Source of the DNA: Catenulispora sp. EB89
GTDB taxonomy: Bacteria > Actinomycetota > Actinomycetes > Streptomycetales > Catenulisporaceae
Direction of reading: 5' to 3'
Assembly (NCBI RefSeq): GCF_041261445.1
Contig: NZ_JBGCCU010000021.1
Coordinates: forward strand, 124,001-188,000
Length of the DNA: 64,000 nt
Below are positions 1-64,000 of this stretch, one piece after another. How positions within the stretch are numbered: the first letter of the stretch is position 1; the number at the start of each line of letters is the position of its first letter. The notes under the pieces are model-generated. The model had not been told where the DNA came from, searched no databases, and was given only the letters and a program-made list of their open reading frames with translations. The position numbers were made by a program, and so were the translations under genes.

Positions 1-134
1 ACCCGAAACTTACGGGTTCGTAGGTTACGTTAGCGTAAGTAGCGTAAGACACCGGGTCGGCAAAGGTCCAGTGGTGGCCGCCGACAGACTGTCAACTGAT
101 TTCCGGCGCAAGAGCTTTTCGTGTGACCCGCGTC
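1..134. promoter_or_regulatory. Intergenic stretch with TetR-like palindrome
   Basis: No gene is supported here. Positions 25-38 read TTACGTTAGCGTAA, a palindrome with one mismatched pair, flanked by further CTTACG (9-14) and GCGTAAG (42-48) half-sites. This looks like a TetR-family operator or the promoter of a gene that starts or ends left of the window. It lies downstream of the fadD stop, so it probably serves the unseen neighbour. Confidence 0.35.
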
Positions 135-1757
135 TCACTTTTCGCCGCGGGCCGCTTCGGTGACCAGCTCTTTCGCCCAAGGGTAGTCGGGTTTGCCGCT
201 CGGGGAACGGCGGATTTGCGACACCCGCACCAGCAGGCGCGGCACCTTGTAACCGGAAAGTCTGCCACGGCAGAACTCCTCCAGCTCGCCGTCCGTCGGG
301 GCGTCGTCGCCGTCCGAACGCGGCTGGATGACGGCGGCCACCCGGTTCCCGAACCGCTCGTCCGGTGCCCCGGCGACGATCGCGTCGAAGACCCCCGGAT
401 GCGCCTTCAGCACCGCCTCGACCTCCTCGGGGAACACCTTCTCCCCGCCGGTGTTGATGCACTGCGACCCGCGTCCGAGCACCGAGACGGAACCGTCCGC
501 CTCCAGCGTCCCCATGTCCCCGAGCAGCACCCACCGGCGGCCGTCGTGCTCGAAGAACGTCTCGGCGGTCTTCGCCGGGTCGTTGTAGTACCCCAGCGGC
601 ACGTTCCCGTGCTGCGCCACCCGCCCGACCCGGCCGTCGCCCGGCGTGGCCGGCCGGTGCTCCTCGTCCAGGAACACCGTGGTGCGCTCGTTGACGGTGA
701 AACGCATCCCGCCGGCCGGACCGCTGCCCGGCGCGGCGTCGCCGTTGAAGCCGCTCTCCGTGGAGCCGAAGTTGTCGCGGATCAGCACGTTCGGCAGCTG
801 CGCCTGGAGCTGTTCGCGCACTGCCTCGGACAGGATCGCGCCGGCCGAGCTGAGCACGAACAGGCTGCTGACGTCGGTCCCGGCCAGCGGCCCGGCCAGC
901 GCCTCGGCGAGGGGACGGCCCATGGCGTCGCCGACCATGGAGATGACGTTCGCCTTCTCCTGCTCGACGGTGCGCAGCACCTCGTGCGCGTCGAACTTCC
1001 GGTTCAGGACCACCTTCTGGCCCATGTTGAAGCTGATGAAGGTGGCGAGCTGCGCGGCGCCGTGCATGAGCGGCGCTATAGGGAACGTCGCCATCTGCCC
1101 CGCCGCAGGGTCGATACTGTCGGCGATTTCGGCCGGATCCTTCATGGGTTCGCCGTAAGGGCGTCCCCCTGCCATCCCCGCATAGAAGATGTCCTCATGG
1201 CGCCACATGACGCCCTTGGGCATCCCTGTGGTCCCGCCGGTATAGATGATGTAGAGGTCGTCTGCAGAGCGTTCTCCATGGGGGAGTAGTCCGTCCCGCT
1301 CCTCGGACTGCTCACGTACAGCGTTCTCATAAGTGACAGAGGGCAGATCCTCTATAGCGCCGCCGACGGAGACGATCGTCTTGAGCTTCGGGGAGTCGCC
1401 GGCGACCTCGCGCACCCGATCGCCGAACTCCGCATCCACTACTACGGCGACCAGATCGGCGTCCCTGTAGAGGTAACGGAGTTCGTCGGCCACATAGCGG
1501 TAGTTGATGTTGATCGGCACGGCGCGGACCTTCAGGCACCCCAGGACCGCCACCACGTACTCCGACCCGTTGTACATGTGCATCCCGACGTGGTCGCCCA
1601 CGCCTACCCCCCGCGCCAGCAGGAAGTGCGCCACCCGGTTCGCCTCGCGGTCCAACTCCCGGTACGTCCATCGCCGCACGCCGGGGACGACCAGGGCTTC
1701 CTTCTTAGGGATCTTGTCGACGACGCTCTCGAACAGGTCCGCGAGGTTGAACTGCAT
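135..1757 (-). CDS. fadD19: FadD19-like fatty/steroid-acid acyl-CoA synthetase
   Basis: This 540-aa ANL-superfamily ligase would activate a carboxylic acid to its CoA thioester through an acyl-adenylate. The P-loop YTGGTTGMPKG is at residues 172-182, followed by MWRHED, a combination typical of FadD19/FadD3-type steroid side-chain ligases. The C-terminal adenylation lysine is K522 in SGKPDYPWAK. The start is the ATG at 1757, with AAGGA about 10 nt upstream. It is the third gene of a minus-strand operon after two acyl-CoA dehydrogenases, 10 bp from the preceding stop. Mycobacteria have fadE26-fadE27-fadD17 in the same order, but this protein looks closer to FadD19 (548 aa) than to FadD17. Activity on a C24/C27 steroid acid is inferred from family and operator context. 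Confidence 0.8.
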   Translation of the reverse strand: MQFNLADLFESVVDKIPKKEALVVPGVRRWTYRELDREANRVAHFLLARGVGVGDHVGMHMYNGSEYVVAVLGCLKVRAVPININYRYVADELRYLYRDADLVAVVVDAEFGDRVREVAGDSPKLKTIVSVGGAIEDLPSVTYENAVREQSEERDGLLPHGERSADDLYIIYTGGTTGMPKGVMWRHEDIFYAGMAGGRPYGEPMKDPAEIADSIDPAAGQMATFPIAPLMHGAAQLATFISFNMGQKVVLNRKFDAHEVLRTVEQEKANVISMVGDAMGRPLAEALAGPLAGTDVSSLFVLSSAGAILSEAVREQLQAQLPNVLIRDNFGSTESGFNGDAAPGSGPAGGMRFTVNERTTVFLDEEHRPATPGDGRVGRVAQHGNVPLGYYNDPAKTAETFFEHDGRRWVLLGDMGTLEADGSVSVLGRGSQCINTGGEKVFPEEVEAVLKAHPGVFDAIVAGAPDERFGNRVAAVIQPRSDGDDAPTDGELEEFCRGRLSGYKVPRLLVRVSQIRRSPSGKPDYPWAKELVTEAARGEK

Positions 1758-1767
1758 GGAGGAGTCC

Positions 1768-2889
1768 TTACTCTGCCAGGTGTGCGCCGATGCGGAGGAG
1801 CTGCCGGGTGGCGGTGCCGAGGGTCTGCTCGATCTGCTGGCCCCGGACGAAGTAGCGGTGCAGCGGGTAGTCCGTGTCCACGCCGATGCCGCCGTGCAAG
1901 TGCTGCGCGGCGTGCAGGACGCGGGAGCCTGCGTCCCCTGCGTGGAACTTCGCTATAGCGACGTCTGCAGAGGCCTCTGCAGGAGTGGAGGAGTGGCCTC
2001 CGCGCGCGGCGTCGTCCATGAGCCACGCGGCGTGCAGCATGCACAGCCGGAGGGCTTCGGCACTGATGAAGGCGTCGGCGGCGCGCTGGGCCACGGCCTG
2101 GAAGGAGGCGATCGGCTCGCCGAACTGCTTGCGGGTACTGGTGTAGCGCGCGGTCATGGCGACTGCTTCGGTACACACGCCGGACGCCTCGGCGGCGTAG
2201 GCGATGGTGCCCAGATCGCGGAGCCAGTCCAGAGCCTCTGCGCCGCGCGCTAGAAGCGCCTCTTGAGGAACGGTTACCGCGTCTAGTTCCAGTTCCGCAT
2301 AGGGCTGCCGTCCGGTGGCCAGTAGCGGCGTCACCTTAAGAGCGGAGCGCGGGACGACGAACAGCGCGGGCGCGTCGTCGAGAGCGGCCGGGACGAGAAC
2401 GACATCGGCCAGGTCGCCATACGGGACCATCGTCTTTGCGCCGTCCAGGACAAAGGTGTCGCCCTCGCTGCGGCGCGCAGTAGTGGTGAGGGAGTCGGGT
2501 TCTCCGGGCTCTTCCAGGGCGGCAGTGGCCAGCTTGGCGCCGGAGGCGACGTCGGCGAGCAGGTCCTCGTGGCCGCCGAAGCGCGCCAGCGGAAGGGCCC
2601 CGAGGGCGATCGCCGCCACGACGGGGACGTAGGCCGTGTGCTTTCCGCCGACTTCGGCGAGCAGCGCCAAGCCCATGATCCCCAGGTCGCCGTCGGCGGG
2701 GAGCAGCGCGGTGACGGCTCCGGCGGCGGTGAGCGCGCGCCAGGCCTGCGCGTCGTGCACGGAGCCGATCCCGCTGCCGCGCGCGTCCTTCTCCAGCTCG
2801 GCCAGGCGCTCGTGGCCGCAGTGGTCGGCGAGGATCCGGTCGACGAGGTCGACCAGGGCCCGCTGTTCCTCGGTCAGCTCGAAATCCAT
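1768..2889 (-). CDS. fadE27: FadE27-like acyl-CoA dehydrogenase subunit
   Basis: A 373-aa acyl-CoA dehydrogenase starting MDFELTEEQRALVDLVDRIL, with C-terminal HLHGGIGVDTDYPLHRY. It is slightly shorter and more divergent than canonical ACADs, as expected for the second subunit of the alpha2beta2 heterotetrameric dehydrogenases known from mycobacterial cholesterol side-chain oxidation (ChsE family). The gene starts 9 bp after the FadE26-like stop and ends 10 bp before fadD, so all three are probably one transcript. The partner assignment is by family and adjacency; the exact substrate is not visible. Confidence 0.75.
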   Translation of the reverse strand: MDFELTEEQRALVDLVDRILADHCGHERLAELEKDARGSGIGSVHDAQAWRALTAAGAVTALLPADGDLGIMGLALLAEVGGKHTAYVPVVAAIALGALPLARFGGHEDLLADVASGAKLATAALEEPGEPDSLTTTARRSEGDTFVLDGAKTMVPYGDLADVVLVPAALDDAPALFVVPRSALKVTPLLATGRQPYAELELDAVTVPQEALLARGAEALDWLRDLGTIAYAAEASGVCTEAVAMTARYTSTRKQFGEPIASFQAVAQRAADAFISAEALRLCMLHAAWLMDDAARGGHSSTPAEASADVAIAKFHAGDAGSRVLHAAQHLHGGIGVDTDYPLHRYFVRGQQIEQTLGTATRQLLRIGAHLAE

Positions 2890-2898
2890 GGCGGGCTC

Positions 2899-4089
2899 CT
2901 AGTGGCGGGGGATGCGGGGCATGTCGAGCCCGAACAGGGCGATCAGGTCGCGCTGGATCTCGTTGGTGCCGCCGCCGAAGGTGAGGATCAGGACGCCGCG
3001 ATAGGCGCGTTCGACGCGGCCGGCGAGCAGGGCGCCGGGGGACTCCTTCTTCAGCGCGCCGGCCGCGCCGAGGACTTCCAGGAGCAGGCCGTACGCCTCG
3101 CAGTAGAGCTCGGTGCCCCAGACCTTGGTCGCGGAGGCGTCGGCGACGTCCAGTTCCGCGGAGGCGGCGACCTTCCAGTTGAACAGGCGCAGCGCGGCGA
3201 GCTTGGCCTGGATGCGCGCCAGGTGGACGCGGACCCACTCGCGGTCGATGACGCGGGTGCCGTCGGCGAGCTTGGTCTGCCGGGCCCACTCCACGACCTC
3301 GGTGAAGGGGCGCTCCAGGGATCCGGAGGAGCACAGCGCGACGCGCTCGTGGTTGAGCTGCGTGGTGATGACGCGCCAGCCCTCGCCGGGCTCGCCGATG
3401 ACGTTCTCCGCCGGGACGCGCAGGTCGGTGTAGTAGGTGGCGTAGGTGGAGGCCTCGCCGATGGTGTGGATCGGGGTGTAGCTGAAGCCCGGGTCCGAGG
3501 TCGGGACCATCAGGATCGAGATGCCCTTGTGCTTCTTGCCGGTGCGCTCCGGGGCGCCGGGGTCGGTGCGGCAGGCGAGCCAGACGTAGTCGGCGTGGTC
3601 GGAGAGCGAGGTGAAGATCTTCTGGCCGTTGACGACGTAGTGCTTCCCGTCGGGTTCCAGCACGGCGCGGGTCTTCAGACTGGCCAGGTCGGTCCCGGAA
3701 TCCGGCTCGGAGTAGCCGATGGCGAACATGCACTCACCGGCGAGGATGCGCGGAAGGATCTCTGCTTTCTGCTTTGCAGAGCCGAACCGCATGATGGCCG
3801 GCCCCACGGCGTTGACGGTGAGGAACGGCACCGGGGCACCGGCGCGCTGGGCCTCGTCGAAGAACACGAACTGCTCGACAGGCGTGAACCCCTGTCCGCC
3901 GTACTCCTCGGGCCACCCGACGCCCAGCCACCCGTCCCGGCCCATCCGCCGCACCGCTTCCCGGCTGCGCGGCCCGCCGAACTCGCCGCCGGACATCTCC
4001 TCGGCGACCTCGGGGGTGACCAGCTCGGCGAAGTAGGAGCGGAGTGTGTCGCGCAGCTGCGCCTGCGCCTCGGTGTACGCGATCCGCAT
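2899..4089 (-). CDS. fadE26: FadE26-like acyl-CoA dehydrogenase subunit
   Basis: A 396-aa dehydrogenase from ATG 4089 (MRIAYTEAQAQLRDTLRSYF). The FAD/substrate motif IGYSEPDSGTDLASLKT and the C-terminal GGGTNEIQRDLIALFGL are the FadE26 signature. Upstream ATGs exist at 4113 and 4143, but a perfect KstR-type operator lies at 4099-4112 and would fall inside a longer gene, so 4089 is preferred. No convincing Shine-Dalgarno precedes it, so the mRNA may be nearly leaderless. It leads the minus-strand operon with the FadE27-like and FadD19-like genes. Role: alpha,beta-dehydrogenation of a CoA-activated side chain. Confidence 0.78.
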   Translation of the reverse strand: MRIAYTEAQAQLRDTLRSYFAELVTPEVAEEMSGGEFGGPRSREAVRRMGRDGWLGVGWPEEYGGQGFTPVEQFVFFDEAQRAGAPVPFLTVNAVGPAIMRFGSAKQKAEILPRILAGECMFAIGYSEPDSGTDLASLKTRAVLEPDGKHYVVNGQKIFTSLSDHADYVWLACRTDPGAPERTGKKHKGISILMVPTSDPGFSYTPIHTIGEASTYATYYTDLRVPAENVIGEPGEGWRVITTQLNHERVALCSSGSLERPFTEVVEWARQTKLADGTRVIDREWVRVHLARIQAKLAALRLFNWKVAASAELDVADASATKVWGTELYCEAYGLLLEVLGAAGALKKESPGALLAGRVERAYRGVLILTFGGGTNEIQRDLIALFGLDMPRIPRH

Positions 4090-4098
4090 GAGGTGAAT

Positions 4099-4112
4099 TA
4101 GAACGTGTTGCA
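4099..4112 (-). promoter_or_regulatory. KstR-type operator
   Basis: TAGAACGTGTTGCA matches the published KstR consensus TnnAACnnGTTnnA at every defined position. It sits 10 bp upstream of the FadE26-like start, where a bound TetR repressor would block transcription of the fadE-fadE-fadD operon. Confidence 0.7.
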
Positions 4113-4243
4113 TGTGCGATGGCAAGGGTTTCTGATGGATCATCAGATTCGCACACCGGGTCGCCCGAACGGCGCCGGGCGAGGGCGATCATGCGGCCGC
4201 ACTGGTCGGCTGAGGGGACGGCGGACGCGGCGGGCGGGCCGCC

Positions 4244-4269
4244 GAGCTGGGAAACGGAGCTGGGAAACG
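4244..4269. repeat. 13-bp tandem duplication at a ribosome-binding site
   Basis: GAGCTGGGAAACG occurs twice in direct tandem (4244-4256, 4257-4269), followed by a third partial GAGC. The array ends about 8 bp before the ATG of the proline-rich membrane protein and supplies its CGGAG ribosome-binding site. Confidence 0.8.
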
Positions 4270-4277
4270 GAGCGCCG

Positions 4278-4949
4278 ATGAGCATGCCGGGTGGAGCCAG
4301 CGGGGACGGCGAGGATTCGGTGCCCGACGCGCCGGGGCAGCAGGCGAATCAGCCGCCGCAGCAGCCTGAGCCGCCGCGCGCGCCGAGCCAGCCGCAGCAG
4401 CCGCAGGCATCGAGCCAGCCGCCACCGCACCAGCCCGCGCAATCAGGGCCGCACCATGCGCCGCTGCCCGTGCCAGGCCAGCCGCCGCATGCCCAGCCGC
4501 CGCCTGCGCCGGGTCAGCCACCCCACCAACAGCCGCCGCACCAACACCCGCTCCCGCGCGCCGCCGTCACTGTCCCGCTCGGCAAGATGCTCTACCTCTG
4601 CGTTGCGGCGCTCGGCGTGATCAACCTCTTCCTCGGCTACGTCAGTGCGGGCGACGGTGACTCCATGAACCTCTACAAGGTCGGGGTCGCCATCTACGCG
4701 CTCGCGCCGACCATGTTCTTCCTCGCCGGGCTGGTCGCGGTGCGCGAGTTCCTGCCTCGGGAGCGGGCGCCGGGGGCGTTGCCGGCGATGATCACCACGG
4801 CCATCTTCGTCACGCTGGTGCTCTCCGCGATCAGCTCCGACGGGGCCGGTGACCTGCAGACGCTGTTCCTCGTCTTCGGGGCCGTGCAGTTCGTGCTCGC
4901 TTGGTTGGCGTATGTGTTCGACGTCGGCATCATCGGCGCGCGCCGGTAG
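4278..4949 (+). CDS. Proline/glutamine-rich membrane protein (DUF5336-like)
   Basis: A 223-aa protein from ATG 4278, preceded by CGGAG. Residues ~10-95 are a low-complexity Pro/Gln/His tail (repeated QPPH, QPPP). The remaining ~125 residues form about four hydrophobic helices (KMLYLCVAALGVINLFLGYV; VGVAIYALAPTMFFLAGLV; AMITTAIFVTLVLSAISS; LFLVFGAVQFVLAWLAYVF). The layout resembles the actinobacterial 34-kDa-antigen / DUF5336 family, whose function is unknown. Here the disordered region is N-terminal. It is divergent from the fadE26 operon and convergent with the PPOX gene, whose stop lies 8 bp away. Confidence 0.65.
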   Translation: MSMPGGASGDGEDSVPDAPGQQANQPPQQPEPPRAPSQPQQPQASSQPPPHQPAQSGPHHAPLPVPGQPPHAQPPPAPGQPPHQQPPHQHPLPRAAVTVPLGKMLYLCVAALGVINLFLGYVSAGDGDSMNLYKVGVAIYALAPTMFFLAGLVAVREFLPRERAPGALPAMITTAIFVTLVLSAISSDGAGDLQTLFLVFGAVQFVLAWLAYVFDVGIIGARR

Positions 4950-4957
4950 GCGCTACC

Positions 4958-5413
4958 TCACATCTTCGAGTGGTCCCAGGACGCCGTCCGCTTCGCCCGC
5001 ACCCGCACCACCACGCGCTTGGCCGCCTGCTGTTCCACGAAGGGCCGCATCGCCTCGGCGTCGGGGCCGAAGACCTCCGGGTAGCGTGCCGTGAGGTGCA
5101 TGCCGAAGGCCACGACCCGGTCGAAGTCCTCGATCAGCTCCACCTCGCCGTAGATCGTGACGCCGCGCAGCTCGTCGTAGGCGATCCCGTCCTCCAGCAG
5201 GCACGTGATCCGCGGATCGCGCCGCAGGTTCAGCGCCTTCTGCGACTTCCCGTACGTCCAGAACGCCAGGTCGCCGTCCAGTAGCGCGTAGTACATCGTC
5301 ACCAGGTGCGGCGTACCGTCGGGGTTCGCCGAGGCGATCTGGAGCTTGCGTGCGGCGGCGAAAAAGGTTTCGATCTCATCATCGGACATCCGGATGCGGT
5401 CCCGCTGGCTCAT
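4958..5413 (-). CDS. PPOX-class flavin/F420-binding oxidoreductase
   Basis: A 151-aa pyridoxamine-5'-phosphate-oxidase-fold protein (DDEIETFFAAARKLQIASAN, then PHLVTMYYALLDGDLAFWTY and KALNLRRDPRITCLLEDG), typical of small split-barrel enzymes using FMN or F420. The start is ATG 5413 (MSQRDRIRMSDD) or ATG 5389; neither has a strong ribosome-binding site. It is divergent from the MpaB-family gene across only 27 bp, which contain a near-match to the KstR box. The substrate is unknown. Confidence 0.75.
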   Translation of the reverse strand: MSQRDRIRMSDDEIETFFAAARKLQIASANPDGTPHLVTMYYALLDGDLAFWTYGKSQKALNLRRDPRITCLLEDGIAYDELRGVTIYGEVELIEDFDRVVAFGMHLTARYPEVFGPDAEAMRPFVEQQAAKRVVVRVRAKRTASWDHSKM

Positions 5414-5422
5414 GGGGAAAAG

Positions 5423-5436
5423 TAGAACAGGTTTCG
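5423..5436. promoter_or_regulatory. Near-match to KstR operator
   Basis: TAGAACAGGTTTCG fits TnnAACnnGTTnnA except for the last base (G instead of A). It fills most of the 27-bp gap between two divergent genes and could control both. This is weaker than the site at 4099. Confidence 0.35.
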
Positions 5437-5440
5437 ATTG

Positions 5441-6427
5441 ATGACGGCAAGGCTCACCGCGCTCACCGCCCGCCCCGCGGTCCCCAACCCGGCCCGCGGG
5501 CTGAAGGCGTTCGTCCGGCGCGAAGTGAACACCAGCGTCCACGGCGCGCGCGGCCTCCGGCTCCAGGAGCGCTACGCCAACCCGCCCGGCGATCCGGGGC
5601 TGTTCGGCCCGGGCTCCGTGACCTGGCGCGTGCACTCGGACGCGCCGGGCATGCTGATGGGCGGCTTCGCCTCGCTGATGCTCCAGTCGCTGCATCCGCT
5701 GGCGATGGCCGGCGTCGACCAGCACTCCGACTTCCGCACCGACGCGATCTCGCGGCTCAACCGGACCGCCGCCTACGTGATGTCCACGAGCTTCGGCTCC
5801 ACCGAAGTGGCCGAGGCGGCGGTCGCGCACGTCCGCGACCGCGTCCACCCCCGCATCAACGGCACCGCCCCCGACGGCCGCCCCTACAGCGCCGCCGACC
5901 CGCACCTGCTGACCTGGGTCCACGTCGCCGAGGTCCGCTGCTTCCTGGCCGGGTACGAGCGCTTCGGCGCGCCGCCGCTGACCCCCGCCGAACGCGACCG
6001 CTACTACCGCGAGGTCGCGGTCCCGGCGCGCATGCTCGGCGCGGAGGACGTGCCGGAGTCGGCGTCGGAGGTCGCGCGGTACCTGCGCGACATGCGCCCC
6101 GAGCTCCAGGCCACCGAGGCCGCGATCGAGGGCATCCACTTCATCCGGACCTACGGCGAAACGCCGGGGGAGCGCGCGGCGGTCCGGCTCCTGATGAACG
6201 GCGCCGCCGCGCTGCTCCCGGACTGGGCCCGCGAGCCGCTGCGGCTGGGCCGCCCCGACGCCGTACGCATCCTCATCGACCGTCCGCTCGCGCAGACCGC
6301 CGGGCGCTTCATCCGGTGGGCGTTGCAGCCCTCGGAGATCGTCGGCACGGCCTACGAGCGGATGGGCATGACGCCGCCGCCCCAGCACCTCGGGTGGCGG
6401 TCGGCGCCCGGCACGTCCCGCGACTAA
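5441..6427 (+). CDS. MpaB/DUF2236-family oxygenase
   Basis: A 328-aa alpha-helical protein of the oxygenase MpaB / DUF2236 family, related to latex-clearing protein haem oxygenases. Family features are GPGSVTWRVHSDAPGMLMGG near residue 60, HPLAMAGVDQHSDFRTDA (two conserved histidines) and LTWVHVAEVRCFLAGYERFG near residue 160. The ATG at 5441 directly follows an in-frame TTG at 5438; no clear ribosome-binding site is present. It is divergent from a PPOX protein with a KstR-like box between them, suggesting a role in lipid or steroid catabolism (inference). Confidence 0.75.
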   Translation: MTARLTALTARPAVPNPARGLKAFVRREVNTSVHGARGLRLQERYANPPGDPGLFGPGSVTWRVHSDAPGMLMGGFASLMLQSLHPLAMAGVDQHSDFRTDAISRLNRTAAYVMSTSFGSTEVAEAAVAHVRDRVHPRINGTAPDGRPYSAADPHLLTWVHVAEVRCFLAGYERFGAPPLTPAERDRYYREVAVPARMLGAEDVPESASEVARYLRDMRPELQATEAAIEGIHFIRTYGETPGERAAVRLLMNGAAALLPDWAREPLRLGRPDAVRILIDRPLAQTAGRFIRWALQPSEIVGTAYERMGMTPPPQHLGWRSAPGTSRD

Positions 6428-6497
6428 CGACTACCGACCACCGACCACCGACCACCCGACTACCGACTATCGACTACCGACCGATAGTCACTCCGAA
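6428..6497 (+). repeat. Short ACGACTACCGACC-type repeats
   Basis: Directly after the MpaB-family stop come about seven imperfect 7-8-bp repeats of the type CGACCACC / CGACTACC (6424-6483). They lie in the 70-bp gap between convergent genes and look like a simple-sequence tract. Confidence 0.6.
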
Positions 6498-7508
6498 TCA
6501 CCCGTCCCCCAAAACCCGCGGCAACCCGAACGACGCCGCGATCCCGGCCTCGAAGTGCGTCAGCTCGTCGACCCGGTCCCCGCAGTACCGCGCCACCAGG
6601 ATCCCGACGCAGTGCAGCTGGTCGGTCATCCGGTCCCGCGCGTACTCGCCCCACGCCGGCTGGCCGTTCGCGCGCGTCGGCACCAAACGGCAGATCGCCC
6701 GCCGGTGCGCCTCGATGGCCGTGAAGAAGTCCCGGACGGTCGCGATCCCGTGGTACTCGAACGGCATCGGGGGCATCCGTACCCAGATGTCGTCCGTCAT
6801 CAGCGCGAGCAGCGCCTCGACGTCGTGCGACGTGAACGCCGCGACGAACCGCTCGGTCAGCTCCCGCTCCTCCTCGCTCCCGGGCACCGGCCCCGGACGC
6901 TTCGGCCCCCGCGCCGTGGCGTCCAGCGTCGCCCGCGCGCGCTTCAAAGCACTCGTCACGGCGCTCTCCGTCAGCCCCAACAGGTCCGCGGCCTCGGCGG
7001 CGCGGTACCCGAGCACGTCCCGAAGCAGCAACACCGCGCGCTGATTCGGCGGCAGCAGCTGGAGCGCGGTCAGGAACGCCAGCGAGATCGCCTCGGCTGA
7101 CTCATACCTCGCCTCCGGCCCCGGCTCCCCGTCGGGCAGCCGGTCGAGCAGCAGGTCCGGGTACGGCTGGAGCCACAGCACCTCGTTGCGTCCCGACGGC
7201 TCCGGCACCGGCTGGGAGAACCCCGCCGTGGGCTGCGGCCGCCGCCCGGCCGACCGCAGGGCGTTGAGACACCGGTTCGTCGCGATGCGGTGCAGCCAGG
7301 TCCGCAGCGAGGCGCGCTCCTCGTACCCGGCCAGGCCGAGCCACGCCGCCAGCAGCACCTCCTGGAGCGTGTCCTCGGCGTCCTGGAAGGACCCGAGCAT
7401 GCGGTAGCACAGCAGGTGCAGCTCACCCCGGTACGGCCCGACCAGTTCGGCGAACGCGTCGCGGTCGCCGGAGCGGGCGCGGTGCAGCAGATCGGCGGAC
7501 ATCTCCAT
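6498..7508 (-). CDS. ECF sigma factor with C-terminal SnoaL domain (SigG/SigJ-like)
   Basis: A 336-aa extracytoplasmic-function sigma factor. Region 2 is ARSGDRDAFAELVGPYRGEL...MLGSFQDAEDTLQEVLLAAW; region 4 is LQLLPPNQRAVLLLRDVLGY and LGLTESAVTSALKRARATLD. A ~120-residue SnoaL-like fold follows (FVAAFTSHDVEALLALMTDD). Sigma factors of this type carry the extra domain as an intrinsic regulator instead of a separate anti-sigma factor. ATG 7508 is chosen because GAGGAGG lies 8 nt upstream; the upstream GTG at 7517 overlaps that site. It is divergent from an SDR gene across a 12-bp inverted repeat that may be its own target. Confidence 0.85.
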   Translation of the reverse strand: MEMSADLLHRARSGDRDAFAELVGPYRGELHLLCYRMLGSFQDAEDTLQEVLLAAWLGLAGYEERASLRTWLHRIATNRCLNALRSAGRRPQPTAGFSQPVPEPSGRNEVLWLQPYPDLLLDRLPDGEPGPEARYESAEAISLAFLTALQLLPPNQRAVLLLRDVLGYRAAEAADLLGLTESAVTSALKRARATLDATARGPKRPGPVPGSEEERELTERFVAAFTSHDVEALLALMTDDIWVRMPPMPFEYHGIATVRDFFTAIEAHRRAICRLVPTRANGQPAWGEYARDRMTDQLHCVGILVARYCGDRVDELTHFEAGIAASFGLPRVLGDG

Positions 7509-7548
7509 GCTCGCCACCTCCTCTCACTCTGATCCGACACCGTGCGGC

Positions 7549-7585
7549 CCGGAAACTGGGCGGTCCGCGGGCACCCAGTTTCCGG
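7549..7585. promoter_or_regulatory. 12-bp inverted repeat in divergent promoter region
   Basis: CCGGAAACTGGG (7549-7560) and CCCAGTTTCCGG (7574-7585) are perfect inverted copies separated by 13 bp. They are centred between the ECF sigma gene and the SDR gene. The arms contain GGAAAC/GTTTCC, reminiscent of ECF -35 elements (GGAAC), so the site could be a dimeric operator or two opposed sigma-factor -35 boxes. Confidence 0.55.
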
Positions 7586-7644
7586 CCGGGCCCGTGTCAG
7601 TGGGGGTGTCAACGAAAGAACGACTCCGATCGGAGTGAGACACC

Positions 7645-8367
7645 ATGACCACCAACGACTTCCTCACCGACAAGACCGTCCTGGTCACCGGCTCCAACCG
7701 CGGCCTGGGCCGGGCCCTGGTCAACGCCGCCCTGGGGCACGGCGCCAAGCGTGTCTACGCCGGGGCGCGCCGGCCCGTGCCGCACCCGGACAGCCGCGTC
7801 GTCCCGCTGGCGCTGGACATCACCGACGCCGCGCAGATCGAGCTCGCGGCCAAGACGGTCGAGGAGCTGGACATGCTGGTCAACAACGCCGGCGTCGCCT
7901 CCTACGCCGCGCTCGACGACCGGGCCGAGCTGGAGCGGCTGCTCGCGGTCAACCTCTACGGACCGTACGACGTCTCGCACGCCTTCCGGCACCAGCTCGG
8001 CGCCTCCCGCGGCACGCTGGTGAACGTGCTGTCCACCAGCTCGGTCGCGGCGGTCCCGCTGATGCCGGCCTACTCGATCTCGAAGGCGGCGGCGTACTCG
8101 TTCACGCAGGTGCTGCGGGCGATGCTGGCACCGAGGGGGATGCGGGTGCACGCGGTGCTGGCCGGGCCGCTCGACACCGAGATGTCGAAGGACCTGGACA
8201 TCGCCAAGGCCGCGCCCGACGCGGTCGCGGCCGAAATCATGGCCGCGGTGGCCGACGGGGTCGAGGACATCTTCCCGGACCCGTTGGCCGCGTCCCTGGC
8301 CGCGGGGTGGTTCGACGCGCCGGTCACGGCCCTGCAGCGGGAGCTGGCCGGGATGATCGCGGCCTGA
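7645..8367 (+). CDS. SDR-family oxidoreductase
   Basis: A 240-aa classical short-chain dehydrogenase/reductase. The dinucleotide-binding motif TGSNRGLG is at residues ~16-23, NNAG at ~80, and the catalytic Ser/Tyr/Lys lies in NVLSTSS...YSISKAAA. The start is ATG 7645; GGAGTGAGACACC precedes it. It is divergent from the ECF sigma factor and likely under its control. The substrate is not predictable. Confidence 0.88.
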   Translation: MTTNDFLTDKTVLVTGSNRGLGRALVNAALGHGAKRVYAGARRPVPHPDSRVVPLALDITDAAQIELAAKTVEELDMLVNNAGVASYAALDDRAELERLLAVNLYGPYDVSHAFRHQLGASRGTLVNVLSTSSVAAVPLMPAYSISKAAAYSFTQVLRAMLAPRGMRVHAVLAGPLDTEMSKDLDIAKAAPDAVAAEIMAAVADGVEDIFPDPLAASLAAGWFDAPVTALQRELAGMIAA

Positions 8368-8402
8368 ACCTGAGCCGAAGTACCCGCTGGAAACAGCCGC
8401 GC

Positions 8403-8436
8403 CGCCGCCCTCGGACCTTCACGCCGAGGGCGGCGG
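8403..8436. terminator. Hairpin terminator between convergent genes
   Basis: CGCCGCCCTCGG (8403-8414) pairs with CCGAGGGCGGCG ~9 nt later. The stem lies between the SDR stop (+) and the LLM gene end (-). There is no long T-run. Confidence 0.6.
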
Positions 8437-8466
8437 TGCGGCACACATGGCTCAAGCCGTAAGCCG

Positions 8467-9351
8467 CTAAGCGCCGGACGCCGCAGAGAAGTCATCCCAA
8501 GCCGCAGCCACGACGGCCAAGTCCCGCCAAGCCTGCTCCGGCCGCTCCAACTCCGCCGGATCCCCGTGGTACGGATCCAGCACCACGACCTCCGACCCCA
8601 GCGCACGCAGCCGGTCCAGGTCGTCGAGCACCTGCTCCAGGCTGCCGATCCCGGCCTGCCGCTCCGGGTCCGCGACCGCCTCGGCCGTCACCCGCAGCTT
8701 GATCCGCGGCGCCAGCGTCGGCACCGCGCGCCCGGCCTCGTCGGCGAACGCCTTCAGCCGCCCGACCGCGTCCGTGATCCAGTCCATCGTGAAGCCCAGC
8801 GGGTGCCAGCCGTTGCCGGACACCACCGCGCGCCGGATGCCCGCGTCGCTGTTGCCGCCGATCCACACCGGCGGTCCGGGCAGTTCCTCCGGCAGCAGGG
8901 CCGGAGCCACGCCTTCGATGCCGCCGCCCCAGATCTGGTGTATCTCGTCCAGGTATTCGTCGGTCAGCCGGCCGCGGCGCTCATGCGGCACGCCGAGCGC
9001 TGCGAACTCCTGCCGGGACCAGCCGACGCCCACGCCGAGCACGAAGCGCCCGCGCGACAGGCGGTGCAGGCTCGCCGCCATCTGCGCGGTCAGGGCCGGC
9101 TGCCGGTACGGCATGATCAGCACGGTGGTGCCCAGCCGGATCCGTGAGGTGCGGCCGGCCAGCCAGGCCAGCGTGGTGAGCGGGTCCTGGAACGGCGCCG
9201 GATAGCGGTCGGCGAAGTCCGGAGTGACCAGCACGTGATCCGACACCATCAGCAGGTCGAAGCCGAGACCCTCGGCGACGTGCGCCCAGCGCTCCAACAC
9301 GTCCACCGATGTGGCCGGTCCGAAATTCGGGACGTTGACCCCCAGCCGCAC
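8467..9351 (-). CDS. LLM-class F420-dependent oxidoreductase
   Basis: A 294-aa luciferase-like TIM-barrel protein of the F420-dependent TIGR03619-type group. It begins LGVNVPNFGP, with DLLMVSDHVLVTPDF at ~35-50, LGTTVLIMPYRQPALTAQMAASL, and GVGVGWSRQEFAALG at ~118-132. The start is GTG 9351. It neighbours the MBL-Rieske gene on the same strand, separated by 87 bp. Its substrate is unknown. Confidence 0.85.
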   Translation of the reverse strand: MRLGVNVPNFGPATSVDVLERWAHVAEGLGFDLLMVSDHVLVTPDFADRYPAPFQDPLTTLAWLAGRTSRIRLGTTVLIMPYRQPALTAQMAASLHRLSRGRFVLGVGVGWSRQEFAALGVPHERRGRLTDEYLDEIHQIWGGGIEGVAPALLPEELPGPPVWIGGNSDAGIRRAVVSGNGWHPLGFTMDWITDAVGRLKAFADEAGRAVPTLAPRIKLRVTAEAVADPERQAGIGSLEQVLDDLDRLRALGSEVVVLDPYHGDPAELERPEQAWRDLAVVAAAWDDFSAASGA

Positions 9352-9438
9352 GGGCCTGTTCCTTCCGTTCGCCTACGGTCCGTTCGCCGGACCAGTCATG
9401 CAAACTACCGCGCCGGGGGCCACTGTTCCCGTGCGAGC

Positions 9439-11067
9439 TCAGACTTCGGCGGGAATCTGTGTCTGTTTCGGAATCTCCGGAAGCTCCCCGTCCTCGGCGG
9501 TCAGCGGCCGCGCCACCAGCTTGCGGTCGTCGCTGGTCAGGCAGCGCCCGGACGTCAGGTCGAACTGCCAGCCGTGCATCGAGCAGGTCAGCACCCCGTC
9601 CGCGACCGTCCCGAAGCGGGTCAGGTCCGCCTTCAGGTGCGGGCAGTGCCGCTGCACCGCGTAGCCCTCGGCCTGGGCCAGGTCGGTGACGTCGCTGGAC
9701 TCGGCGTAGTACCCCTCGACGTACGTCATGTGCTCTTCGGAGAGCGACTTGAAGAACGTGTAGATGTACTCGTTGTAAGGGCCCTTGCGAGAGGCCTGGA
9801 ACCGGCAGGACAGGAACAGCTCGTTCACCCAGTCCGGGGTCCGGGTCCGCACCAGGTGCTCGATCAGCGGACGCTCGGTGCGGAACTTGTAGCGGCACTC
9901 CGCCTCGCCGTCCCACGTCCCGATCGTGCGGGTGAGGAAGTCGAAGACGATGTGGTCGTCGACTTCGCCGCTCGCCGGGTCCGCGGTCTCCAGCAGGATC
10001 CGGCCGTTCAGCCCGGCGCAGGTGTGGTCGGCCCACTCCAGCAGCGGCTCGATCCACTCCTTGAGCTGGGCGACCAGGTCGGACTTGTCCTGCGGCAGAC
10101 CCGCGTGCATCGCGTCGATCTGCGGCTGCGCGCGCTTCTGGTAGTTCGTCAGGTAGGTGCGGCGGTCGCCGTAGATCTCGTCGATCTGCGCCTGCGGGAC
10201 CTGCTCGATCTCGCACTTGCCGTCGGCGCCGAGGACCACGGTGGTGCCGGGGACGAACAGGTGGCCGTTGTCGTGGCCCTGCTCGCGCATGAACTCCAGG
10301 AACGCCAGCTGGCTGGGGAAGACGTTCGTCGGGTCGTCGTCGAAGTCGTTGATGGCGAACAGGCCGTCGCGCTCGTCCAGGAAGCAGGGCGGGCCGGCGA
10401 AGGGGAAGACCTGCCCGGCGCCGTACTGCTCGACGTAGCGCAGCGCGCGCGCCATGCCGTTCTCGCGCTTGCGGCGGCCGACCGTGGCCTTCATCCGGTC
10501 CGGGAAGTCGTAGACCATCGGGTACCAGATGGCGCCGGAGTACTGCAGGAAGTGCGCGTCGTACGGACCGAACGCCGCCACCGGGCCGTCCTCGACCGGC
10601 CGGGCGTCGTTCTGGTTGAAGATGCGGACCTCGCCGTCGTCGATGGCGATGCCGCTGTCGCCGAGCGGGCCGTCGGTCGGGGTGATCAGCGCGTCGATGA
10701 GGATCTTCAGGCCGCCGGGGAGCTCGGTGACCTCGCGGTTGCGGGTCTGCACGAAGTTCCGGAAGCCCAGCTTCTCCAACTCGTCGCGCAGGTCCGGGAC
10801 CTGGTAGTCGGGCAGCAGGACCGTGGTGTCCTTCGACATGTTGGCGGACAGCCAGTGCGGGTCGAAGTGGTCGTGGTGCAGGTGCGAGACGAACAGGTAC
10901 TCGGCGTCCCGGATCCCGGCCGGGTCGGCCTGGGAGCCGAAGGCGGAGTTGTCCGGGAAGGGGAACCAGGAAGCGAAGTACGCCGGGGTGAACCACGGGT
11001 CGCAGACGATCCGGCCGGCGGCGGTCTCCACCAGCATTCCGGCGTGACCAATCGACGTGATGCGCAT
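9439..11067 (-). CDS. MBL-fold hydrolase fused to a Rieske [2Fe-2S] domain
   Basis: A 542-aa protein from ATG 11067 (MRITSIGHAG). The N-terminal metallo-beta-lactamase domain has the metal motif SHLHHDHFD (H62, H64, D66, H67). The C-terminus is a Rieske domain with C475-P-H477 and C495-S-M-H498 ligands. The middle ~200 residues contain a region (PFAGPPCFLDERDGLFAIND) like UlaG/CMAH-type MBL proteins. CMP-Neu5Ac hydroxylase also joins MBL and Rieske domains, though with the Rieske domain at the other end. An oxygenase or redox-gated hydrolase is plausible, but no substrate can be named. It is divergent from an LLM oxidoreductase and co-directional with another. Confidence 0.85.
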   Translation of the reverse strand: MRITSIGHAGMLVETAAGRIVCDPWFTPAYFASWFPFPDNSAFGSQADPAGIRDAEYLFVSHLHHDHFDPHWLSANMSKDTTVLLPDYQVPDLRDELEKLGFRNFVQTRNREVTELPGGLKILIDALITPTDGPLGDSGIAIDDGEVRIFNQNDARPVEDGPVAAFGPYDAHFLQYSGAIWYPMVYDFPDRMKATVGRRKRENGMARALRYVEQYGAGQVFPFAGPPCFLDERDGLFAINDFDDDPTNVFPSQLAFLEFMREQGHDNGHLFVPGTTVVLGADGKCEIEQVPQAQIDEIYGDRRTYLTNYQKRAQPQIDAMHAGLPQDKSDLVAQLKEWIEPLLEWADHTCAGLNGRILLETADPASGEVDDHIVFDFLTRTIGTWDGEAECRYKFRTERPLIEHLVRTRTPDWVNELFLSCRFQASRKGPYNEYIYTFFKSLSEEHMTYVEGYYAESSDVTDLAQAEGYAVQRHCPHLKADLTRFGTVADGVLTCSMHGWQFDLTSGRCLTSDDRKLVARPLTAEDGELPEIPKQTQIPAEV

Positions 11068-11172
11068 CGATCCAACGTATCGCACCGCGAGACCCCCGAA
11101 CGGTACTCTGCCACCGGGGCGGATCATAGGCGGTCGGCTCGAGCGGGCTATAGCGGGCTACACCAGGGGGCA

Positions 11173-12246
11173 GTGAGTCAAGTGATCGTGGACGGGGTTC
11201 TTCTCGGCAACCGCACGGACAGCGACCCGGCGCTGACCGTACGGCTGGCCGGCCTCGCCGACGAGCTCGGCTACCAGGAGATCTGGCTGGGGGAGTCGAC
11301 CGGGCACGACGCCTTCGCGCTGGCCGTGGCGGTCGCCGCGGCCGCCGGGGAGCTGCCGTCGGCCGATCCGGACGCCGGCTCCAGGGCCCGGCCGCCCGGC
11401 GCGAGCCCGGCCACGGCCGGCGAGTTCCACCGCGCGAATCCGGTCCGGCCGCGCGCCTCGCTCACGCTCGGGCCGCTGCCCGCGGCCGTCCGCGACCCGG
11501 TCACCGCGGCCCGGGGCGCCGCCAGCGTGGCCGCGCTCACCGGCCGGGACATCGGCCTGGCGCTGACCGCCTCCACCGGCCTGGTGGTCGTGGACTGGCA
11601 CGGCCGGCCGCGCACCGATCCGGCGACCGCGCTGGCCGAGAGCCTGTCGGTGCTGGGCCCGCTGACCCGGGGCGAGCCGGTCAGTTTCCAGGGTGTGTCG
11701 GTCCGCTCCCGGGGCTTCCGCTCCCGGCTGGAGCCCTCGCACGCCTCGCTGACCGTGCTGGCCTTCGGGCTGGAGGCCTGCGAGGTCGCCGTCGGCCGCG
11801 CCGACCGGGTGGCCGTCCCGCTGGCCACGGTCGAGCACGCCGCGCGGATCAAGGCGCGCCTGGCGCTGACCTCGGACCGGATGAACCGGGCGGTGCCCCG
11901 TTTGGCCGTCTTCCTGCCGACCGTCGTCGACCCCGACGCCGAGTCGCTGGACTGGATCCGGCGCTCGCTGCTGCCCTACCTGGACGCGGACGGCTTCGGC
12001 CGGATGTTCGCCGAGGCCGGGCACGGCGAGCTGATCGACCTGGCGCGCGGCGGGGCCCACGAGCGGTCGCTGCTCGCGGCCATGCCGCTTGACGTGCTGC
12101 GTTCCATCGCTGCGATCGGCGACCTGAACCAGGTGTGCTCGGCGTTCGAGGACTACCGGCAGGCCGGGGTCGACGAGATCGTGATGCTTCCGGAGTCATA
12201 TGACGCAGGTGTGATCGAGCACACCATCCGGGCACTAGCGAAGTAG
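11173..12246 (+). CDS. LLM-class flavin/F420 oxidoreductase
   Basis: A 357-aa luciferase-like protein. Starts are GTG 11173 (after CAGGGGGCA) or GTG 11182. The barrel begins VIVDGVLLGNRTDSDPALTV and IWLGESTGHDAFALA, and ends IAAIGDLNQVCSAFEDYRQAGVDEIVMLP. Residues ~65-95 contain a Pro/Ala/Arg-rich insertion (SADPDAGSRARPPGASPATA) that interrupts the usual beta-strand order. It is followed 78 bp downstream by the carboxylase gene. Confidence 0.75.
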   Translation: MSQVIVDGVLLGNRTDSDPALTVRLAGLADELGYQEIWLGESTGHDAFALAVAVAAAAGELPSADPDAGSRARPPGASPATAGEFHRANPVRPRASLTLGPLPAAVRDPVTAARGAASVAALTGRDIGLALTASTGLVVVDWHGRPRTDPATALAESLSVLGPLTRGEPVSFQGVSVRSRGFRSRLEPSHASLTVLAFGLEACEVAVGRADRVAVPLATVEHAARIKARLALTSDRMNRAVPRLAVFLPTVVDPDAESLDWIRRSLLPYLDADGFGRMFAEAGHGELIDLARGGAHERSLLAAMPLDVLRSIAAIGDLNQVCSAFEDYRQAGVDEIVMLPESYDAGVIEHTIRALAK

Positions 12247-12324
12247 AGACTCGCTGGCAGAATCTTTGATGCGAGCGTGTCCTTGCGCACACGTGCACAA
12301 ATAGCAACAAAGGAGTTGCCACAT

Positions 12325-13881
12325 ATGACGGAACCAGGCGTGCCACCGCACACCCTTCCGCACCATGACCTGCCCGAGCTGACCGCGGAGATCCTGCGCG
12401 GCGGGGCGGAGAAGTACCACGCGGCGAACGAGAAAAAGGGCAAGCTGTTCGCCCGCGAGCGGGTCGCGCTGCTGGTCGACGAGGGGTCGTTCGTCGAGGA
12501 CGGCCGGTTCGCCAACGCCATGGCCGGCGACCTGCCCGCCGACGGCGTGGTCACCGGGACCGCCCGGATCGCCGGCCGGCCGGTGTGCCTGATGGCCAAC
12601 GACTCGACCGTGAAGGCCGGGTCCTGGGGCGCGCGCACCGTCGAGAAGATCATCCGGATCATCGAGACCGCGTACCGCACCGGCGTGCCGATGGTCTATC
12701 TGGTGGACTCCGCCGGCGCGCGCATCACCGACCAGGTGGACCTGTTCCCGGGCCGGCGCGGCGCGGGCAAGATCTTCCACACCCAGGTCCGGGCCTCCGG
12801 CTCGATCCCGCAGGTGTGCGCGCTGTTCGGGCCCTCGGCGGCCGGCGGGGCGTACATCCCGGCGTTCTGCGACGTGGTGGTCATGGTCGAGGGCAACGCC
12901 TCGATGTACCTGGGCAGCGACCGGATGGTCGAGATGGTGACCGGGGAGAAGACCACGCTGGAGGAGATGGGCGGCGCGCGGGTGCACTGCGCCGAGTCCG
13001 GCGTCGGGCACTTCCTGGTCAAGACCGAGCAGGACGCGCTGGACACCGTCAAGCGGTACCTGTCCTACCTGCCTTCGAACTGGCAGCAGGACGCGCCCTC
13101 GGCCGAGGCCGCCGACTCGCCGGCGAACATCGACCTCGCGGCGCTGGTGCCGGTCAGCGAGCGCCAGGCGTTCGACATGCGGCGCTTCATCAAGGGCCTG
13201 GTCGACGCCGACTCGTTCTTCGAGATCCACGCGCTGTGGGCCCGGGAGCTCACCGTCGGCTTCGCGCGGCTGGACGGCAAGCCGGTCGGCATCGTGGCGA
13301 ACAACCCGATGTTCAAGGGCGGCGTGCTCTTCGTCGACTCCGCCGACAAGGCCACGCGGTTCATCCAGCTCTGCGACGCGTTCAACGTGCCGCTGCTGTT
13401 CCTGTCCGACGTGCCGGGCTTCATGGTCGGCACGGCCGTGGAGAAGCAGGGCATCATCCGGCACGGCGCGAAGATGATCACCGCCGTCTCCGAGGCCACC
13501 GTGCCGAAGATCTGCGTCGTGGTCCGCAAGGCCTACGGCGCCGGCCTGTACGCGATGGCCGGCCCCGGCTTCGAACCGGACGCCACGATCGCGCTGCCCA
13601 CCGCGAAGATCGCGGTGATGGGCGCCGAGGCCGCGGTGAACGCCGTCTACGCGAACAAGATCGCGGCCATCGAGGACCCCGCCGAGCGCGAGGCCTTCGT
13701 CGCCGACAAGCGGGCCGAGTACGAGACCGACATCGACTTCGTGCGCCTGGCCAGCGAGCTGGTGATCGACGACATCGTCGAGCCGGCCGCCCTGCGGTCC
13801 TCGCTCGTGGCGCGCTACCGCGCGGCCGAGGGCAAGGACCGTTTCTTCTCCCGCCGCCGTCACGGCGTCACCCCCGTCTGA
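12325..13881 (+). CDS. Acyl-CoA carboxylase beta (carboxyltransferase) subunit
   Basis: A 518-aa biotin-dependent carboxyltransferase. The N-domain has GTARIAGRPVCLMANDSTVKAG and GPSAAGGAYIPAFCDVVVMV; the C-domain has FLSDVPGFMVGTAVEKQGII and VVVRKAYGAGLYAMAGPGF. AAAGGAGTTGCC precedes ATG 12325. Together with the acyl-CoA dehydrogenase 14 bp downstream it resembles the methylcrotonyl-CoA carboxylase beta / isovaleryl-CoA dehydrogenase pairing of leucine breakdown. The biotin-carrying alpha subunit is not in the window, so the substrate remains open. Confidence 0.88.
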   Translation: MTEPGVPPHTLPHHDLPELTAEILRGGAEKYHAANEKKGKLFARERVALLVDEGSFVEDGRFANAMAGDLPADGVVTGTARIAGRPVCLMANDSTVKAGSWGARTVEKIIRIIETAYRTGVPMVYLVDSAGARITDQVDLFPGRRGAGKIFHTQVRASGSIPQVCALFGPSAAGGAYIPAFCDVVVMVEGNASMYLGSDRMVEMVTGEKTTLEEMGGARVHCAESGVGHFLVKTEQDALDTVKRYLSYLPSNWQQDAPSAEAADSPANIDLAALVPVSERQAFDMRRFIKGLVDADSFFEIHALWARELTVGFARLDGKPVGIVANNPMFKGGVLFVDSADKATRFIQLCDAFNVPLLFLSDVPGFMVGTAVEKQGIIRHGAKMITAVSEATVPKICVVVRKAYGAGLYAMAGPGFEPDATIALPTAKIAVMGAEAAVNAVYANKIAAIEDPAEREAFVADKRAEYETDIDFVRLASELVIDDIVEPAALRSSLVARYRAAEGKDRFFSRRRHGVTPV

Positions 13882-13895
13882 GCGGAGGAACTCCC

Positions 13896-15053
13896 ATGGA
13901 TCACCGTCTGAGCGAAGAGTACGAAGCACTGCGCGCCACCGTCGAGGAGTTCGCCCACGACGTCGTCGCGCCCAAGATCGGCGCGTTCTACGAGCGCGAG
14001 GAGTTCCCCTACGAGATCGTGGCCCAGATGGGCCGCATGGGCCTGTTCGGCCTGCCGTTCCCCGAGGAGTACGGCGGCATGGGCGGCGACTATTTCGCCC
14101 TGTGCCTGGCCCTGGAGGAGTTGGCGCGCGTCGACTCCTCGGTGGCCATCACGCTGGAGGCGGGCGTCTCGCTCGGCGCGATGCCGATCCACCGCTTCGG
14201 AACCGAGGAGCAGAAGCAGGAGTGGCTGCCCCGCCTCTGCTCCGGCGAGATGCTCGGCGCCTTCGGCCTCACCGAACCCGGCGGCGGCTCCGACGCCGGC
14301 GCCACCCGCACCACCGCGGTGCTGGAGGGCGACGAGTGGGTGATCAACGGCACGAAGTGCTTCATCACCAACTCCGGCACCGACATCACGGGCCTGATCA
14401 CCGTCACGGCGGTCACCGGCACGAAATCCAATGGCGGCAAGGAGATCAGCACGATCATCGTCCCCTCCGGCACCCCCGGCCTGACGGTGGCCCCGAAGTA
14501 CAGCAAGGTCGGCTGGAACGCCTCGGACACCCGCGAACTGTCGTTCGCGAACGTCCGCGTCCCGGCGGCGAACCTCCTCGGCGAACGAGGCCGCGGCTAC
14601 GCGAACTTCCTCCGCACCCTGGACGAAGGCCGCATCGCCATCGCAGCCCTGTCCACCGGCCTGTCCCAAGGCTGCGTCGACGAATCGGTGAAGTACGCCC
14701 AAGAACGCGAAGCCTTCGGCCGCCCGATCGGCGCCAACCAGGCGATCCAGTTCAAGCTCGCGGACATGCGCCTGCGCGCCCACACCTCGCGCCTGTCGTA
14801 CTACGACGCCGCCAGCCGCATGCTGGTCGGAGAGCCGTTCAAGGCCGAAGCGGCCATGGCGAAGCTGTACTGCTCCGAGGCGGCGGTCACGAACGCGCGC
14901 GAGGCGACGCAGATCCACGGCGGGTACGGGTTCATGAACGAGTTCCCGGTCGCGCGGATGTGGCGGGACTCGAAGATCCTGGAGATCGGGGAGGGGACCT
15001 CGGAAGTCCAGCGCATGCTGATCGCGCGGGACATGGGGCTGCCCAACGCCTGA
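13896..15053 (+). CDS. Acyl-CoA dehydrogenase (isovaleryl-CoA type)
   Basis: A 385-aa canonical ACAD: GAFGLTEPGGGSDAGATRTTA (FAD and substrate contacts), INGTKCFITNSG, QIHGGYGFMNEFPVARMWRD and the C-terminal EGTSEVQRMLIARDMGL. GGAGGAACTCCC precedes ATG 13896, 14 bp after the carboxylase stop, so the two are co-transcribed. A strong hairpin at 15090-15118 ends the operon. An isovaleryl-CoA role is inferred from the neighbour. Confidence 0.88.
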   Translation: MDHRLSEEYEALRATVEEFAHDVVAPKIGAFYEREEFPYEIVAQMGRMGLFGLPFPEEYGGMGGDYFALCLALEELARVDSSVAITLEAGVSLGAMPIHRFGTEEQKQEWLPRLCSGEMLGAFGLTEPGGGSDAGATRTTAVLEGDEWVINGTKCFITNSGTDITGLITVTAVTGTKSNGGKEISTIIVPSGTPGLTVAPKYSKVGWNASDTRELSFANVRVPAANLLGERGRGYANFLRTLDEGRIAIAALSTGLSQGCVDESVKYAQEREAFGRPIGANQAIQFKLADMRLRAHTSRLSYYDAASRMLVGEPFKAEAAMAKLYCSEAAVTNAREATQIHGGYGFMNEFPVARMWRDSKILEIGEGTSEVQRMLIARDMGLPNA

Positions 15054-15089
15054 GGCTTCACGTCGAGCGCGATTACTAAGGCGGTCCTC

Positions 15090-15118
15090 AGCCGCCGCCG
15101 AGTCGATCGGCGGCGGCT
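15090..15118 (+). terminator. Rho-independent-like terminator
   Basis: AGCCGCCGCCGA and TCGGCGGCGGCT form a perfect 12-bp stem with a 5-nt loop, followed by GGGGGGCGCCTTTTGTG. It lies 36 bp after the acyl-CoA dehydrogenase stop. Confidence 0.8.
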
Positions 15119-15140
15119 GGGGGGCGCCTTTTGTGCGCTT

Positions 15141-15410
15141 CTGCTTGATGTGTGGGTGTGGGTGTGGGTGGGCTGGGGTGTGGTGGTGCGGTTTTTTGGT
15201 GGGTTTTTAAGAGCTTTTTACGGCTTCGCCTAAGGTTTGGTGACCTCGCTGGGTGGCGCAGTTCGGTGGTGTGCTGCGGGCGGCGCTGGCGGCCGGCGGT
15301 GTCCGTGTCCACGACCGCGCACCGGTCCGAGTCACTGCGCACACGTCAGGTGGGCGGGTGGCGGCCGCGTTTGGTGGGTGCCTGAAAGTCAAAGACAGGG
15401 CCTCCGGCGG
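15141..15410 (+). repeat. Left outer arm of the inverted-repeat island
   Basis: The arm begins CTGCTTGATGTGTGGG with three TGTGGG-type units, continues through CGGCTTCGCCTAAGGTTTGG, and ends near GTGCCTGAAAGTCAA and GCCTCCGGCGG. It matches the reverse complement of ~16353-16650 with a few small indels. Its G-runs (GGG-N3-GGG-N3-GGG-N-GGG, from ~15154) fit a G-quadruplex on the + strand. Confidence 0.8.
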
Positions 15411-15539
15411 CGCCTGCGCGGCGAGCGGCACTCGCTCCGGGGAGGGGGGGTCGCGCTGTCTGCTGCCGGATGCTGCTTGTGGTCGCCTGTGTCCCGGGTT
15501 CCCCGTCGCATCGTCGCCTCACGGAAGCAGGCCGGTCCG

Positions 15540-15718
15540 CAATGCCGCGTAGTTAAGAGTTCTGGCCCGTTGTCAACTGCGCTGAATTTGACCAGGTGGG
15601 CTTCGGATACGGTGCCCTCGCCGCCGCCAGGCTGTGACAAGTCGAGCGTATTGAACGAGCGTTGAGGTCAAATTGTCCTAGTTGACAGGGCCGCAGATTC
15701 CTTAACTACGCGGCATTG
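15540..15718. mobile_element. 179-bp MITE-like element, copy 1
   Basis: A 179-bp element with perfect 18-bp terminal inverted repeats (CAATGCCGCGTAGTTAAG / CTTAACTACGCGGCATTG). The subterminal regions are also partly inverted (GTCAACT...AATTTGACC on both ends). It has no coding capacity. It is flanked on both sides by the 10-bp direct repeat GGCCGGTCCG (15530-15539 and 15719-15728), a clear target-site duplication. A 10-bp duplication is within the range of IS4/IS231-type transposases, which could act in trans (inference). Confidence 0.88.
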
Positions 15719-15988
15719 GGCCGGTCCGGTGGTATCAAGTCGGATCACACGCTGCTTGGGTCGGGTTCCGTGCGACTTGACACCACCGGCCCGGTCAGCT
15801 TGGCTACGCCCGCCGACGCGACGGGGAACCCGGGACAACCCCGCCTGTGGGAAGGATTCCCTCGTCTTGGGCACGCCACGTCACCACCCGCACGTGCACG
15901 CACCCGAGTGGACCCCGTCCACACCACAGTGGGGTTGTCCCGGATCCCTCGTCGCTGTCGGCGGTGCTTGCACAACCAGCCCGGACTG

Positions 15989-16167
15989 CAATGCCGCGTA
16001 GTTAAGAGTTCTGGCCCGTTGTCAACTGCGCTGAATTTGACCAGGTGGGCTTCGGATACGGTGCCCTCGCCGCCGCCAGGCTGTGACAAGTCGAGCGTAT
16101 TGAACGAGCGTTGAGGTCAAATTGTCCTAGTTGACAGGGCCGCAGATTCCTTAACTACGCGGCATTG
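15989..16167. mobile_element. 179-bp MITE-like element, copy 2
   Basis: Identical base for base to the copy at 15540-15718 and in the same orientation. It is flanked by a different 10-bp direct repeat, GCCCGGACTG (15979-15988 and 16168-16177), so it arose by an independent insertion and not by local duplication. The target resembles that of copy 1 (GGCCGGTCCG), and both lie at the foot of homologous hairpin units, indicating target preference. Confidence 0.88.
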
Positions 16168-16352
16168 GCCCGGACTGGCGGGGTCAAGCCGAACGAAACC
16201 CGACCACAGCAGCGTGCGATCCGGCTTTACCCCGCCAGGCCGGGATGGTTCCCTTTAGGGCGACGACAGCGACGAGGGATCCGGGACGAGGCGACCAACA
16301 TTCGGACCGCCGCCGAGGCGGGGGGTTGGGGATCCCTCAGAGTCTCGAGTGC

Positions 16353-16656
16353 CCCCGCCGGAGGCGCCTGCTCTTGACTTTCAGGTGCCCACCAAACGCG
16401 GCCGCCAGCCGCCGACCTGACGTGTGCGCAGTGACTCGGACCGGTGCGCGGTCGTGTCCAGCATTACCCGCCGGCCGCCAGCGCAACCAGCCGGGCACCA
16501 CCGAACTGCGTCCCCCCGCGAGGTCACCAAACCTTAGGCGAAGCCGTAAAAAGCTCTTAAAACCCACCAACAAACCGCACCCACCACACCCCAGCCCACC
16601 CACACCCACACCCACACCCACACCCACACCCACACCCACACATCAAGCAGGAGCGC
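16353..16656 (-). repeat. Right outer arm of the inverted-repeat island
   Basis: Inverted counterpart of the left arm. It includes seven uninterrupted CCCACA hexamers (16599-16640; TGTGGG on the minus strand) against three in the left arm, so the hexamer number has changed by slippage since the arms diverged. It ends CATCAAGCAGGAGCGC. Confidence 0.82.
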
Positions 16657-16844
16657 CCCTTTAGTTCCCCGTCGCTCCCGCGACACATATACGTAACCTG
16701 ATTCGCTACCCGCGACCAACTTCGTCCCCTGACTCACTGGCTATGCTGGACCGCGCCGAGAACGACCGTAAGTGCGGGTTGCGCGTCTTGCCTCCTACAC
16801 CCGGATTCGCCGGGCGCGGCCTGCTCGAGCTTGAGGGGACTCGT

Positions 16845-17972
16845 ATGGCGTCCGAGCTGGTGGGTCGGGTTTTGATCGTCGGGGCGGGGATCGCGGGGAT
16901 GGCGGCGGCGATCTCGTTGCGGCGGGTGGGGGCCGAGGTCGACCTGGTCGATGTCGATCCGGAGTGGAAGGTCAGCGGGGCCGGGTTGACCATTACCGGG
17001 CCGACGTTGCGGGCGTTTCGGCAGCTCGGTGTTTACGACGAGGTCGCCGCGCAGGGCTATGTCGGGGAGGGCATCCGGGTCTGTGGCGTCGACGGGGAGC
17101 CGTTGCGCGACGTCCCCACGGCGATGCCGCCCGGCTCCGGGGTGTGCGGCTCCGGCGGGATTGCGCGGCCGGTGTTGCACGGCATCCTGTCCGCGCGCGT
17201 GCTCGCCGCCGGGGTCAAGCCGCGCCTCGGGGTCGGCGTCGGGCGTCTCGACCAGGACGCGGAGGGGGTCGACGTCGCCTTCGACGACGGCTCCGCCGGC
17301 CGCTACGCCATGGTCGTCGGGGCCGACGGCATTGGTTCGCGCACCCGCGCGCAGATCCTGCCCGACGCGCCCGGGCCCGTGTACACCGGGCAGAGCGTGT
17401 TCCGCATCATCGTGCCGCGGCCGTCGTGGGTGCATCAGCGCCACTACTTCCTCGGTGGGGTCGCGAAGGTCGGGTGGACTCCGATCTCGGACACGCAGAT
17501 GTACCTGTTCGCGGTCGAGCGGACGCCGCGCCGGATGCGCGAGCCTTCTGAGCTGCGGCGCGGCCTGGTCGATCTGCTCACGCCCTACGGCGGCCACGTG
17601 CGGCGGATCCGGGAGTCGATCGACGAGGCCACCGCGATCGTCTACCGGCCGCTGGAGTCCTTCCATCTGCCCAGCCCCTGGCACGTCGGCCGGGTCATCG
17701 TCATCGGCGACGCCGCGCATCCCACCACGCCGCAGCTGGCCTCCGGGGCCGGGATGGCGGTGGAGGACGCGCTGGTGCTCGGCGAGGAGGTCGGCGCGCG
17801 CGGCAGTGTCGCCGAGGTCTTCGCGGCGTTCACCGCGCGGCGCGGCGAGCGGTGCCGGTTCGTCGTCGAGAGCTCGATCGAGATCGGGCGGCTGGAGCAG
17901 GAGCAGGCGCCGCCGCAGGAGCAGACGGCGGTCGTGGAGCGCGCGCTCGCCAAACTCGTCGAGCCCATCTGA
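16845..17972 (+). CDS. FAD-dependent aromatic monooxygenase
   Basis: A 375-aa group A flavoprotein monooxygenase. The N-terminal Rossmann motif GAGIAGMAAAISLRRVGAEV is at ~12-31, DG (VVGADGIGSRTR) near 155, and the FAD-ribityl motif GDAAHPTTPQLASGAGMAVEDA near 290. GAGGGGAC precedes ATG 16845; upstream ATGs lack a ribosome-binding site. It would hydroxylate an aromatic or polyketide substrate with NAD(P)H. It is the first gene after the repeat island and may be the left edge of the type III PKS cluster, or a bystander. Confidence 0.85.
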   Translation: MASELVGRVLIVGAGIAGMAAAISLRRVGAEVDLVDVDPEWKVSGAGLTITGPTLRAFRQLGVYDEVAAQGYVGEGIRVCGVDGEPLRDVPTAMPPGSGVCGSGGIARPVLHGILSARVLAAGVKPRLGVGVGRLDQDAEGVDVAFDDGSAGRYAMVVGADGIGSRTRAQILPDAPGPVYTGQSVFRIIVPRPSWVHQRHYFLGGVAKVGWTPISDTQMYLFAVERTPRRMREPSELRRGLVDLLTPYGGHVRRIRESIDEATAIVYRPLESFHLPSPWHVGRVIVIGDAAHPTTPQLASGAGMAVEDALVLGEEVGARGSVAEVFAAFTARRGERCRFVVESSIEIGRLEQEQAPPQEQTAVVERALAKLVEPI

Positions 17973-17988
17973 GGCGTGCCGGCCTCAG
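17969..17988 (+). terminator. Small hairpin after the FAD monooxygenase
   Basis: CTGAGGC pairs with GCCTCAG across a 6-nt loop and overlaps the stop codon. It is a weak 7-bp stem without a T-run. Confidence 0.35.
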
Positions 17989-18134
17989 CGGACTGACTCA
18001 GGGCTATGACATGTCCCGTGTGTCAGGGGGAGAGTTAAGGGAATTTTGAGCAGTCGTTCCTAGATTCGAACCGGCGCCGACCGTGTTCGGAGTGTGACGG
18101 GCGGCGATGAGAACGACGAGAATCGGGAGGCTCG

Positions 18135-20453
18135 ATGTCGACCGGCGCGTCAGCTGTCGGCCCCTCGCATCCGGTGCGGATCCGCGCGTTGGGCCCCATC
18201 GAGGCGACCGTCGCCGACCGCCCGGTGGACCTCGGGGCGCCCAAACAGCGGGCGCTGGCCGCGCTGCTCGTGAGCCGCGTCGGCCAGCCGGTGGCGGTGG
18301 ACCTGATCCTGGACACGCTGTGGGCCGACCACCCGCCGGCCTCGCCGATGGCCTCGCTCCAGGCGTACGTCGCCAACCTGCGGCGCCTTCTGGAGCCGGA
18401 CCGCCCGCCGCGCGCGCCCGCCACCGTCCTGCGCACCTCGCCCCGCGGCTACCTGCTCGACGGCGGCGTCGTCGACGTCGACGTCAGCCGCTTCACCGAG
18501 CACGCCACGGCCGGCTGGCAGGCCTGGGACCGCGACGACCCGCGGCGCGCGCTGCGCGAGTTCGAGGCCGCGCTGGCCCTGTGGCGCGGCCAGGCGTACG
18601 AGGACGTGGCCGGCGCGCTCGGCGTCGCACCGGACGTGGCACGCCTCGAAGAGCTCCAGCTGGCGGTCTTCGAGATGCGCTGCGCGGCGCTGCTGGCGGT
18701 CGGAGCGCACGCGCGCGCCGTGGCCGAACTGGGCGCTTTCATGAAGGCGCATCCCCTGCGCGAGTACGGATGCGAACTCCTGAGCCGCGCGCTGTACCGC
18801 TCGGGACGCCAGGCTGAAGCGCTCGACGTGCTGCGGGCCATCGAGGTCCAGCTCACCGAGGAACTGGGCCTGGACCCCAGCCCGAACCTGCAACAGCTCA
18901 AGGTCGAGATCCTGAATCAGGCCCCGACATTGGACCGGCGCCCTACCGCCGCCGAGCCGATCCCGTCGACGTCGACGGCGCTGCTGACGCCGTCGCCGCC
19001 GCCGTCGCTGGTGCCGTCGGCGCAAACGCTTACGACACAGCCTCCTGCGATACCCGATCCCGCCGAGACCGTGCCCGAGCGGCCTTTCGCCGAGCATCCT
19101 CCACAGCCCACACCCGAAACAGACCCCGACGGCGACGTCTTCGTCGGCCGCGAACCGCTCCTCGCGCAACTCACCGAAGCCCTGGCCGCAGCCCGCGCCG
19201 GCCGCGGCCGGGTCGCGGCGGTGTCCGGCGAGCCGGCGGTCGGGAAAACCCGGCTGCTGAATCGTTTCGCCGACCTCGCCGACCTCGCCGGCGTCCCGGT
19301 CCTCTGGGGCACCTGCCCCGAGCACGTCACCGCGCCGCCGCTCTGGCCCTGGGAACAGGTCCTCCGCGCGACCGCCGACGCCCTCCCGCAACGCCCGGTA
19401 CCCGCGCTCGTCGGCGAACTGATCGACGGGCCGGACCAGAGCGACGGCGTGGAGGTCGCAGCCACCGCGACCCTCCGCAGCTTCGAAGCGATCGTCCACT
19501 ATCTGACCGGCGCCACCCGCACCGAACCGCTGGTGGTGGTGCTCGACAACCTCCACCGCGCCGACGCCTGCTCACTGCGGCTGCTTGCGCACCTCGCCGA
19601 GTCGGTGGCCGCGAGCCGGCTGCTGCTGGTCGTGTCCTACCGCTCCGACGAGGCGCCGGTGCTGGCCGAGACCCTGGCGGCGCTGGCCCGCCGCGAGACC
19701 ACCCGCATCGCCGTGGCCGGTCTGACCGCCCGGGACGCGCAGCGTATGGCCGGCGCGATCCTGCGGCGGGGCATCAGCGAGCGCGCCGCCGAGGTGTTGT
19801 GTGCCCGGACCGACGGCAACCCGTTCTTCCTGCGCGAGTTCATCAAAGCCCTGACCACCGAGCACGCCCTCGAAGATCCCGGTGCGGTGCCGGTGCCGAC
19901 CTCGGTCCGGGAGGTCGTGCTGCGACGCGTGGCGCAACTGCCGCATCCGGTGGGGGAGGCGCTGTCCGTGGCGGCCGTGGTCGGCCGGCACTTCGAGATC
20001 GAGGTCGTGGCCGGGGTGCTGGGCATCGAGATCGACGCCGCGCTGGAGCTCCTGGACGCGGCGGTCGCGGCCGGCGTGGTCGTGGAGGACCGGACGCGCC
20101 TGGGCTGGTTCCGCTTCGCGCACGCCCTGGTCGCCGAGGTGCTCTGCGAGACCACCGGCCACCTGCGGCGGGCTCGGCTGCACCGGCGGATCGGCGCGAT
20201 GGCCGACCACCTGCCGGCGCCCAACCTGCCGGCGCCCGATCCGCCGACACCCAATCCGCCGACACCCAATCCGCCAGCGCTCAACCCGTCGGCGCCCAAT
20301 CCGCCGACGGTCCGCTGGCCGCATCCCCGCGTGCACCCCTCCGAACCGCTGCACCCCGTCGCGCAGCTCCCCCAGGACCCCGCCGCCGCGCCGAACCCCG
20401 GGTGCCGCCCGCGGCGCGCGGCGGCGATCACCGCAATTGCCCGCGCCCGATGA
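18135..20453 (+). CDS. SARP-AAA (AfsR-like) transcriptional regulator, shortened C-terminus
   Basis: A 772-aa regulator from ATG 18135 (GGGAGG upstream). Residues ~10-105 are the OmpR-type winged helix (LGAPKQRALAALLVSRVGQP), ~110-260 the bacterial transcriptional activation domain, then a Pro/Thr/Ser linker. From ~335 comes an AAA/NB-ARC-type ATPase (VFVGREPLLAQLTEAL, Walker A SGEPAVGKTRLL, Walker B LVVVLDNLHRAD). Relatives usually continue into several hundred residues of TPR repeats. This one stops after HRRIGAMADHLP in six 15-bp repeats encoding P-N-P-P-T-like pentapeptides and a short basic tail, so it is probably truncated or frame-shifted. It likely regulates the cluster. Confidence 0.82.
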   Translation: MSTGASAVGPSHPVRIRALGPIEATVADRPVDLGAPKQRALAALLVSRVGQPVAVDLILDTLWADHPPASPMASLQAYVANLRRLLEPDRPPRAPATVLRTSPRGYLLDGGVVDVDVSRFTEHATAGWQAWDRDDPRRALREFEAALALWRGQAYEDVAGALGVAPDVARLEELQLAVFEMRCAALLAVGAHARAVAELGAFMKAHPLREYGCELLSRALYRSGRQAEALDVLRAIEVQLTEELGLDPSPNLQQLKVEILNQAPTLDRRPTAAEPIPSTSTALLTPSPPPSLVPSAQTLTTQPPAIPDPAETVPERPFAEHPPQPTPETDPDGDVFVGREPLLAQLTEALAAARAGRGRVAAVSGEPAVGKTRLLNRFADLADLAGVPVLWGTCPEHVTAPPLWPWEQVLRATADALPQRPVPALVGELIDGPDQSDGVEVAATATLRSFEAIVHYLTGATRTEPLVVVLDNLHRADACSLRLLAHLAESVAASRLLLVVSYRSDEAPVLAETLAALARRETTRIAVAGLTARDAQRMAGAILRRGISERAAEVLCARTDGNPFFLREFIKALTTEHALEDPGAVPVPTSVREVVLRRVAQLPHPVGEALSVAAVVGRHFEIEVVAGVLGIEIDAALELLDAAVAAGVVVEDRTRLGWFRFAHALVAEVLCETTGHLRRARLHRRIGAMADHLPAPNLPAPDPPTPNPPTPNPPALNPSAPNPPTVRWPHPRVHPSEPLHPVAQLPQDPAAAPNPGCRPRRAAAITAIARAR
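20212..20301 (+). repeat. 15-bp minisatellite inside the SARP-AAA gene
   Basis: Six 15-bp units of the type CCGCCGACACCCAAT encode P/L-P-x-P-N/D pentapeptides at the C-terminus of the regulator. The two central units are identical. Confidence 0.8.
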
Positions 20454-20488
20454 CGTCTCCCCACGACTGATCGAAGGAAGTGAGTACG

Positions 20489-21712
20489 GTGACGGCCCAG
20501 AACACTTCACCCACATCCACCGACATCCCGTTCCTGAACGTCCTGGACCCCGACTTCGACTTCGGCTCGCCGCAGGCGATGGCGGCCCAGGACCAGAGCT
20601 GGTACGCCGAGAGCCCGATCGGCCTTCTGGTCCTGCGTTACGCCGAGGCCCAGGAACTCCTGCGGGACCAGCGCCTGGACCACAACGGCCGCGGCTACAT
20701 GGAGCAGAGCGGCGTGGTCGCGGGCCCCATCTACGAGTGGTTCGTGCCGATGATCAACAACCACGACGGCGAGGACCACCGCCGGCTGCGCAACCTGGTC
20801 TCCAAGGCCTTCACCCCGCGCATGATCGAGCGCGTCCGGCCGTTCGTGCGCGCCGCGGCCGAGCGCATGGCCGACGCGATGGCCGGCGGCGAGGTGCACG
20901 AGTTCGTCGAGAGCTTCGCCGATCCGCTGCCGCTGGCCGTGATGTGCGAACTGCTCGGCGTGCCGACCGAGGACTACGACACCTTCAAGCTCTGGACCAG
21001 CGACATCGGCCTGGTCTTCAGCCTGGTGCACGGCGGCGACATCGTGGACCGGGTGGAGAAGAGCGTCCTGGGGCTCAACGAGTACGTCTCAGGCCTGATG
21101 GAGGAGAAGGCGAAGGACCCCGGCGACGACCTGATCTCCACCCTGGTCACCGCGCAGCGGACCGAGGGCCAGGTCAGCACCGAGGAGCTGCGCAACCTGC
21201 TGGTCACGCTGGTGTTCGCAGCGCACGACACCACCTGCCACCAGCTCTCCAACGCCATGGTGGTCTTCGCCGACCATCCCGAGCAGTGGAACCTGCTCGG
21301 CGAGCGCCCGGAGCTGGCGGCGCAGGCGGTCGAGGAGATCATCCGCTGGGTCCCCTCCACACCGATCATCTACCGCTGCGCGACCGAGGACTTCGAGTAT
21401 CAGGGCCTGGAGGTCGCCAAGGGCACGTTCCTGACGATGTGCGCGCAGACCGCCCAGCGCGACCCGCGCGTGTTCGCCACCGGCGCGACCTTCGACGTCA
21501 CCGCGACCGGACTGCCCTCCCCGCTGCTGTTCGGCGCGGGCCCGCACTACTGCCTCGGCGCCCCGCTGGCGCGCACCGAGATGGTCGAGGCGCTGGCCGC
21601 GCTCGCCCGGCGCCTGGGCCCGCCGTCGCTGGCGGGCTCGGTGAGCTGGCGGCCGCCGACCGGGATCCACGGCCCGAACGAGCTGCCGCTGCGTTTCGCC
21701 GCCCGGTCCTGA
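20489..21712 (+). CDS. Cytochrome P450
   Basis: A 407-aa bacterial class I P450. The I-helix oxygen motif AAHDTT is at 244-249, the K-helix ExxR at 283-286 (EIIR), and the haem loop FGAGPHYCLGAPLA with Cys355. The GTG at 20489 is preferred because GGAAG lies 8 nt upstream; a GTG at 20480 overlaps that site. It lies 36 bp after the SARP-AAA gene. A ferredoxin and reductase are not encoded nearby. Oxidation of the THN-type product, as P450-mel does in Streptomyces griseus, is a reasonable but unproven role. Confidence 0.88.
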   Translation: MTAQNTSPTSTDIPFLNVLDPDFDFGSPQAMAAQDQSWYAESPIGLLVLRYAEAQELLRDQRLDHNGRGYMEQSGVVAGPIYEWFVPMINNHDGEDHRRLRNLVSKAFTPRMIERVRPFVRAAAERMADAMAGGEVHEFVESFADPLPLAVMCELLGVPTEDYDTFKLWTSDIGLVFSLVHGGDIVDRVEKSVLGLNEYVSGLMEEKAKDPGDDLISTLVTAQRTEGQVSTEELRNLLVTLVFAAHDTTCHQLSNAMVVFADHPEQWNLLGERPELAAQAVEEIIRWVPSTPIIYRCATEDFEYQGLEVAKGTFLTMCAQTAQRDPRVFATGATFDVTATGLPSPLLFGAGPHYCLGAPLARTEMVEALAALARRLGPPSLAGSVSWRPPTGIHGPNELPLRFAARS

Positions 21713-21744
21713 ACAGATCGGCGGGCGCCGGGGCAGCGGTCGGG

Positions 21745-22290
21745 TCAGGACTCCCGCGGTACCTCGGGCACTGCCTCCCGCCGGCGCTTGCGCGGCGCCG
21801 CCGAGCGCGGCGGCTGAGCCCGCATGTGGTCGCGCACCCGGGGCATGATGTCGCCGAGCTGCTTCACGTCCTCGTCGGACAGCGGTTCGAACAGCAGCCG
21901 CCTGATGACCTCGACGTGCCCCGGCAGCACCCGGCCGACCAGGGCGGCGCCGGCCTCGGTGATCGACACCAGGGTGGCGCGCTCGTCGTCCAGGCTCGGG
22001 ACGCGGGTGATCAGGCCCGCCTGCTCCAGCAGGCCGGCCTGGTACGTCAGGCCGCTGCGGCTGTACACGACGCCGTCGGCGAGCTGCGTCATGGTCAGCG
22101 GGCCGTCCACGGTGGTCAGGCGCGCCAGCACCTCGAACTGCACGTAGCTGATGTCGCCCTCGGCCCGCAGCTGTCGTGCGACCTGGTGCTGGAGCACGCT
22201 GACGGCTTCCATCAGCGCGAAGTAGGCGCCGAGCTGCTGGGGTTCGAGGCCCTGAACGCCGTCCACGTCTGCCGGATCCGAGCCGTCCAT
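21745..22290 (-). CDS. MarR-family transcriptional regulator
   Basis: A 181-aa MarR protein. The winged helix is ISYVQFEVLARLTTVDGPLTMTQLADGVVYSRSGLTYQAGLLEQAGLI (~47-95) with the wing SLDDERATLVSIT. The tail is basic (PRSAAPRKRRRE). ATG 22290 has GAGGA almost adjacent. It is divergent from a quinone-oxidoreductase-like gene, with three 16-bp palindromes in between that are its probable operators. Confidence 0.85.
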   Translation of the reverse strand: MDGSDPADVDGVQGLEPQQLGAYFALMEAVSVLQHQVARQLRAEGDISYVQFEVLARLTTVDGPLTMTQLADGVVYSRSGLTYQAGLLEQAGLITRVPSLDDERATLVSITEAGAALVGRVLPGHVEVIRRLLFEPLSDEDVKQLGDIMPRVRDHMRAQPPRSAAPRKRRREAVPEVPRES

Positions 22291-22332
22291 TCCTCGAGCG
22301 TACAGGGAACCGGCGAGAAGGACAGCGGTTGT

Positions 22333-22396
22333 GCTTCGAAATCGAAGCAGCTACAGTGAAGCTTCAAGGTCGAAGCATCTGTTTCGATCTTGAAGC
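22333..22396. promoter_or_regulatory. Three MarR-type operators
   Basis: GCTTCGAAATCGAAGC (22333-22348), GCTTCAAGGTCGAAGC (22361-22376) and GTTTCGATCTTGAAGC (22381-22396) share the palindromic pattern GCTTCRAnnTYGAAGC. The centres are 28 and 20 bp apart. They lie between the divergent MarR and MDR genes. Confidence 0.75.
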
Positions 22397-22432
22397 ATCT
22401 GAGCGACGAAGAACGCGAGAGAGAGGTTGATC

Positions 22433-23371
22433 ATGAAAGCGGTGCGCTTCCACTCCTACGGCGCCTCTGACGTCCTGGTCCACGAAGACGTGGACCGCCC
22501 GGCGGCCGGCCCGGGCCAGGTCGTGGTGAAGGTGGCGGGCGCCGCGTTCAACCCGGTCGACCTGCCGATCCGCGAGGGCTTCGTGACCGAGGCGTTCCCG
22601 ATCGTGCTGCCGCACATCCCGCTCTACGACCTGTCCGGGACCGTCGCCGAGATCGGCGCGGACGTCGCCGGCTGGAGCGTCGGGGACCCGGTCGTGGCCT
22701 GGCTGCCGATCCCGGCGCCCGGCGCGGCCGCCGAGTACGCCGTGGTCGAGGCCGACACCCTGGCCCCGGCCCCGAGCTCCGGCGAGCTGGCCGACGCCGC
22801 GGCGCTGCCGTCGGTGGCGCTGGTCGCGCTGCAGATCGTGGTCGAGCACGCGGCGCTCAAGCCCGGCCAGACCATCCTGGTCAACGGGGCCGGCGGCGCG
22901 GTCGGCGGCTACCTGGTCCAGCTGGCGGCGGCCGCCGGGGCCGTGGTCACCGCGACCGCGAGCCCGGAAAGCCGGCAGCGCGTCGAGTCCTACGGGGCCG
23001 ACCGGATCGTCGACTACACCGTCGAACCCGTCACCGAGGCGCTGGCCGGGGAGCAGTTCGACGTGGTGGTGAACGTCGTGGCCTCGGCCGGCGAGGCCGA
23101 GCTGGCACCGCTGGCCGAGCTGGTCGCCGACGGCGGGGTCTTCGCCACCATCGTGCCGCCCGGGCTGCGCAAGGAGATCGGGCGCGGCGTGCGGAACCTG
23201 GTCGTGTTCGGGCGCAGCGACGCCGCGCAGCTCGCCGAGCTGACCGCGCGCGTCGACGCCGGAGAGCTGAAGATCCACGTCGCCCAGCGCCGCCCCCTGA
23301 CCGAGCTGCGCGCCGTGCACGACGACGCCGCCGCCGGCCGGCTGCCCGGCCGCACCGTCCTCGTGCCCTGA
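22433..23371 (+). CDS. MDR-family NADP-dependent quinone oxidoreductase
   Basis: A 312-aa zinc-independent medium-chain dehydrogenase/reductase: MKAVRFHSYGASDVLVHEDV, GAAFNPVDLPIREG, and the cofactor motif VNGAGGAVGGYLVQLA at ~150. GAGAGAGAGG precedes ATG 22433. It would reduce quinones or enones with NADPH. Control by the divergent MarR suggests induction by a phenolic or quinone ligand, possibly the cluster product. Confidence 0.85.
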   Translation: MKAVRFHSYGASDVLVHEDVDRPAAGPGQVVVKVAGAAFNPVDLPIREGFVTEAFPIVLPHIPLYDLSGTVAEIGADVAGWSVGDPVVAWLPIPAPGAAAEYAVVEADTLAPAPSSGELADAAALPSVALVALQIVVEHAALKPGQTILVNGAGGAVGGYLVQLAAAAGAVVTATASPESRQRVESYGADRIVDYTVEPVTEALAGEQFDVVVNVVASAGEAELAPLAELVADGGVFATIVPPGLRKEIGRGVRNLVVFGRSDAAQLAELTARVDAGELKIHVAQRRPLTELRAVHDDAAAGRLPGRTVLVP

Positions 23372-23472
23372 CCCGCTCCGCCGGGCCGGCCGTACCGTGG
23401 CCGGCCCGGTTCTCCGTTCCGCCGATCGTCTGTCGTCAGTTCGCCGTCACGAGCCTGAGGAGAGTTCCCCCC

Positions 23473-24153
23473 ATGCATTCGACGTTGTCCTCCGAGGCGG
23501 TCGCCGCGACGCTGAGCCGGCTGCAGGCCGCCGAGGAGAAGCAGGACCTGGTGGCCGCCTTCAAGGCGGCCGGGGTCGACATGGCCGGAGAGTACCCGGT
23601 CGACCTGCCCGCCGACGAGCTGGCCGAGCGCACCAAAGACCTGATCATGTCGGTGAGCCAGGACGGCGGGCGCCTGCTTTACCTGCTCGCACGCTCGGCT
23701 CAGGCCCGCACCGTGGTCGAGTTCGGCACCTCCTTCGGTATATCGACGCTCTACCTGGCCAGCGCGGTCCGCGACAACGGCGGCGGCACCGTCATCACCA
23801 CCGAGCTGCAGGCCGACAAGGCGCTCGCCGCCGAGAAGAACTTCGCCGAGGCGGGCCTGGACGACCTGATCGAGCTGCGGCTCGGCGACGCCCGCGAGAC
23901 CCTGCGCGAGCTGCCCGGGCCGGTGGACCTGCTGCTCCTGGACGGCTGGCTGGACCTGCGGCTGCCGATCCTGGAGCTGGTCGCGCCGCGGCTGCGGCCC
24001 GGCGCGCTGGTGGTCGTGGACGACGTGGACCTGGAGATCGGCCGCGGCGTCTACCAGGAGTTCCTGGACCACGTGACCGATCCGGCCAACGGGTACTTCT
24101 CCGTGCGGCTCCCGGTCCACATGGGCGTCCAGGTGTGCCTCAAGCTCGGCTGA
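23473..24153 (+). CDS. Class I O-methyltransferase (COMT-like)
   Basis: A 226-aa SAM-dependent methyltransferase. Motif I VVEFGTSFGISTLYLA is at ~78-93, the acidic loop TTELQADKA follows, and DLLLLDGWLDLRLPIL and VVVDDVDLEIG are further conserved. It resembles small caffeoyl-CoA/catechol-type O-methyltransferases. GAGGAGAG lies upstream of ATG 23473. The SARP gene follows 16 bp later, so they are probably co-transcribed. Confidence 0.85.
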   Translation: MHSTLSSEAVAATLSRLQAAEEKQDLVAAFKAAGVDMAGEYPVDLPADELAERTKDLIMSVSQDGGRLLYLLARSAQARTVVEFGTSFGISTLYLASAVRDNGGGTVITTELQADKALAAEKNFAEAGLDDLIELRLGDARETLRELPGPVDLLLLDGWLDLRLPILELVAPRLRPGALVVVDDVDLEIGRGVYQEFLDHVTDPANGYFSVRLPVHMGVQVCLKLG

Positions 24154-24169
24154 GGCGCCTGACGAGCCG

Positions 24170-25018
24170 ATGGACATCAAGGTCCTGGGTCCGCTGTCGA
24201 TCCAGCACGGCGCCGCCGCGGCCACCCCGGTCGCCCAGAAGCCGGGCACCGCGCTGGCGCTGCTGCTGCTGAACGCGATGCGCGTGGTACCCGTGCCGGT
24301 GCTGATGGACGAGCTGTGGCGCGAGGCGCCGCCGAAGAGCGCACGCGCCGCGCTGCAGATCTACGTGCTCCAGCTCCGCAAGAAGCTGACCTGGGCCACC
24401 GGGCTCACCCTGGCCGAGGTGTCCGAGCACGTGCTGCAGACGGTGCACAACGGCTACCGCTTCGTCGTCGAGCAGGGCCAGCTGGACCTGCAGGTCTACC
24501 ACCGGCTCCAGCGCACGGGGATCAAGGCCATGGACGCCGGGGACTACCACTCGGCGGCCCGGGACTTCCGGCACGCCCTGAACCTGTGGCGCGGGCCCGC
24601 GGTCGCCGACGTGGAGCCGGGCACGCGGATCCGCGCCGAGGCGGCGGCGCTGGAACAGTCGCGGATGACGATGCTGGACTACCGCATCGAGCTGGATCTG
24701 CGCCTGGGGCTGCACCGCCAGATTCTCGGCGAGCTGGCGGTGCTGACCTCGCGCAACCGCTTCCACGAGAACCTGCACGCGCAGTTCGTCATCGCGCTGT
24801 ACCGGTCGGGCTACCGCATCCGCGCGCTGGAAGCGTTCCACCAGGTGCGGCACAACCTGCGCACCGAGTTCGGGCTGGAGCCCTCCGGCAAGCTCAAGAG
24901 GTTCCACCAGGCGGTGCTGACCCAGGATCCGGTGCTCGACGAGGCCGAAGTGGTGCCGCTGCCGCGGGGATCGGCAGCGGACCTGCTGGAGGCGCCGTCG
25001 CTGGCGAGCTCGTTCTGA
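24170..25018 (+). CDS. SARP-family regulator (stand-alone)
   Basis: A 282-aa pathway-specific activator: the OmpR-like winged helix begins MDIKVLGPLSIQHG, with RKKLTWATG; the BTAD has FRHALNLWRGPAVADVEPG and FHENLHAQFVIALYRSGYR. No ATPase domain follows. It lies 16 bp downstream of the O-methyltransferase. SARPs bind direct heptamer repeats and recruit RNA polymerase. It resembles the other SARPs at 32.5 and 33.3 kb. Confidence 0.88.
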   Translation: MDIKVLGPLSIQHGAAAATPVAQKPGTALALLLLNAMRVVPVPVLMDELWREAPPKSARAALQIYVLQLRKKLTWATGLTLAEVSEHVLQTVHNGYRFVVEQGQLDLQVYHRLQRTGIKAMDAGDYHSAARDFRHALNLWRGPAVADVEPGTRIRAEAAALEQSRMTMLDYRIELDLRLGLHRQILGELAVLTSRNRFHENLHAQFVIALYRSGYRIRALEAFHQVRHNLRTEFGLEPSGKLKRFHQAVLTQDPVLDEAEVVPLPRGSAADLLEAPSLASSF

Positions 25019-25026
25019 GCCGGATC

Positions 25027-25068
25027 AGGCTCTTGAGGCGGCCAGGCGGCCAGACAGATCAGGAGCCT
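25027..25068. terminator. Weak stem between convergent genes
   Basis: AGGCTCTTGA (25027-25036) and TCAGGAGCCT (25059-25068) can pair with one mismatch across a GC-rich spacer. It is located between the SARP stop and the acyltransferase stop. Confidence 0.35.
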
Positions 25069-26408
25069 GAGACAGCAGCGGTGAGCACGGTCTTCACGCT
25101 GTCGTCGGCGATGCGCTCGGCACGCTCGCGGGACACCGCATCGGCGATGTGCGTGAAGTTCCACGAGAGCTGCCCGTGGCTGGTGCTGACCGACGAGGCC
25201 AGGTATCCGACCACTGAGATGCCGCCGACGAACTGCGCTCCGGACAGCTGCCAGCCGCCGGCCTGCGCCGGGAAGTCGAAGCGGCCGATGTTGGAGATGA
25301 AGAAGTTGAACGAGCCGTGCTCCTCGATGTACCGGACCAGCGGTTCGCTGTCGACGATGCCGGCCGGGCCCTGTGTGGCCAGCAGCGCGAACACCGGGTA
25401 CTGGTCGCCGCGCTCGCGGCGCTCGGTGAGGTCGCGGTTGACGAAGCGCGCCATCGACCACAGGTCGTCGGGCTGGTAGGCGACGACCGAGTGCACGGCC
25501 GAGACGAAGCAGCCGACTTCGTCCTCGGACACCGGGCGTTCGAGCTCGTCGCGGAAGGAGACCGGGGAGCCGACCGCGAAGTGCGAGCCGGGCGCCGCCT
25601 CGGCGTCCCGGGCGACCGCGCTGGCCAGCGCGGCGGCCAGCACGCCGTGCAGCGTGACGCCTTCGCGCTTGCAGGCCGCCGTCAGGTCCGCCAGCGCGTC
25701 GGCGGGCAGGAAACGGTGCAGGAGCCGGGTCCGGCGCTGGTCGAAGGGGACGAAGAATTCTGGTTCGAGGCGACCGGCCTCCGCGGACTCGTCCGCCGTG
25801 GGGTCGGCGGCCTCGCGGTCGGGGAGCGCGCCGGCGGTGGTGCGGTGACGTTCCGGGAAGAGGTCTTCCACCGGGACGGGGATCGGCGTTTCGGCAGCTT
25901 CAACCGTGTCGGTTGTGTCAGTGGCGTCGGCGGCGCCCGGCTCGGCCGCAAGCAGTACCCACTGCCGCAGCAGGGCCAGCGCGGTCGTCCCGTCCGAGAT
26001 GTAGTGCGGGACCGAGAGAATCAGATCATTGATCCCGCCCGGCTGCCGGATCACGACCGCGCGCGCCAGCGGTCCGGTCCGCCAGTCGACGGACTCGGCG
26101 AACTCGTGGGCGTCGATCTCCTGCGCCCAGCGTTCTTCCTCCAGCCGGGTCACCGTGACCTCGCGCAGCGGGATCGTCGCGCTCGTCGGGACGAAGCGCG
26201 GGTCGATGCCCGAGGGCTCGGTCGCTATCGCCAGGCGCAGCAACGGCTGCCGGGCCTGGAGCGCGCGCAGCCCGCCGAGCAGCGCGTCGGTGGACACCGC
26301 GCCCTCGACGCGGACCCGCGCGCAGACGTTCAGCGTGGAGAGCTGATCGATGATCCAGTACCAGCGCTCCGCCGGGCTCAGCGCCCGCGAGGTGCCCGGA
26401 ATGCTCAT
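25059..26408 (-). CDS. Condensation-domain / PapA-type acyltransferase
   Basis: A 449-aa stand-alone protein of the condensation/PapA superfamily. The catalytic motif HYISDG is at 135-140 (HxxxDG, with the first His of HHxxxDG replaced by Pro). The C-terminal half carries NFFISNIGRFDFP, as in PapA5-like acyltransferases. There are no carrier or adenylation domains. It would transfer an acyl group from a carrier or CoA onto a hydroxyl or amine. Its setting opposite the SARP and a P450 suggests acylation of the polyketide (inference). Confidence 0.75.
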   Translation of the reverse strand: MSIPGTSRALSPAERWYWIIDQLSTLNVCARVRVEGAVSTDALLGGLRALQARQPLLRLAIATEPSGIDPRFVPTSATIPLREVTVTRLEEERWAQEIDAHEFAESVDWRTGPLARAVVIRQPGGINDLILSVPHYISDGTTALALLRQWVLLAAEPGAADATDTTDTVEAAETPIPVPVEDLFPERHRTTAGALPDREAADPTADESAEAGRLEPEFFVPFDQRRTRLLHRFLPADALADLTAACKREGVTLHGVLAAALASAVARDAEAAPGSHFAVGSPVSFRDELERPVSEDEVGCFVSAVHSVVAYQPDDLWSMARFVNRDLTERRERGDQYPVFALLATQGPAGIVDSEPLVRYIEEHGSFNFFISNIGRFDFPAQAGGWQLSGAQFVGGISVVGYLASSVSTSHGQLSWNFTHIADAVSRERAERIADDSVKTVLTAAVSGS

Positions 26409-26699
26409 TTCGCCTCGACCCCCATCATTGCGTGAAATGCGATGTGTGAATACCGGAACCGATCATCGGAAACCCGCTCGCGATGATGCTAGCAAATAGC
26501 GCGGGGTGGACACCATGAATTCCCGATGATAATAAGGCGTCATGGCTCTGAGCTGGTCTATGAGCCGTATTTAGTCGATTCTCAAGTGTGCCGTGATGGT
26601 ATTCCAGTGAGCCGTCGGCCGCCTTGCCGGCGTCATTTCTCTTGACATCTGATGGGCCGGCTCCGCCGATGGCCGAACCGGCCCGGGGGAGGAGTTCCC
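26409..26699. promoter_or_regulatory. AT-richer divergent promoter region
   Basis: About 290 bp between divergent acyltransferase and P450 genes, clearly less GC-rich than its surroundings (for example GATGATAATAAGG near 26525 and CCGTATTTAGTCGATTC near 26565). It presumably holds both promoters; I cannot place -35/-10 boxes or SARP heptamers with confidence. Confidence 0.45.
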
Positions 26700-27959
26700 G
26701 TGTCCGACTCCATGGTCGCCGAGACCGTTCCGCCGGTGATCCGCATCGATCCGTCCGGGGCCGACCGCCACGGCGAGGCCGCGCGGATGCGCGAGGCCGG
26801 CCAGGTGATCCGGGCCGAGCTGCCCGGCGGTGTGCAGATGTGGGTCATCACCGACTACGGCCTGCTCGCCGAGCTGGCCGCCGACCCGCGCGTGGGCCGG
26901 GACTGGCGCAACTGGGACGCGCTGAGCCGCGGCGAGGTGCCCGAGGACTGGCCGCTGCTGAGCATGATCCGGCTGAACAACGCGATGGCCCGGGACGGCG
27001 GGGAGCACCGCCGGCTGCGGCGTCCGCTGACCAGGACGTTCACCCGGAACCGGGTCGAGGCGCTGCGGCCGCGGATCGGCGAGATCGTGGCGCGGATGCT
27101 GGACGAGCTGCCCGCGCTGGCGGACGCCGACGGCGTCGTCGACCTGCGCAAGCACTACGCCTATCCGTTCCCGATGCAGGTGATCTGCGAGCTGATCGGC
27201 GTGCCGGAGGAGTGGTGGCCGAGGTTCCGCCAGCTGATCGACACCGTGGTGCGCGCCGACACCACGGCCGAGGAGTACATGGCCACGCAGCAGGAGCGGC
27301 ACGAGCTGTGGCAGAAGCTGTTCGCCATGCGGCGCGCCGAGCCGGCCGACGACCTGACCAGCGCGCTGCTCGCGATCAACGGCGAGGACGGCGAGCCGCT
27401 CACCGACGAAGAGCTCGAAGACACGCTGTGGATGCTCATCGGCGCCGGCCACGAGACCTCGATCAGCCTGATCGTCAACGCCACGCGGGCTCTTCTCACC
27501 CACCCCGAGCAGCGCGCCAAGGTCGACGAGGGCGGTGACGAGGTCTGGGCGAAGGTCATCGAGGAGACGCTGCGCTTCGACTCGCCGGTCGGGAACTTCC
27601 CGGCCCGCTTCCCGACCGAGGACGTCACCGTCGCCGGGGTGACGATCCCCAAGGGCGAGGCGATTCTCGCGCCCTGGAGCGGCGTCAACCGCGACCCGGC
27701 GCGCTACGGCGAGGACGCCGACCAGTTCGACATCGACCGGTCGGCCGGCAAGCACATGGCGTTCGGGGCCGGGCCGCACGTGTGCATCGGCCCGAACCTG
27801 GCGCGGCTGGAGGCGGCGATCGCGCTGCCGGCGCTGTTCGCGCGGTTCCCGGAGCTGCGGCTCGCGGTCGAGGACGACGCGCTGACCGCGGTGCCGTCGA
27901 TCTTCTCCAACTCGGTGGTCGGGTTGCCGGTGTTCCTCGGGGCGCAGGCTCAGGCGTAG
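26700..27959 (+). CDS. Cytochrome P450
   Basis: A 419-aa P450: I-helix GAGHETS at 248-254, ExxR at 289-292 (ETLR), haem loop FGAGPHVCIGPNLARLE with Cys362. GTG 26700 has GGGGGAGGAG 6 nt upstream; the in-frame ATG further upstream lacks such a site. It is one of two P450s of the cluster and shares little beyond the motifs with the one at 20.5 kb. A perfect 14-bp stem follows the stop. Confidence 0.88.
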   Translation: MSDSMVAETVPPVIRIDPSGADRHGEAARMREAGQVIRAELPGGVQMWVITDYGLLAELAADPRVGRDWRNWDALSRGEVPEDWPLLSMIRLNNAMARDGGEHRRLRRPLTRTFTRNRVEALRPRIGEIVARMLDELPALADADGVVDLRKHYAYPFPMQVICELIGVPEEWWPRFRQLIDTVVRADTTAEEYMATQQERHELWQKLFAMRRAEPADDLTSALLAINGEDGEPLTDEELEDTLWMLIGAGHETSISLIVNATRALLTHPEQRAKVDEGGDEVWAKVIEETLRFDSPVGNFPARFPTEDVTVAGVTIPKGEAILAPWSGVNRDPARYGEDADQFDIDRSAGKHMAFGAGPHVCIGPNLARLEAAIALPALFARFPELRLAVEDDALTAVPSIFSNSVVGLPVFLGAQAQA

Positions 27960-27987
27960 AGCAGCTGAAACAGCGCCGAAACAAGTG

Positions 27988-28023
27988 GATCGGTGGCCGC
28001 CCCGCAAGAGGCGGCCACCGATC
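27988..28023. terminator. Bidirectional hairpin terminator
   Basis: GATCGGTGGCCGCC and GGCGGCCACCGATC form a perfect 14-bp stem with an 8-nt loop, between the convergent P450 and FAD-oxidase genes. Confidence 0.85.
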
Positions 28024-28044
28024 CCGGCGGCGGCACCCGCCGGT

Positions 28045-29466
28045 CTATGAGCCCTGCGAACCCGCGGGCGGGATGTTGTGGTTCAGACGGAACAGGTTCT
28101 CCGGGTCGTACGCGGCCTTGATCTCGGTCAGCCGCTGGTAGTCCTTCGGCTCGTAGGCGGAGCGCACGTACTTCGCGTCGTCCGCGCCGTTCAGGAAGTT
28201 CAGCGTGCGGCCGACGACCCAGGGCTCCAGCGCGGCGAAGATGCGCTCGTGCGCCGGCCGGATCTCGCTCAGTTCGGCGCGCTCCAGGCGGGAGATGACG
28301 TTGATCGCGTACCGGGCGTGCCGGCCGCCGACCGCGTTGCCGACCGCCGGCGGGTTCGCGAGTCGGCCGCCGAGGTGCCGCAGCTCGATGACGTGCGGGA
28401 CCGCGGCTTGCGGGCCGGCCAGCGCGAACAGCGCGTGCACTCCGGTGCTGTCGAAGTCGTGCAGCAGGGCCGTGAAGGACTCGAAGGCGCCCGGGACCGG
28501 GGGGTCGTTGTGGATCGTGCCGCCCGCGGTGTAAGGCATCTCCTTCACCGTGTCGATGAAGGGCTCCAGCTCGCGCAGCGGGGCCACCAGGTCCGCGCCG
28601 GGACGCAGGTCGTCGGCGGAGTAGGTGATGCGCACATGGGCCACGTAGCGGCCGCGCAGCGGCGGCGGGAGCATCGGCGCGTCGGGGAAGGCGATCATCG
28701 CGATCGAGGAGGTCATCTCGTCGGGCAGGTGGGCGGTCCAGCGGACGTAGGCGTCGAAGACCTCGGTGATGGAGTCCGCCGGGAAGAACAGGCCGCCGCC
28801 GTAGATCGTGGTGACCGGCATCAGGTCGAGTTCGATGCCGGTCACCACGCCGAAGTTGTCCCGGCCGCCGCGCAGCGCCCAGAACAGGTCCGGGTCGGCC
28901 TCGGCGCTCACCTGGCGCAGCCGGCCGTCCGCGGTGACCACGTCGATGCTGCGCACGTGGTCGGCGGCGAAGCCGTAGCGTCGGGAGAGCAGGCCCAGGC
29001 CGCCGCCGAGGGTGTAGGAGACCACGCCGACGCCCGGGGCCGAGCCGGACAGCGGGGCCAGGCCGGCGGCCGCGGCCTCGTGGATGACCTGGTCCCAGCG
29101 CGTCCCGGCGGCCACCCACGCGGTGCCGGTGCCCGGGCTCACGCGGACGCCCTGCATACGGGAGGTGGTGATGAGTAGACCGCCGTCGGCGGCGACCGCG
29201 GCCGAGGCGTGGCCGGTGCCCTGGACCGCGACTGGGAGGCCGTGTTCCCTGGCGAAGGTCACGGCCGCCTGCACATCGGCCGCGCCGGTGGCGCCGACGA
29301 TGAGGTCGGGGTGGTGTCGGCGTGCGGTCTGGTTGCCGCTGCGCTCGGCGTCATATGCCTCGTCGGCGGGGGTCAGAACGGGACCCTGGATCCGTGTGGC
29401 CAGCTCCGTGACCGTCTCGGGGTCGATCGGCGGATCAATCGTGGCGGCTCGGTCCACACTGCTCAT
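28045..29466 (-). CDS. BBE-type FAD-linked oxidoreductase
   Basis: A 473-aa berberine-bridge-enzyme-like flavoprotein. FAD_binding_4 has VQGTGHAS with H86 as the likely covalent FAD attachment. The second attachment Cys of bicovalent members is absent (SAPGVGVVSYTLGGG). The C-terminal BBE segment ends YDPENLFRLNHNIPP. ATG 29466 follows AAGGGCAG. Such enzymes oxidise alcohols or catalyse oxidative C-C coupling of phenolics, which would suit dimerisation or oxidation of a naphthol (inference). It is divergent from a MarR regulator. Confidence 0.85.
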   Translation of the reverse strand: MSSVDRAATIDPPIDPETVTELATRIQGPVLTPADEAYDAERSGNQTARRHHPDLIVGATGAADVQAAVTFAREHGLPVAVQGTGHASAAVAADGGLLITTSRMQGVRVSPGTGTAWVAAGTRWDQVIHEAAAAGLAPLSGSAPGVGVVSYTLGGGLGLLSRRYGFAADHVRSIDVVTADGRLRQVSAEADPDLFWALRGGRDNFGVVTGIELDLMPVTTIYGGGLFFPADSITEVFDAYVRWTAHLPDEMTSSIAMIAFPDAPMLPPPLRGRYVAHVRITYSADDLRPGADLVAPLRELEPFIDTVKEMPYTAGGTIHNDPPVPGAFESFTALLHDFDSTGVHALFALAGPQAAVPHVIELRHLGGRLANPPAVGNAVGGRHARYAINVISRLERAELSEIRPAHERIFAALEPWVVGRTLNFLNGADDAKYVRSAYEPKDYQRLTEIKAAYDPENLFRLNHNIPPAGSQGS

Positions 29467-29643
29467 GGCTGCCCTTGTCCGTGCCGGGTGGCCGGCACTG
29501 TCGCGGTTCCGGGTGATCACGAAGAGTAGTAAGGTAACCGTACGTCCCGGACACCTGATAGTCAAGCACCCTGACCAATATCGAGCACACAGCGTGCACG
29601 CCGGTACCGAGCACACCGATGTCGAGCAGAAAGGCCGCTCCAG

Positions 29644-30144
29644 GTGACGAAGCGAACCGATGACCCGGGCGAGACGGCCGACCGCGCCGAGGCCGAGCCC
29701 CGCCCGCCGCTGCCCACCCTGCTGACCCAGGCCAAGGACCTCACCGTCGAGCTCCTGCACCGCCGCCTCGCCGAGCAGGGATTCGCCGGCATCCGCTACC
29801 GCCACGGCTCCGTCTTCCGCTTCATCGACCCCGAAGGCTCGCGCCTGACCGAGCTGGCGGAGCGCTCGAAGCTGAGCAAGCAGGCCGTCGGCGAGCTGGT
29901 CGACGAGCTCGAACGGCTCGGCTACGTCGAGCGGGCCCCGGATCCGCGCGACCGCCGGGCGAAAATCATCCGGCTCACCGAGCGCGGTGCGCAGGGCCAG
30001 GCCGCGGCGGCGGCGATCGTCACCGGCATCGAACAGGAATGGGCCGCGCACCTCGGCGCGGAGCGCATCGTCGAGCTGCGGCGCACGGTGCAGGACATCA
30101 TCGCGTTACACGGCCGGTGGGAAGACCAGTCCGCGCCAAGCTGA
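29644..30144 (+). CDS. MarR-family transcriptional regulator
   Basis: A 166-aa MarR protein from GTG 29644: FIDPEGSRLTELAERSKLSKQAVGELVDELERLGYVERAPDPRDRRAK contains the helix-turn-helix and wing. It sits between the divergent FAD oxidase and the PKS 67 bp downstream, so it probably controls one or both. The 177-bp gap upstream contains GTAAGGTAACCGTACG but no clear palindrome. Confidence 0.85.
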   Translation: MTKRTDDPGETADRAEAEPRPPLPTLLTQAKDLTVELLHRRLAEQGFAGIRYRHGSVFRFIDPEGSRLTELAERSKLSKQAVGELVDELERLGYVERAPDPRDRRAKIIRLTERGAQGQAAAAAIVTGIEQEWAAHLGAERIVELRRTVQDIIALHGRWEDQSAPS

Positions 30145-30211
30145 CGGCAAGCGGGATGGACGAAGGTGTCGTCCGAGCACCTTGCAGACAACTTCGACAG
30201 AAGGCTGTCAT

Positions 30212-31399
30212 ATGTCCACGCTTTGCAAACCTTCGGTGAGCGTGCCGGAACATGTCATCACCCTGGCGGACACCCTCGCGTTCGCCGAGCAGGCGCACGC
30301 CGGCAAACCGCAGCTGGGCCTGGCACTGCGGCTGATCAGGAACACCGGCGTGCAGAAGCGCCACATCGTCCAGCCGATCGCCGACACGCTGCGCCATCCC
30401 GGGTTCGAGGAGCGCAACCGCATCTTCGAGGTCGAGTCCAAGCGGATGCTTCCGCCGGTCATCGCCGAGGCGCTGGCCAACGCCGAGCTGACGGCGCCGG
30501 ACATCGACGCGATCATCTTCGTGTCCTGCACCGGCTTCCTGATGCCCTCGCACACCGCCTGGCTGATCAACACGATGGGCTTCCGCTACGACACCCGGCA
30601 GATCCCCATAGCGCAGCTGGGATGCGCCGCCGGCGGGGCCGCGATCAACCGTGCGCAGGACTTCTGCACCGCCTACCCCGGCAGCAATGTGCTGATCGTC
30701 TCCTGCGAGCTGTGCTCGCTGTGCTACCAGCCCACCGACGACGCGGTCGGCAACCTGCTGTCCGACGGGCTGTTCGGCGACGCCGTCGCGGCCGCCGTGG
30801 TCCGGGGCAGCGGCGGGGTCGGGGTGCGGCTGGAGCGCAACGCCGCCTACCTCATCCCGGACACGGAGAGCTGGATCTCCTACGCGGTGCGCTCGACCGG
30901 CTTCCACTTCCAGCTGGACCGCCGCGTGCCCGGCACCATGGAACCCCTCGCCCCGGTGCTGAGCAGCCTGGCCACCGCGCACGGCTGGGACATCGCGAAC
31001 CTCGACTTCTACATCATCCACGCCGGCGGTCCGCGGATCCTCGGCGACCTGAGCAAGTTCCTCGGCGTCGACGACAAGATGTTCCGGCACAGCTGGTCCA
31101 CCCTGGTCGAGTACGGCAACATCGCCAGCGCCGTGGTCTTCGATGCGCTGCGCCGGCTGTTCGAGGAGCAGTCGATGTCGCCGGGCGCCACCGGCGTGAT
31201 CGCCGGGTTCGGCCCCGGGATCACCGCGGAGATGGCGGTGGGCCGGTGGTCCGTGGCCGGGACGCCGCCGGTTTCGACGGCGCGTGTCCAGTCGAGCCAC
31301 GGGCAGCCCAACCACGGACAGCCCAATCACGGCCGGCCGAACCACTCCCGGCCCACCCACGTCCAGCCGAACCATGTCCAGCCCTTGGAGACAGCGTGA
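30212..31399 (+). CDS. rppA: Type III polyketide synthase, RppA-like (THN synthase)
   Basis: A 395-aa chalcone-synthase-fold enzyme. The catalytic triad falls at Cys138 (QLGCAAGG), His270 (FYIIHAGGP) and Asn303 (EYGNIASA), the same numbering as Streptomyces griseus RppA. Cys106 and the Cys-rich ELCSLC segment also match. RppA condenses five malonyl-CoA to 1,3,6,8-tetrahydroxynaphthalene. The catalytic fold ends near residue 355. Residues 362-391 are six pentapeptide repeats, [S/N/T]-H-[G/S/V]-[Q/R]-P, then LETA, which are unusual for the family. AGAAGG precedes ATG 30212. The stop overlaps the next GTG by 4 bp, so the methyltransferase is translationally coupled. Confidence 0.9.
   Translation: MSTLCKPSVSVPEHVITLADTLAFAEQAHAGKPQLGLALRLIRNTGVQKRHIVQPIADTLRHPGFEERNRIFEVESKRMLPPVIAEALANAELTAPDIDAIIFVSCTGFLMPSHTAWLINTMGFRYDTRQIPIAQLGCAAGGAAINRAQDFCTAYPGSNVLIVSCELCSLCYQPTDDAVGNLLSDGLFGDAVAAAVVRGSGGVGVRLERNAAYLIPDTESWISYAVRSTGFHFQLDRRVPGTMEPLAPVLSSLATAHGWDIANLDFYIIHAGGPRILGDLSKFLGVDDKMFRHSWSTLVEYGNIASAVVFDALRRLFEEQSMSPGATGVIAGFGPGITAEMAVGRWSVAGTPPVSTARVQSSHGQPNHGQPNHGRPNHSRPTHVQPNHVQPLETA
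31295..31384 (+). repeat. 15-bp minisatellite encoding the PKS His-Pro tail
   Basis: Six in-frame 15-bp units (type AACCACGGACAGCCC) encode SHGQP-NHGQP-NHGRP-NHSRP-THVQP-NHVQP at the end of the type III PKS. Confidence 0.88.
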
Positions 31400-32388
31400 G
31401 CGACGAGCAGTTGCGCCCCGACCGGATCATGGAGATCGCGAACGGCTACTGGGCCACCGGCGTCCTCGGCGTCGCGGCGCGGTATTCGGTCTTCACCCAC
31501 CTCGAAGCCGGCGTGGACACCGCCGAGGCGCTGGCCGCCAAGACCGGCCTGGCCGAGCGCGGCACCCAGACGCTGCTCGACGCCCTCGTCGGGCTCGGCC
31601 TGGTCCAGGTGCGCGACGGCTACCGCAACAGCCCCGAGGCGTCCGCCTTCCTGGTCGACGGCGAGCCCGCGAGCCTGGTCGGCTACGCCGGGCTCAAGCT
31701 CGGCGAGATGGTGAAGATGACGGTGCTGCCCGAGGTCTTCTCCGGCGGCGGGCCGCTCACCGAGCCGATGGTCGAGGTCGTCGACAACCCGCACTGGGAG
31801 CACGTCGTCCCGGCCATCGCCGCGCAGTCCGTGCCGGTCGCGCATACGGCCGCGAAGCTGCTGAAGCTCGCCGACGCCGGCGCGATCTCGATCCTGGACG
31901 TCGGCGGCGGCTCCGGCATCTTCTCCGGGACCTGGCTCGCCGCGAACCCGGCCGCGCACGCCACCCAGCTCGACTGGGCGCCGATCAACGCGATCGCGCG
32001 CCGCCTGGTGGGGCCGGAGGTGGCTGACCGCTTCGACTTCATCGACGGCGACTTCCACACCGTCGAGCTCGCCGCCGCGGCGTACGACGTCATCGTCTAC
32101 TCCCACGTCGCGCACCAGGAAGGGCCGCAGGACAACGCCGCGAACTTCCTGAAGCTGCGCGCCGCCCTCAAGCCCGGCGGCACACTGGTCATCTGCGACT
32201 ACGTGGTCGACGACGACCGCGGCGGACCGCCCTTCGCGCTCGCCTTCGCCTCGGAGATGCTGCTCAAGAGCCGGAAGGGCGGGACCTGGCGGCGGGCCGA
32301 CTACACGGCCTGGCTCCAGGCGGCCGGATTCACCGACGTCTCCTTCCACCTGACGCCCTCGCCGACCACCATCGTCCTGGCCCGGTGA
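31396..32388 (+). CDS. SAM-dependent O-methyltransferase with dimerisation domain
   Basis: A 330-aa methyltransferase of the acetylserotonin/hydroxyindole O-methyltransferase type. The N-terminal winged-helix dimerisation region is ANGYWATGVLGVAARYSVFTHL; motif I is ILDVGGGSGIFSGTWL near 167. The GTG start overlaps the PKS stop (GTGA), and TTGGAGAC serves as ribosome-binding site. Tight coupling to the PKS makes it the best candidate to methylate the nascent pentaketide. A perfect hairpin follows. Confidence 0.87.
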   Translation: MSDEQLRPDRIMEIANGYWATGVLGVAARYSVFTHLEAGVDTAEALAAKTGLAERGTQTLLDALVGLGLVQVRDGYRNSPEASAFLVDGEPASLVGYAGLKLGEMVKMTVLPEVFSGGGPLTEPMVEVVDNPHWEHVVPAIAAQSVPVAHTAAKLLKLADAGAISILDVGGGSGIFSGTWLAANPAAHATQLDWAPINAIARRLVGPEVADRFDFIDGDFHTVELAAAAYDVIVYSHVAHQEGPQDNAANFLKLRAALKPGGTLVICDYVVDDDRGGPPFALAFASEMLLKSRKGGTWRRADYTAWLQAAGFTDVSFHLTPSPTTIVLAR

Positions 32389-32395
32389 CCCCGCA

Positions 32396-32421
32396 CCGCC
32401 GGACGGGTTTCCGTCCGGCGG
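32396..32421 (+). terminator. Hairpin after the PKS-methyltransferase operon
   Basis: CCGCCGGACGG and CCGTCCGGCGG form a perfect 11-bp stem with loop GTTT, 8 bp after the methyltransferase stop. Confidence 0.75.
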
Positions 32422-32489
32422 CGGACCGCTCACATCGCAGGCCGCTGACAAAGTGGCGCACGGGACTTCTGTGGTGCACCGTACTGAGT

Positions 32490-33431
32490 ATGCGCGGTGA
32501 CATGGAATTCCGGGTGTTGGGATCGGTGTCGGTGCGGCAGGACGGTGCGGAGCTGGTCCACGCCATCGGCAAACCGCGCCAGGTGCTGGCCCTGCTGCTG
32601 ATCAACGGGCCGCACCGGGTGTCGGCCAAGTCGCTGATCACCGAGCTCTGGGACGACGCGCCGCCGCGGCGGGCCATGACCACCTTGCAGACGCACGTCC
32701 TCCAGCTGCGCAAAGAGCTCGCGCGCAACCTCGGCGTCAGCCGCGACACCGTCGCCCGGGATCTGCTCCAGACCCACGACGGCGGCTACCGCCTCGCCCT
32801 GGGCGCCGCGGAGTTCGACCTGCCGGAGTTCCACCGCCTGCGGGCGATGGCGCAGGCCGCGCTCAACGCCGGCGACTCGCTGGTCGCCAGCCGGGTGCTG
32901 AGCGAGGCGCTGGGCCTGTGGCGCGGACCGGTCCTGGCCGACGTCGAGCACGGCCGGCTCCTGCACGCCGCGGCCGCCGAGCTCGACCGGGCCCGGCTGG
33001 AGACGCTGGTGCTGTTCTTCGACACCCGGCTGAGCATGAACCGGCACCGCGAGATCCTCAGTGAGCTGACACGCCTGGTGGTCCGCCATCCGCACCACGA
33101 GGACCTGCACGCCCGCCTGATGCTGGCCCTGTACCGGTCGGGATACCGGGTCCGGGCCCTGGAGGTGTACGAGGAGCTGTGCCGGAACATGCACAACGAC
33201 CTCGGCGTGCGCCCCTCGGCGTCGATCGCGCGGCTGCGGGCCCGGGTGGCGGCCGATCCGGCGGCCGGGGACGAGGACGGCGACGCGGCTGGCGATCAGG
33301 CCGACGTGCTCCACGTGCTCCACGGCCCCCAGGAGAGCTCGCGCTGCGGTGGCGGCACGCTGGGCTCGCCGGGCAGCGGCAGCACCGGCATCCTGTCCGG
33401 CAGCGGCTCGGAGTTGAGCACCGCCTGGTAG
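32490..33431 (+). CDS. SARP-family regulator
   Basis: A 313-aa SARP. The winged helix begins MEFRVLGSVSVRQDG and has LQLRKELARNLG; the BTAD has LSEALGLWRGPVLADVEHG and HEDLHARLMLALYRSGYRV. The start may be ATG 32490 or ATG 32502 (four residues later). The last ~45 codons, rich in Gly/Ser, lie antisense to the end of the convergent SARP gene (136-bp overlap). GTACTGAG at 32481 directly precedes the start and recurs at 34340. Confidence 0.85.
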   Translation: MRGDMEFRVLGSVSVRQDGAELVHAIGKPRQVLALLLINGPHRVSAKSLITELWDDAPPRRAMTTLQTHVLQLRKELARNLGVSRDTVARDLLQTHDGGYRLALGAAEFDLPEFHRLRAMAQAALNAGDSLVASRVLSEALGLWRGPVLADVEHGRLLHAAAAELDRARLETLVLFFDTRLSMNRHREILSELTRLVVRHPHHEDLHARLMLALYRSGYRVRALEVYEELCRNMHNDLGVRPSASIARLRARVAADPAAGDEDGDAAGDQADVLHVLHGPQESSRCGGGTLGSPGSGSTGILSGSGSELSTAW

Positions 33432-34165
33432 CACTGCTGCAGTTTGGGGGAGGGTTCCAGGCCGAACTTGCCGACCATCTCCCGGCGCAGGCCGTGGAAC
33501 GCCTCCAGCGCGCGGGTCCGTTCCCCGGAGCGGTACAGCGCGATGATGAACTGCGCCTGGAGCTCCTCGTTGAACCGGTCGTGGGAGGCCAGGTCGGCCA
33601 GCTCGCCCAGGATCTCGCGGTGCCGGCCGGCGCGCAGCTCCAGCTCGATCCGGTGGCCCAGCATCATGGCCCGGGACTGCTGCAACCCCGCCAGTTCCGC
33701 GCGGATGCTCGGGCCCGGGTCGACGTCGGCCAAAGCAGGGCCCTGCCACAGGGCGAGCGCGGCGCGGAAGTTGTGGGCCGCGGTGGCCAGGTCGCCGTCG
33801 GCCATCGCGACCGCGCCGGTCTGCTCCAGCCAGCGGAAGGCGCGCAGGTCGAACTGGGACAGGTCGGCGACGAAGACGTAGCCGTTGCGGGTGGTGCGCA
33901 GGATCTGCTCGCCGACGGCGTCCGTGCTGCGGCCGGTGGCCCGGGCGAACTTCTTGCGGAGCTCGAAGACGTAGGTCTGGACCGCGGCGCGCGCGGTCTT
34001 CGGGGTGTGGCCGTCCCACAGCTCGTCGATCAGCGTGGACAGCGGGACCACCTGCGCGTGGTTGAGCAAAAGCAGCGCGAGGATCTGTTGCGGTCGCCGG
34101 GCCACCGGGGTGATCGCGATTCCCGCGTGGGAGACATGGAGTGGCCCCAGCAGCCGAACCCGCAT
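33296..34165 (-). CDS. SARP-family regulator (convergent, overlapping)
   Basis: A 289-aa SARP from ATG 34165 (GAGAGGAG upstream). The winged helix begins MRVRLLGPLHVSHAG and has ELRKKFARATG; the BTAD has FRAALALWQGPALADVDPG and NEELQAQFIIALYRSGERT. It is more like the SARP at 24.2 kb than the one it overlaps. Its last ~45 codons (LPDRMPVLPLPGEP and onwards) are antisense to the other SARP. The divergent 368-bp gap to the methyltransferase operon probably contains its target. Confidence 0.85.
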   Translation of the reverse strand: MRVRLLGPLHVSHAGIAITPVARRPQQILALLLLNHAQVVPLSTLIDELWDGHTPKTARAAVQTYVFELRKKFARATGRSTDAVGEQILRTTRNGYVFVADLSQFDLRAFRWLEQTGAVAMADGDLATAAHNFRAALALWQGPALADVDPGPSIRAELAGLQQSRAMMLGHRIELELRAGRHREILGELADLASHDRFNEELQAQFIIALYRSGERTRALEAFHGLRREMVGKFGLEPSPKLQQCYQAVLNSEPLPDRMPVLPLPGEPSVPPPQRELSWGPWSTWSTSA

Positions 34166-34533
34166 GCTGATGCTCCTCTCGTCACGCGCGCGCACCACAC
34201 GGTGCGACGGCATGTGCCGGAGAAGCGTCCCCCGAAACACGGATCGCCACAGGCGATCCGGTGTGCCGTCCGCTGTGTGTTTGTCCGCGCTCTTCGGTGC
34301 CCCGTCGCCGGCGCGGATCGAACCGGCCCGCGCCCACCCGTACTGAGAAGTATGTGAGGGTACTGATACTAAGTCGCAGCTCATCGCGCCGTCAAGGTGC
34401 TTGACCTTTGCTTGGCGCGAGGATTCGCCCATCCGCTCCGGCACGCCCCAAGCCGATCCCAAGCGGGCGCCGGGGTCCGGGCCAAGGCCGGTGCCCGACG
34501 CTGGGCCGGAACAGACTTGGAAGGGATGGGTGC
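34166..34533. promoter_or_regulatory. Divergent promoter region with GTACTGA direct repeats
   Basis: No gene is supported. GTACTGA occurs at 34340 and again at 34360, exactly 20 bp apart, with AAGTATGTG between and GATACTAAG after. The same GTACTGAG precedes the SARP at 32490. Two-turn direct repeats are the kind of site SARPs bind. A CAAGGTGCTTGACCTTTGCTTGG segment near 34394 contains partial CAAGG/CTTG inversions. Confidence 0.45.
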
Positions 34534-35598
34534 ATGTCCGCTGAAGCCACGCTCGCCCGGTTCCGTGAGTACATGGTGGGACCGGCCCGGTTCATGAATC
34601 TGCTGTCCTGCTTCGAACTCGGCGTGGTCGACGCGCTGCGGGCCGAGCCCGGCCTGACCGCCGCCGGCCTCGGCGCCGCGGTCGGTGCCAAGCCGGACGC
34701 GATCGAGCAGCTGTTGTTCCTGCCGGTCAAGGAGGGCTTCATCGGCCACGACCCGGCCACCGGCGGCTACCGCCTGGCCGCGCTGGCCGAGCTGACGGAC
34801 CTGGATCTGCGCCGGGTCCTGGAGTTCATGGACAAGATCAAGGTCACCACGCTGCGGCAGCTGTTCTGGCTCACCGAGAGCGTGCAGACCGGGACCGTGG
34901 TCGGGCTGCGCGAGCTGTACGGCTTCGACGGCGACCTGTACGCGGCCATGGGTGTGCACGCCGAGCTGCGCGAGTCGTGGTCGCGCCTGATGGACACGGT
35001 CACCGAGCGCATCGACCCGTGGTTCTTCCAGAACATCGACGTCCCCTCCGGATCGCGGGTGCTGGACCTGGCCGGCAACACCGGGCTCGGCGCCGTCCAC
35101 ACGCTGACGCTGACCGGCGCCACCGGGCTGCACGTCACGACCTTCGACCTGCCGGACAAGGAAGCGGAGTGCCTGAAGAACTTCCGGGAGGCCGGCGTCG
35201 CCGAGCAGACCGCGTTCGTCGGGGGCGACGTGTTCGTCAGCGTGCCCACGGGCTTCGACGTGGTGCTGGTCAAGCACTTCCTGAACATGTTCGACAAGTC
35301 GGAGGCGGTGAAGATCCTGCAGGCCGTCCACGCGGCGCTGAAGCCGGGCGGCCAGGTCCACATCCTGGTGCCGGTGTACACCGAGGACCTCACGCAGTCG
35401 CGGACCGTCGACTACTACCCGGCGTTCTTCCTCGGCGCGGCCATCGCTCAGGGCGGGCCGCAGAAGATGTCGACGTTCAGCGCCTGGCTGGCCGAATGCG
35501 GTTTCACGGTCACCAAGGCGATCACCCAGGACCTCGCCGAGCTGCCGCCGGACGCGCTTCCGCTGCACGGCATCCTTACCGCCGCCAAGCCCGCGTGA
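34534..35598 (+). CDS. SAM-dependent methyltransferase (tandem copy A)
   Basis: A 354-aa protein with an N-terminal dimerisation domain (FREYMVGPARFMNLLSCFEL, then LTAAGLGAAVGAKPDAIEQL) and a C-terminal SAM domain (VLDLAGNTGLGAVHTL, near 180; DVVLVKHFLNMFDKSE; GGQVHILVPVY). GGAAGGGATG lies upstream of ATG 34534. It is the first gene of the methyltransferase-methyltransferase-metK-adoK operon. It is a paralogue of the next gene, roughly two-thirds identical by eye. The methyl acceptor is unknown; O-methylation of a phenolic hydroxyl is likely. Confidence 0.85.
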   Translation: MSAEATLARFREYMVGPARFMNLLSCFELGVVDALRAEPGLTAAGLGAAVGAKPDAIEQLLFLPVKEGFIGHDPATGGYRLAALAELTDLDLRRVLEFMDKIKVTTLRQLFWLTESVQTGTVVGLRELYGFDGDLYAAMGVHAELRESWSRLMDTVTERIDPWFFQNIDVPSGSRVLDLAGNTGLGAVHTLTLTGATGLHVTTFDLPDKEAECLKNFREAGVAEQTAFVGGDVFVSVPTGFDVVLVKHFLNMFDKSEAVKILQAVHAALKPGGQVHILVPVYTEDLTQSRTVDYYPAFFLGAAIAQGGPQKMSTFSAWLAECGFTVTKAITQDLAELPPDALPLHGILTAAKPA

Positions 35599-35667
35599 CG
35601 TCCGCCAGCCCCCTGATGTCCGCCAAGCGCGCCTGACCCGGTTGCGACAATCGAAGGGATCAGTTCC

Positions 35668-36756
35668 TTGAGCTCCGAAACCACCCTCGCGCGGTTCCGT
35701 GAATACATGGTGGGACCGACGCGGTTCATGAACCTGCTGTCCTGCTACGAACTCGGCGTCGTCGACGCCCTCCGGGACGCTCCCGGCCTGACCGCGGCCG
35801 GCCTCGGCGCCGCGGTCGGGGCCAAGCCGGACGCGATCGAGCAGCTGCTGTTCCTACTGATCAAGGAGGGCTTCGTCGCCTACGACGAGGCCACCGGCGC
35901 CTACCGGCTCGACGCGCTCGCCGAGCTGTCGGACGCTCAGCTCAGCGGGGTCATGGCCCTGATGCACTTCATCAAGACGGTCACCCTGCGCCAGCTGTTC
36001 TACCTGACCGAGAGCATCCAGACCGGCTCGCTGGTCGGGCTGAAGGAGTACTACGGCTTCGACGGCACGCTGTACGAGGCCGCGGCCACGCACAAGGACC
36101 TCGGCGAGGCCTGGGCGCTGGCGATGAACACCACGACGCAGCGCATCGACCCCTGGTTCTTCGAGAACATCGACGTCCCCGCCGGCGCGCAGGTGCTGGA
36201 TCTGGCCGGCAACACCGGCCTCGGCGCGATCCACACCTTCCAGCACAAGAACTCGCCGGGGCTGCGCGTCACCACCTTCGACCTCCCGGAGCGGGAGGAG
36301 GAGTGCCTGAAGAACTTCCGCGAGGCCGGGGTGGCCGAGCACTGCTCGTTCATCGGCGGCGACGTCTTCGACGGCGTGCCGAAGGGCTTCGACGTGGTGC
36401 TGATCAAGCACTTCATCGACATGTGGGACAAGGCCGAGGTGCTGCGGATCTTCGAGGGCGTGCACGCCTCGCTGCCGGCCGGCGGCCAGGTGCACATCCT
36501 GGTGCCGATCTACCCGGAGAACATCGCGGACACCGACAACTACACCATCGACTTCTTCCCGAGCTTCTTCCTGGGCTGCTCGATGGGGTACGGCGGGCCG
36601 CAGAAGCTGTCGACGTACCGCGGGTGGCTGGAGGAGGCCGGGTTCACGGTCACCCAGACGCTCGCGAAGGACCCCGCCGACCTGCCGCGGTACGCGCTGC
36701 CGGTGCAGGGCATCCTCTCCGCGACCAAGGCCTCTTCCGCGGCCGAGACCGGGTGA
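35668..36756 (+). CDS. SAM-dependent methyltransferase (tandem copy B)
   Basis: A 362-aa paralogue of the preceding gene (FREYMVGPTRFMNLLSCYEL; VLDLAGNTGLGAIHTF; DVVLIKHFIDMWDKAE). The start is TTG 35668, supported by GAAGGGATCAG at the same distance as in copy A and by alignment of the N-termini (SSETTLARF versus SAEATLARF). It is 69 bp after copy A and 6 bp before metK. The pair probably methylates two positions of one scaffold or successive intermediates. Confidence 0.85.
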   Translation: MSSETTLARFREYMVGPTRFMNLLSCYELGVVDALRDAPGLTAAGLGAAVGAKPDAIEQLLFLLIKEGFVAYDEATGAYRLDALAELSDAQLSGVMALMHFIKTVTLRQLFYLTESIQTGSLVGLKEYYGFDGTLYEAAATHKDLGEAWALAMNTTTQRIDPWFFENIDVPAGAQVLDLAGNTGLGAIHTFQHKNSPGLRVTTFDLPEREEECLKNFREAGVAEHCSFIGGDVFDGVPKGFDVVLIKHFIDMWDKAEVLRIFEGVHASLPAGGQVHILVPIYPENIADTDNYTIDFFPSFFLGCSMGYGGPQKLSTYRGWLEEAGFTVTQTLAKDPADLPRYALPVQGILSATKASSAAETG

Positions 36757-36762
36757 CGCGGC

Positions 36763-37998
36763 ATGACCGCGCGCTTGTTCACGTCCGAGTCGGTGACCGA
36801 GGGACACCCCGACAAGATCGCCGACCAGATCAGCGACGCGATCCTGGACGAGCTGCTGAAACAGGACCCGGATTCGCGGGTCGCGGTGGAGACGCTGATC
36901 ACCACCGGGCAGGTGCACGTCGCGGGGGAGGTGACCACCGAGGGCTACGCCGACCTGACGGCTGTGGTCCGGGAGAAGATCCTCTCCATCGGGTACGACT
37001 CGTCGAAGAAGGGATTCGACGGTTCCTCGTGCGGGGTGTCGGTCTCGCTCGGGTCGCAGTCCCCTGACATCGCGCTCGGGCTGGCGCGCTCGTACGAGGC
37101 CCGGCTGGACGGGATCGTGCCGGAGGAGCTGGACTGGCAGGGCGCCGGGGACCAGGGGCTGATGTTCGGCTACGCGTGCGGCGAGACCCCGGAGCTGATG
37201 CCGCTGCCGATCGCGCTGGCGCACCGGTTGGCGCGGCGGCTGGCCGACGTGCGGAAGGACGGCGTGCTGCCGTACCTGCGGCCGGACGGCAAGACGCAGG
37301 TCACCGTCGAGTACCGCGGGACCGAGCCGGTGCGGCTGGACACGGTGGTGGTGTCGACGCAGCACGCGGCGGACGTCGACCTGGACGGGCTGCTGACGCC
37401 GGACGTGCGGGAGTTCGTGGTCGAGCCGGAGTTGGCGGGACTGGCGCCGGCGGGTCTCGGGCTCGACGTGTCCAGCTACCGGTTGCTGGTGAACCCGACC
37501 GGCCGGTTCGAGGTCGGCGGGCCGATGGGCGACGCGGGCCTGACCGGGCGGAAGATCATCGTCGACACGTACGGCGGGATGGCCCGGCACGGCGGTGGGG
37601 CGTTCTCGGGCAAGGACCCGTCGAAGGTGGACCGCTCGGCGGCGTACGCGATGCGGTGGGTGGCCAAGAACGTGGTCGCCGCAGGGCTGGCCCGGCGCTG
37701 CGAGGTGCAGGTCGCGTACGCGATCGGGATGGCCGAGCCGGTGGGGGTGTTCGTGGAGACGTATGGCACCGGCGTGGTGCCGGACGTCAAGATCCAGGAG
37801 GCGGTGCTGCGGGTGTTCGATCTGCGGCCCGCCGCGATCATCCGCGACCTGGACCTGCTGCGGCCGATCTACTCGGCGACCGCGGCCTACGGCCACTTCG
37901 GCCGGGAGCTGCCGGACTTCACGTGGGAGCGGACCGACCGCGCCGAGGCCCTGGCCGCGGCGGCAGGTGTGAGCTACGAACCGGGATCAGGACCATGA
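36763..37998 (+). CDS. metK: S-adenosylmethionine synthetase
   Basis: A 411-aa methionine adenosyltransferase with all diagnostic motifs: [32 protein letters not shown], and the P-loop-like [19 protein letters not shown]. It makes SAM from methionine and ATP. The start is ATG 36763, 6 bp after a methyltransferase stop, and the stop overlaps the adenosine-kinase start (ATGA). Housekeeping metK is normally elsewhere in actinobacteria, so this is probably a cluster-dedicated second copy (inference). Confidence 0.93.
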
Positions 37999-39014
37999 AT
38001 CGCAGTACGGGAACCCGCACTGCCGGTCTGGCGGTGACCGGGTCGATCGCGACCGACCATCTCATGACCTTCCCCGGCCGGTTCGCCGACCAGCTGGTCG
38101 CGGACAAGCTGCACGCGGTGTCGCTGTCCTTCCTCGTGGACACGCTGGACATCCGGCCCGGCGGCGTGGCGCCGAACATCTGCGTCGGCCTGGCCGCGCT
38201 CGGCGTGCGTCCGCTGCTGGTCGGCGCGGCCGGGGCGGACTTCGCGGCGCACAGCGGCCGGTTGGCCGAGCGGGGCGTGGACACGTCCGGGGTGCACATC
38301 TCGCCGTCGCTGCACACGGCGCGGTTCCTCTGCACGACCGACGCCGACGGGAACCAGATCGCGTCGTTCTTCTCCGGCGCGATGAGCCAGGCGCGGGCCA
38401 TCGCGCTCGCGCCGCTGGCCGCCCGGGCCGGCGGCCTGGAGCTGGTGCTGATCGGCGCGAACGACCCGGAGGCGATGCTCGCTCACACGGATGAATGCCG
38501 CGAGCGGGGGTATCCGTTCGCCGCGGATCCGTCGCAGCAGGCCGCGCGGCTGAGCGGCGAGGATCTGCGCCGGCTGGTCTCCGGGGCGGCGTACCTGTTC
38601 ACGAACGAGTACGAGGCGGCGCTGATCGAGCAGAAGACCGGATGGTCGGCGGCGGAGATCCTGGCGCGGGTCGGCGTGCGGGTGACGACGCTCGGCGCCC
38701 GCGGCGCCCGGATCGAGGCCGGCGACGCGGCGCCGCTGCACGTGCCGTGTCCGAAGGAGGACGCGCGGGTCGATCCCACCGGGGTCGGCGATGCGTTCCG
38801 CGCGGGATTCCTCGCCGGGCGGACGTGGGGGCTCGGGCTGGAGCGCTCCGCACAGGTGGGGTGCATGTTGGCGACGGTCGTGGTCGAGACGACGGGGCCG
38901 CAGGAGTACGAGGTGGACCGGCGGCGGTTCCTGGAACGGTTCGGTGCGGAGTACGGGGTGGCGGCGCGGGCCGAGGTGGAGCCTTGGTTGGCGGTGGTGG
39001 CGCAGCGGGTGTGA
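37995..39014 (+). CDS. adoK: Adenosine kinase (PfkB family)
   Basis: A 339-aa PfkB kinase very close to mycobacterial adenosine kinase: [67 protein letters not shown], and the catalytic [16 protein letters not shown]. It phosphorylates adenosine to AMP. Overlap with metK by 4 bp implies translational coupling. Together they would draw the SAM cycle forward by removing adenosine released from S-adenosylhomocysteine. No SAH hydrolase is in the window. Confidence 0.88.
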
Positions 39015-39123
39015 TGGGGTGAGCGCGATGCTGAGGCTGTGATGCGGGAGCACCTGTTTCGGTGTTTCCATTGCTGGAGCACCGGTTCGACCGACCGGCG
39101 CTCTTGCGAGAGGAGCCCCACAG

Positions 39124-40380
39124 GTGACGAACGGTGCGGCGGCGGCGATCGTGTCGGACCAGCCCGGGTCTTTCGCGTGGGGCGTGTGGAACAAGCGGCA
39201 CCCGATCCTGATCAAGCAGATCCGCGACGCGTACCCCTACCCGGCGGAGATCCAGCGGGCGCTTGAGGCCCTGCTGCAGGAGACGATCTCCGGCGACATC
39301 GAGCGCCTGCCGCCCGACGCGCACGACCACGCGCTCTGGCAGGACTGGGACCGCGGCTGGTACGGCGGCTCGTGGCTGTCGGCGCCGTTCCTGTGGGCCG
39401 AGTCGTACTTCTACCGCAGGCTGCTGGAGGCGGTCGGCTACTTCCGCCCGGGACCGTGGCACGGCGTCGACCCCTTCGGCCCGGCGAAGCAGGCGGAACT
39501 GACGACGCCGGTCGTCGCCTCGGAGCTGGCGGCGCTGGACGACGTGGCCGCGATGCCGCTCGCGGCGCAGCGGCGCGCACTGCTGGCGGCGGCGCTGTGG
39601 GGCAACCGGGCCGACCTCGGGTTCCGGATCACCGCCTCGCCGGAGGGCCCCGCGACCGATCTGGTGGCCGACGACAGCGCGCGGATCTGGTCGCTGCTGG
39701 ACGCGGCTCGGGGGAGCGGGGCTGCCGGCTCGCCCGAGCCGACCGGCTTGCCGGCGCCGGCTGCCTCGCCCACGCCGACCGGCTTGCCCGCGCCGACCGG
39801 CCCGACCGGCCCGACCGTGCACATCATCACCGACAACGCCGGCCGCGAACTCCTCGCCGACCTCATCCTCGTCGACCACCTGCTGACCACCGGGACCGCC
39901 ACCCGCGTGGTGCTCCACGTGAAGCCGCAGCCGTACTACGTCTCAGACGCGACCGGCTCCGACGTGGCAGCCGTCCTCCGCCGCATCATCGCCGCCCCCG
40001 GCACCGCAGCCACCACCGGCAACCGCCTCTGGAAAGCCCTCACAGACGGCACCATCACCCTGCGCACCCACGCGTTCTGGTGCGCACCCCTGTCATTCCG
40101 CCACCTGCCACCCGACCTGGCCGCCGACCTGTCCCCAGCAACCCTGACCATCCTGAAGGGCGACCTGAACTACCGCCGCCTCATCGGCGACCGAGCCTGG
40201 CCCCCGACCACCCCCTTCGCCGAACTGACCGCCTACTTCCCATCACCGGTGGCAGCCCTCCGCACCCTGAAGTCCGACGTCGCCGTCGGCCTCACCCCGG
40301 AAACCGTCGCCAAGCTCGACGCCACCGGCAGCCCATGGCGGACGAGCGGGGAGCACGCCCTGATCCAGATGCGGCCATAG
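39124..40380 (+). CDS. ARMT1/DUF89-family damage-control phosphatase
   Basis: A 418-aa DUF89 protein from GTG 39124 (GAGAGGAGC upstream). Metal-site motifs are ITDNAGRELLADLILVDHLL (Asp and Asn ligands) and LKGDLNYRRLIGD. The N-terminal helical domain has WGVWNKRHPILIKQIRD and WLSAPFLWAESYFYRRLLEA. ARMT1-type members are metal-dependent phosphatases acting on sugar phosphates such as fructose 1-phosphate. Residues ~200-225 hold a Pro/Thr/Ala linker with TGLPAP repeats. It follows adoK by 109 bp on the same strand. Its purpose in a methylation operon is unexplained. Confidence 0.85.
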   Translation: MTNGAAAAIVSDQPGSFAWGVWNKRHPILIKQIRDAYPYPAEIQRALEALLQETISGDIERLPPDAHDHALWQDWDRGWYGGSWLSAPFLWAESYFYRRLLEAVGYFRPGPWHGVDPFGPAKQAELTTPVVASELAALDDVAAMPLAAQRRALLAAALWGNRADLGFRITASPEGPATDLVADDSARIWSLLDAARGSGAAGSPEPTGLPAPAASPTPTGLPAPTGPTGPTVHIITDNAGRELLADLILVDHLLTTGTATRVVLHVKPQPYYVSDATGSDVAAVLRRIIAAPGTAATTGNRLWKALTDGTITLRTHAFWCAPLSFRHLPPDLAADLSPATLTILKGDLNYRRLIGDRAWPPTTPFAELTAYFPSPVAALRTLKSDVAVGLTPETVAKLDATGSPWRTSGEHALIQMRP

Positions 40381-40400
40381 CCGGCGGCGTGGCCGCCGGC
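40380..40400 (+). terminator. Hairpin after the DUF89 gene
   Basis: GCCGGCGGC and GCCGCCGGC pair with a 3-nt loop immediately after the stop codon. No T-run is present. Confidence 0.6.
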
Positions 40401-40418
40401 GCAGTCTCCCGGAGCACC

Positions 40419-40450
40419 AAAAAAGGCCCCGCCGCACCCGCGGCAGGGCC
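40419..40450 (-). terminator. Rho-independent terminator of the FMN reductase gene
   Basis: Read on the minus strand, GGCCCTGCCGC pairs with GCGGCGGGGCC (one mismatch) and is followed by TTTTTT. It lies 20 bp after the stop at 40470. Confidence 0.85.
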
Positions 40451-40469
40451 CACCCTCAAAACCTCAGCG

Positions 40470-41039
40470 TCAGGCGTTCGCCTTGACCTTCTCGGTCTCC
40501 TCGATCAGCACCACCAGCGCCGCGATGAGGCCGGCGACCAGGTTGCGCGAGGTCTCGTCGACCAGGTTGCCGTCGCCGTCGAAGCGCTCCCAGTTGTTGC
40601 CGACGTGCACCTCGGGCTTGGTGACGACCTTCGCGTCCAGCCAGTGGAAGACGTCGCGGAGGTGGTTCTGGGCGCGGACGGTGCCGAAGCCGCTGCCGGA
40701 GGCGCCCATGACGGCGACCGGCTTGCCGGTCAGGACCGACTCGCCGTAGGGGCGGGAGGCCCAGTCCAGGGCGTTCTTCAGGACGCCGGGGATCGAGTAG
40801 TTGTACTCCGGGCTGGCGATCAGGACGCCGTCGGCGGCGGCGATCTTCGCGCGGAACTCGGCCACCGACGCCGGGACGTCGGCCTCCAGGTCCTGGTCGA
40901 AGAAGGGCAGCTGGCCGATGCCGTCGTAGATCTCGATCTCGACGCCTTCGGGCGCCAGCTGCTTGGCGGCGCGGACCAGCGCGGTGTTCGTGGAGGCCTT
41001 ACGGAGGGCGCCGGAGAAGGCGAGGATCTTGGTGGTCAC
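40470..41039 (-). CDS. NADPH-dependent FMN reductase
   Basis: A 189-aa flavodoxin-fold reductase: FSGALRKASTNTALVRAA (phosphate loop, ~9-26), ASPEYNYSIPGVLKNALDWASRP (~75-97) and GASGSGFGTVRAQNHLR. It is of the YieF/ChrR/azoreductase type that reduces quinones or supplies FMNH2. It is divergent from an HxlR regulator with a palindrome in between, so it is probably redox- or quinone-responsive. Confidence 0.9.
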   Translation of the reverse strand: MTTKILAFSGALRKASTNTALVRAAKQLAPEGVEIEIYDGIGQLPFFDQDLEADVPASVAEFRAKIAAADGVLIASPEYNYSIPGVLKNALDWASRPYGESVLTGKPVAVMGASGSGFGTVRAQNHLRDVFHWLDAKVVTKPEVHVGNNWERFDGDGNLVDETSRNLVAGLIAALVVLIEETEKVKANA

Positions 41040-41151
41040 TTCTGAGCTCCCGGGGTGTGGGTTCTGGGGGTTCTTACACGTCTGACTTGGGCCGACGCGG
41101 GCCGGGGAGGGTCCGCATCGGAGTACGTCGGTAACCCTGCGTGAGCCGGTT

Positions 41152-41217
41152 ACCTTTCGTAAGGTTGAAGGTAGGCGGCGCGCTTACGGTTGTCAAGTTG
41201 CCTACGGAAGGTAAGCT
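41152..41217 (+). promoter_or_regulatory. HxlR operator and leaderless promoter
   Basis: ACCTTTCGTAAGGT (41152-41165) is a palindrome with 5-bp arms. Similar half-sites (AAGGT, CGGAAGGTAAG) recur before both divergent genes. TTGTCA (41190-41195) and TAAGCT (41212-41217), 16 bp apart, form a promoter only 6 bp before the hxlR ATG, implying a leaderless transcript. Confidence 0.55.
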
Positions 41218-41223
41218 GGGGTC

Positions 41224-41628
41224 ATGGCCGACAACACCGCGAAGCAGCACGAGGAGCACCTGAGCTCCTTCTGTCCGCGCTTCCACACCGCGGTGGAGAT
41301 CATCGGGCGACGCTGGTCCGGGGCGATCCTCCGGGCCATGCTGGCCGGCTCCACCCGCTACACCGACATCGCGTGCTCCGTCCCCAAGCTGTCCGACCGC
41401 CTCCTGTCCGAACGCCTCAAGGAGTTCGAGCAGGTCGGCCTCGTCGAGCGCGTCGTGATCCCCGAGACCCCGGTCCGCGTCGAGTACCACCTCACCCAGA
41501 AGGGCGCGGAGCTGGAGCCGGCGTTCCAGCAGCTCGCGGAGTGGGCCGAGAAGTGGATCGAGCTCCCGCCGCTGCCCGAGGGCGTCGAGTGCCAGGAGTC
41601 GTTTTTGGAGCCCGGCGAGGGACGCTAA
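41224..41628 (+). CDS. HxlR-family transcriptional regulator
   Basis: A 134-aa winged-helix protein: FCPRFHTAVEIIGRRWSGAILRAMLAG (the conserved Cys is often redox-sensing), YTDIACSVPKLSDRLLSERLKEFEQ, YHLTQKGAELEP. The start is ATG 41224. HxlR proteins respond to formaldehyde, quinones or disulfide stress. It most likely controls the divergent FMN reductase. Confidence 0.9.
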   Translation: MADNTAKQHEEHLSSFCPRFHTAVEIIGRRWSGAILRAMLAGSTRYTDIACSVPKLSDRLLSERLKEFEQVGLVERVVIPETPVRVEYHLTQKGAELEPAFQQLAEWAEKWIELPPLPEGVECQESFLEPGEGR

Positions 41629-41703
41629 TCTGACGCTTGTCAGGCGTGATCACGGCCACAAGCCGGCCGCACGCAGCAGCCACCGCGAAGTTGGGGGACG
41701 ACG

Positions 41704-43719
41704 ATGTCCGCAGCCGACCAGCCCGCCGCGTTCGGGGAACTCCTCTGGACGCCGACCGAGGCGCAGCGTCTGGGCTCGCCCCTCCAGCGGTACCTGGACT
41801 GGCTCCCCAAGCAGGGCGTCGGCCCCTTCCCGGCCTACGCCGACGCCTGGCAGTGGTCCGTCGATCATCCGGCGGAGTTCTGGGAGAGCCTGTGGCGCTA
41901 CTTCGACGTCCACGCCGCGACCCCCTACACGGCCGTCCTCCCCGACGCCGCGATGCCCGGCGCGCGCTGGTTCCCCGGCGCCACCCTGAACTTCGCCGAG
42001 CACGTCTTCCGCGCCGCCTCCGACGACCGCCCGGCCCTGCTGTTCGTCGAGGAGGGCGCCGAGCCGGCCGAGATCTCCTGGGCCGAGCTGCGCCGCCAGG
42101 TGGCCGGACTGGCCGCCACGCTGCGCGCCTGGGGCGTCGGCGTCGGCGACACCGTCGCGGCCTTCCTGCCCAACACCCCGCACGCGATCGTCGCGCAGCT
42201 TGCCGTCGCCTCGCTCGGCGCGGTGTGGTCCGCCTGCGGCCCCGACTTCGGCACCCAGGGCGTCCTGGACCGCTTCGCGCAGATCGAGCCGAAGGTCTTC
42301 ATCGGCGTCGACGGCTACCGCTACGGCGGCAAGCGCATCGACCGCCGCGCCGAGTGCATGGAAAGCCGCGACGCGCTGCCGACGGTCGAGCACACCGTCT
42401 GGGTGGACTACCAGTTCCCGGACGGCCCGGCGTGCGCGGAGAGCATCCGCTGGGCCGAGGCCGTCGCCGGGCCGGAAGGCGAAGCGAGCGCGCAGCCGGA
42501 GCCGGAGCTGGACTTCGCAGCCGTCCCCTTCGACCACCCGCTCTGGATCCTCTACTCCTCCGGCACCACCGGCCTGCCGAAGGGCATCGTCCACGGCCAC
42601 GGCGGCATCCTGCTGGAGCACTACAAGGCCATCGCCTTCCACATGGGCGTCGAGGAGGGCGACCGGTTCTTCTGGTACTCCTCCACGAGCTGGATGATGT
42701 GGAACATCGTCCTGGGCTCGCTCCTGCTCGGCGCGACCGCCGTCCTCTACGACGGCAGCCCGGCCTACCCGGACGTCAGCGGACTGTGGCAGCTCGCTGA
42801 GAAGACCGGCGCGACCCTGCTGGGCACCAGCGCCGGCTACCTGATGGCCTCGCAGAAGGCGGAACTGCACCCGGGCCGCGACCTGGACCTCTCGGCCCTG
42901 CGCGCGATCGGCTCCACCGGCTCCCCGCTGCCCCCGACCGGCTTCCGCTGGGTCTACGACGCCGTGGGCTCGGACATCTGGCTGAACTCGCTGTCCGGCG
43001 GCACCGACGTCTGCACCGCCTTCGTCGCCGGCAACCCGCTCCTGCCGGTCTACTCCGGCGAGATCCAGTGCCGGGCGCTCGGCTGCCGCGTGGAGTCCTG
43101 GGACCCCGAGGGGCACCCGCACGTCGGCGAGGTCGGCGAACTGGTCCTGACCGCGCCGACGCCGTCGATGCCGGTGAAGTTCTGGAACGACCCGGACGGC
43201 CACAAGTACCACGACGCCTACTTCGACGTGTTCCCCGGCGTCTGGCGGCACGGCGACTGGTGCACGATCACCGAGCGCGGCGGCGTCATCATCCATGGCC
43301 GCTCGGACTCGACGCTGAACAAGCAGGGCGTCCGCATGGGTTCCGCGGACATCTACGAGGTCGTGGAGAAGCTGCCGGAGATCCGCGAAGCGCTGGTGAT
43401 CGGCGTCGATCTCCCCGACGGCGGCTACTGGATGCCGCTGTTCGTCCACCTGGCCGCCGACGCGGTCCTGGACGACGCGCTCAAGGCCCGCGTGGCCGCC
43501 GCGATCCGCGCCGAACTCACGCCCCGCCACGTCCCCGACGAACTCGTCGAGATCCCCGGCGTCCCGCACACCCGCACCGGCAAGCGGCTGGAGATCCCGG
43601 TGAAGCGGCTGCTGACCGGAGCCGACCCGGCGAAGGCGGTGAACCTCGGGACGGTCGACGACCCGGCGCTGATCGCGTGGTTCGTTGAGTACGCGAAGCA
43701 GCGTGACGCAGGGGACTGA
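41704..43719 (+). CDS. Acetoacetate-CoA ligase
   Basis: A 671-aa ANL ligase with the long N-terminal domain of acetoacetyl-CoA synthetase (YLDWLPKQGVGPFPAYADAW). AMP-binding motif ILYSSGTTGLPKGIVHGHGG is near 280; TGKRLEIPVKRLL carries the C-terminal catalytic lysine. It would convert acetoacetate, CoA and ATP to acetoacetyl-CoA, the end product of leucine breakdown, matching the carboxylase/dehydrogenase pair at 12-15 kb. It is monocistronic as far as I can see. Confidence 0.92.
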   Translation: MSAADQPAAFGELLWTPTEAQRLGSPLQRYLDWLPKQGVGPFPAYADAWQWSVDHPAEFWESLWRYFDVHAATPYTAVLPDAAMPGARWFPGATLNFAEHVFRAASDDRPALLFVEEGAEPAEISWAELRRQVAGLAATLRAWGVGVGDTVAAFLPNTPHAIVAQLAVASLGAVWSACGPDFGTQGVLDRFAQIEPKVFIGVDGYRYGGKRIDRRAECMESRDALPTVEHTVWVDYQFPDGPACAESIRWAEAVAGPEGEASAQPEPELDFAAVPFDHPLWILYSSGTTGLPKGIVHGHGGILLEHYKAIAFHMGVEEGDRFFWYSSTSWMMWNIVLGSLLLGATAVLYDGSPAYPDVSGLWQLAEKTGATLLGTSAGYLMASQKAELHPGRDLDLSALRAIGSTGSPLPPTGFRWVYDAVGSDIWLNSLSGGTDVCTAFVAGNPLLPVYSGEIQCRALGCRVESWDPEGHPHVGEVGELVLTAPTPSMPVKFWNDPDGHKYHDAYFDVFPGVWRHGDWCTITERGGVIIHGRSDSTLNKQGVRMGSADIYEVVEKLPEIREALVIGVDLPDGGYWMPLFVHLAADAVLDDALKARVAAAIRAELTPRHVPDELVEIPGVPHTRTGKRLEIPVKRLLTGADPAKAVNLGTVDDPALIAWFVEYAKQRDAGD

Positions 43720-43791
43720 GTACCCGCGTCGGCGGGCACTTGAGTACCGGCGCGGATACGGCCGGCAGCCCCGCGGCGGGACGCTCGTCCC

Positions 43792-44121
43792 ATGCCGAAC
43801 ACAGGGGACGAGCGGGAGCCCGAGAGCACGCCGCAGCATGACCCGGCCGCCTGGCGAGCCCTGGCCGTCGCGGCGGCACTCGGGATCCCCGCGACCGCGC
43901 TGACGGTCCTGAGCGTGCTCGTCGGCGGCCGCGGCCTCACGACGAACGGCCTTTACGCGGGCTGGCTTTTCGGCGCCGTGGGGTTCGGCGGTGCGCTGGC
44001 CGTGGTCCTGGCGCTGCACCGCAGATGCCGGCGCGCGTGGCGCTGGTTCTGGGCGTGGACATCAGTGCCGCTGCCGGTGCTGACCGTCGTGGTGGCCGTC
44101 GAGGTCAGCCGGCACGCATGA
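43792..44121 (+). CDS. Small membrane protein, unknown function
   Basis: A 109-aa protein with a charged N-terminus (MPNTGDEREPESTPQHDPA) and three predicted membrane segments (ALAVAAALGIPATALTVLSV, LYAGWLFGAVGFGGALAVVL, FWAWTSVPLPVLTVVVAVEV) separated by a basic loop RRCRRAWR. I recognise no family. Codon use fits its neighbours. The ribosome-binding site is weak (GGGACGCTCGTCCC). Confidence 0.6.
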   Translation: MPNTGDEREPESTPQHDPAAWRALAVAAALGIPATALTVLSVLVGGRGLTTNGLYAGWLFGAVGFGGALAVVLALHRRCRRAWRWFWAWTSVPLPVLTVVVAVEVSRHA

Positions 44122-44162
44122 GCCCGGTCTCACGCATGAGCCCGGTCTACAGCGCGATGCTC

Positions 44163-44372
44163 TCAGAGCCCGCCGCGGCCCGCCGGCAGCCCGTACCGGT
44201 CCGAGGTCACCGAGAGCTCGGCGAACCGCGGCGCGGGCGCCGGCGACCACGGATCCCCGGGCACCGTGCGGAAGTTGGCCCGGAACTCGCCGACCAGCGC
44301 GTCGAAGACCGGTGTACCGCTCATGGATGCTGCGGCCGCCCTGCCGGCGCCGCCCCTGCTGTTCTCATACAT
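44163..44372 (-). CDS. Small hypothetical protein
   Basis: A possible 53-69-aa protein: ATG 44324 (MSGTPVFDALVGEFRANFR) or upstream ATG 44372 (MYENSRGGAG). The sequence has a plausible amphipathic helix then a Pro-rich stretch (DPWSPAPAPRFAELSVTSD) and ends YGLPAGRGGL. I do not recognise it. It lies between the HAD gene and the small membrane protein. Neither start has a good ribosome-binding site, so it may not be expressed. Confidence 0.4.
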   Translation of the reverse strand: MYENSRGGAGRAAAASMSGTPVFDALVGEFRANFRTVPGDPWSPAPAPRFAELSVTSDRYGLPAGRGGL

Positions 44373-44443
44373 TGTCAAACCACTGTCTTCCGGCCGACGT
44401 GCGGCGGGAACGAAGGTGTTCACCGTCGGGACCCTGCTCTTGC

Positions 44444-45223
44444 TCAGACCTCGTCGACCAGGTCGGCGATCGACTTCACGATCCGGGAGGGCCGGAAGGG
44501 GAAGCGCTCGATCTCGTCGGCCTGGGTCACGCCGGACAGCACCAGGAAGGTCTCCAGACCCGCCTCGATGCCGCACAGCACGTCGGTGTCCATCCGGTCA
44601 CCGATCATCGCGGTCACTTCCGAGTGCGCCTTGATCTGGTTCAGACCCTCGCGCATCATCAGCGGGTTGGGCTTACCCACGAAGTAGGGCTCCACACCGG
44701 TCGCCTTTGTGATGAGCGCCGCAACCGCGCCGCAGGCCGGCTGCGGGCCGTCCGGCGTCGGGCCGGTCGCGTCGGGGTTGGTGGCGATGAAGCGCGCGCC
44801 GTTGGTCACCAGGCGGATGGCCCGGGTGATGGCGTCGATGCTGTAGGCCCGGGTCTCGCCCAGGACCACGTAGTCCGGCTCGGCCTCGGACAGGGTGTAT
44901 CCGACGTCGTACAGCGCCGTGGTCAGCCCGGCTTCCCCTATGACGTAGGCGGTCCCGTTGGGCCGCTGGTTGTCCAGGAACTGCGCGGTGGCCAGCGCCG
45001 AGGTCCAGATGTGCTCCTGCGGCAGCGGGATGCCCAGGTTCGTCAGGCGCGCCGACAGGTCGTGCGGGGTGTAGATGGAGTTGTTGGTCAGCACCAGGAA
45101 CGGCCGGTCCTTGGCCCGCAGCCGGCGGATGAACTCGTCCGCGCCGGGGATCATGTGTCCCTCGCGGATCAGGACGCCGTCCATGTCGGTCATCCAGCAC
45201 TCGACTGGCTTGCGGTCATGCAC
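44444..45223 (-). CDS. HAD-IIA (NagD-like) phosphatase
   Basis: A 259-aa HAD hydrolase with motif I DMDGVL (D13 and D15), motif II LTNNS, the substrate-cap segment, motif III GKPNPLM and motif [17 protein letters not shown] lies 13 nt upstream of the ATG 45223. Such enzymes dephosphorylate nucleotides or small sugar phosphates; the substrate is undetermined. Confidence 0.9.
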
Positions 45224-45611
45224 TTCGATCTGCTCCTGGAATGGAAGGGAACATTGCGATGGTGGTGACCATCATTCCAGAAGTGAAAAGGTTTAGCGCC
45301 GGTGCGCGTGTCGCCTCGCGGCGGAAAGCTCGCCGCAGCTCCAGCCGAACGGTATTCCGCGACGGCGTAAATTGAGGCCCGGGGACATCTTCTACGCACC
45401 GGCGAGCACGAGGGTAGCACGGACGATCAGCATATTGTCCAAAGCGCCAGGTCACAGGGTTGCTGAACAGGTCCGGCGAAACGCCCGCGGACGGCGATCG
45501 CCGCGAACGTGATCAACCGAACAGCGCAGGACCGTTCGCGCCCCGGGTTGATCTTGCAGAACCTACTGAAGTGTCCCGCGCATCGCGGGCCGTATCAGGA
45601 GGAGCACGACT
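45224..45611. promoter_or_regulatory. Divergent intergenic region
   Basis: About 390 bp between the HAD gene (-) and the small secreted protein (+). CTGGAATG (from 45237) and CATTCCAG (to 45282) are inverted around GATGGTGGTGACCATC, itself a short palindrome; this could be an operator for the HAD gene. No other gene is seen. Confidence 0.4.
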
Positions 45612-45839
45612 ATGAAGAGCCGTCTCGTGAAACTCACCGCGACCGCGGGTGCCACCGCACTGCTCGCCGGCTTCGGCGCGGTAGCGGCCACATCCGCCTC
45701 CGCGGCGACCTCGCCTGCCGCCGTCGTGACGCACTCGGCCACCGTGCCGATGAGTGCCCCGATCTCGGTCCACCAGCCGCACTGGTGGCCCTGGTGCCAG
45801 ATCGACCTGCTCGGCCCGGTCCTGTGCATCAACCTCTAA
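45612..45839 (+). CDS. Small secreted peptide with two cysteines
   Basis: A 75-aa protein with a clear signal peptide (MKSRLVKLTATAGATALLAG, cleavage probably after ATSASA at ~31). The mature ~44-residue peptide is short and ends HQPHWWPWCQIDLLGPVLCINL, with Cys62 and Cys72 able to form one disulfide and an aromatic HWWPW cluster. AGGAGGAGC lies 6 nt upstream of ATG 45612 and a perfect 14-bp terminator stem follows, so it is a complete transcription unit. No family is recognised. Confidence 0.75.
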   Translation: MKSRLVKLTATAGATALLAGFGAVAATSASAATSPAAVVTHSATVPMSAPISVHQPHWWPWCQIDLLGPVLCINL

Positions 45840-45891
45840 AAACCGACCGAATCCGTTGAGGGGTCACGGGGTTTCCACCGCAACGGACGAC

Positions 45892-45924
45892 CGGGGCCGG
45901 ACGACATCGCGTCGTCCGGCCCCG
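45892..45924. terminator. Bidirectional hairpin terminator
   Basis: CGGGGCCGGACGAC and GTCGTCCGGCCCCG form a perfect 14-bp stem with a 5-nt loop, between the secreted-peptide gene and the convergent MgtC gene. Confidence 0.88.
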
Positions 45925-45962
45925 CCGTGCTTGTCAGAACTCTGCTTTGCCTGTCGGCCCGT

Positions 45963-46697
45963 TCACTGCTTCCCGGCCGGGGCCGGCACGCCCGCGTCGG
46001 CCGGGGAGACGTCGGTCACCGCCCCGGACACGTCCGGCGCGACCGTCGCGGCGGTGGCCGCGGCCGCCTGCTGCGCGGCGATCACCGGGTTCACCAACAC
46101 CACCGCGTCGCTGTCCGCGGTGTCCGCGGTCGCCACCCGGGCCTCGACCAGCTCCGAGGGGATCCCGGTGCCGTGCCGGAAGAAGTGCGAGTGCACATGC
46201 TCGTCGTGGTGCACCAGGCCGTCCCAGCGGCGGGCGTCGAGCGTGCGGATCAGCGGGATGTGGCGCAGCTCCAGGGTGAGCAGCGTGGCCGCAGTCGCCG
46301 CGATCGACTCCTTCACCAGTCCCAGGCCGCACGCGGCGCCGATCGCGGAACAGGCGAAGATGCTCGCCGCGGTCGTGATGCCGTGCAGCACCTCGTGCTC
46401 CTCGACGGTCTGCCGGAAGCACAGCCCGCCGCCGATGAAGCCGATGCCGGTGACCGCGCCGGCCAGGATCGTGCTGGCGCCGTTGCCGGCCAGCACGCCT
46501 ATCAGCGCGGTGGCCGCGCCCAGCAGCGAGAAGGTCCGGTCGCCGGCCATCGCGCCGCGGATCTGCCGCTCGAAGCCCAGCGCGAAGGTGAGAACCCAGG
46601 CCATGGCGATGCGGCCGACCGCGTCCCAGTGGGTCGGGACGTGGATGTTGTCGGCCGAAGGTACGGCCGCCAGTAGGACGGCCCCCACTGCGTGCAT
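45963..46697 (-). CDS. MgtC/SapB-family membrane protein
   Basis: A 244-aa protein from ATG 46697 (GGGGAGGAC upstream). The MgtC core follows: RIAMAWVLTFALGFERQIRG, RTFSLLGAATALIGVLAG, STILAGAVTGIGFIGGGLCF and TTAASIFACSAIGAACGLGL as membrane helices. The C-terminal ~110 residues are soluble with a His-rich patch (HHDEHVHSHFFRHG). MgtC proteins are linked to magnesium limitation and ATP-synthase control. Nothing nearby suggests a specific role. Confidence 0.87.
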   Translation of the reverse strand: MHAVGAVLLAAVPSADNIHVPTHWDAVGRIAMAWVLTFALGFERQIRGAMAGDRTFSLLGAATALIGVLAGNGASTILAGAVTGIGFIGGGLCFRQTVEEHEVLHGITTAASIFACSAIGAACGLGLVKESIAATAATLLTLELRHIPLIRTLDARRWDGLVHHDEHVHSHFFRHGTGIPSELVEARVATADTADSDAVVLVNPVIAAQQAAAATAATVAPDVSGAVTDVSPADAGVPAPAGKQ

Positions 46698-46871
46698 TTC
46701 TGTCGTCCTCCCCTGATTTCCTCTGCCGATCCAACGGAACGATAGAGGTACGCGGCCCGGGGCCGGTACCCGATGTCTGAACACTTGCCGGCCGTGATCG
46801 AACAGTTATGCAACGCGATGCCGCACGATACCGCTGCTGGAAGATCACAGGCAGGGGGTACCGTAGCGGCC

Positions 46872-47534
46872 ATGGTGTCAGCGCTGGGCAACCGGCTGGC
46901 CGCCGGCGTGTGGGGCTGGCTGGCCAAGGCCGGGAAGGTGCACGCGGGCTCGCCGGCCGCCCGCCGTTTCGCCGCGTTCGGCGAGGGGTCGACGATGGCG
47001 TTCCCGCCGGGCACGGTCTTCGGGGAGCGCTACATATCCGTCGGCGCGCACGTACTGATCGGTGCCAACGTCACCATCTCCGCCGGCTTCGTCCCCGGCC
47101 TGGACCTCGGCCCGGACACCCTGGTGCGGATCGGCAGCGGCGTGGTGCTGGGCCGCGGCAGCCACGTGGTCGGCCACCGCTCGATCGACATCGGCGACGA
47201 CGTGTACACCGGCCCCAACGTGTACATCACCGACCAGAACCACGGCTACGACGACCCCGACGTCCCGATCGGCAAGCAGTGGCCCAGCGAGGCGCCGGTG
47301 CGCATCGGCCCCGGCTGTTGGATCGGCACCAACGCGGTGATCCTGCCGGGCACGGTCCTGGGCCGCAACGTGGTCGTGGCGGCTGGCAGCGTGGTCCGCG
47401 GGGAGTTCCCCGATCACTGCGTGGTCGGCGGCGTCCCGGCCAGGATGCTGCGCCGGTACGAGGCCGAGACCGGCTGGGCGCGGGTGGACTCGCTCCAGGC
47501 CCAGACCAGGAACGCCAGCCCCGCCAACGGATAG
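46872..47534 (+). CDS. Hexapeptide-repeat (LbetaH) acyltransferase
   Basis: A 220-aa left-handed beta-helix transferase: repeats such as VGAHVLIGANVTISAG, VRIGSGVVLGRGSHVVG, IGDDVYTGPNVYI, then DQNHGYDDPDVPIG with the catalytic-type His, and IGTNAVILPGTVLGRNVVVAAGSVV. It likely O-acetylates a sugar or cell-surface glycan. ATG 46872 or GTG 46875 is used; the best purine tract is distant. Its 3' end overlaps the convergent GT87 gene by 121 bp; both may act on envelope glycans. Confidence 0.8.
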   Translation: MVSALGNRLAAGVWGWLAKAGKVHAGSPAARRFAAFGEGSTMAFPPGTVFGERYISVGAHVLIGANVTISAGFVPGLDLGPDTLVRIGSGVVLGRGSHVVGHRSIDIGDDVYTGPNVYITDQNHGYDDPDVPIGKQWPSEAPVRIGPGCWIGTNAVILPGTVLGRNVVVAAGSVVRGEFPDHCVVGGVPARMLRRYEAETGWARVDSLQAQTRNASPANG

Positions 47535-48646
47535 AGCGAGCTGAGCAGCATCTGCAGCGGGTTCAGGTCGGGGGAGGGCCCGACCACCTTGTGCGGGACG
47601 GCCCAGATCAGGAACGACAGGAACACCGCGCACCACGCCACCGCGAGCTTCGGCGCGCGGACGGCGAGCAGCATCGCCACCGGAACCGCCCACACCCAGT
47701 GGTGGGACCAGCTGATCGGCGAGATCAGCAGGCCGGTGACGGCACACGTCAGCGCGCCGAGGGCGTTGTCGCCCCGCTTCGAGTTCTGAGCGGCCACCCA
47801 CAATCCCGCCGCGAGCACGACGACCGCCGCGACCGCCCACAGCGCCTTGGGATCGTCGATGTGCGTGATCCGCGCGATCATCCCGGACAGCGACTGGTTG
47901 TCGGTGATGTAGGTCTTGCCGACCTTGTCGGTCTCGAAGACCTTGTGCAGCCAGAACTTCACGGACGCGTGGGGGAGCAACAGGAAACCGACCGCCATGG
48001 TCCCGACCGCGCTGAGCGCCGAGACCGCTGCCTCGCGCCGCCGGCCGGCCAGCAGGAACCACAGGATGAAGACGCCGGGCGTCAGCTTGATGCCGGTGGC
48101 CAGCCCGATGCCCAGGCCGCGCGGCCATCTGCTGCCCGGTGCCCGGGTGAGGTCGAAGAGGACCAGCGCGATCAACGCGAGGTTGATCTGGCCGTAGCGC
48201 AGCGTGGTCCACACCGGCTCGAACCACAGCCCGAGTCCGGCGAGCGCGGCGATCAGGGCCCAGCGCTGCGCGAACGTCGGCCGGTCCAGCCAGCCGCCGA
48301 CGAGCTTCGCCGCCAGGTGGACGACGAGCGCCAGCAACGCGATGTTGGCGGCGGTCACCAGGACCTTCAGGACGCCGACCGGGATCCAGCTGATCGCGGC
48401 GAAGAGCAGGGCGGCGAAGGGGGGATAGGTCGCGGGCAGCTGGTTGCCTCCCGCCGTCGCGACTTCGACCCCGTCGCCGTAGAGGTCGCGGCCGTGCAGG
48501 ACGGCCTGCCCCTCGAACCGGTACACGACCATGTCGATCATCGTCGGGTGCGCGAGCGTACGGATGACGAGGTAGCCGGCCAGGCTCAGGGCGGCGAAGA
48601 CGCCGAGCAGCACGGTGAGTCGTCGTCGATCCGGGAGGCGCACCAC
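47414..48646 (-). CDS. GT87-family (DUF2029) mannosyltransferase-like membrane protein
   Basis: A 410-aa polytopic GT-C protein with ~10 membrane segments. An acidic loop motif after the first segment (HPTMIDMVVYRFEGQAVLHGRDLYGD) carries the conserved Asp, followed by ATYPPFAALLFA. This is the polyprenyl-phosphomannose-dependent alpha-mannosyltransferase family (PimE-like). The start is GTG 48646 with AAGG upstream. It overlaps the LbetaH acyltransferase tail to tail. Confidence 0.85.
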   Translation of the reverse strand: MVRLPDRRRLTVLLGVFAALSLAGYLVIRTLAHPTMIDMVVYRFEGQAVLHGRDLYGDGVEVATAGGNQLPATYPPFAALLFAAISWIPVGVLKVLVTAANIALLALVVHLAAKLVGGWLDRPTFAQRWALIAALAGLGLWFEPVWTTLRYGQINLALIALVLFDLTRAPGSRWPRGLGIGLATGIKLTPGVFILWFLLAGRRREAAVSALSAVGTMAVGFLLLPHASVKFWLHKVFETDKVGKTYITDNQSLSGMIARITHIDDPKALWAVAAVVVLAAGLWVAAQNSKRGDNALGALTCAVTGLLISPISWSHHWVWAVPVAMLLAVRAPKLAVAWCAVFLSFLIWAVPHKVVGPSPDLNPLQMLLSSLYPLAGLAFLVWAWSESTRAQPVSASYRRSILAGTPPTTQ

Positions 48647-48694
48647 GCAGGAGACCTTACGGGATCAGCGCTGGTCTCCCCGATGACCCGGTCG

Positions 48695-50410
48695 CTACCG
48701 GATCTCCACGATCGGCAGCCGCAGCGCGCCCGGCGCCGCTTCCGGAACGGCGGGCTGTTTCGGCCGCACATACGGGATCCGCTTGTACGGTTCCCCCATC
48801 GCGGGCCGCGTGTCCTGCTCGCCCTTGTTCGGCCAGAACGCCGCGGCGCGCTCGGCCATCGCCGTGATGGTCAGGGACGGGTTCACGCCGAGGTTCGCCG
48901 AGACGGTCGAGCCGTCGGCGACATACAGACCCGGGTGCCCGAACACGCGGTGGTAGGGGTCCACCACGCCGTGGTCGCGGTCCCGGCCGATGACGCAGCC
49001 GCCGATGATGTGCGCGGTCATCGGGATGTTGAACAGGTCGCCGACGGTGCCGCCGGGGATGCCGTCGATGCGGGCCGCGGTGCGGGCGACCGCCTCGTTG
49101 CCGGCCGGGATCCACGTCGGGTTCGGCAGGCCGTGGCCCTGGCGGGTGGTGAGCTTGTTCTTGCCGAACAGGCCGCGCTTGCGGGACACGGTCAGCGAGT
49201 TGTCGAGGGCCTGCATGACCAGCAGGATGATCGACCGCTCCGCGAACTTGCGGCTGGGCAGCATGCGCGGGACCCAGGAAGGGTGCTTGACGCCGATGCC
49301 GAGCAGTTTGATCCAGCGCGGGGTGCGGCCCTCGCCGTCGGTCAGCCCGGTCTTCAGCAACCCCATGGCGCCGCTGCCCCGGCCGTAGCGCACCGGCTCG
49401 ATGTGGGTGTGCTCGTCGGGGTGGAAGGAGGAAGTGATGGCCACGCCTTCCGTGAAGTCGTACTGCCGCGGCTTCTTGGCCATCGCGCCGAGGAGGGATT
49501 CGGAGTTGGTGCGGGTCAGTTCGCCCAGGCGCGGGGACAGCGCCGGCAGCGATCCGTCACCGGCCAGCTTGTGCAGCAGGCGCTGGGTTCCCAGGGCGCC
49601 GGCGCTGAAGACGACGTGTTCGGCGGTGAGTGCGCGGCGGCCCTTGGCGAACCACTTGCCGGTCGAGGACGTCGTCACGCGGTATCCACCGCCGTCGGGG
49701 AGCGGGGTCACGCTCTCGACCGTGGTCAGCGGGTGGACCTCGGCGCCCAGCTTCTCGGCGAGGTAGAGGTAGTTCTTCACGAGGGTGTTCTTGGCGTTGT
49801 GGCGGCAGCCGGTCATGCACGCGCCGCACTGGAGACACGGGTTGCGGTCCGGGCCCGCGCCGCCGAAGAAGGGGTCGGAGACGGTGGTGTTCGGCGTGGC
49901 GTCCGGGTCGCCGAAGAACACGCCGACCGGCGTCAGGTGGAAGGTGTCCCCGACGCCCATCTCCTCGGCAACGGCCTTCATCTGCACGTCCGCCGGCGTC
50001 ATCGTCGGGTTCTGCACCACGCCGAGCATCCGCTTGGCCTGGTCGTAGAACGGCGCGAGCTCCCCGCGCCAGTCGGCCACGTCGCGCCAGTGCGGGTCGT
50101 CGTAGAAGGGGTCCAGCGGCTCGTAGAGCGTGTTCGCGTATACGAGCGATCCGCCGCCGACGCCAGCTCCGGCGAGCACGACGACATCCTTGAGCCGGTG
50201 GATGCGCTGGATGCCCTTGCAGCCGAGCTTCGGCGCCCACAGGAAGGAGCGCAGCCGCCAGGAGGTCTTGGGGAAGTCGCCGTCGGCGAACCGGCGGCCG
50301 GCCTCCAGCACCCCGACCCTGTAGCCCTTCTCGGTGAGCCGCAGGGCGGTCACCGAACCGCCGAAGCCCGAGCCGATGACCAGCACGTCGTAGTCCACCG
50401 CAGCTCCCAT
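48695..50410 (-). CDS. choD: GMC oxidoreductase, cholesterol-oxidase (ChoD)-like
   Basis: A 571-aa FAD enzyme. The N-terminal Rossmann motif is IGSGFGGSVTALRLTEKGYRV; LAGAGVGGGSLVYANTLYEP is at ~78-97. A Cys-rich segment (CLQCGACMTGCRHNAKNTL) and the C-terminal HIIGGCVIGRDRDHGVVDPY and NPSLTITAMAERAA match the mycobacterial ChoD type. No signal peptide is present, so it is cytoplasmic. True 3-beta-hydroxysterol oxidation is debated for ChoD. It starts 49 bp before the GT87 gene on the same strand and is separated from GuaB1 by the transpeptidase gene. Confidence 0.82.
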   Translation of the reverse strand: MGAAVDYDVLVIGSGFGGSVTALRLTEKGYRVGVLEAGRRFADGDFPKTSWRLRSFLWAPKLGCKGIQRIHRLKDVVVLAGAGVGGGSLVYANTLYEPLDPFYDDPHWRDVADWRGELAPFYDQAKRMLGVVQNPTMTPADVQMKAVAEEMGVGDTFHLTPVGVFFGDPDATPNTTVSDPFFGGAGPDRNPCLQCGACMTGCRHNAKNTLVKNYLYLAEKLGAEVHPLTTVESVTPLPDGGGYRVTTSSTGKWFAKGRRALTAEHVVFSAGALGTQRLLHKLAGDGSLPALSPRLGELTRTNSESLLGAMAKKPRQYDFTEGVAITSSFHPDEHTHIEPVRYGRGSGAMGLLKTGLTDGEGRTPRWIKLLGIGVKHPSWVPRMLPSRKFAERSIILLVMQALDNSLTVSRKRGLFGKNKLTTRQGHGLPNPTWIPAGNEAVARTAARIDGIPGGTVGDLFNIPMTAHIIGGCVIGRDRDHGVVDPYHRVFGHPGLYVADGSTVSANLGVNPSLTITAMAERAAAFWPNKGEQDTRPAMGEPYKRIPYVRPKQPAVPEAAPGALRLPIVEIR

Positions 50411-50554
50411 GGCGGGTAGAGTAGCCCCTATTTGACACCCGATCCAGTAGTAGCGGGCCGCTCGATGGCGGCTTCTCCGAGAGCTTCTATAACGAGTGGG
50501 TTTTCGCGGCGTTTCCGACGCAACGAGAGCCGGGTTTTGTGCGTCGATAAGGGC

Positions 50555-51358
50555 ATGAGGACTTCAGGGGCGGGGAAGGGCGGCGCTTTGATCGCCGTGG
50601 CCGGCGCGGTGGCGCTCGGCGTGACGGGGTGCGCGTCGAACTCCGCGAATTCGGGCGAGAGCAAGACCTCCACCACTGACGCGGTGCAGCAGGCGGCGGC
50701 CGTGGCCGGGACGTCGTCGGCGCCGGCCGCCGCGCACGCGGCCGCGGACGATCTGACGTCTTCCGTGCCCAACCGGCCGGCCGGCGGCGCGGCGAACAGC
50801 GGTCCCGCGGCCGTCCCCGGCGCCGCCCCGGCGGCGGCCCGGAACACCAACCCGGTGCCCAAGCTGACGACCAAGCCGCAGCCGATCCTGCACCCGACCA
50901 AGCCGACGGCGCCGACCACGCCCGCGCCGCCCAAGACCACCGGCTCCAACTGGCTGTCCGGCGTGCCGCTGGGCCACAACACCCCCGGCGCCCTGGACCC
51001 GCGCTGCAAGACCGGCCGCGTCATCTGCATCGACATGAGCACCCGCACCCTGCTCTGGGTGGTCAACGGCAAGGTGCAGTACGGGATGGACGTCCGCTTC
51101 GGCGACGAGAACAACCCGACCCGCAAGGGCAAGTTCGACATCTACCTGAAGATGGAGCACTGCATCTCGACGATCTACCACACGTCGATGCCGGATGCGA
51201 TGTTCTTCAGCGGCGGCGAGGCCGTGCACTTCTCCATCGACTTCGCGACCTACGGCTACGCGCACCACTCGCACGGCTGTGTGAACGTCCGCGACCGGGC
51301 GGCCGTGGCGAAGCTGTTCGCCGACACCCGGCTCGGGGACAGCGTGGTCGTTTACTGA
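50555..51358 (+). CDS. Lipoprotein L,D-transpeptidase (YkuD domain)
   Basis: A 267-aa protein with a lipobox (VTGC, Cys26) after a hydrophobic signal. A ~110-residue Ala/Pro/Thr-rich spacer follows, then a YkuD domain with the catalytic HHSHGCVNVRD (Cys242). It would be anchored to the membrane and cross-link or modify peptidoglycan by 3-3 bonds. The ATG 50555 follows GATAAGGGC at short spacing; upstream frame extensions have no better site. Tandem repeats and a 50-bp palindrome follow the stop. Confidence 0.85.
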   Translation: MRTSGAGKGGALIAVAGAVALGVTGCASNSANSGESKTSTTDAVQQAAAVAGTSSAPAAAHAAADDLTSSVPNRPAGGAANSGPAAVPGAAPAAARNTNPVPKLTTKPQPILHPTKPTAPTTPAPPKTTGSNWLSGVPLGHNTPGALDPRCKTGRVICIDMSTRTLLWVVNGKVQYGMDVRFGDENNPTRKGKFDIYLKMEHCISTIYHTSMPDAMFFSGGEAVHFSIDFATYGYAHHSHGCVNVRDRAAVAKLFADTRLGDSVVVY

Positions 51359-51372
51359 GCTTCGCGATCCCT

Positions 51373-51420
51373 CGTACCCGCAGCACTTCGCACCCGCAGC
51401 ACTTCGCACCCGCAGCACTT
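51373..51420 (+). repeat. Three 16-bp tandem repeats
   Basis: CGYACCCGCAGCACTT occurs three times in direct succession (51373, 51389, 51405), the last two identical. It lies between the transpeptidase stop and the 50-bp palindrome. Confidence 0.88.
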
Positions 51421-51433
51421 CGCGCCTGCGGTA

Positions 51434-51483
51434 TACCTCGTAGCCGAGATACCTCGGCGCCGAGGTATCTCGGCTACGAGGTA
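51434..51483. terminator. Perfect 50-bp palindrome
   Basis: The left half (starting TACCTCGTAGCCGAG) and right half (ending CTCGGCTACGAGGTA) are exact inverted copies, 24 bp each around CG. It could act as a very strong terminator after the transpeptidase gene or extrude as a cruciform. There is no T-run. Confidence 0.75.
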
Positions 51484-51519
51484 CTGAGCGCGCAGTTCGG
51501 GCGTCTCCTGCTGTCGTGA

Positions 51520-53010
<1,491 letters not shown>

Positions 53011-53018
53011 TTCGCTAT

Positions 53019-53054
53019 AGCACTGAGGTGCGTATGGATACGCACCTCAGTGCT
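53019..53054. terminator. Bidirectional hairpin terminator
   Basis: AGCACTGAGGTGCGTAT and ATACGCACCTCAGTGCT form a perfect 17-bp stem with a 2-nt loop, in the 47-bp gap between convergent guaB1 and yibE/F genes. Confidence 0.9.
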
Positions 53055-53057
53055 GGA

Positions 53058-54767
53058 TCAGCCGTAGTAAGGCGGGTTCTGCTGCTGCCCACGATAGGGA
53101 TCGGTTCCATACGGATCGACACCATACGGGTCGCTCCCATAAGGGTTCTGTCCGTAAGGATCCGCCACAGGTTGCGTTTGTGGCTGTGGCTGTGGCTGTG
53201 GGGGCGGTGCGGGTGCCGGGTACGGCGCGGGACGCGGCATCCGGTGCGGACCGCTGCCGGCGCGCGTCCCGTCCAGGTTCCACTCGCCGCTCCGCCGACT
53301 CTCCGGCATGCGCGCGACCGGCGTGGCGCGTCCCCCGCCGCGCCGCGCGCCGGGCAGCGTGTCCTCGGCGAGAGCGTCGTCCGCGGCGAGGTCGTCGATC
53401 ACGCTGCGCCGGCCGCCGCGGCGCTCGCGCAGGTCCGGGTAGGTCAGGCGCGAGCTCTGCGGCTCGTCGCCGTGGCCGCTCTCGCGACCGGCCTCGTGCC
53501 CGCCCTCGCCGGCGGCGAAGTACGCCGCCAGCGCGGTGGTGATCGGCACCGCCGCTGCCAGGCCGATCGAGCCCACCAGGGTGCGCACGATCTCCTCGGC
53601 CACCACCTCGGCCCCGGCCGCGCCGCTCCAGCCCTGGCTGGACGTGGTCATCAGGACGAACAGCGGCAGGCTGCCGCCAGCGTACGCCAGCACCAGGGTG
53701 TTCACCGTGGAGCCGATGTGGTCCCGGCCGATGCGCATGCCGACGCGGAACAGCTCGGCGGCGCCCATCGTCGGGTCGGCGGCCTTCAGCTCCCAGACCG
53801 AGGACACCTGTGTGGCGGTGACGTCGTTGAGCACGCCGAGCGCGCCGATGATGATGCCGGCCAGCAGCAGCCCTTGGACGTCGACCTTGTGGAAGTAGCC
53901 CGCGACGGTCGCGGCGTTGTCGTCGCCGAGCCCGGTCAGGTGGGCCAGTTTGGTCCCGGCCTCTCCGAGCCCGCCGATCAGCGCCAGGCTGATCGCCGTG
54001 CCCAGGACGGCCACGGATGTCCGTACCGACACCCCGTGCGTCGCGTAGAGCGCCGCGAACAGGATGACACCCGCGGTGACCGCCGCGACCTCGATCGAGT
54101 TCTCGCCGCCGACGATCGCCGGCAGCGTGAACTTCACGAGCACTCCGAACGACACGGCCAGCGCCGCGATCGCCCCGGCCCCGCGCCAGCGCCCGACCAC
54201 CAGGACGAACAGCGCGAACGCGATCGCCAGGCTCATCAGCGGCGGGCCGCGCTGGAAGTCCTTGATGTTGTACTGGCCGTCCGCCGGCTGGCTCTTGTCG
54301 TAGGTGAGGACCAGGCCGTCGCCGACCGAGTACTTGGGAGTGCTCGGGTCCACGCCCACGGTCACCGTCGCGGTCGAGCCCTTGGTGGGCCCGCTGGTGA
54401 TCTGGATGGTCAGCTGGTCGTTGGTGGTGTCCAGCCCGCCCGGCGCGGTGGTGGTGCTGCCGCCGGCCGGCGGCGCGGTGCCGCCGTTCGGTCCGGGCTG
54501 CACCAGCGTCGAAGCCGTCACCGTGCCCTGCACCCACACCTGCGGCGGGATCGGCGACTTCGCCGCCGACGGCCACAGGAGCACGAGCCCGGCCACCGCC
54601 GCCGCGGCCACCGGCAACAGCAGCGCGGTGATCAGGGTCCGCAGCCGGGGTGAGGCCGGGGTCGCCGGGCCGTGGCCGTGCGAGTGCCCGTGGGAGTGTC
54701 CGTGACCGGACCCGCCCCGGCCGGAGCTCTCCTGCGCAGACCTCGATCGGCGGCTGCTCACGGCCAT
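53058..54767 (-). CDS. YibE/F-family membrane protein with His-rich and PYG-repeat tails
   Basis: A 569-aa protein from ATG 54767 (CGGAGAGC upstream). The cytoplasmic N-terminus contains SGHGHSHGHSHGHG, a probable metal-binding stretch. One membrane helix, an extracytoplasmic domain (~60-165) and ~7 helices of the YibE/F domain follow (ALFVLVVGRWRGAGAIAALA; GIIIGALGVLNDVTATQVSS). The C-terminal ~130 residues are charged then Pro/Gln-rich with DPYG/NPYG repeats. YibE/F proteins are of unknown function, possibly transport. Confidence 0.85.
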   Translation of the reverse strand: MAVSSRRSRSAQESSGRGGSGHGHSHGHSHGHGPATPASPRLRTLITALLLPVAAAAVAGLVLLWPSAAKSPIPPQVWVQGTVTASTLVQPGPNGGTAPPAGGSTTTAPGGLDTTNDQLTIQITSGPTKGSTATVTVGVDPSTPKYSVGDGLVLTYDKSQPADGQYNIKDFQRGPPLMSLAIAFALFVLVVGRWRGAGAIAALAVSFGVLVKFTLPAIVGGENSIEVAAVTAGVILFAALYATHGVSVRTSVAVLGTAISLALIGGLGEAGTKLAHLTGLGDDNAATVAGYFHKVDVQGLLLAGIIIGALGVLNDVTATQVSSVWELKAADPTMGAAELFRVGMRIGRDHIGSTVNTLVLAYAGGSLPLFVLMTTSSQGWSGAAGAEVVAEEIVRTLVGSIGLAAAVPITTALAAYFAAGEGGHEAGRESGHGDEPQSSRLTYPDLRERRGGRRSVIDDLAADDALAEDTLPGARRGGGRATPVARMPESRRSGEWNLDGTRAGSGPHRMPRPAPYPAPAPPPQPQPQPQTQPVADPYGQNPYGSDPYGVDPYGTDPYRGQQQNPPYYG

Positions 54768-55080
54768 CGGCTCTCCGTGGGTCGGTGGTGCGGGGACGGC
54801 GCTCGGAGCCCGCTGGAGGTGGGTCCGGGCTGCCGCCACACGATAGCGGCTGAAGGTAAGAACGACGCTTCGGCGTGAACATCTTTGCGGATTTTTGACT
54901 GGTGTCGATATTGGTCGTGGGCTGGTTACGGACTGGTTGGGACACCTCCGGAATCACTGTCGGACAAAGGCCTTTGTGGTGTTATCACTCGGTACGGTAG
55001 GGCCTGGCGACGTCACCACGCCCTAAGCTGGCGCGCGGTGGCGGTCCGCCGGGAGCGCCTGAGCCGGGAGGTCGGGTGCA
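54768..55080. promoter_or_regulatory. Divergent intergenic region with a 14-bp palindrome
   Basis: No gene is supported. ACAAAGGCCTTTGT (54964-54977) is a perfect palindrome. An AT-richer patch at ~54880-54920 (GCGGATTTTTGACTGG) may be the YibE/F promoter region. Confidence 0.4.
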
Positions 55081-55413
55081 GTGACGGTCGCACGGTCCAT
55101 CGCATTGTTCGTGGTCGCGGCGGTCCTGGAGATCGGCGGCGCGTGGCTGATCTGGCAGGGCGTGCGGGAGCACCGCGGCTGGGGGTGGACGGCGTGCGGG
55201 GCGGTGAGTCTGGCGTTGTACGGGTTCGTCGCGACGTTGCAGCCCTCCTCGGACTTCGGGCGGGTCCTGGCCGCCTACGGCGGGGTGTTCGTGGCGGGCT
55301 CGTTGCTGTGGGCCTGGGTCGCCGACGGCTACCGGCCGGACCGCTTCGACGTCATCGGCGCGGCGGTCTGCCTGGTGGGCATGGCGATCATCATGTACGC
55401 GCCACGGCGCTGA
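55081..55413 (+). CDS. YnfA-family (UPF0060) small membrane protein
   Basis: A 110-aa four-helix membrane protein: [69 protein letters not shown]. This is a small-multidrug-resistance-like family. GGGAGG lies 9 nt before GTG 55081. Its last 21 nt, including the stop, are duplicated 64 bp downstream. Confidence 0.9.
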
Positions 55414-55520
55414 GGTCGGCGGCGGTGCTATCGCCGGTCCTGCGGGCCCTTGCCGCATGTACGCGCCATGGCGGTGAGGTCGGTGGCGGTGCTTTCGCCG
55501 GTCCTGCGGGCCCTTGCCGC
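55393..55520 (+). repeat. 64-bp tandem duplication
   Basis: Two 64-bp units (55393-55456 and 55457-55520) starting ATGTACGCGCCA and ending GGGCCCTTGCCGC differ at only a few positions. The first contains the end of ynfA; the second repeats the codons MYAP-x-R-stop without a gene. Confidence 0.85.
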
Positions 55521-55595
55521 TCTGGCCGGCCTGGCCGGCCTGGCGATCCTGGCGGTTCCGTCGCGCCGCGCGCCGGCGCGCGGCATCATCGACGC

Positions 55596-56336
55596 ATGCG
55601 GGTGACGGTGCTGGGCGGCAGCGGGGCGTGGCCGGTGGCAGGCGACGCGTGCAGCGGGTTTCTGTTAACTCATGAGGGTTTCTCCATCCTGGTCGACGCG
55701 GGCTACGCGGTACTGCCGCGACTGCTGGAACTGATGCCGGCGGAGCAGCTGGACGCCGTCTACATCAGCCACGGGCATCCCGACCACTGTGCCGATCTCA
55801 ATCCTTTGCTTCGAGCTCGGGCGCTGGGCGGCGCCGACCCCGACCCCCTGCCCGTCTACGCACCGCACGGCGCCCTGAACGCCGTACTGGCCCTGGACCG
55901 GCCGGGGATGCTCGACGCCGCCGTGGCACGCCGCGACTTCGAGCCGGGGGAGTCGTTCTCGGTCGGGCCGTTCGACCTGCGCACCTCGCTCCTGCCGCAC
56001 TGGGTACCCAACGCGGGGGTGCGGGCCGCGGCCGGCGGCCACGCCGTCGTCTACACCGGGGACTGTGGTCCGCACCCCGCGCTCGTCGAGTTGGCGCGGG
56101 GTGCGGACGCACTCATCGCCGAGGCCACGTATCCGGAGGTGATGGCCGCTGGCGATGCCCCCTACCTGTCGACCGCCCGGCAGGCGGCACGGCAGGCATC
56201 GGAAGCGGGTGTCGGCAGGCTGGTGCTGACGCACCTGTGGCCGGGCTCAGAGCCGGGGGAGTCCCTCGACGCGGCGGCGAAGGAGTACGGCGGGCGTACC
56301 CACGTCGCGCGCGGCGGGCTGTCCTTCGACGCGTAG
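55596..56336 (+). CDS. MBL-fold metal-dependent hydrolase
   Basis: A 246-aa protein: LGGSGAWPVAGDACSGFLLT at the N-terminus, metal motif SHGHPDHCADL (~68-78), VVYTGDCGP and a C-terminal LVLTHLWPG. It resembles RNase Z/PhnP-like MBL hydrolases (HxHxDH). ATG 55596 has no strong ribosome-binding site. It is convergent with the secreted Ig-like protein, 17 bp away. Confidence 0.87.
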   Translation: MRVTVLGGSGAWPVAGDACSGFLLTHEGFSILVDAGYAVLPRLLELMPAEQLDAVYISHGHPDHCADLNPLLRARALGGADPDPLPVYAPHGALNAVLALDRPGMLDAAVARRDFEPGESFSVGPFDLRTSLLPHWVPNAGVRAAAGGHAVVYTGDCGPHPALVELARGADALIAEATYPEVMAAGDAPYLSTARQAARQASEAGVGRLVLTHLWPGSEPGESLDAAAKEYGGRTHVARGGLSFDA

Positions 56337-56353
56337 CCGGGCCGCAGCCCTGC

Positions 56354-57136
56354 TCAACCCGCTGTCACGCTCACCGCCCCGGAATCGCTCGGGGCGTGCT
56401 CGGCGTCGCCGCTGTACTTCGCGGAGGCGGTATGCCGGCCCGGGCCGAGCTCGACCTGCACCATGGCCTTTCCGGCGGACATCGGGATCGGGCCGGAGGA
56501 GGCGTCGTCGACCGTGAAGGTCACGCTGCCGGTGGCCGCCGAGGCGCCGCTCCCGCGGTGGGCCGGCGACACCCGGGCCGACATGGTCACGATGCCGTCG
56601 CTGTTGGATACGGACAGCCTGGTGACCGTCTCGGACATGCCGGCCGCAGAGGATGCCGAGGATGTCTTGGAGCCGGAATCCTGCCGACCGTCGGAGGAAC
56701 CGGACCCGGTGCTGTGCGAGGCGACCTTCGCGCCATGGGCGGCAGTCCGGCCCGAGGTGGTCGAGGAGCCGGAGCCGGTGTGTCCGGCCGCGTGCCCGCC
56801 GGACCGGCTGCCGCCGGCATGTCCGGTCGCGTGAGAAGCCGAGTGACCCGCACCGGTGTGCCCCGGCGAGCGCGAGCCCGAGCCCGAGTGACCCGTGCCG
56901 CTGCGCCCGGCGGAGTGCCCGGCGGAGTGTCCGGAGTGCCCGGTCGCGTGTCCCGGGTGTCCACTCCGGTGGCTGCCGGCCGTGGTCCCGGAGTGCCCGG
57001 AACCCGGGCCCGGACCCGCAGGCTGCCCGGCGGCGAACGCCACCCCCGGCGTCAGCACCATCGCGGCCGCTGTGGCCGCGACCACCGCCCCCGAGTAGCG
57101 GCGGGTGCGGGATGTGGTCAAAGTCGTGCGAAACAT
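56354..57136 (-). CDS. Secreted His/Gly/Ser-rich protein with Ig-like domain
   Basis: A 260-aa protein from ATG 57136 (GGAGGACATC upstream). The signal peptide ends TPGVAFAAGQ (~35). Residues ~40-155 are a low-complexity run of G-H-S/T-G/A units with about 20 histidines (GHSGHSAGHSAGRSG). The C-terminal ~85 residues form a bacterial Ig-like repeat (SVTFTVDDASSGPIPMSAG and HTASAKYSGDAEHAPSDSG). It may be a metal-binding or surface-adhesive protein; no direct homologue is recognised. Confidence 0.75.
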   Translation of the reverse strand: MFRTTLTTSRTRRYSGAVVAATAAAMVLTPGVAFAAGQPAGPGPGSGHSGTTAGSHRSGHPGHATGHSGHSAGHSAGRSGTGHSGSGSRSPGHTGAGHSASHATGHAGGSRSGGHAAGHTGSGSSTTSGRTAAHGAKVASHSTGSGSSDGRQDSGSKTSSASSAAGMSETVTRLSVSNSDGIVTMSARVSPAHRGSGASAATGSVTFTVDDASSGPIPMSAGKAMVQVELGPGRHTASAKYSGDAEHAPSDSGAVSVTAG

Positions 57137-57313
57137 GATGTCCTCCAGATCGTGGTGATCGGTGACCATCCGGTCCGGCGACGGGGCGTCGGCGCGGTTC
57201 CCGGTGGTGAGGACAACTCTCCCGGATATCCACAAACCGGACATCCGTCATCCTGCTGAGATCAGACTGCGGTGATCAGACGAGGCCGAACGGGTGACAA
57301 CGGGCCCGCCCGG

Positions 57314-58444
57314 TCACTCCTCGTCGAGGAATCCCATCCGCCGGCCGAGCACCGGATCGGTCTCCCACCAGGGGCGGGTCCGCTTCGCCTCCTCGCCGCT
57401 GGCGGCCGCGCCGACGGTGGCCGGAGAAGTATGAGAAATAGACGCGGGCGTGGACGCGTCTACGTCATCCGTCTCGGCACCGGTTCCGCTGCCTGCGACA
57501 GCGGCAGTGGCAGCGACACCAGCGGCGGCCGTCGAAGCGGTCCCGTAGACGATCGCGCCCTCGGCCTCCAACGCGTCCAGCTCCGCGTCCACCTCGGCGG
57601 CCCGGTCACGGTCCTCGTCGAACATCCGCCGCCACAGCGCCCCGAGGAACGGCACCCCGGCCAGGTCCCCGATCAGCCACAGCGCCCCGCCGCCCCACAC
57701 CTGGTCCTGCCTCGGCGACAGCCCGCCCGGCCGGTTCAGCGCCGTGTACCAGTCCCCGGCGACCAGGTGGTGCCCCAGCATCAGCGTCAGGCCCAGCGCG
57801 CCGTCGGCGATCGCCTCCGCGAACGTGATCCACACCGACACCAGGTGCGGGTACTCCTTCGGCACCGGGTCCAGGCGCAGCCGCGTCCAGTAGTAGAAGA
57901 ACCCGAGCGCGCTCAGCGCGAAGCTCAGGACCCACGCCGCGCCCCGCGAGCGCAGCGTGTCCTCGTAGATCGGCGAGAAGTAGACGGTGAACGGCGTCAC
58001 CAGGAACACGATCGACACCACGGCCGGGAACGTCAGCAGGGCCGCGATCCGCGTCGCCAGCACCCGCCGCACCGCGCCGGCCAGCCATTGCGGGCCGCCG
58101 TCGATCGCCAGCGTCAGCGGCATCCCGAGCGCCAGGAACAGCGGCACCACCATGAGCAGGGTGATGATCTGCACGGCCCGCGGCCAGAACATCACCTGTT
58201 GGTACACCGCCAGGAACGACATCGTCGTCCAGGCGAACAGCGCCAGCCCGATGACGAAGACCACGGTGCGGTGCACCGGCCAGCGCGTGCCGCGGCGCCG
58301 CGCCACGACCGTCCCGGCCACGTAGAGCGCCGCGACGACCAGCAGGATCGCCCCGACGTATGGGTTCAGCCGCCACGCCGAGCCCACCTGGGCCCCGCCC
58401 AGCGGAGCGGGCATCGGAACGGCCGTCAAGGCTGGCGTCACCAT
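57314..58444 (-). CDS. ctaG: Cytochrome c oxidase assembly protein CtaG
   Basis: A 376-aa caa3-type CtaG protein with about seven membrane helices: FVIGLALFAWTTMSFLAVYQ, QIITLLMVVPLFLALGMPLTL, AVVSIVFLVTPFTVYFSPIYE, GALGLTLMLGHHLVAGDWY (conserved His pair). It has a soluble Ala/Thr-rich C-terminal tail. This family helps insert copper into cytochrome oxidase. The start is ATG 58444. Confidence 0.88.
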   Translation of the reverse strand: MVTPALTAVPMPAPLGGAQVGSAWRLNPYVGAILLVVAALYVAGTVVARRRGTRWPVHRTVVFVIGLALFAWTTMSFLAVYQQVMFWPRAVQIITLLMVVPLFLALGMPLTLAIDGGPQWLAGAVRRVLATRIAALLTFPAVVSIVFLVTPFTVYFSPIYEDTLRSRGAAWVLSFALSALGFFYYWTRLRLDPVPKEYPHLVSVWITFAEAIADGALGLTLMLGHHLVAGDWYTALNRPGGLSPRQDQVWGGGALWLIGDLAGVPFLGALWRRMFDEDRDRAAEVDAELDALEAEGAIVYGTASTAAAGVAATAAVAGSGTGAETDDVDASTPASISHTSPATVGAAASGEEAKRTRPWWETDPVLGRRMGFLDEE

Positions 58445-58499
58445 GGGTCCTGGCCCCTGCTCATATCGACGTGCGTGGTGGTTCCGCCCTGAAAAGGAC

Positions 58500-58532
58500 G
58501 GGAAGCGCAGCCATTTTATGACTGCGCTTCCC
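58500..58532 (-). terminator. Terminator of the ugp-like operon
   Basis: GGGAAGCGCAG and CTGCGCTTCCC form a perfect 11-bp stem with an 11-nt loop, followed on the minus strand by GTCCTTTTCAGG. Confidence 0.75.
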
Positions 58533-58584
58533 GGTCTCGGCGGGCAGGTCCCGCGGACCCGCCGCGTTCACCTCCGAGCGGACG

Positions 58585-60006
58585 TCAGCCGCTCACCGCC
58601 GAGTTGTAGTCGCTGATCAGCTTCGAGATCTTCGTCGAGGCGTCGGACAGCGCCGAGTCCGCCGACGTGCCGGTGGTCGCCACCGACAGCATCGCCTGCT
58701 CCAGGTCGGCCCGCGCCTGCGGCATCACGCCGAGCAGGCAGCCCGCGGTGGCGGCGCTCGGCTGGGTGGCCTTCAGCTCGTCGATCGCGGTCTGGAACTG
58801 CGGGTGCGCCTGCCGGTAGGCGACGTCCGTCGGGTCCTGCAGCGCCGAGACGCTGACCGGGAAGTAGCCGGTCGCCTGGTGCCAGGCGGCCTGCTGCTGC
58901 GCCGAGGCGGCGAACTTCGCGAACTCCCACGACGCGCGGACCTCGGCGTCGGAGTGCCCGACGCGGTCGATCCACAGCGAGGCGCCGCCGATGATCGGGC
59001 CGCCGGTGTCGGAGGCCGAGACCTTCGGGAACGGCGCGGTGGCCACGGTGAACGGCGAGGACGCCTTGGAACCGGCGTCCACGTAGCCGCCGAGCACGCC
59101 GGTGGACTCCAGGTTCATCGCCACCTTGCCGGCCTTGAACGCGGCCTGCGCGTCCGTGGTCGGCCGGCCGGTGTTCAGCGCCTCGCCGCTCTTGACCAGC
59201 CCGGACCACCAGTTGGTGTAGGTGAGCGGGGCGCCGGAGGTGATGTTCAGCTTGGTCGCCGGCGCGGTGCGGCCGTTGCCGTTGTCGCAGTACAGCGAGC
59301 CGGACTCGGCGGCCAGCTGCTCCACGAACCAGCCGTAGTCGGCGGCGCCGAAGCCGTACTGCGTGGTCTTGCCGCTCCCGTCCTTGACGGTCAGCTTCTG
59401 CGCGTCGGCGGCCAGTTCGTCCAGGGTCTTCGGCGGGTTCGACGGGTCCAGCCCGGCCTTCTTGAACGCCTCGACGTTGATGTACAGCAGCGGCATCGAG
59501 GAGTTGAAGGGCATCGACTCCAGCTTGCCGCCGACCGTGTAGTAGTTGGCGATGTTCGGCTGCAGGTCGGCCAGCGAGTAGCCGTCCTTGGCCGCGAGGT
59601 CCGCGACCGGCACGGCCTGCTTGGAGTCCACCATGAACCGGGTGCCGACGTCGTAGACCTGCATGATCGACGGCGTGGTGTGCGAGGACACCGCCGTCTT
59701 GTACTTCGCGATCGCGTCGTCGTACGAGCCCTGGAAGCTGTCCGTGACGTGGATCTTGCCCTGGTACTTGGCGTTGAAGGCGTCGACGATCGCGGTGACC
59801 GCCTTCTGGTTGGTGCCCTGCATGCTGTGCCAGAAGGTCAGGTTCACGACCCCCTTGGCGTTGGTCAGCGCGTCGGCGCCGGGGACGCCGCCCCCGGCGG
59901 ACGAGCCGCCCTTCGAAGACGACGAGCTGCAGGCCGTCAGCGCGACTCCGGCGGCCAGCAGGCCGGCGGCCACACGCAGCGAGCGCGTGCGGAGTGTTCT
60001 CCTCAT
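58585..60006 (-). CDS. ugpB: UgpB-like extracellular solute-binding lipoprotein
   Basis: A 473-aa family 1 solute-binding protein with a lipobox (ALTACSS, Cys26). The mature part starts VVNLTFWHSMQGTNQKAV; SFQGSYDDAIAKYKTAV and IMQVYDVGTRFMVDSKQAVPVADL resemble UgpB, which binds sn-glycerol 3-phosphate or its diesters. GGGGAGAAC lies upstream of ATG 60006. It is the third gene of an A-E-B-ordered operon and is followed by a terminator; no ATPase gene (ugpC) is present. Confidence 0.85.
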   Translation of the reverse strand: MRRTLRTRSLRVAAGLLAAGVALTACSSSSSKGGSSAGGGVPGADALTNAKGVVNLTFWHSMQGTNQKAVTAIVDAFNAKYQGKIHVTDSFQGSYDDAIAKYKTAVSSHTTPSIMQVYDVGTRFMVDSKQAVPVADLAAKDGYSLADLQPNIANYYTVGGKLESMPFNSSMPLLYINVEAFKKAGLDPSNPPKTLDELAADAQKLTVKDGSGKTTQYGFGAADYGWFVEQLAAESGSLYCDNGNGRTAPATKLNITSGAPLTYTNWWSGLVKSGEALNTGRPTTDAQAAFKAGKVAMNLESTGVLGGYVDAGSKASSPFTVATAPFPKVSASDTGGPIIGGASLWIDRVGHSDAEVRASWEFAKFAASAQQQAAWHQATGYFPVSVSALQDPTDVAYRQAHPQFQTAIDELKATQPSAATAGCLLGVMPQARADLEQAMLSVATTGTSADSALSDASTKISKLISDYNSAVSG

Positions 60007-60059
60007 TGAGGTTCTCCCCTGTTGATGGTGAAGGTGGCGATGGTGCGTGGGTGAAGCGG

Positions 60060-60890
60060 CTACTTGACGGCTCCGCTGGTCAGGCCCTTGACGATGAACT
60101 TCTGGCCGAACACCACCAGCAGCAGCGTCGGCAGCACCGAGCAGGCGACGCCGGCCAGGATCAGCCGCGGGTCGGCGGACTCGGAGTTGTTCAGCTGCGA
60201 CATCCCCAGCTGCAGCGTCTGCATCTTGGGGTCGTCGGTCACCAGCAGCGGCCAGAAGTACTGGTTCCAGGCGGACAGGAACGAGTACACGGCGATCGCG
60301 GCGATGGTCGGCCGCGACACCGGCACGACGATCCGCCACAGGAACCGCAGGTGCCCCGAGCCGTCGATCTTGGCCGCGTCGCGCAGCTCCATCGGGAACT
60401 GCAGGAACGACTGCCGCAGCATGAAGGTGCCGAACGCGGAGGCCAGGAACGGCAGCACCAGCGCGAAGTAGGTGTTCGCCAGGTGCGCGTTCGAGATCGT
60501 CTTGTAGTTGGGGATGATGATCGCCTCCCAGGGGATCATCAGCGTCGCCAGGAAGAGCCCGAACACCGCCGTGCGCCACTTCACCGGCAGGAAGACGAAC
60601 GCGTACGCGGCCAGCAGGGAGGTCGCCAGCTGGGCGACCGTGATGATCACTGCCACGACCACGCTGTTCAGGTACTGGCGTGCCAGCGGGATCGCGTGGA
60701 AGACGTCCACGAAGTTCCCTGGGTGGATCCCGGAGGGGACCAGCGCCGGCGGGGCCTTGATCAGGTCCCGGGTCGGCATGATGCTGCCGGCCAGCGCGTA
60801 GTAGACCGGGAACACCACCGCGAGCGCCGCGATGATAAGCACCAGATATACGAGGACCTTCGCTATGCGGTCCTTCACGAGCGCGCTCAC
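60060..60890 (-). CDS. ugpE: ABC sugar/glycerol-phosphate permease (UgpE-like)
   Basis: A 276-aa membrane permease with six helices and the EAA loop ELRDAAKIDGSGHLRFLWRIVVP. The GTG start at 60890 overlaps the stop of the upstream permease (GTGA), implying coupling. It is followed by ugpB 53 bp later. Confidence 0.88.
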   Translation of the reverse strand: MSALVKDRIAKVLVYLVLIIAALAVVFPVYYALAGSIMPTRDLIKAPPALVPSGIHPGNFVDVFHAIPLARQYLNSVVVAVIITVAQLATSLLAAYAFVFLPVKWRTAVFGLFLATLMIPWEAIIIPNYKTISNAHLANTYFALVLPFLASAFGTFMLRQSFLQFPMELRDAAKIDGSGHLRFLWRIVVPVSRPTIAAIAVYSFLSAWNQYFWPLLVTDDPKMQTLQLGMSQLNNSESADPRLILAGVACSVLPTLLLVVFGQKFIVKGLTSGAVK

Positions 60891-61852
60891 CGGTAGAACA
60901 CCTTCCGCTCCAGCACCCCGAACTGGATCGCGGTGAGTACCAGCACGATGAACAGCAGCACGATGGCGTAGGCGCTGGCCGTGCCGAGGTCGCTGTTCCC
61001 GTTCTCGAAGCCCTTGTTGTAGATGGCGTAGACCAGCGTCATCGCCTTGCCCTCGGGGCCGCCCTCCGGAGCGAGGATCCGGATGGCGGTGAACGCCTGG
61101 AGGGAGTTGATGGTCGAGACCACGGTGAGGAAGAACAGCTGGGGCGAGAGCAGCGGCACCAAGATGGAGCGGTTCAGTCTCCAGCCGGTGGCACCGTCCA
61201 GGCGCGCCGCCTCGATGATGTCGCCGGGGACCGCCGCCACGCCGGCGGACAGCACGAGCACGTTGTACCCGAGCGTCATCCACACCTGCACGACCACCAC
61301 GGACAGCAGCACCCACCTGGGGTCGGTCAGCCAGCCCACCGGCCTGGTGCCGAAGTGCGCGAGCATCCCGTTCGCGATGCCGACCGCCGGGTTGTAGATC
61401 ACCGCGAAGATCACCGAGGCGCTCGCCGCGGAGAAGGCGAAGGGCAGGGCGAACGCGCTGCGGAAGATCCGGATGCCGCGGATCCGCGACTCCATCAGAA
61501 GGACCAGCGCCAGCGCACCGAGAACGCCGGGGATCACGGTCATCACCGTGAACAGCGCGGTGGTCCCGAGGACTTTGTAGAACCCGGAGTCGGAGAACAT
61601 GTCGCGGAAGTGCTTCAGCCCGACGAAGCGCGAGGAGTTCCCGAAGATGTCGCTGCCGTGGGTGCTCAGGACGAACGACTCCACGAGCGGGTACAGGATG
61701 AACATCCCGAATACCGCGAGCGACGGCACGAGGAACAACCAGGCCAATCCGTGGTCGCGCGACAGGAAAGCGGACCGGCGTCTGGCGCCTCCACCCCTTG
61801 TCACCATCGGTATCGCGTCAGCGTCCTGTGACGCCCCGTCCAACGCGGTCAA
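60887..61852 (-). CDS. ugpA: ABC sugar/glycerol-phosphate permease (UgpA-like)
   Basis: A 321-aa permease: the N-terminal helix LAWLFLVPSLAVFGMFILYP, and the EAA loop GDIIEAARLDGATGWRLNRS. It starts at TTG 61852 (GAGGGGTGGGG upstream) or, less likely, ATG 61807 (MVTRGGGARRRS). First gene of the ugpA-ugpE-ugpB-like operon. A 422-bp region with its promoter separates it from the divergent DUF475 gene. Confidence 0.85.
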   Translation of the reverse strand: MTALDGASQDADAIPMVTRGGGARRRSAFLSRDHGLAWLFLVPSLAVFGMFILYPLVESFVLSTHGSDIFGNSSRFVGLKHFRDMFSDSGFYKVLGTTALFTVMTVIPGVLGALALVLLMESRIRGIRIFRSAFALPFAFSAASASVIFAVIYNPAVGIANGMLAHFGTRPVGWLTDPRWVLLSVVVVQVWMTLGYNVLVLSAGVAAVPGDIIEAARLDGATGWRLNRSILVPLLSPQLFFLTVVSTINSLQAFTAIRILAPEGGPEGKAMTLVYAIYNKGFENGNSDLGTASAYAIVLLFIVLVLTAIQFGVLERKVFYR

Positions 61853-62274
61853 AACCCCACCCCTCTGATCAAGTGCTTGAATCGAGAACCCGTTGACAGC
61901 CCGAGGATCCCCGTTCCGCAGATCAGCGTGGCGGCGGCTGTCGAACGATCGGTTGCGCCGAGGAATACCCCAGGCGACAAGTTCCCCGGAGAAGGCGCGT
62001 GAATCCCGTCCGTGACGGTGCGCTTGTCAGGGCGGGCCCGAAAGGGGCGATGTTTAGGGATCTTCCAAACCCGGCGTCCGGTTCCCCGCCCGAGCAGTGG
62101 TAGCGCGCGGACGGACGAGAGCCCTTTCCGGCAACCCTCGTCGTGTATTAGAAGTCTGAGTAGGGCATCCTAAGTACAGGCGGTGGGTGCGCGTCAGCGG
62201 GCCCGATCACGATGGCGCGGTCGGTTTCCGGCGTTCCCGGGACGGCTGCGTGCTTTGCAGAAAGGGCCGTTGAC
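61853..62274. promoter_or_regulatory. Divergent intergenic region
   Basis: About 420 bp between ugpA (-) and the DUF475 gene (+). TTGACAGCCCGAGG near 61893 and GTATTAGAAGTCTGAGTAGG near 62144 are AT-richer promoter-like patches. No gene or strong palindrome is seen. Confidence 0.4.
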
Positions 62275-63345
62275 ATGCGCGGACGGGACTTCGGCGTCGC
62301 CTACGGCGCGACGCTGCTGGGATTAGTGCTCGCGTTGTGGCTCGGGGGGATCCAATCGGCCACCGTCGTCGCGATGCTGGCCGTGCTGGAAGTGGCGCTG
62401 TCGTTCGACAACGCCGTGGTGAACGCGACAGTGTTGCGCCGGTTCGACGCACGGTGGCAACGCATCTTCCTCACCGTGGGCGTCCTGATCGCGGTGTTCG
62501 GGATGCGGTTGATCATCCCGATGGTGGTCCTGGTGGCCGTCACCCGGCAGGATCCGCTGCACGTGGTGAGCCGATCGGTCAGTGATCCGAACGGGTACGC
62601 GCACGAGATCCTCGGCGTGCAGCCGCTGATCGCGGCGTTCGGCGGGGTCTTCCTGCTGATGATCTTCATGGACTTCTTCCTCAGCGGCCACGACCAGATC
62701 TGGCTGCCGTTCTTCGAACGGCGGCTGGCCGCGGTCGGCGAGCGGTTCAAGCCGCTGGCGCTGGAGACGTTCCAGGTGGTCGGCGTCGTCCTCTTCCTGC
62801 TGATCGCCTCCCGGACCTTCGCCACCGACCATCCGGTGGGCGTCCCGGTGGCCGGCATCATCGGGCTGGTCACCTACTTCGCCATCAAACGGCTCTCGGA
62901 GGCCGCGGCGGACCGCAGCGAGGCGCTGGCCGAGGAGGCCGACGCGCGACCACCGCACGGCCGCCAGGCCCTGATGCTGTTCATCTACCTGGAAGTCCTG
63001 GACGCCACCTTCTCCTTCGACAGCGTCATGGGCGGCTTCTCGGTCACCGTCGACATCGCGCTGTTCACCATCGGCCTGGGCATCGGCGCCGCGTACGTCC
63101 GCAGCCTGACGGTGTTCCTGGTCCGCAAGAAGGCGCTGGACCGCTACGTCTACCTCGAACACGGCGCGTACTACTCGATCGGCGTGCTCGCGGTGCTGCT
63201 GCTGGTGGAGATCGGCCCGGATGTGCCGGACTGGCTGGCCTCGCTGGCCGGCACCTCGATGATCGTGGCGGCCTTCATCCATTCGGCGGTGAAGGCGAAG
63301 GGGGAAGAAAGGGCGGGCGCCGACCACCGCGCGTTGAAATCCTGA
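62275..63345 (+). CDS. DUF475 / TerC-like integral membrane protein
   Basis: A 356-aa protein with about nine membrane helices. The characteristic acidic motifs VLEVALSFDNAVVNATVL (~45-62) and YLEVLDATFSFDSVMGGFSV (~240-259) are internal repeats of the TerC superfamily, linked to metal-ion homeostasis or tellurite resistance. ATG 62275 with AAAGGG upstream is preferred to ATG 62212. Confidence 0.87.
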   Translation: MRGRDFGVAYGATLLGLVLALWLGGIQSATVVAMLAVLEVALSFDNAVVNATVLRRFDARWQRIFLTVGVLIAVFGMRLIIPMVVLVAVTRQDPLHVVSRSVSDPNGYAHEILGVQPLIAAFGGVFLLMIFMDFFLSGHDQIWLPFFERRLAAVGERFKPLALETFQVVGVVLFLLIASRTFATDHPVGVPVAGIIGLVTYFAIKRLSEAAADRSEALAEEADARPPHGRQALMLFIYLEVLDATFSFDSVMGGFSVTVDIALFTIGLGIGAAYVRSLTVFLVRKKALDRYVYLEHGAYYSIGVLAVLLLVEIGPDVPDWLASLAGTSMIVAAFIHSAVKAKGEERAGADHRALKS

Positions 63346-63416
63346 CGGACGCGCCGCGCGGCGCGTCGGCCGACGCCGGAACCGACGTCGAGCCGCCCGC
63401 CGCGACCCCGGCGCCC

Positions 63417-63893
63417 TCAGGAGGACGCGTGGTGCCCGCCGCCCGCCTTTCCAGCGTTGTGCACAGCGACGGCGACCCGCCACGTCTGGAGCATGACGAG
63501 CTCTGAAATGCGCCACCCCTTCCCGGTCCGGCGGAAGGTGACGGAGTAGTAGCCCCCGCCGGGGTTCCACATGTCGCCCTTCTGCCCCGGGATCCGTACC
63601 GACATCGGGTTGAAGAAGTGCGCCTCGGCACAGGCGCTGTCCTCGTTGATGTCGAAGCGCCGGTTGACGATGAGGTGCGCCCGCACCGGGACCTGGGTCA
63701 GGGACTTCTCCAGCCACTGCTGGGCGTCCTCGACGGAACCGCGCGGACCGCCGCTGGACTGGTAGTCGAAGACCGCGTCCTCTGTCGACAGCCGTGTGAG
63801 TTCGGTCACTTGGTCGGTGTCGATCGCCACCGCGTAGGCCGTAAGCAGGTCGTCGAGAGCGAACCGGTCGGCCAGAGCGCGCTCGCTGTACAA
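63417..63893 (-). CDS. SnoaL/NTF2-like protein
   Basis: A 158-aa NTF2-fold protein: YSERALADRFALDDLLTAYA, the conserved WNPGGGYYSVTFRRTGKGWRI and ISELVMLQTWRVAV. TTG 63893 is chosen because GGAGG lies 6 nt upstream on the minus strand; the longer frame has no ribosome-binding site. Such proteins are polyketide cyclases or isomerases, or uncharacterised binding proteins. Confidence 0.75.
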   Translation of the reverse strand: MYSERALADRFALDDLLTAYAVAIDTDQVTELTRLSTEDAVFDYQSSGGPRGSVEDAQQWLEKSLTQVPVRAHLIVNRRFDINEDSACAEAHFFNPMSVRIPGQKGDMWNPGGGYYSVTFRRTGKGWRISELVMLQTWRVAVAVHNAGKAGGGHHASS

Positions 63894-64000
63894 AGGAAAC
63901 CTCCAAATGAACGTGCATCCGCAGGAGTAGACCTGTTGTGCATGGGGCATGACTGCCAAGGCACGGACAGCAGGGCAACTGTACCGACGGCGGGGGAGCC
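63894..64000. other. Right edge of the window
   Basis: About 107 bp upstream of the SnoaL-like gene. No further feature is visible. Confidence 0.5.

Follow-up and report, generated by a model that had tools for sequence, protein, structure and literature searches.

A KstR-type operator in front of a FadE26-FadE27-FadD19-like operon in Catenulispora sp. EB89, and a predicted regulon that suggests sterol side-chain removal with the rings left intact

In a 64,000-nucleotide stretch of the genome of the soil actinomycete Catenulispora sp. EB89 (positions 124,001 to 188,000 of contig NZ_JBGCCU010000021.1, hereafter the window), a 14-bp palindrome lies in front of three genes resembling the sterol side-chain genes fadE26, fadE27 and fadD19. 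Is the palindrome a genuine operator for the regulator KstR and, if so, does the host degrade sterols completely or only in part? The operator and the genes behind it are the following.

Positions 135..1757, minus strand: FadD19-like acyl-CoA ligase, 540 aa (NF005863, 714.7 bits against a cut-off of 543; FadD19 group, 100/100)
Positions 1768..2889, minus strand: FadE27-like partner subunit, 373 aa (4x28_D, 195 bits)
Positions 2899..4089, minus strand: FadE26-like acyl-CoA dehydrogenase, catalytic-type subunit, 396 aa (4x28_A, 478 bits; tree)
Positions 4099..4112, no strand assigned: KstR-type operator TAGAACGTGTTGCA (sequence, 22.2 bits, conservation in the genus)

All three genes are on the minus strand, with intergenic gaps of 9 and 10 bp. 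Among solved structures the dehydrogenase pair is closest to PDB 4x28, whose two chains score 478 and 195 bits and which we take to be FadE26-FadE27 (ChsE4-ChsE5) of M. tuberculosis. The NHERVA glutamate of the FadE26-like subunit is residue 248, while the FadE27-like subunit, compared by eye, has no Glu at the corresponding place; two adjacent unlike subunits with the catalytic Glu in one of them are the mark of a ChsE4-ChsE5-type enzyme. For the remaining comparisons we used Nocardia farcinica record NZ_LN868939.1, which has no annotation in the stretch used and whose genes were labelled in this analysis. The labels HsaA, HsaB, HsaC, HsaD, KstD and KstR pass NCBIfam cut-offs and KshA relies on PDB and Pfam matches, while the others are assumed from similarity plus gene order, FadD19 from its position beside EchA19. 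This FadD19 candidate matches NF005863, as does the window ligase, and in a 22-row tree the two grouped together (100/100), apart from FadD17 and FadD3, ruling out that the window ligase is a FadD17. In a tree of 37 dehydrogenases, the FadE26-like protein fell outside the FadE29 group (85/86) and was not firmly placed with N. farcinica FadE26; its pairwise identity is 57.9% to the latter and 50.4% to FadE29. It is thus not a FadE29, and the protein that does fall in that group is a paralogue encoded on contig C1. The initial annotation had described a dehydrogenase pair and ligase of the steroid side-chain type, a description now supported as FadE26/FadE27/FadD19-type genes by the 4x28 chains, NF005863 and the tree. 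It had also named clustering with non-steroid families as evidence against itself; the ligase fell squarely in the FadD19 group and the dehydrogenase outside FadE29, while the tree did not settle the link of the latter to FadE26. A Streptomyces clavuligerus plasmid also gave a match, to one acyl-CoA dehydrogenase, with no FadE27 or ligase annotation nearby in the 25 kb shown.

The exact fit of TAGAACGTGTTGCA to the KstR consensus, the starting point of the initial annotation, was confirmed at 4099-4112. Its adjacency to the operon also stood, while the distance of 10 bp proved to be a count of positions, there being 9 bp between the operator and the minus-strand start codon at 4087-4089. The window site matches TnnAACnnGTTnnA near a promoter, the form by which membership of a KstR regulon is judged. 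Among the mycobacterial genes with such sites, we take Rv3504 to be fadE26. In the consulted parts of Kendall 2007 (PMC1995591), the EMSA-positive KstR site of Rv0551c/Rv0552 is a 14-mer identical to TAGAACGTGTTGCA, and that of Rv3503c/Rv3504, also EMSA-positive, is one base off the window 14-mer. We scored sites with a matrix made from the 47 published mycobacterial KstR sites of that source, by which the window site (22.2 bits) ranked 6th among the 56 scored of the 57 consensus sites in the genome. The consensus TNNAACNNGTTNNA has 57 matches in 11.9 Mb and the same pattern read backwards has 14; since about 30 are expected by chance under an order-3 Markov model, trained on 1.16 Mb of partly overlapping stretches of the host genome, the bare consensus is weak evidence when taken alone. 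According to the same model, about 1.1 14-mers scoring as the window site does are expected per 11.9 Mb, and 0.2 per genome scoring at least 24 bits, where 5 were observed.

The deciding evidence came from conservation. All ten genomes of the genus carry the site 9 bp ahead of the ATG, the total being ten and not eleven because L082 and G018 appear to be the same genome (the promoter stretch of L082 equals L177 from G018). Within the 14 bases, variation among these genomes was confined to the third base of the TGnAAC half, which is a free position in the consensus. Beyond the genus, 64 of 80 FadE26 relatives from genome_contigs (the best 80 of more) had a site of at least 18 bits between −250 and +30, as compared with 0 of 80 when a control stretch of 280 bp inside the gene was scored (top score 12.5). 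Sixteen of these best 80 had no nearby site of at least 18 bits, and six of the sixteen were examined: the site of L084 heads its cassette, the only sites of L086 and L108 lie elsewhere, and L083, L085 and L125 gave nothing above 14 bits in the DNA examined. Since it is conserved across the genus, rather than merely matching a consensus, we judge the operator to be real, confirming the observation of a KstR-type operator before the FadE26-FadE27-FadD19-like operon. As a separate observation, six FadE26 relatives from MAGs titled Deltaproteobacteria or Myxococcales (L099, L102, L104, L109, L132 and L139, with L102 and L104 placed in Myxococcota) have upstream KstR-type sites of 21.3-26.0 bits; the DNA examined at these loci showed no KstR gene.

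Three further elements surround the operator.

Positions 4097..4102, minus strand: −10-like hexamer TCTAAT, 5/6 to TATAAT, unchanged in 10/10 genus genomes
Positions 4120..4125, minus strand: −35-like hexamer TTGCCA, 5/6 to TTGACA, unchanged in 10/10 genus genomes
Positions 4131..4147, no strand assigned: second inverted repeat, a perfect 7-3-7, TCTGATGATCCATCAGA on the minus strand, just upstream of the −35-like box

Read along the minus strand, the order is TTGCCA, a 17-bp spacer, TCTAAT, 7 bp and the ATG, with the operator overlapping the first four bases of TCTAAT; the motif of kstR itself is described in Kendall 2007 (PMC1995591) as partly overlapping the −10 region. A strict promoter scan did not list this promoter, because in that scan the second base of the −10 hexamer must be A. 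No ribosome-binding sequence was seen before the ATG, so the window promoter likely gives rise to a leaderless transcript. The longest open reading frame of the first gene spans 2899-4143 on the minus strand, and the start at 4089 chosen in the initial annotation is fixed by the conserved spacing together with protein alignment from residue 1 of both chains. The TCTGATGATCCATCAGA repeat was exact in nine of the ten genus genomes, with one base altered in the tenth, and its exact matches among 220 loci were only copies of this promoter; it may be the binding site of a second regulator.

A search for a KstR gene in the genome, one of the checks that had been proposed, found a relative at C21:71899-72579, on the same contig as the operon and 55.5 kb from it. 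The protein is 47% identical to N. farcinica KstR, a query located through its own palindrome, with an E value of 5.3e-44 as compared with 6.2e-9 for the next best match. KstR structures were its top PDB matches, and KstR was its sole NCBIfam match at 1e-40, although the 199 bits obtained are below the cut-off of 280. The DNA-reading helix is near-identical in the two proteins (VALGTLYRYFPSK and VAVGTLYRYFPSK); a KstR tree was distorted by a long-branch outgroup, and only its alignment was used. Another candidate for KstR, the gene beside FadE34, turned out to be methyltransferase-like. Upstream of the host kstR, at 150 bp, there is a weak site, AGGAACTTGTTCTA, of 14.9 bits, a score for which about 37 14-mers are expected per genome; an upstream site is present at kstR in 10/10 genus genomes. 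In another family of the same order, sites of 19.5-20.8 bits were found at 10 of 10 KstR loci examined, drawn from the 20 of 33 matches for which a locus was given, and an eleventh locus (L248) had one of 17.7 bits. Five of the eight longer-flank KstR loci of that family (L241, L242, L244, L245 and L246) also carry, within about 6 kb of KstR, a relative of the Rv3520c-type oxidoreductase (61-65% to that of the host).

Another proposed check, for further KstR sites, gave eight loci with side-chain-type genes preceded by KstR-type sites, the window included. The absence of a KstR homologue or of other sites, which the initial annotation had also named as evidence against itself, was therefore not observed. 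The seven loci outside the window have sites of 18.8-27.6 bits and are given below, their gene names reflecting similarity to N. farcinica; they were found by reading around sites, so that side-chain genes lacking a site would escape.

C1:364238: FadE-ChsH2-FadE-ChsH1-Ltp2, 27.6 bits
C21:82432: FadE34-like, 25.9 bits
C39:13960: Rv3520c-type oxidoreductase, 24.6 bits
C20:8508: EchA19, 24.5 bits
C25:51482: Cyp125, 20.5 bits
C34:23182: gene row including FadD17-Rv3521-Ltp4-Ltp3, 19.5 bits
C42:8449: row with ChsH3 and Hsd4A, 18.8 bits

The host Cyp125 scored 504 bits against CYP125 structures and 292 against the next family, CYP124, and the relatives of Ltp2, Ltp3 and Ltp4 showed 48-69% identity. 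At C34:49311 (L050 8001) a site of 24.6 bits, TAGAACGTGTTACA, is flanked by a Ser/Thr kinase gene on one side and riboflavin-type genes on the other, and no steroid gene was recognised beside it. The window itself contains one more, weaker site.

Positions 5423..5436, no strand assigned: weaker KstR-like site TAGAACAGGTTTCG, 15.8 bits, flanked by divergent genes

Its neighbours are a small gene on the minus strand (4958-5413) and an MpaB/Lcp-type oxygenase gene (5438-6427), with divergent starts. The 14-mer was kept in eight of the nine genomes in which the gene was examined, the last base differing in the ninth, and TAGAACAGGTTTCG is a possible second KstR target in the window.

We judged the capacity to open the rings on two genome-wide markers, KshA and HsaC. 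Query searches of the host genome for the two proteins gave no match, and neither did the models KshA_C (PF19298) and HsaC (NF045631) in its 11.9 Mb, rated 100% complete. The models also had no match in the Catenulispora MAG L082 or in MAGs L083 and L084, labelled Frankiales, the completeness rating being given for the host and not for these three. Of the 17 genomes or records searched, 13 were positive with the KshA_C model and 12 exceeded the cut-off of the HsaC model. Fourteen control genomes matched neither, so that the degraders added for comparison and the relative G039 serve as the positive comparisons. The ring A/B genes kshA and hsaC are accordingly not among the KstR targets, both being absent from the genome. 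The original proposal, degradation of sterols or similar polycyclic lipids by the host, is thus supported for side-chain catabolism and not for ring degradation. The only ring-acting enzyme found in the host was a KstD-like Δ1-dehydrogenase (907.6 bits; cut-off of the 3-oxosteroid 1-dehydrogenase family, 788), with no KstR site above 16 bits in the 20 kb examined around its gene. The longer reading of this gene (L162 9617-11254, C8:392.6 kb) starts with a twin-arginine-like signal, so the enzyme may act outside the membrane. Elsewhere, at C22:137-148 kb (L163), a row of aromatic-type genes encodes a LigB dioxygenase together with proteins resembling HsaE/F/G (40-56%) and HsaA/B/D (33-38%). Because the dioxygenase is LigB-type and no KstR site above 16 bits was present in the stretch examined, we rejected this row as a steroid ring cluster; it probably belongs to another aromatic pathway.

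These results bear on the possibility that the host mineralises sterols fully, using ring-opening enzymes only distantly or not at all related to KshA and HsaC. The KstD of the proper family and the Hsa-like proteins on C22 would fit such a pathway, as would the scope of the genome-wide ring-opening search, which covered two markers, KshA and HsaC. However, the same two models that came up empty in a genome rated complete do detect the cluster of G039, and the C22 row has a LigB-type dioxygenase and no KstR site at that threshold, making full mineralisation unlikely. In G039, one stretch holds KstD-HsaB-HsaC-HsaD-HsaA plus KshA-HsaF-HsaG-HsaE, indicating that the KshA and HsaC queries work in this order; no KstR site above 16 bits was found in the 19 kb examined there.

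Among 41 genomes (the host and 40 relatives), surveyed for FadE26-type dehydrogenases at E 1e-90 or better and for KstR at 1e-25, the dehydrogenase was present in 26 and KstR in 33. All 26 have KstR, which was also present in 7 of the 15 genomes without the dehydrogenase. KshA_C matched in five of the 41, canonically in G039 (306 bits) and weakly in four (54-93 bits), one of these from the same genus. In L087, labelled Frankiales, KshA was present, as were two fragments of HsaC located at the ends of contigs. In MAG L084 (870-12477), also labelled Frankiales, a compact cassette of about 12 kb is arranged around a 26.2-bit site, with EchA19-FadA5 on one side and Cyp125-Rv3521-Ltp4-Ltp3-Hsd4-like-FadE26-FadE27-FadD19-KstR on the other. 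MAG L083 has the right-hand part of an L084-type cassette from Ltp3 on, with KstR last, and the gene order in these two MAGs ties KstR to the FadE26-FadE27-FadD19 kind of operon. In the other family of the order mentioned above, the dehydrogenase belongs to the FadE29 group (support 85/86, with five loci included in the tree) and has a KstR site at 16 of 16 loci, with no match to FadE27, FadD19 or ChsH near the gene.

That family lends some credit to a different reading, in which KstR is a broader regulator, the operon serves another lipid, such as isoprenoid or methyl-branched acyl-CoAs, and the steroid names are a carry-over from mycobacteria. There, KstR accompanies a lone FadE29-like gene in genomes free of ring genes; KstR is termed a more general lipid regulator in the part of PMC3388012 consulted; and the window operon has close by an MpaB/Lcp-type oxygenase gene, whose conserved site is weak. 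Against this, the host set spans several consecutive steps of sterol side-chain removal, Cyp125 is far nearer to CYP125 than to CYP124, the ligase belongs to the FadD19 group, Ltp2, Ltp3 and Ltp4 all have relatives, and L084 carries the side-chain genes as one cassette, so that we regard another lipid as quite improbable. Chance would account for roughly half of the 57 bare consensus matches, and many of the 57 lie inside genes; even so, we reject as extremely improbable that the 14-mer is a chance match without function, on the spacing shared by all genus genomes, the 64/80 versus 0/80 control and the identical EMSA-positive published site.

We therefore return to sterol side-chain removal under KstR. 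That the KstR-type operator controls the FadE26-FadE27-FadD19 operon we hold to be practically certain. The whole explanation, with the operon under this operator and the regulon confined to the side chain, is the reading we favour with measured confidence, judging from the genome sequences. Points that weigh against it are the below-cut-off score of the host KstR and its weak upstream site, the 16 FadE26 relatives with no site of at least 18 bits nearby, the strong site beside the kinase and riboflavin-type genes, and the finding of no KstR site above 16 bits in the 20 kb around the KstD gene. In the mechanism that we propose, KstR bound at the promoter would exclude RNA polymerase. After entry of the sterol, Cyp125 would oxidise the end of the chain and FadD19 would form steroid-26-oyl-CoA, the substrate of FadE26-FadE27; the mycobacterial order is likewise Cyp125, FadD19 and ChsE4-ChsE5 (FadE26-FadE27), and mycobacterial KstR is released by steroid-26-oyl-CoA (both from the text available of PMC6678751). 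Since the predicted product of FadD19 resembles this ligand, the operon's own intermediate would turn the operon on. The missing KshA and HsaC suggest to us a regulon confined to the side chain, whose end products would be ring-intact, perhaps Δ1-dehydrogenated, steroids together with propionyl-CoA and acetyl-CoA. Plant sterols are a fair guess for the substrate, because relatives of Ltp3 and Ltp4 are present in the host. More tentatively, sterol side-chain removal could be the ancestral core of KstR control and ring opening a separable accessory, in which case the host genus and the cassette-bearing MAG would be natural side-chain-only degraders that gain propionyl- and acetyl-CoA and pass on C19/C22 steroids to other members of the soil community.

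Taken alone, the operator is an ordinary KstR site, and such a report is apparently lacking for the host group: of the open-licence PMC articles listed on KstR in Streptomyces or Streptomycetaceae, on sterols in Catenulispora and on partial or side-chain degraders, none described a case of this kind in its title or abstract start. Our results suggest a natural trim-only version of the sterol pathway. If this holds, natural sterol strippers that leave the rings intact would be useful for steroid manufacture, and the genus Catenulispora is culturable. They would also form a class of partial sterol users missed by the genomic survey of PMC4810484, which, in the portion consulted, required KshA plus HsaC and reported 55 of 57 Streptomyces genomes to lack the pathway; because of that requirement, genomes like that of the host are outside its reach.

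How does this system compare with those already known? The second-best solved relatives of the dehydrogenase pair, Tcur3481-Tcur3483 (PDB 6wy8, presumably a steroid enzyme, of the cholate type, from Thermomonospora curvata), reached 414 and 185 bits, below the 478 and 195 of 4x28. With the mycobacterial KstR regulon (PMC1995591, as far as the excerpts consulted go) the host shares the 14-bp palindrome, its position over the −10 region, the side-chain targets and a TetR-type KstR with a near-identical DNA-reading helix, while it differs in a divergent KstR (47% to N. farcinica), eight scattered loci and the absence of KshA and HsaC. The mycobacterial FadD19 and ChsE4-ChsE5 carry out CoA activation of the C26 acid followed by two-subunit α,β-desaturation, as proposed here (PMC6678751 and PMC6273163, consulted in part). 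The ligase and the dehydrogenase pair form one operon in the host, whereas in N. farcinica the ligase is on the opposite strand after one gene. Finally, the androstenedione-producing Mycolicibacterium strains are production strains from a lineage of full degraders, while here KshA is missing genome-wide and from most relatives; in those strains (e.g. PMC7532642, in the part consulted), the side chain is taken off and the ring left intact, which is the outcome predicted for Catenulispora.
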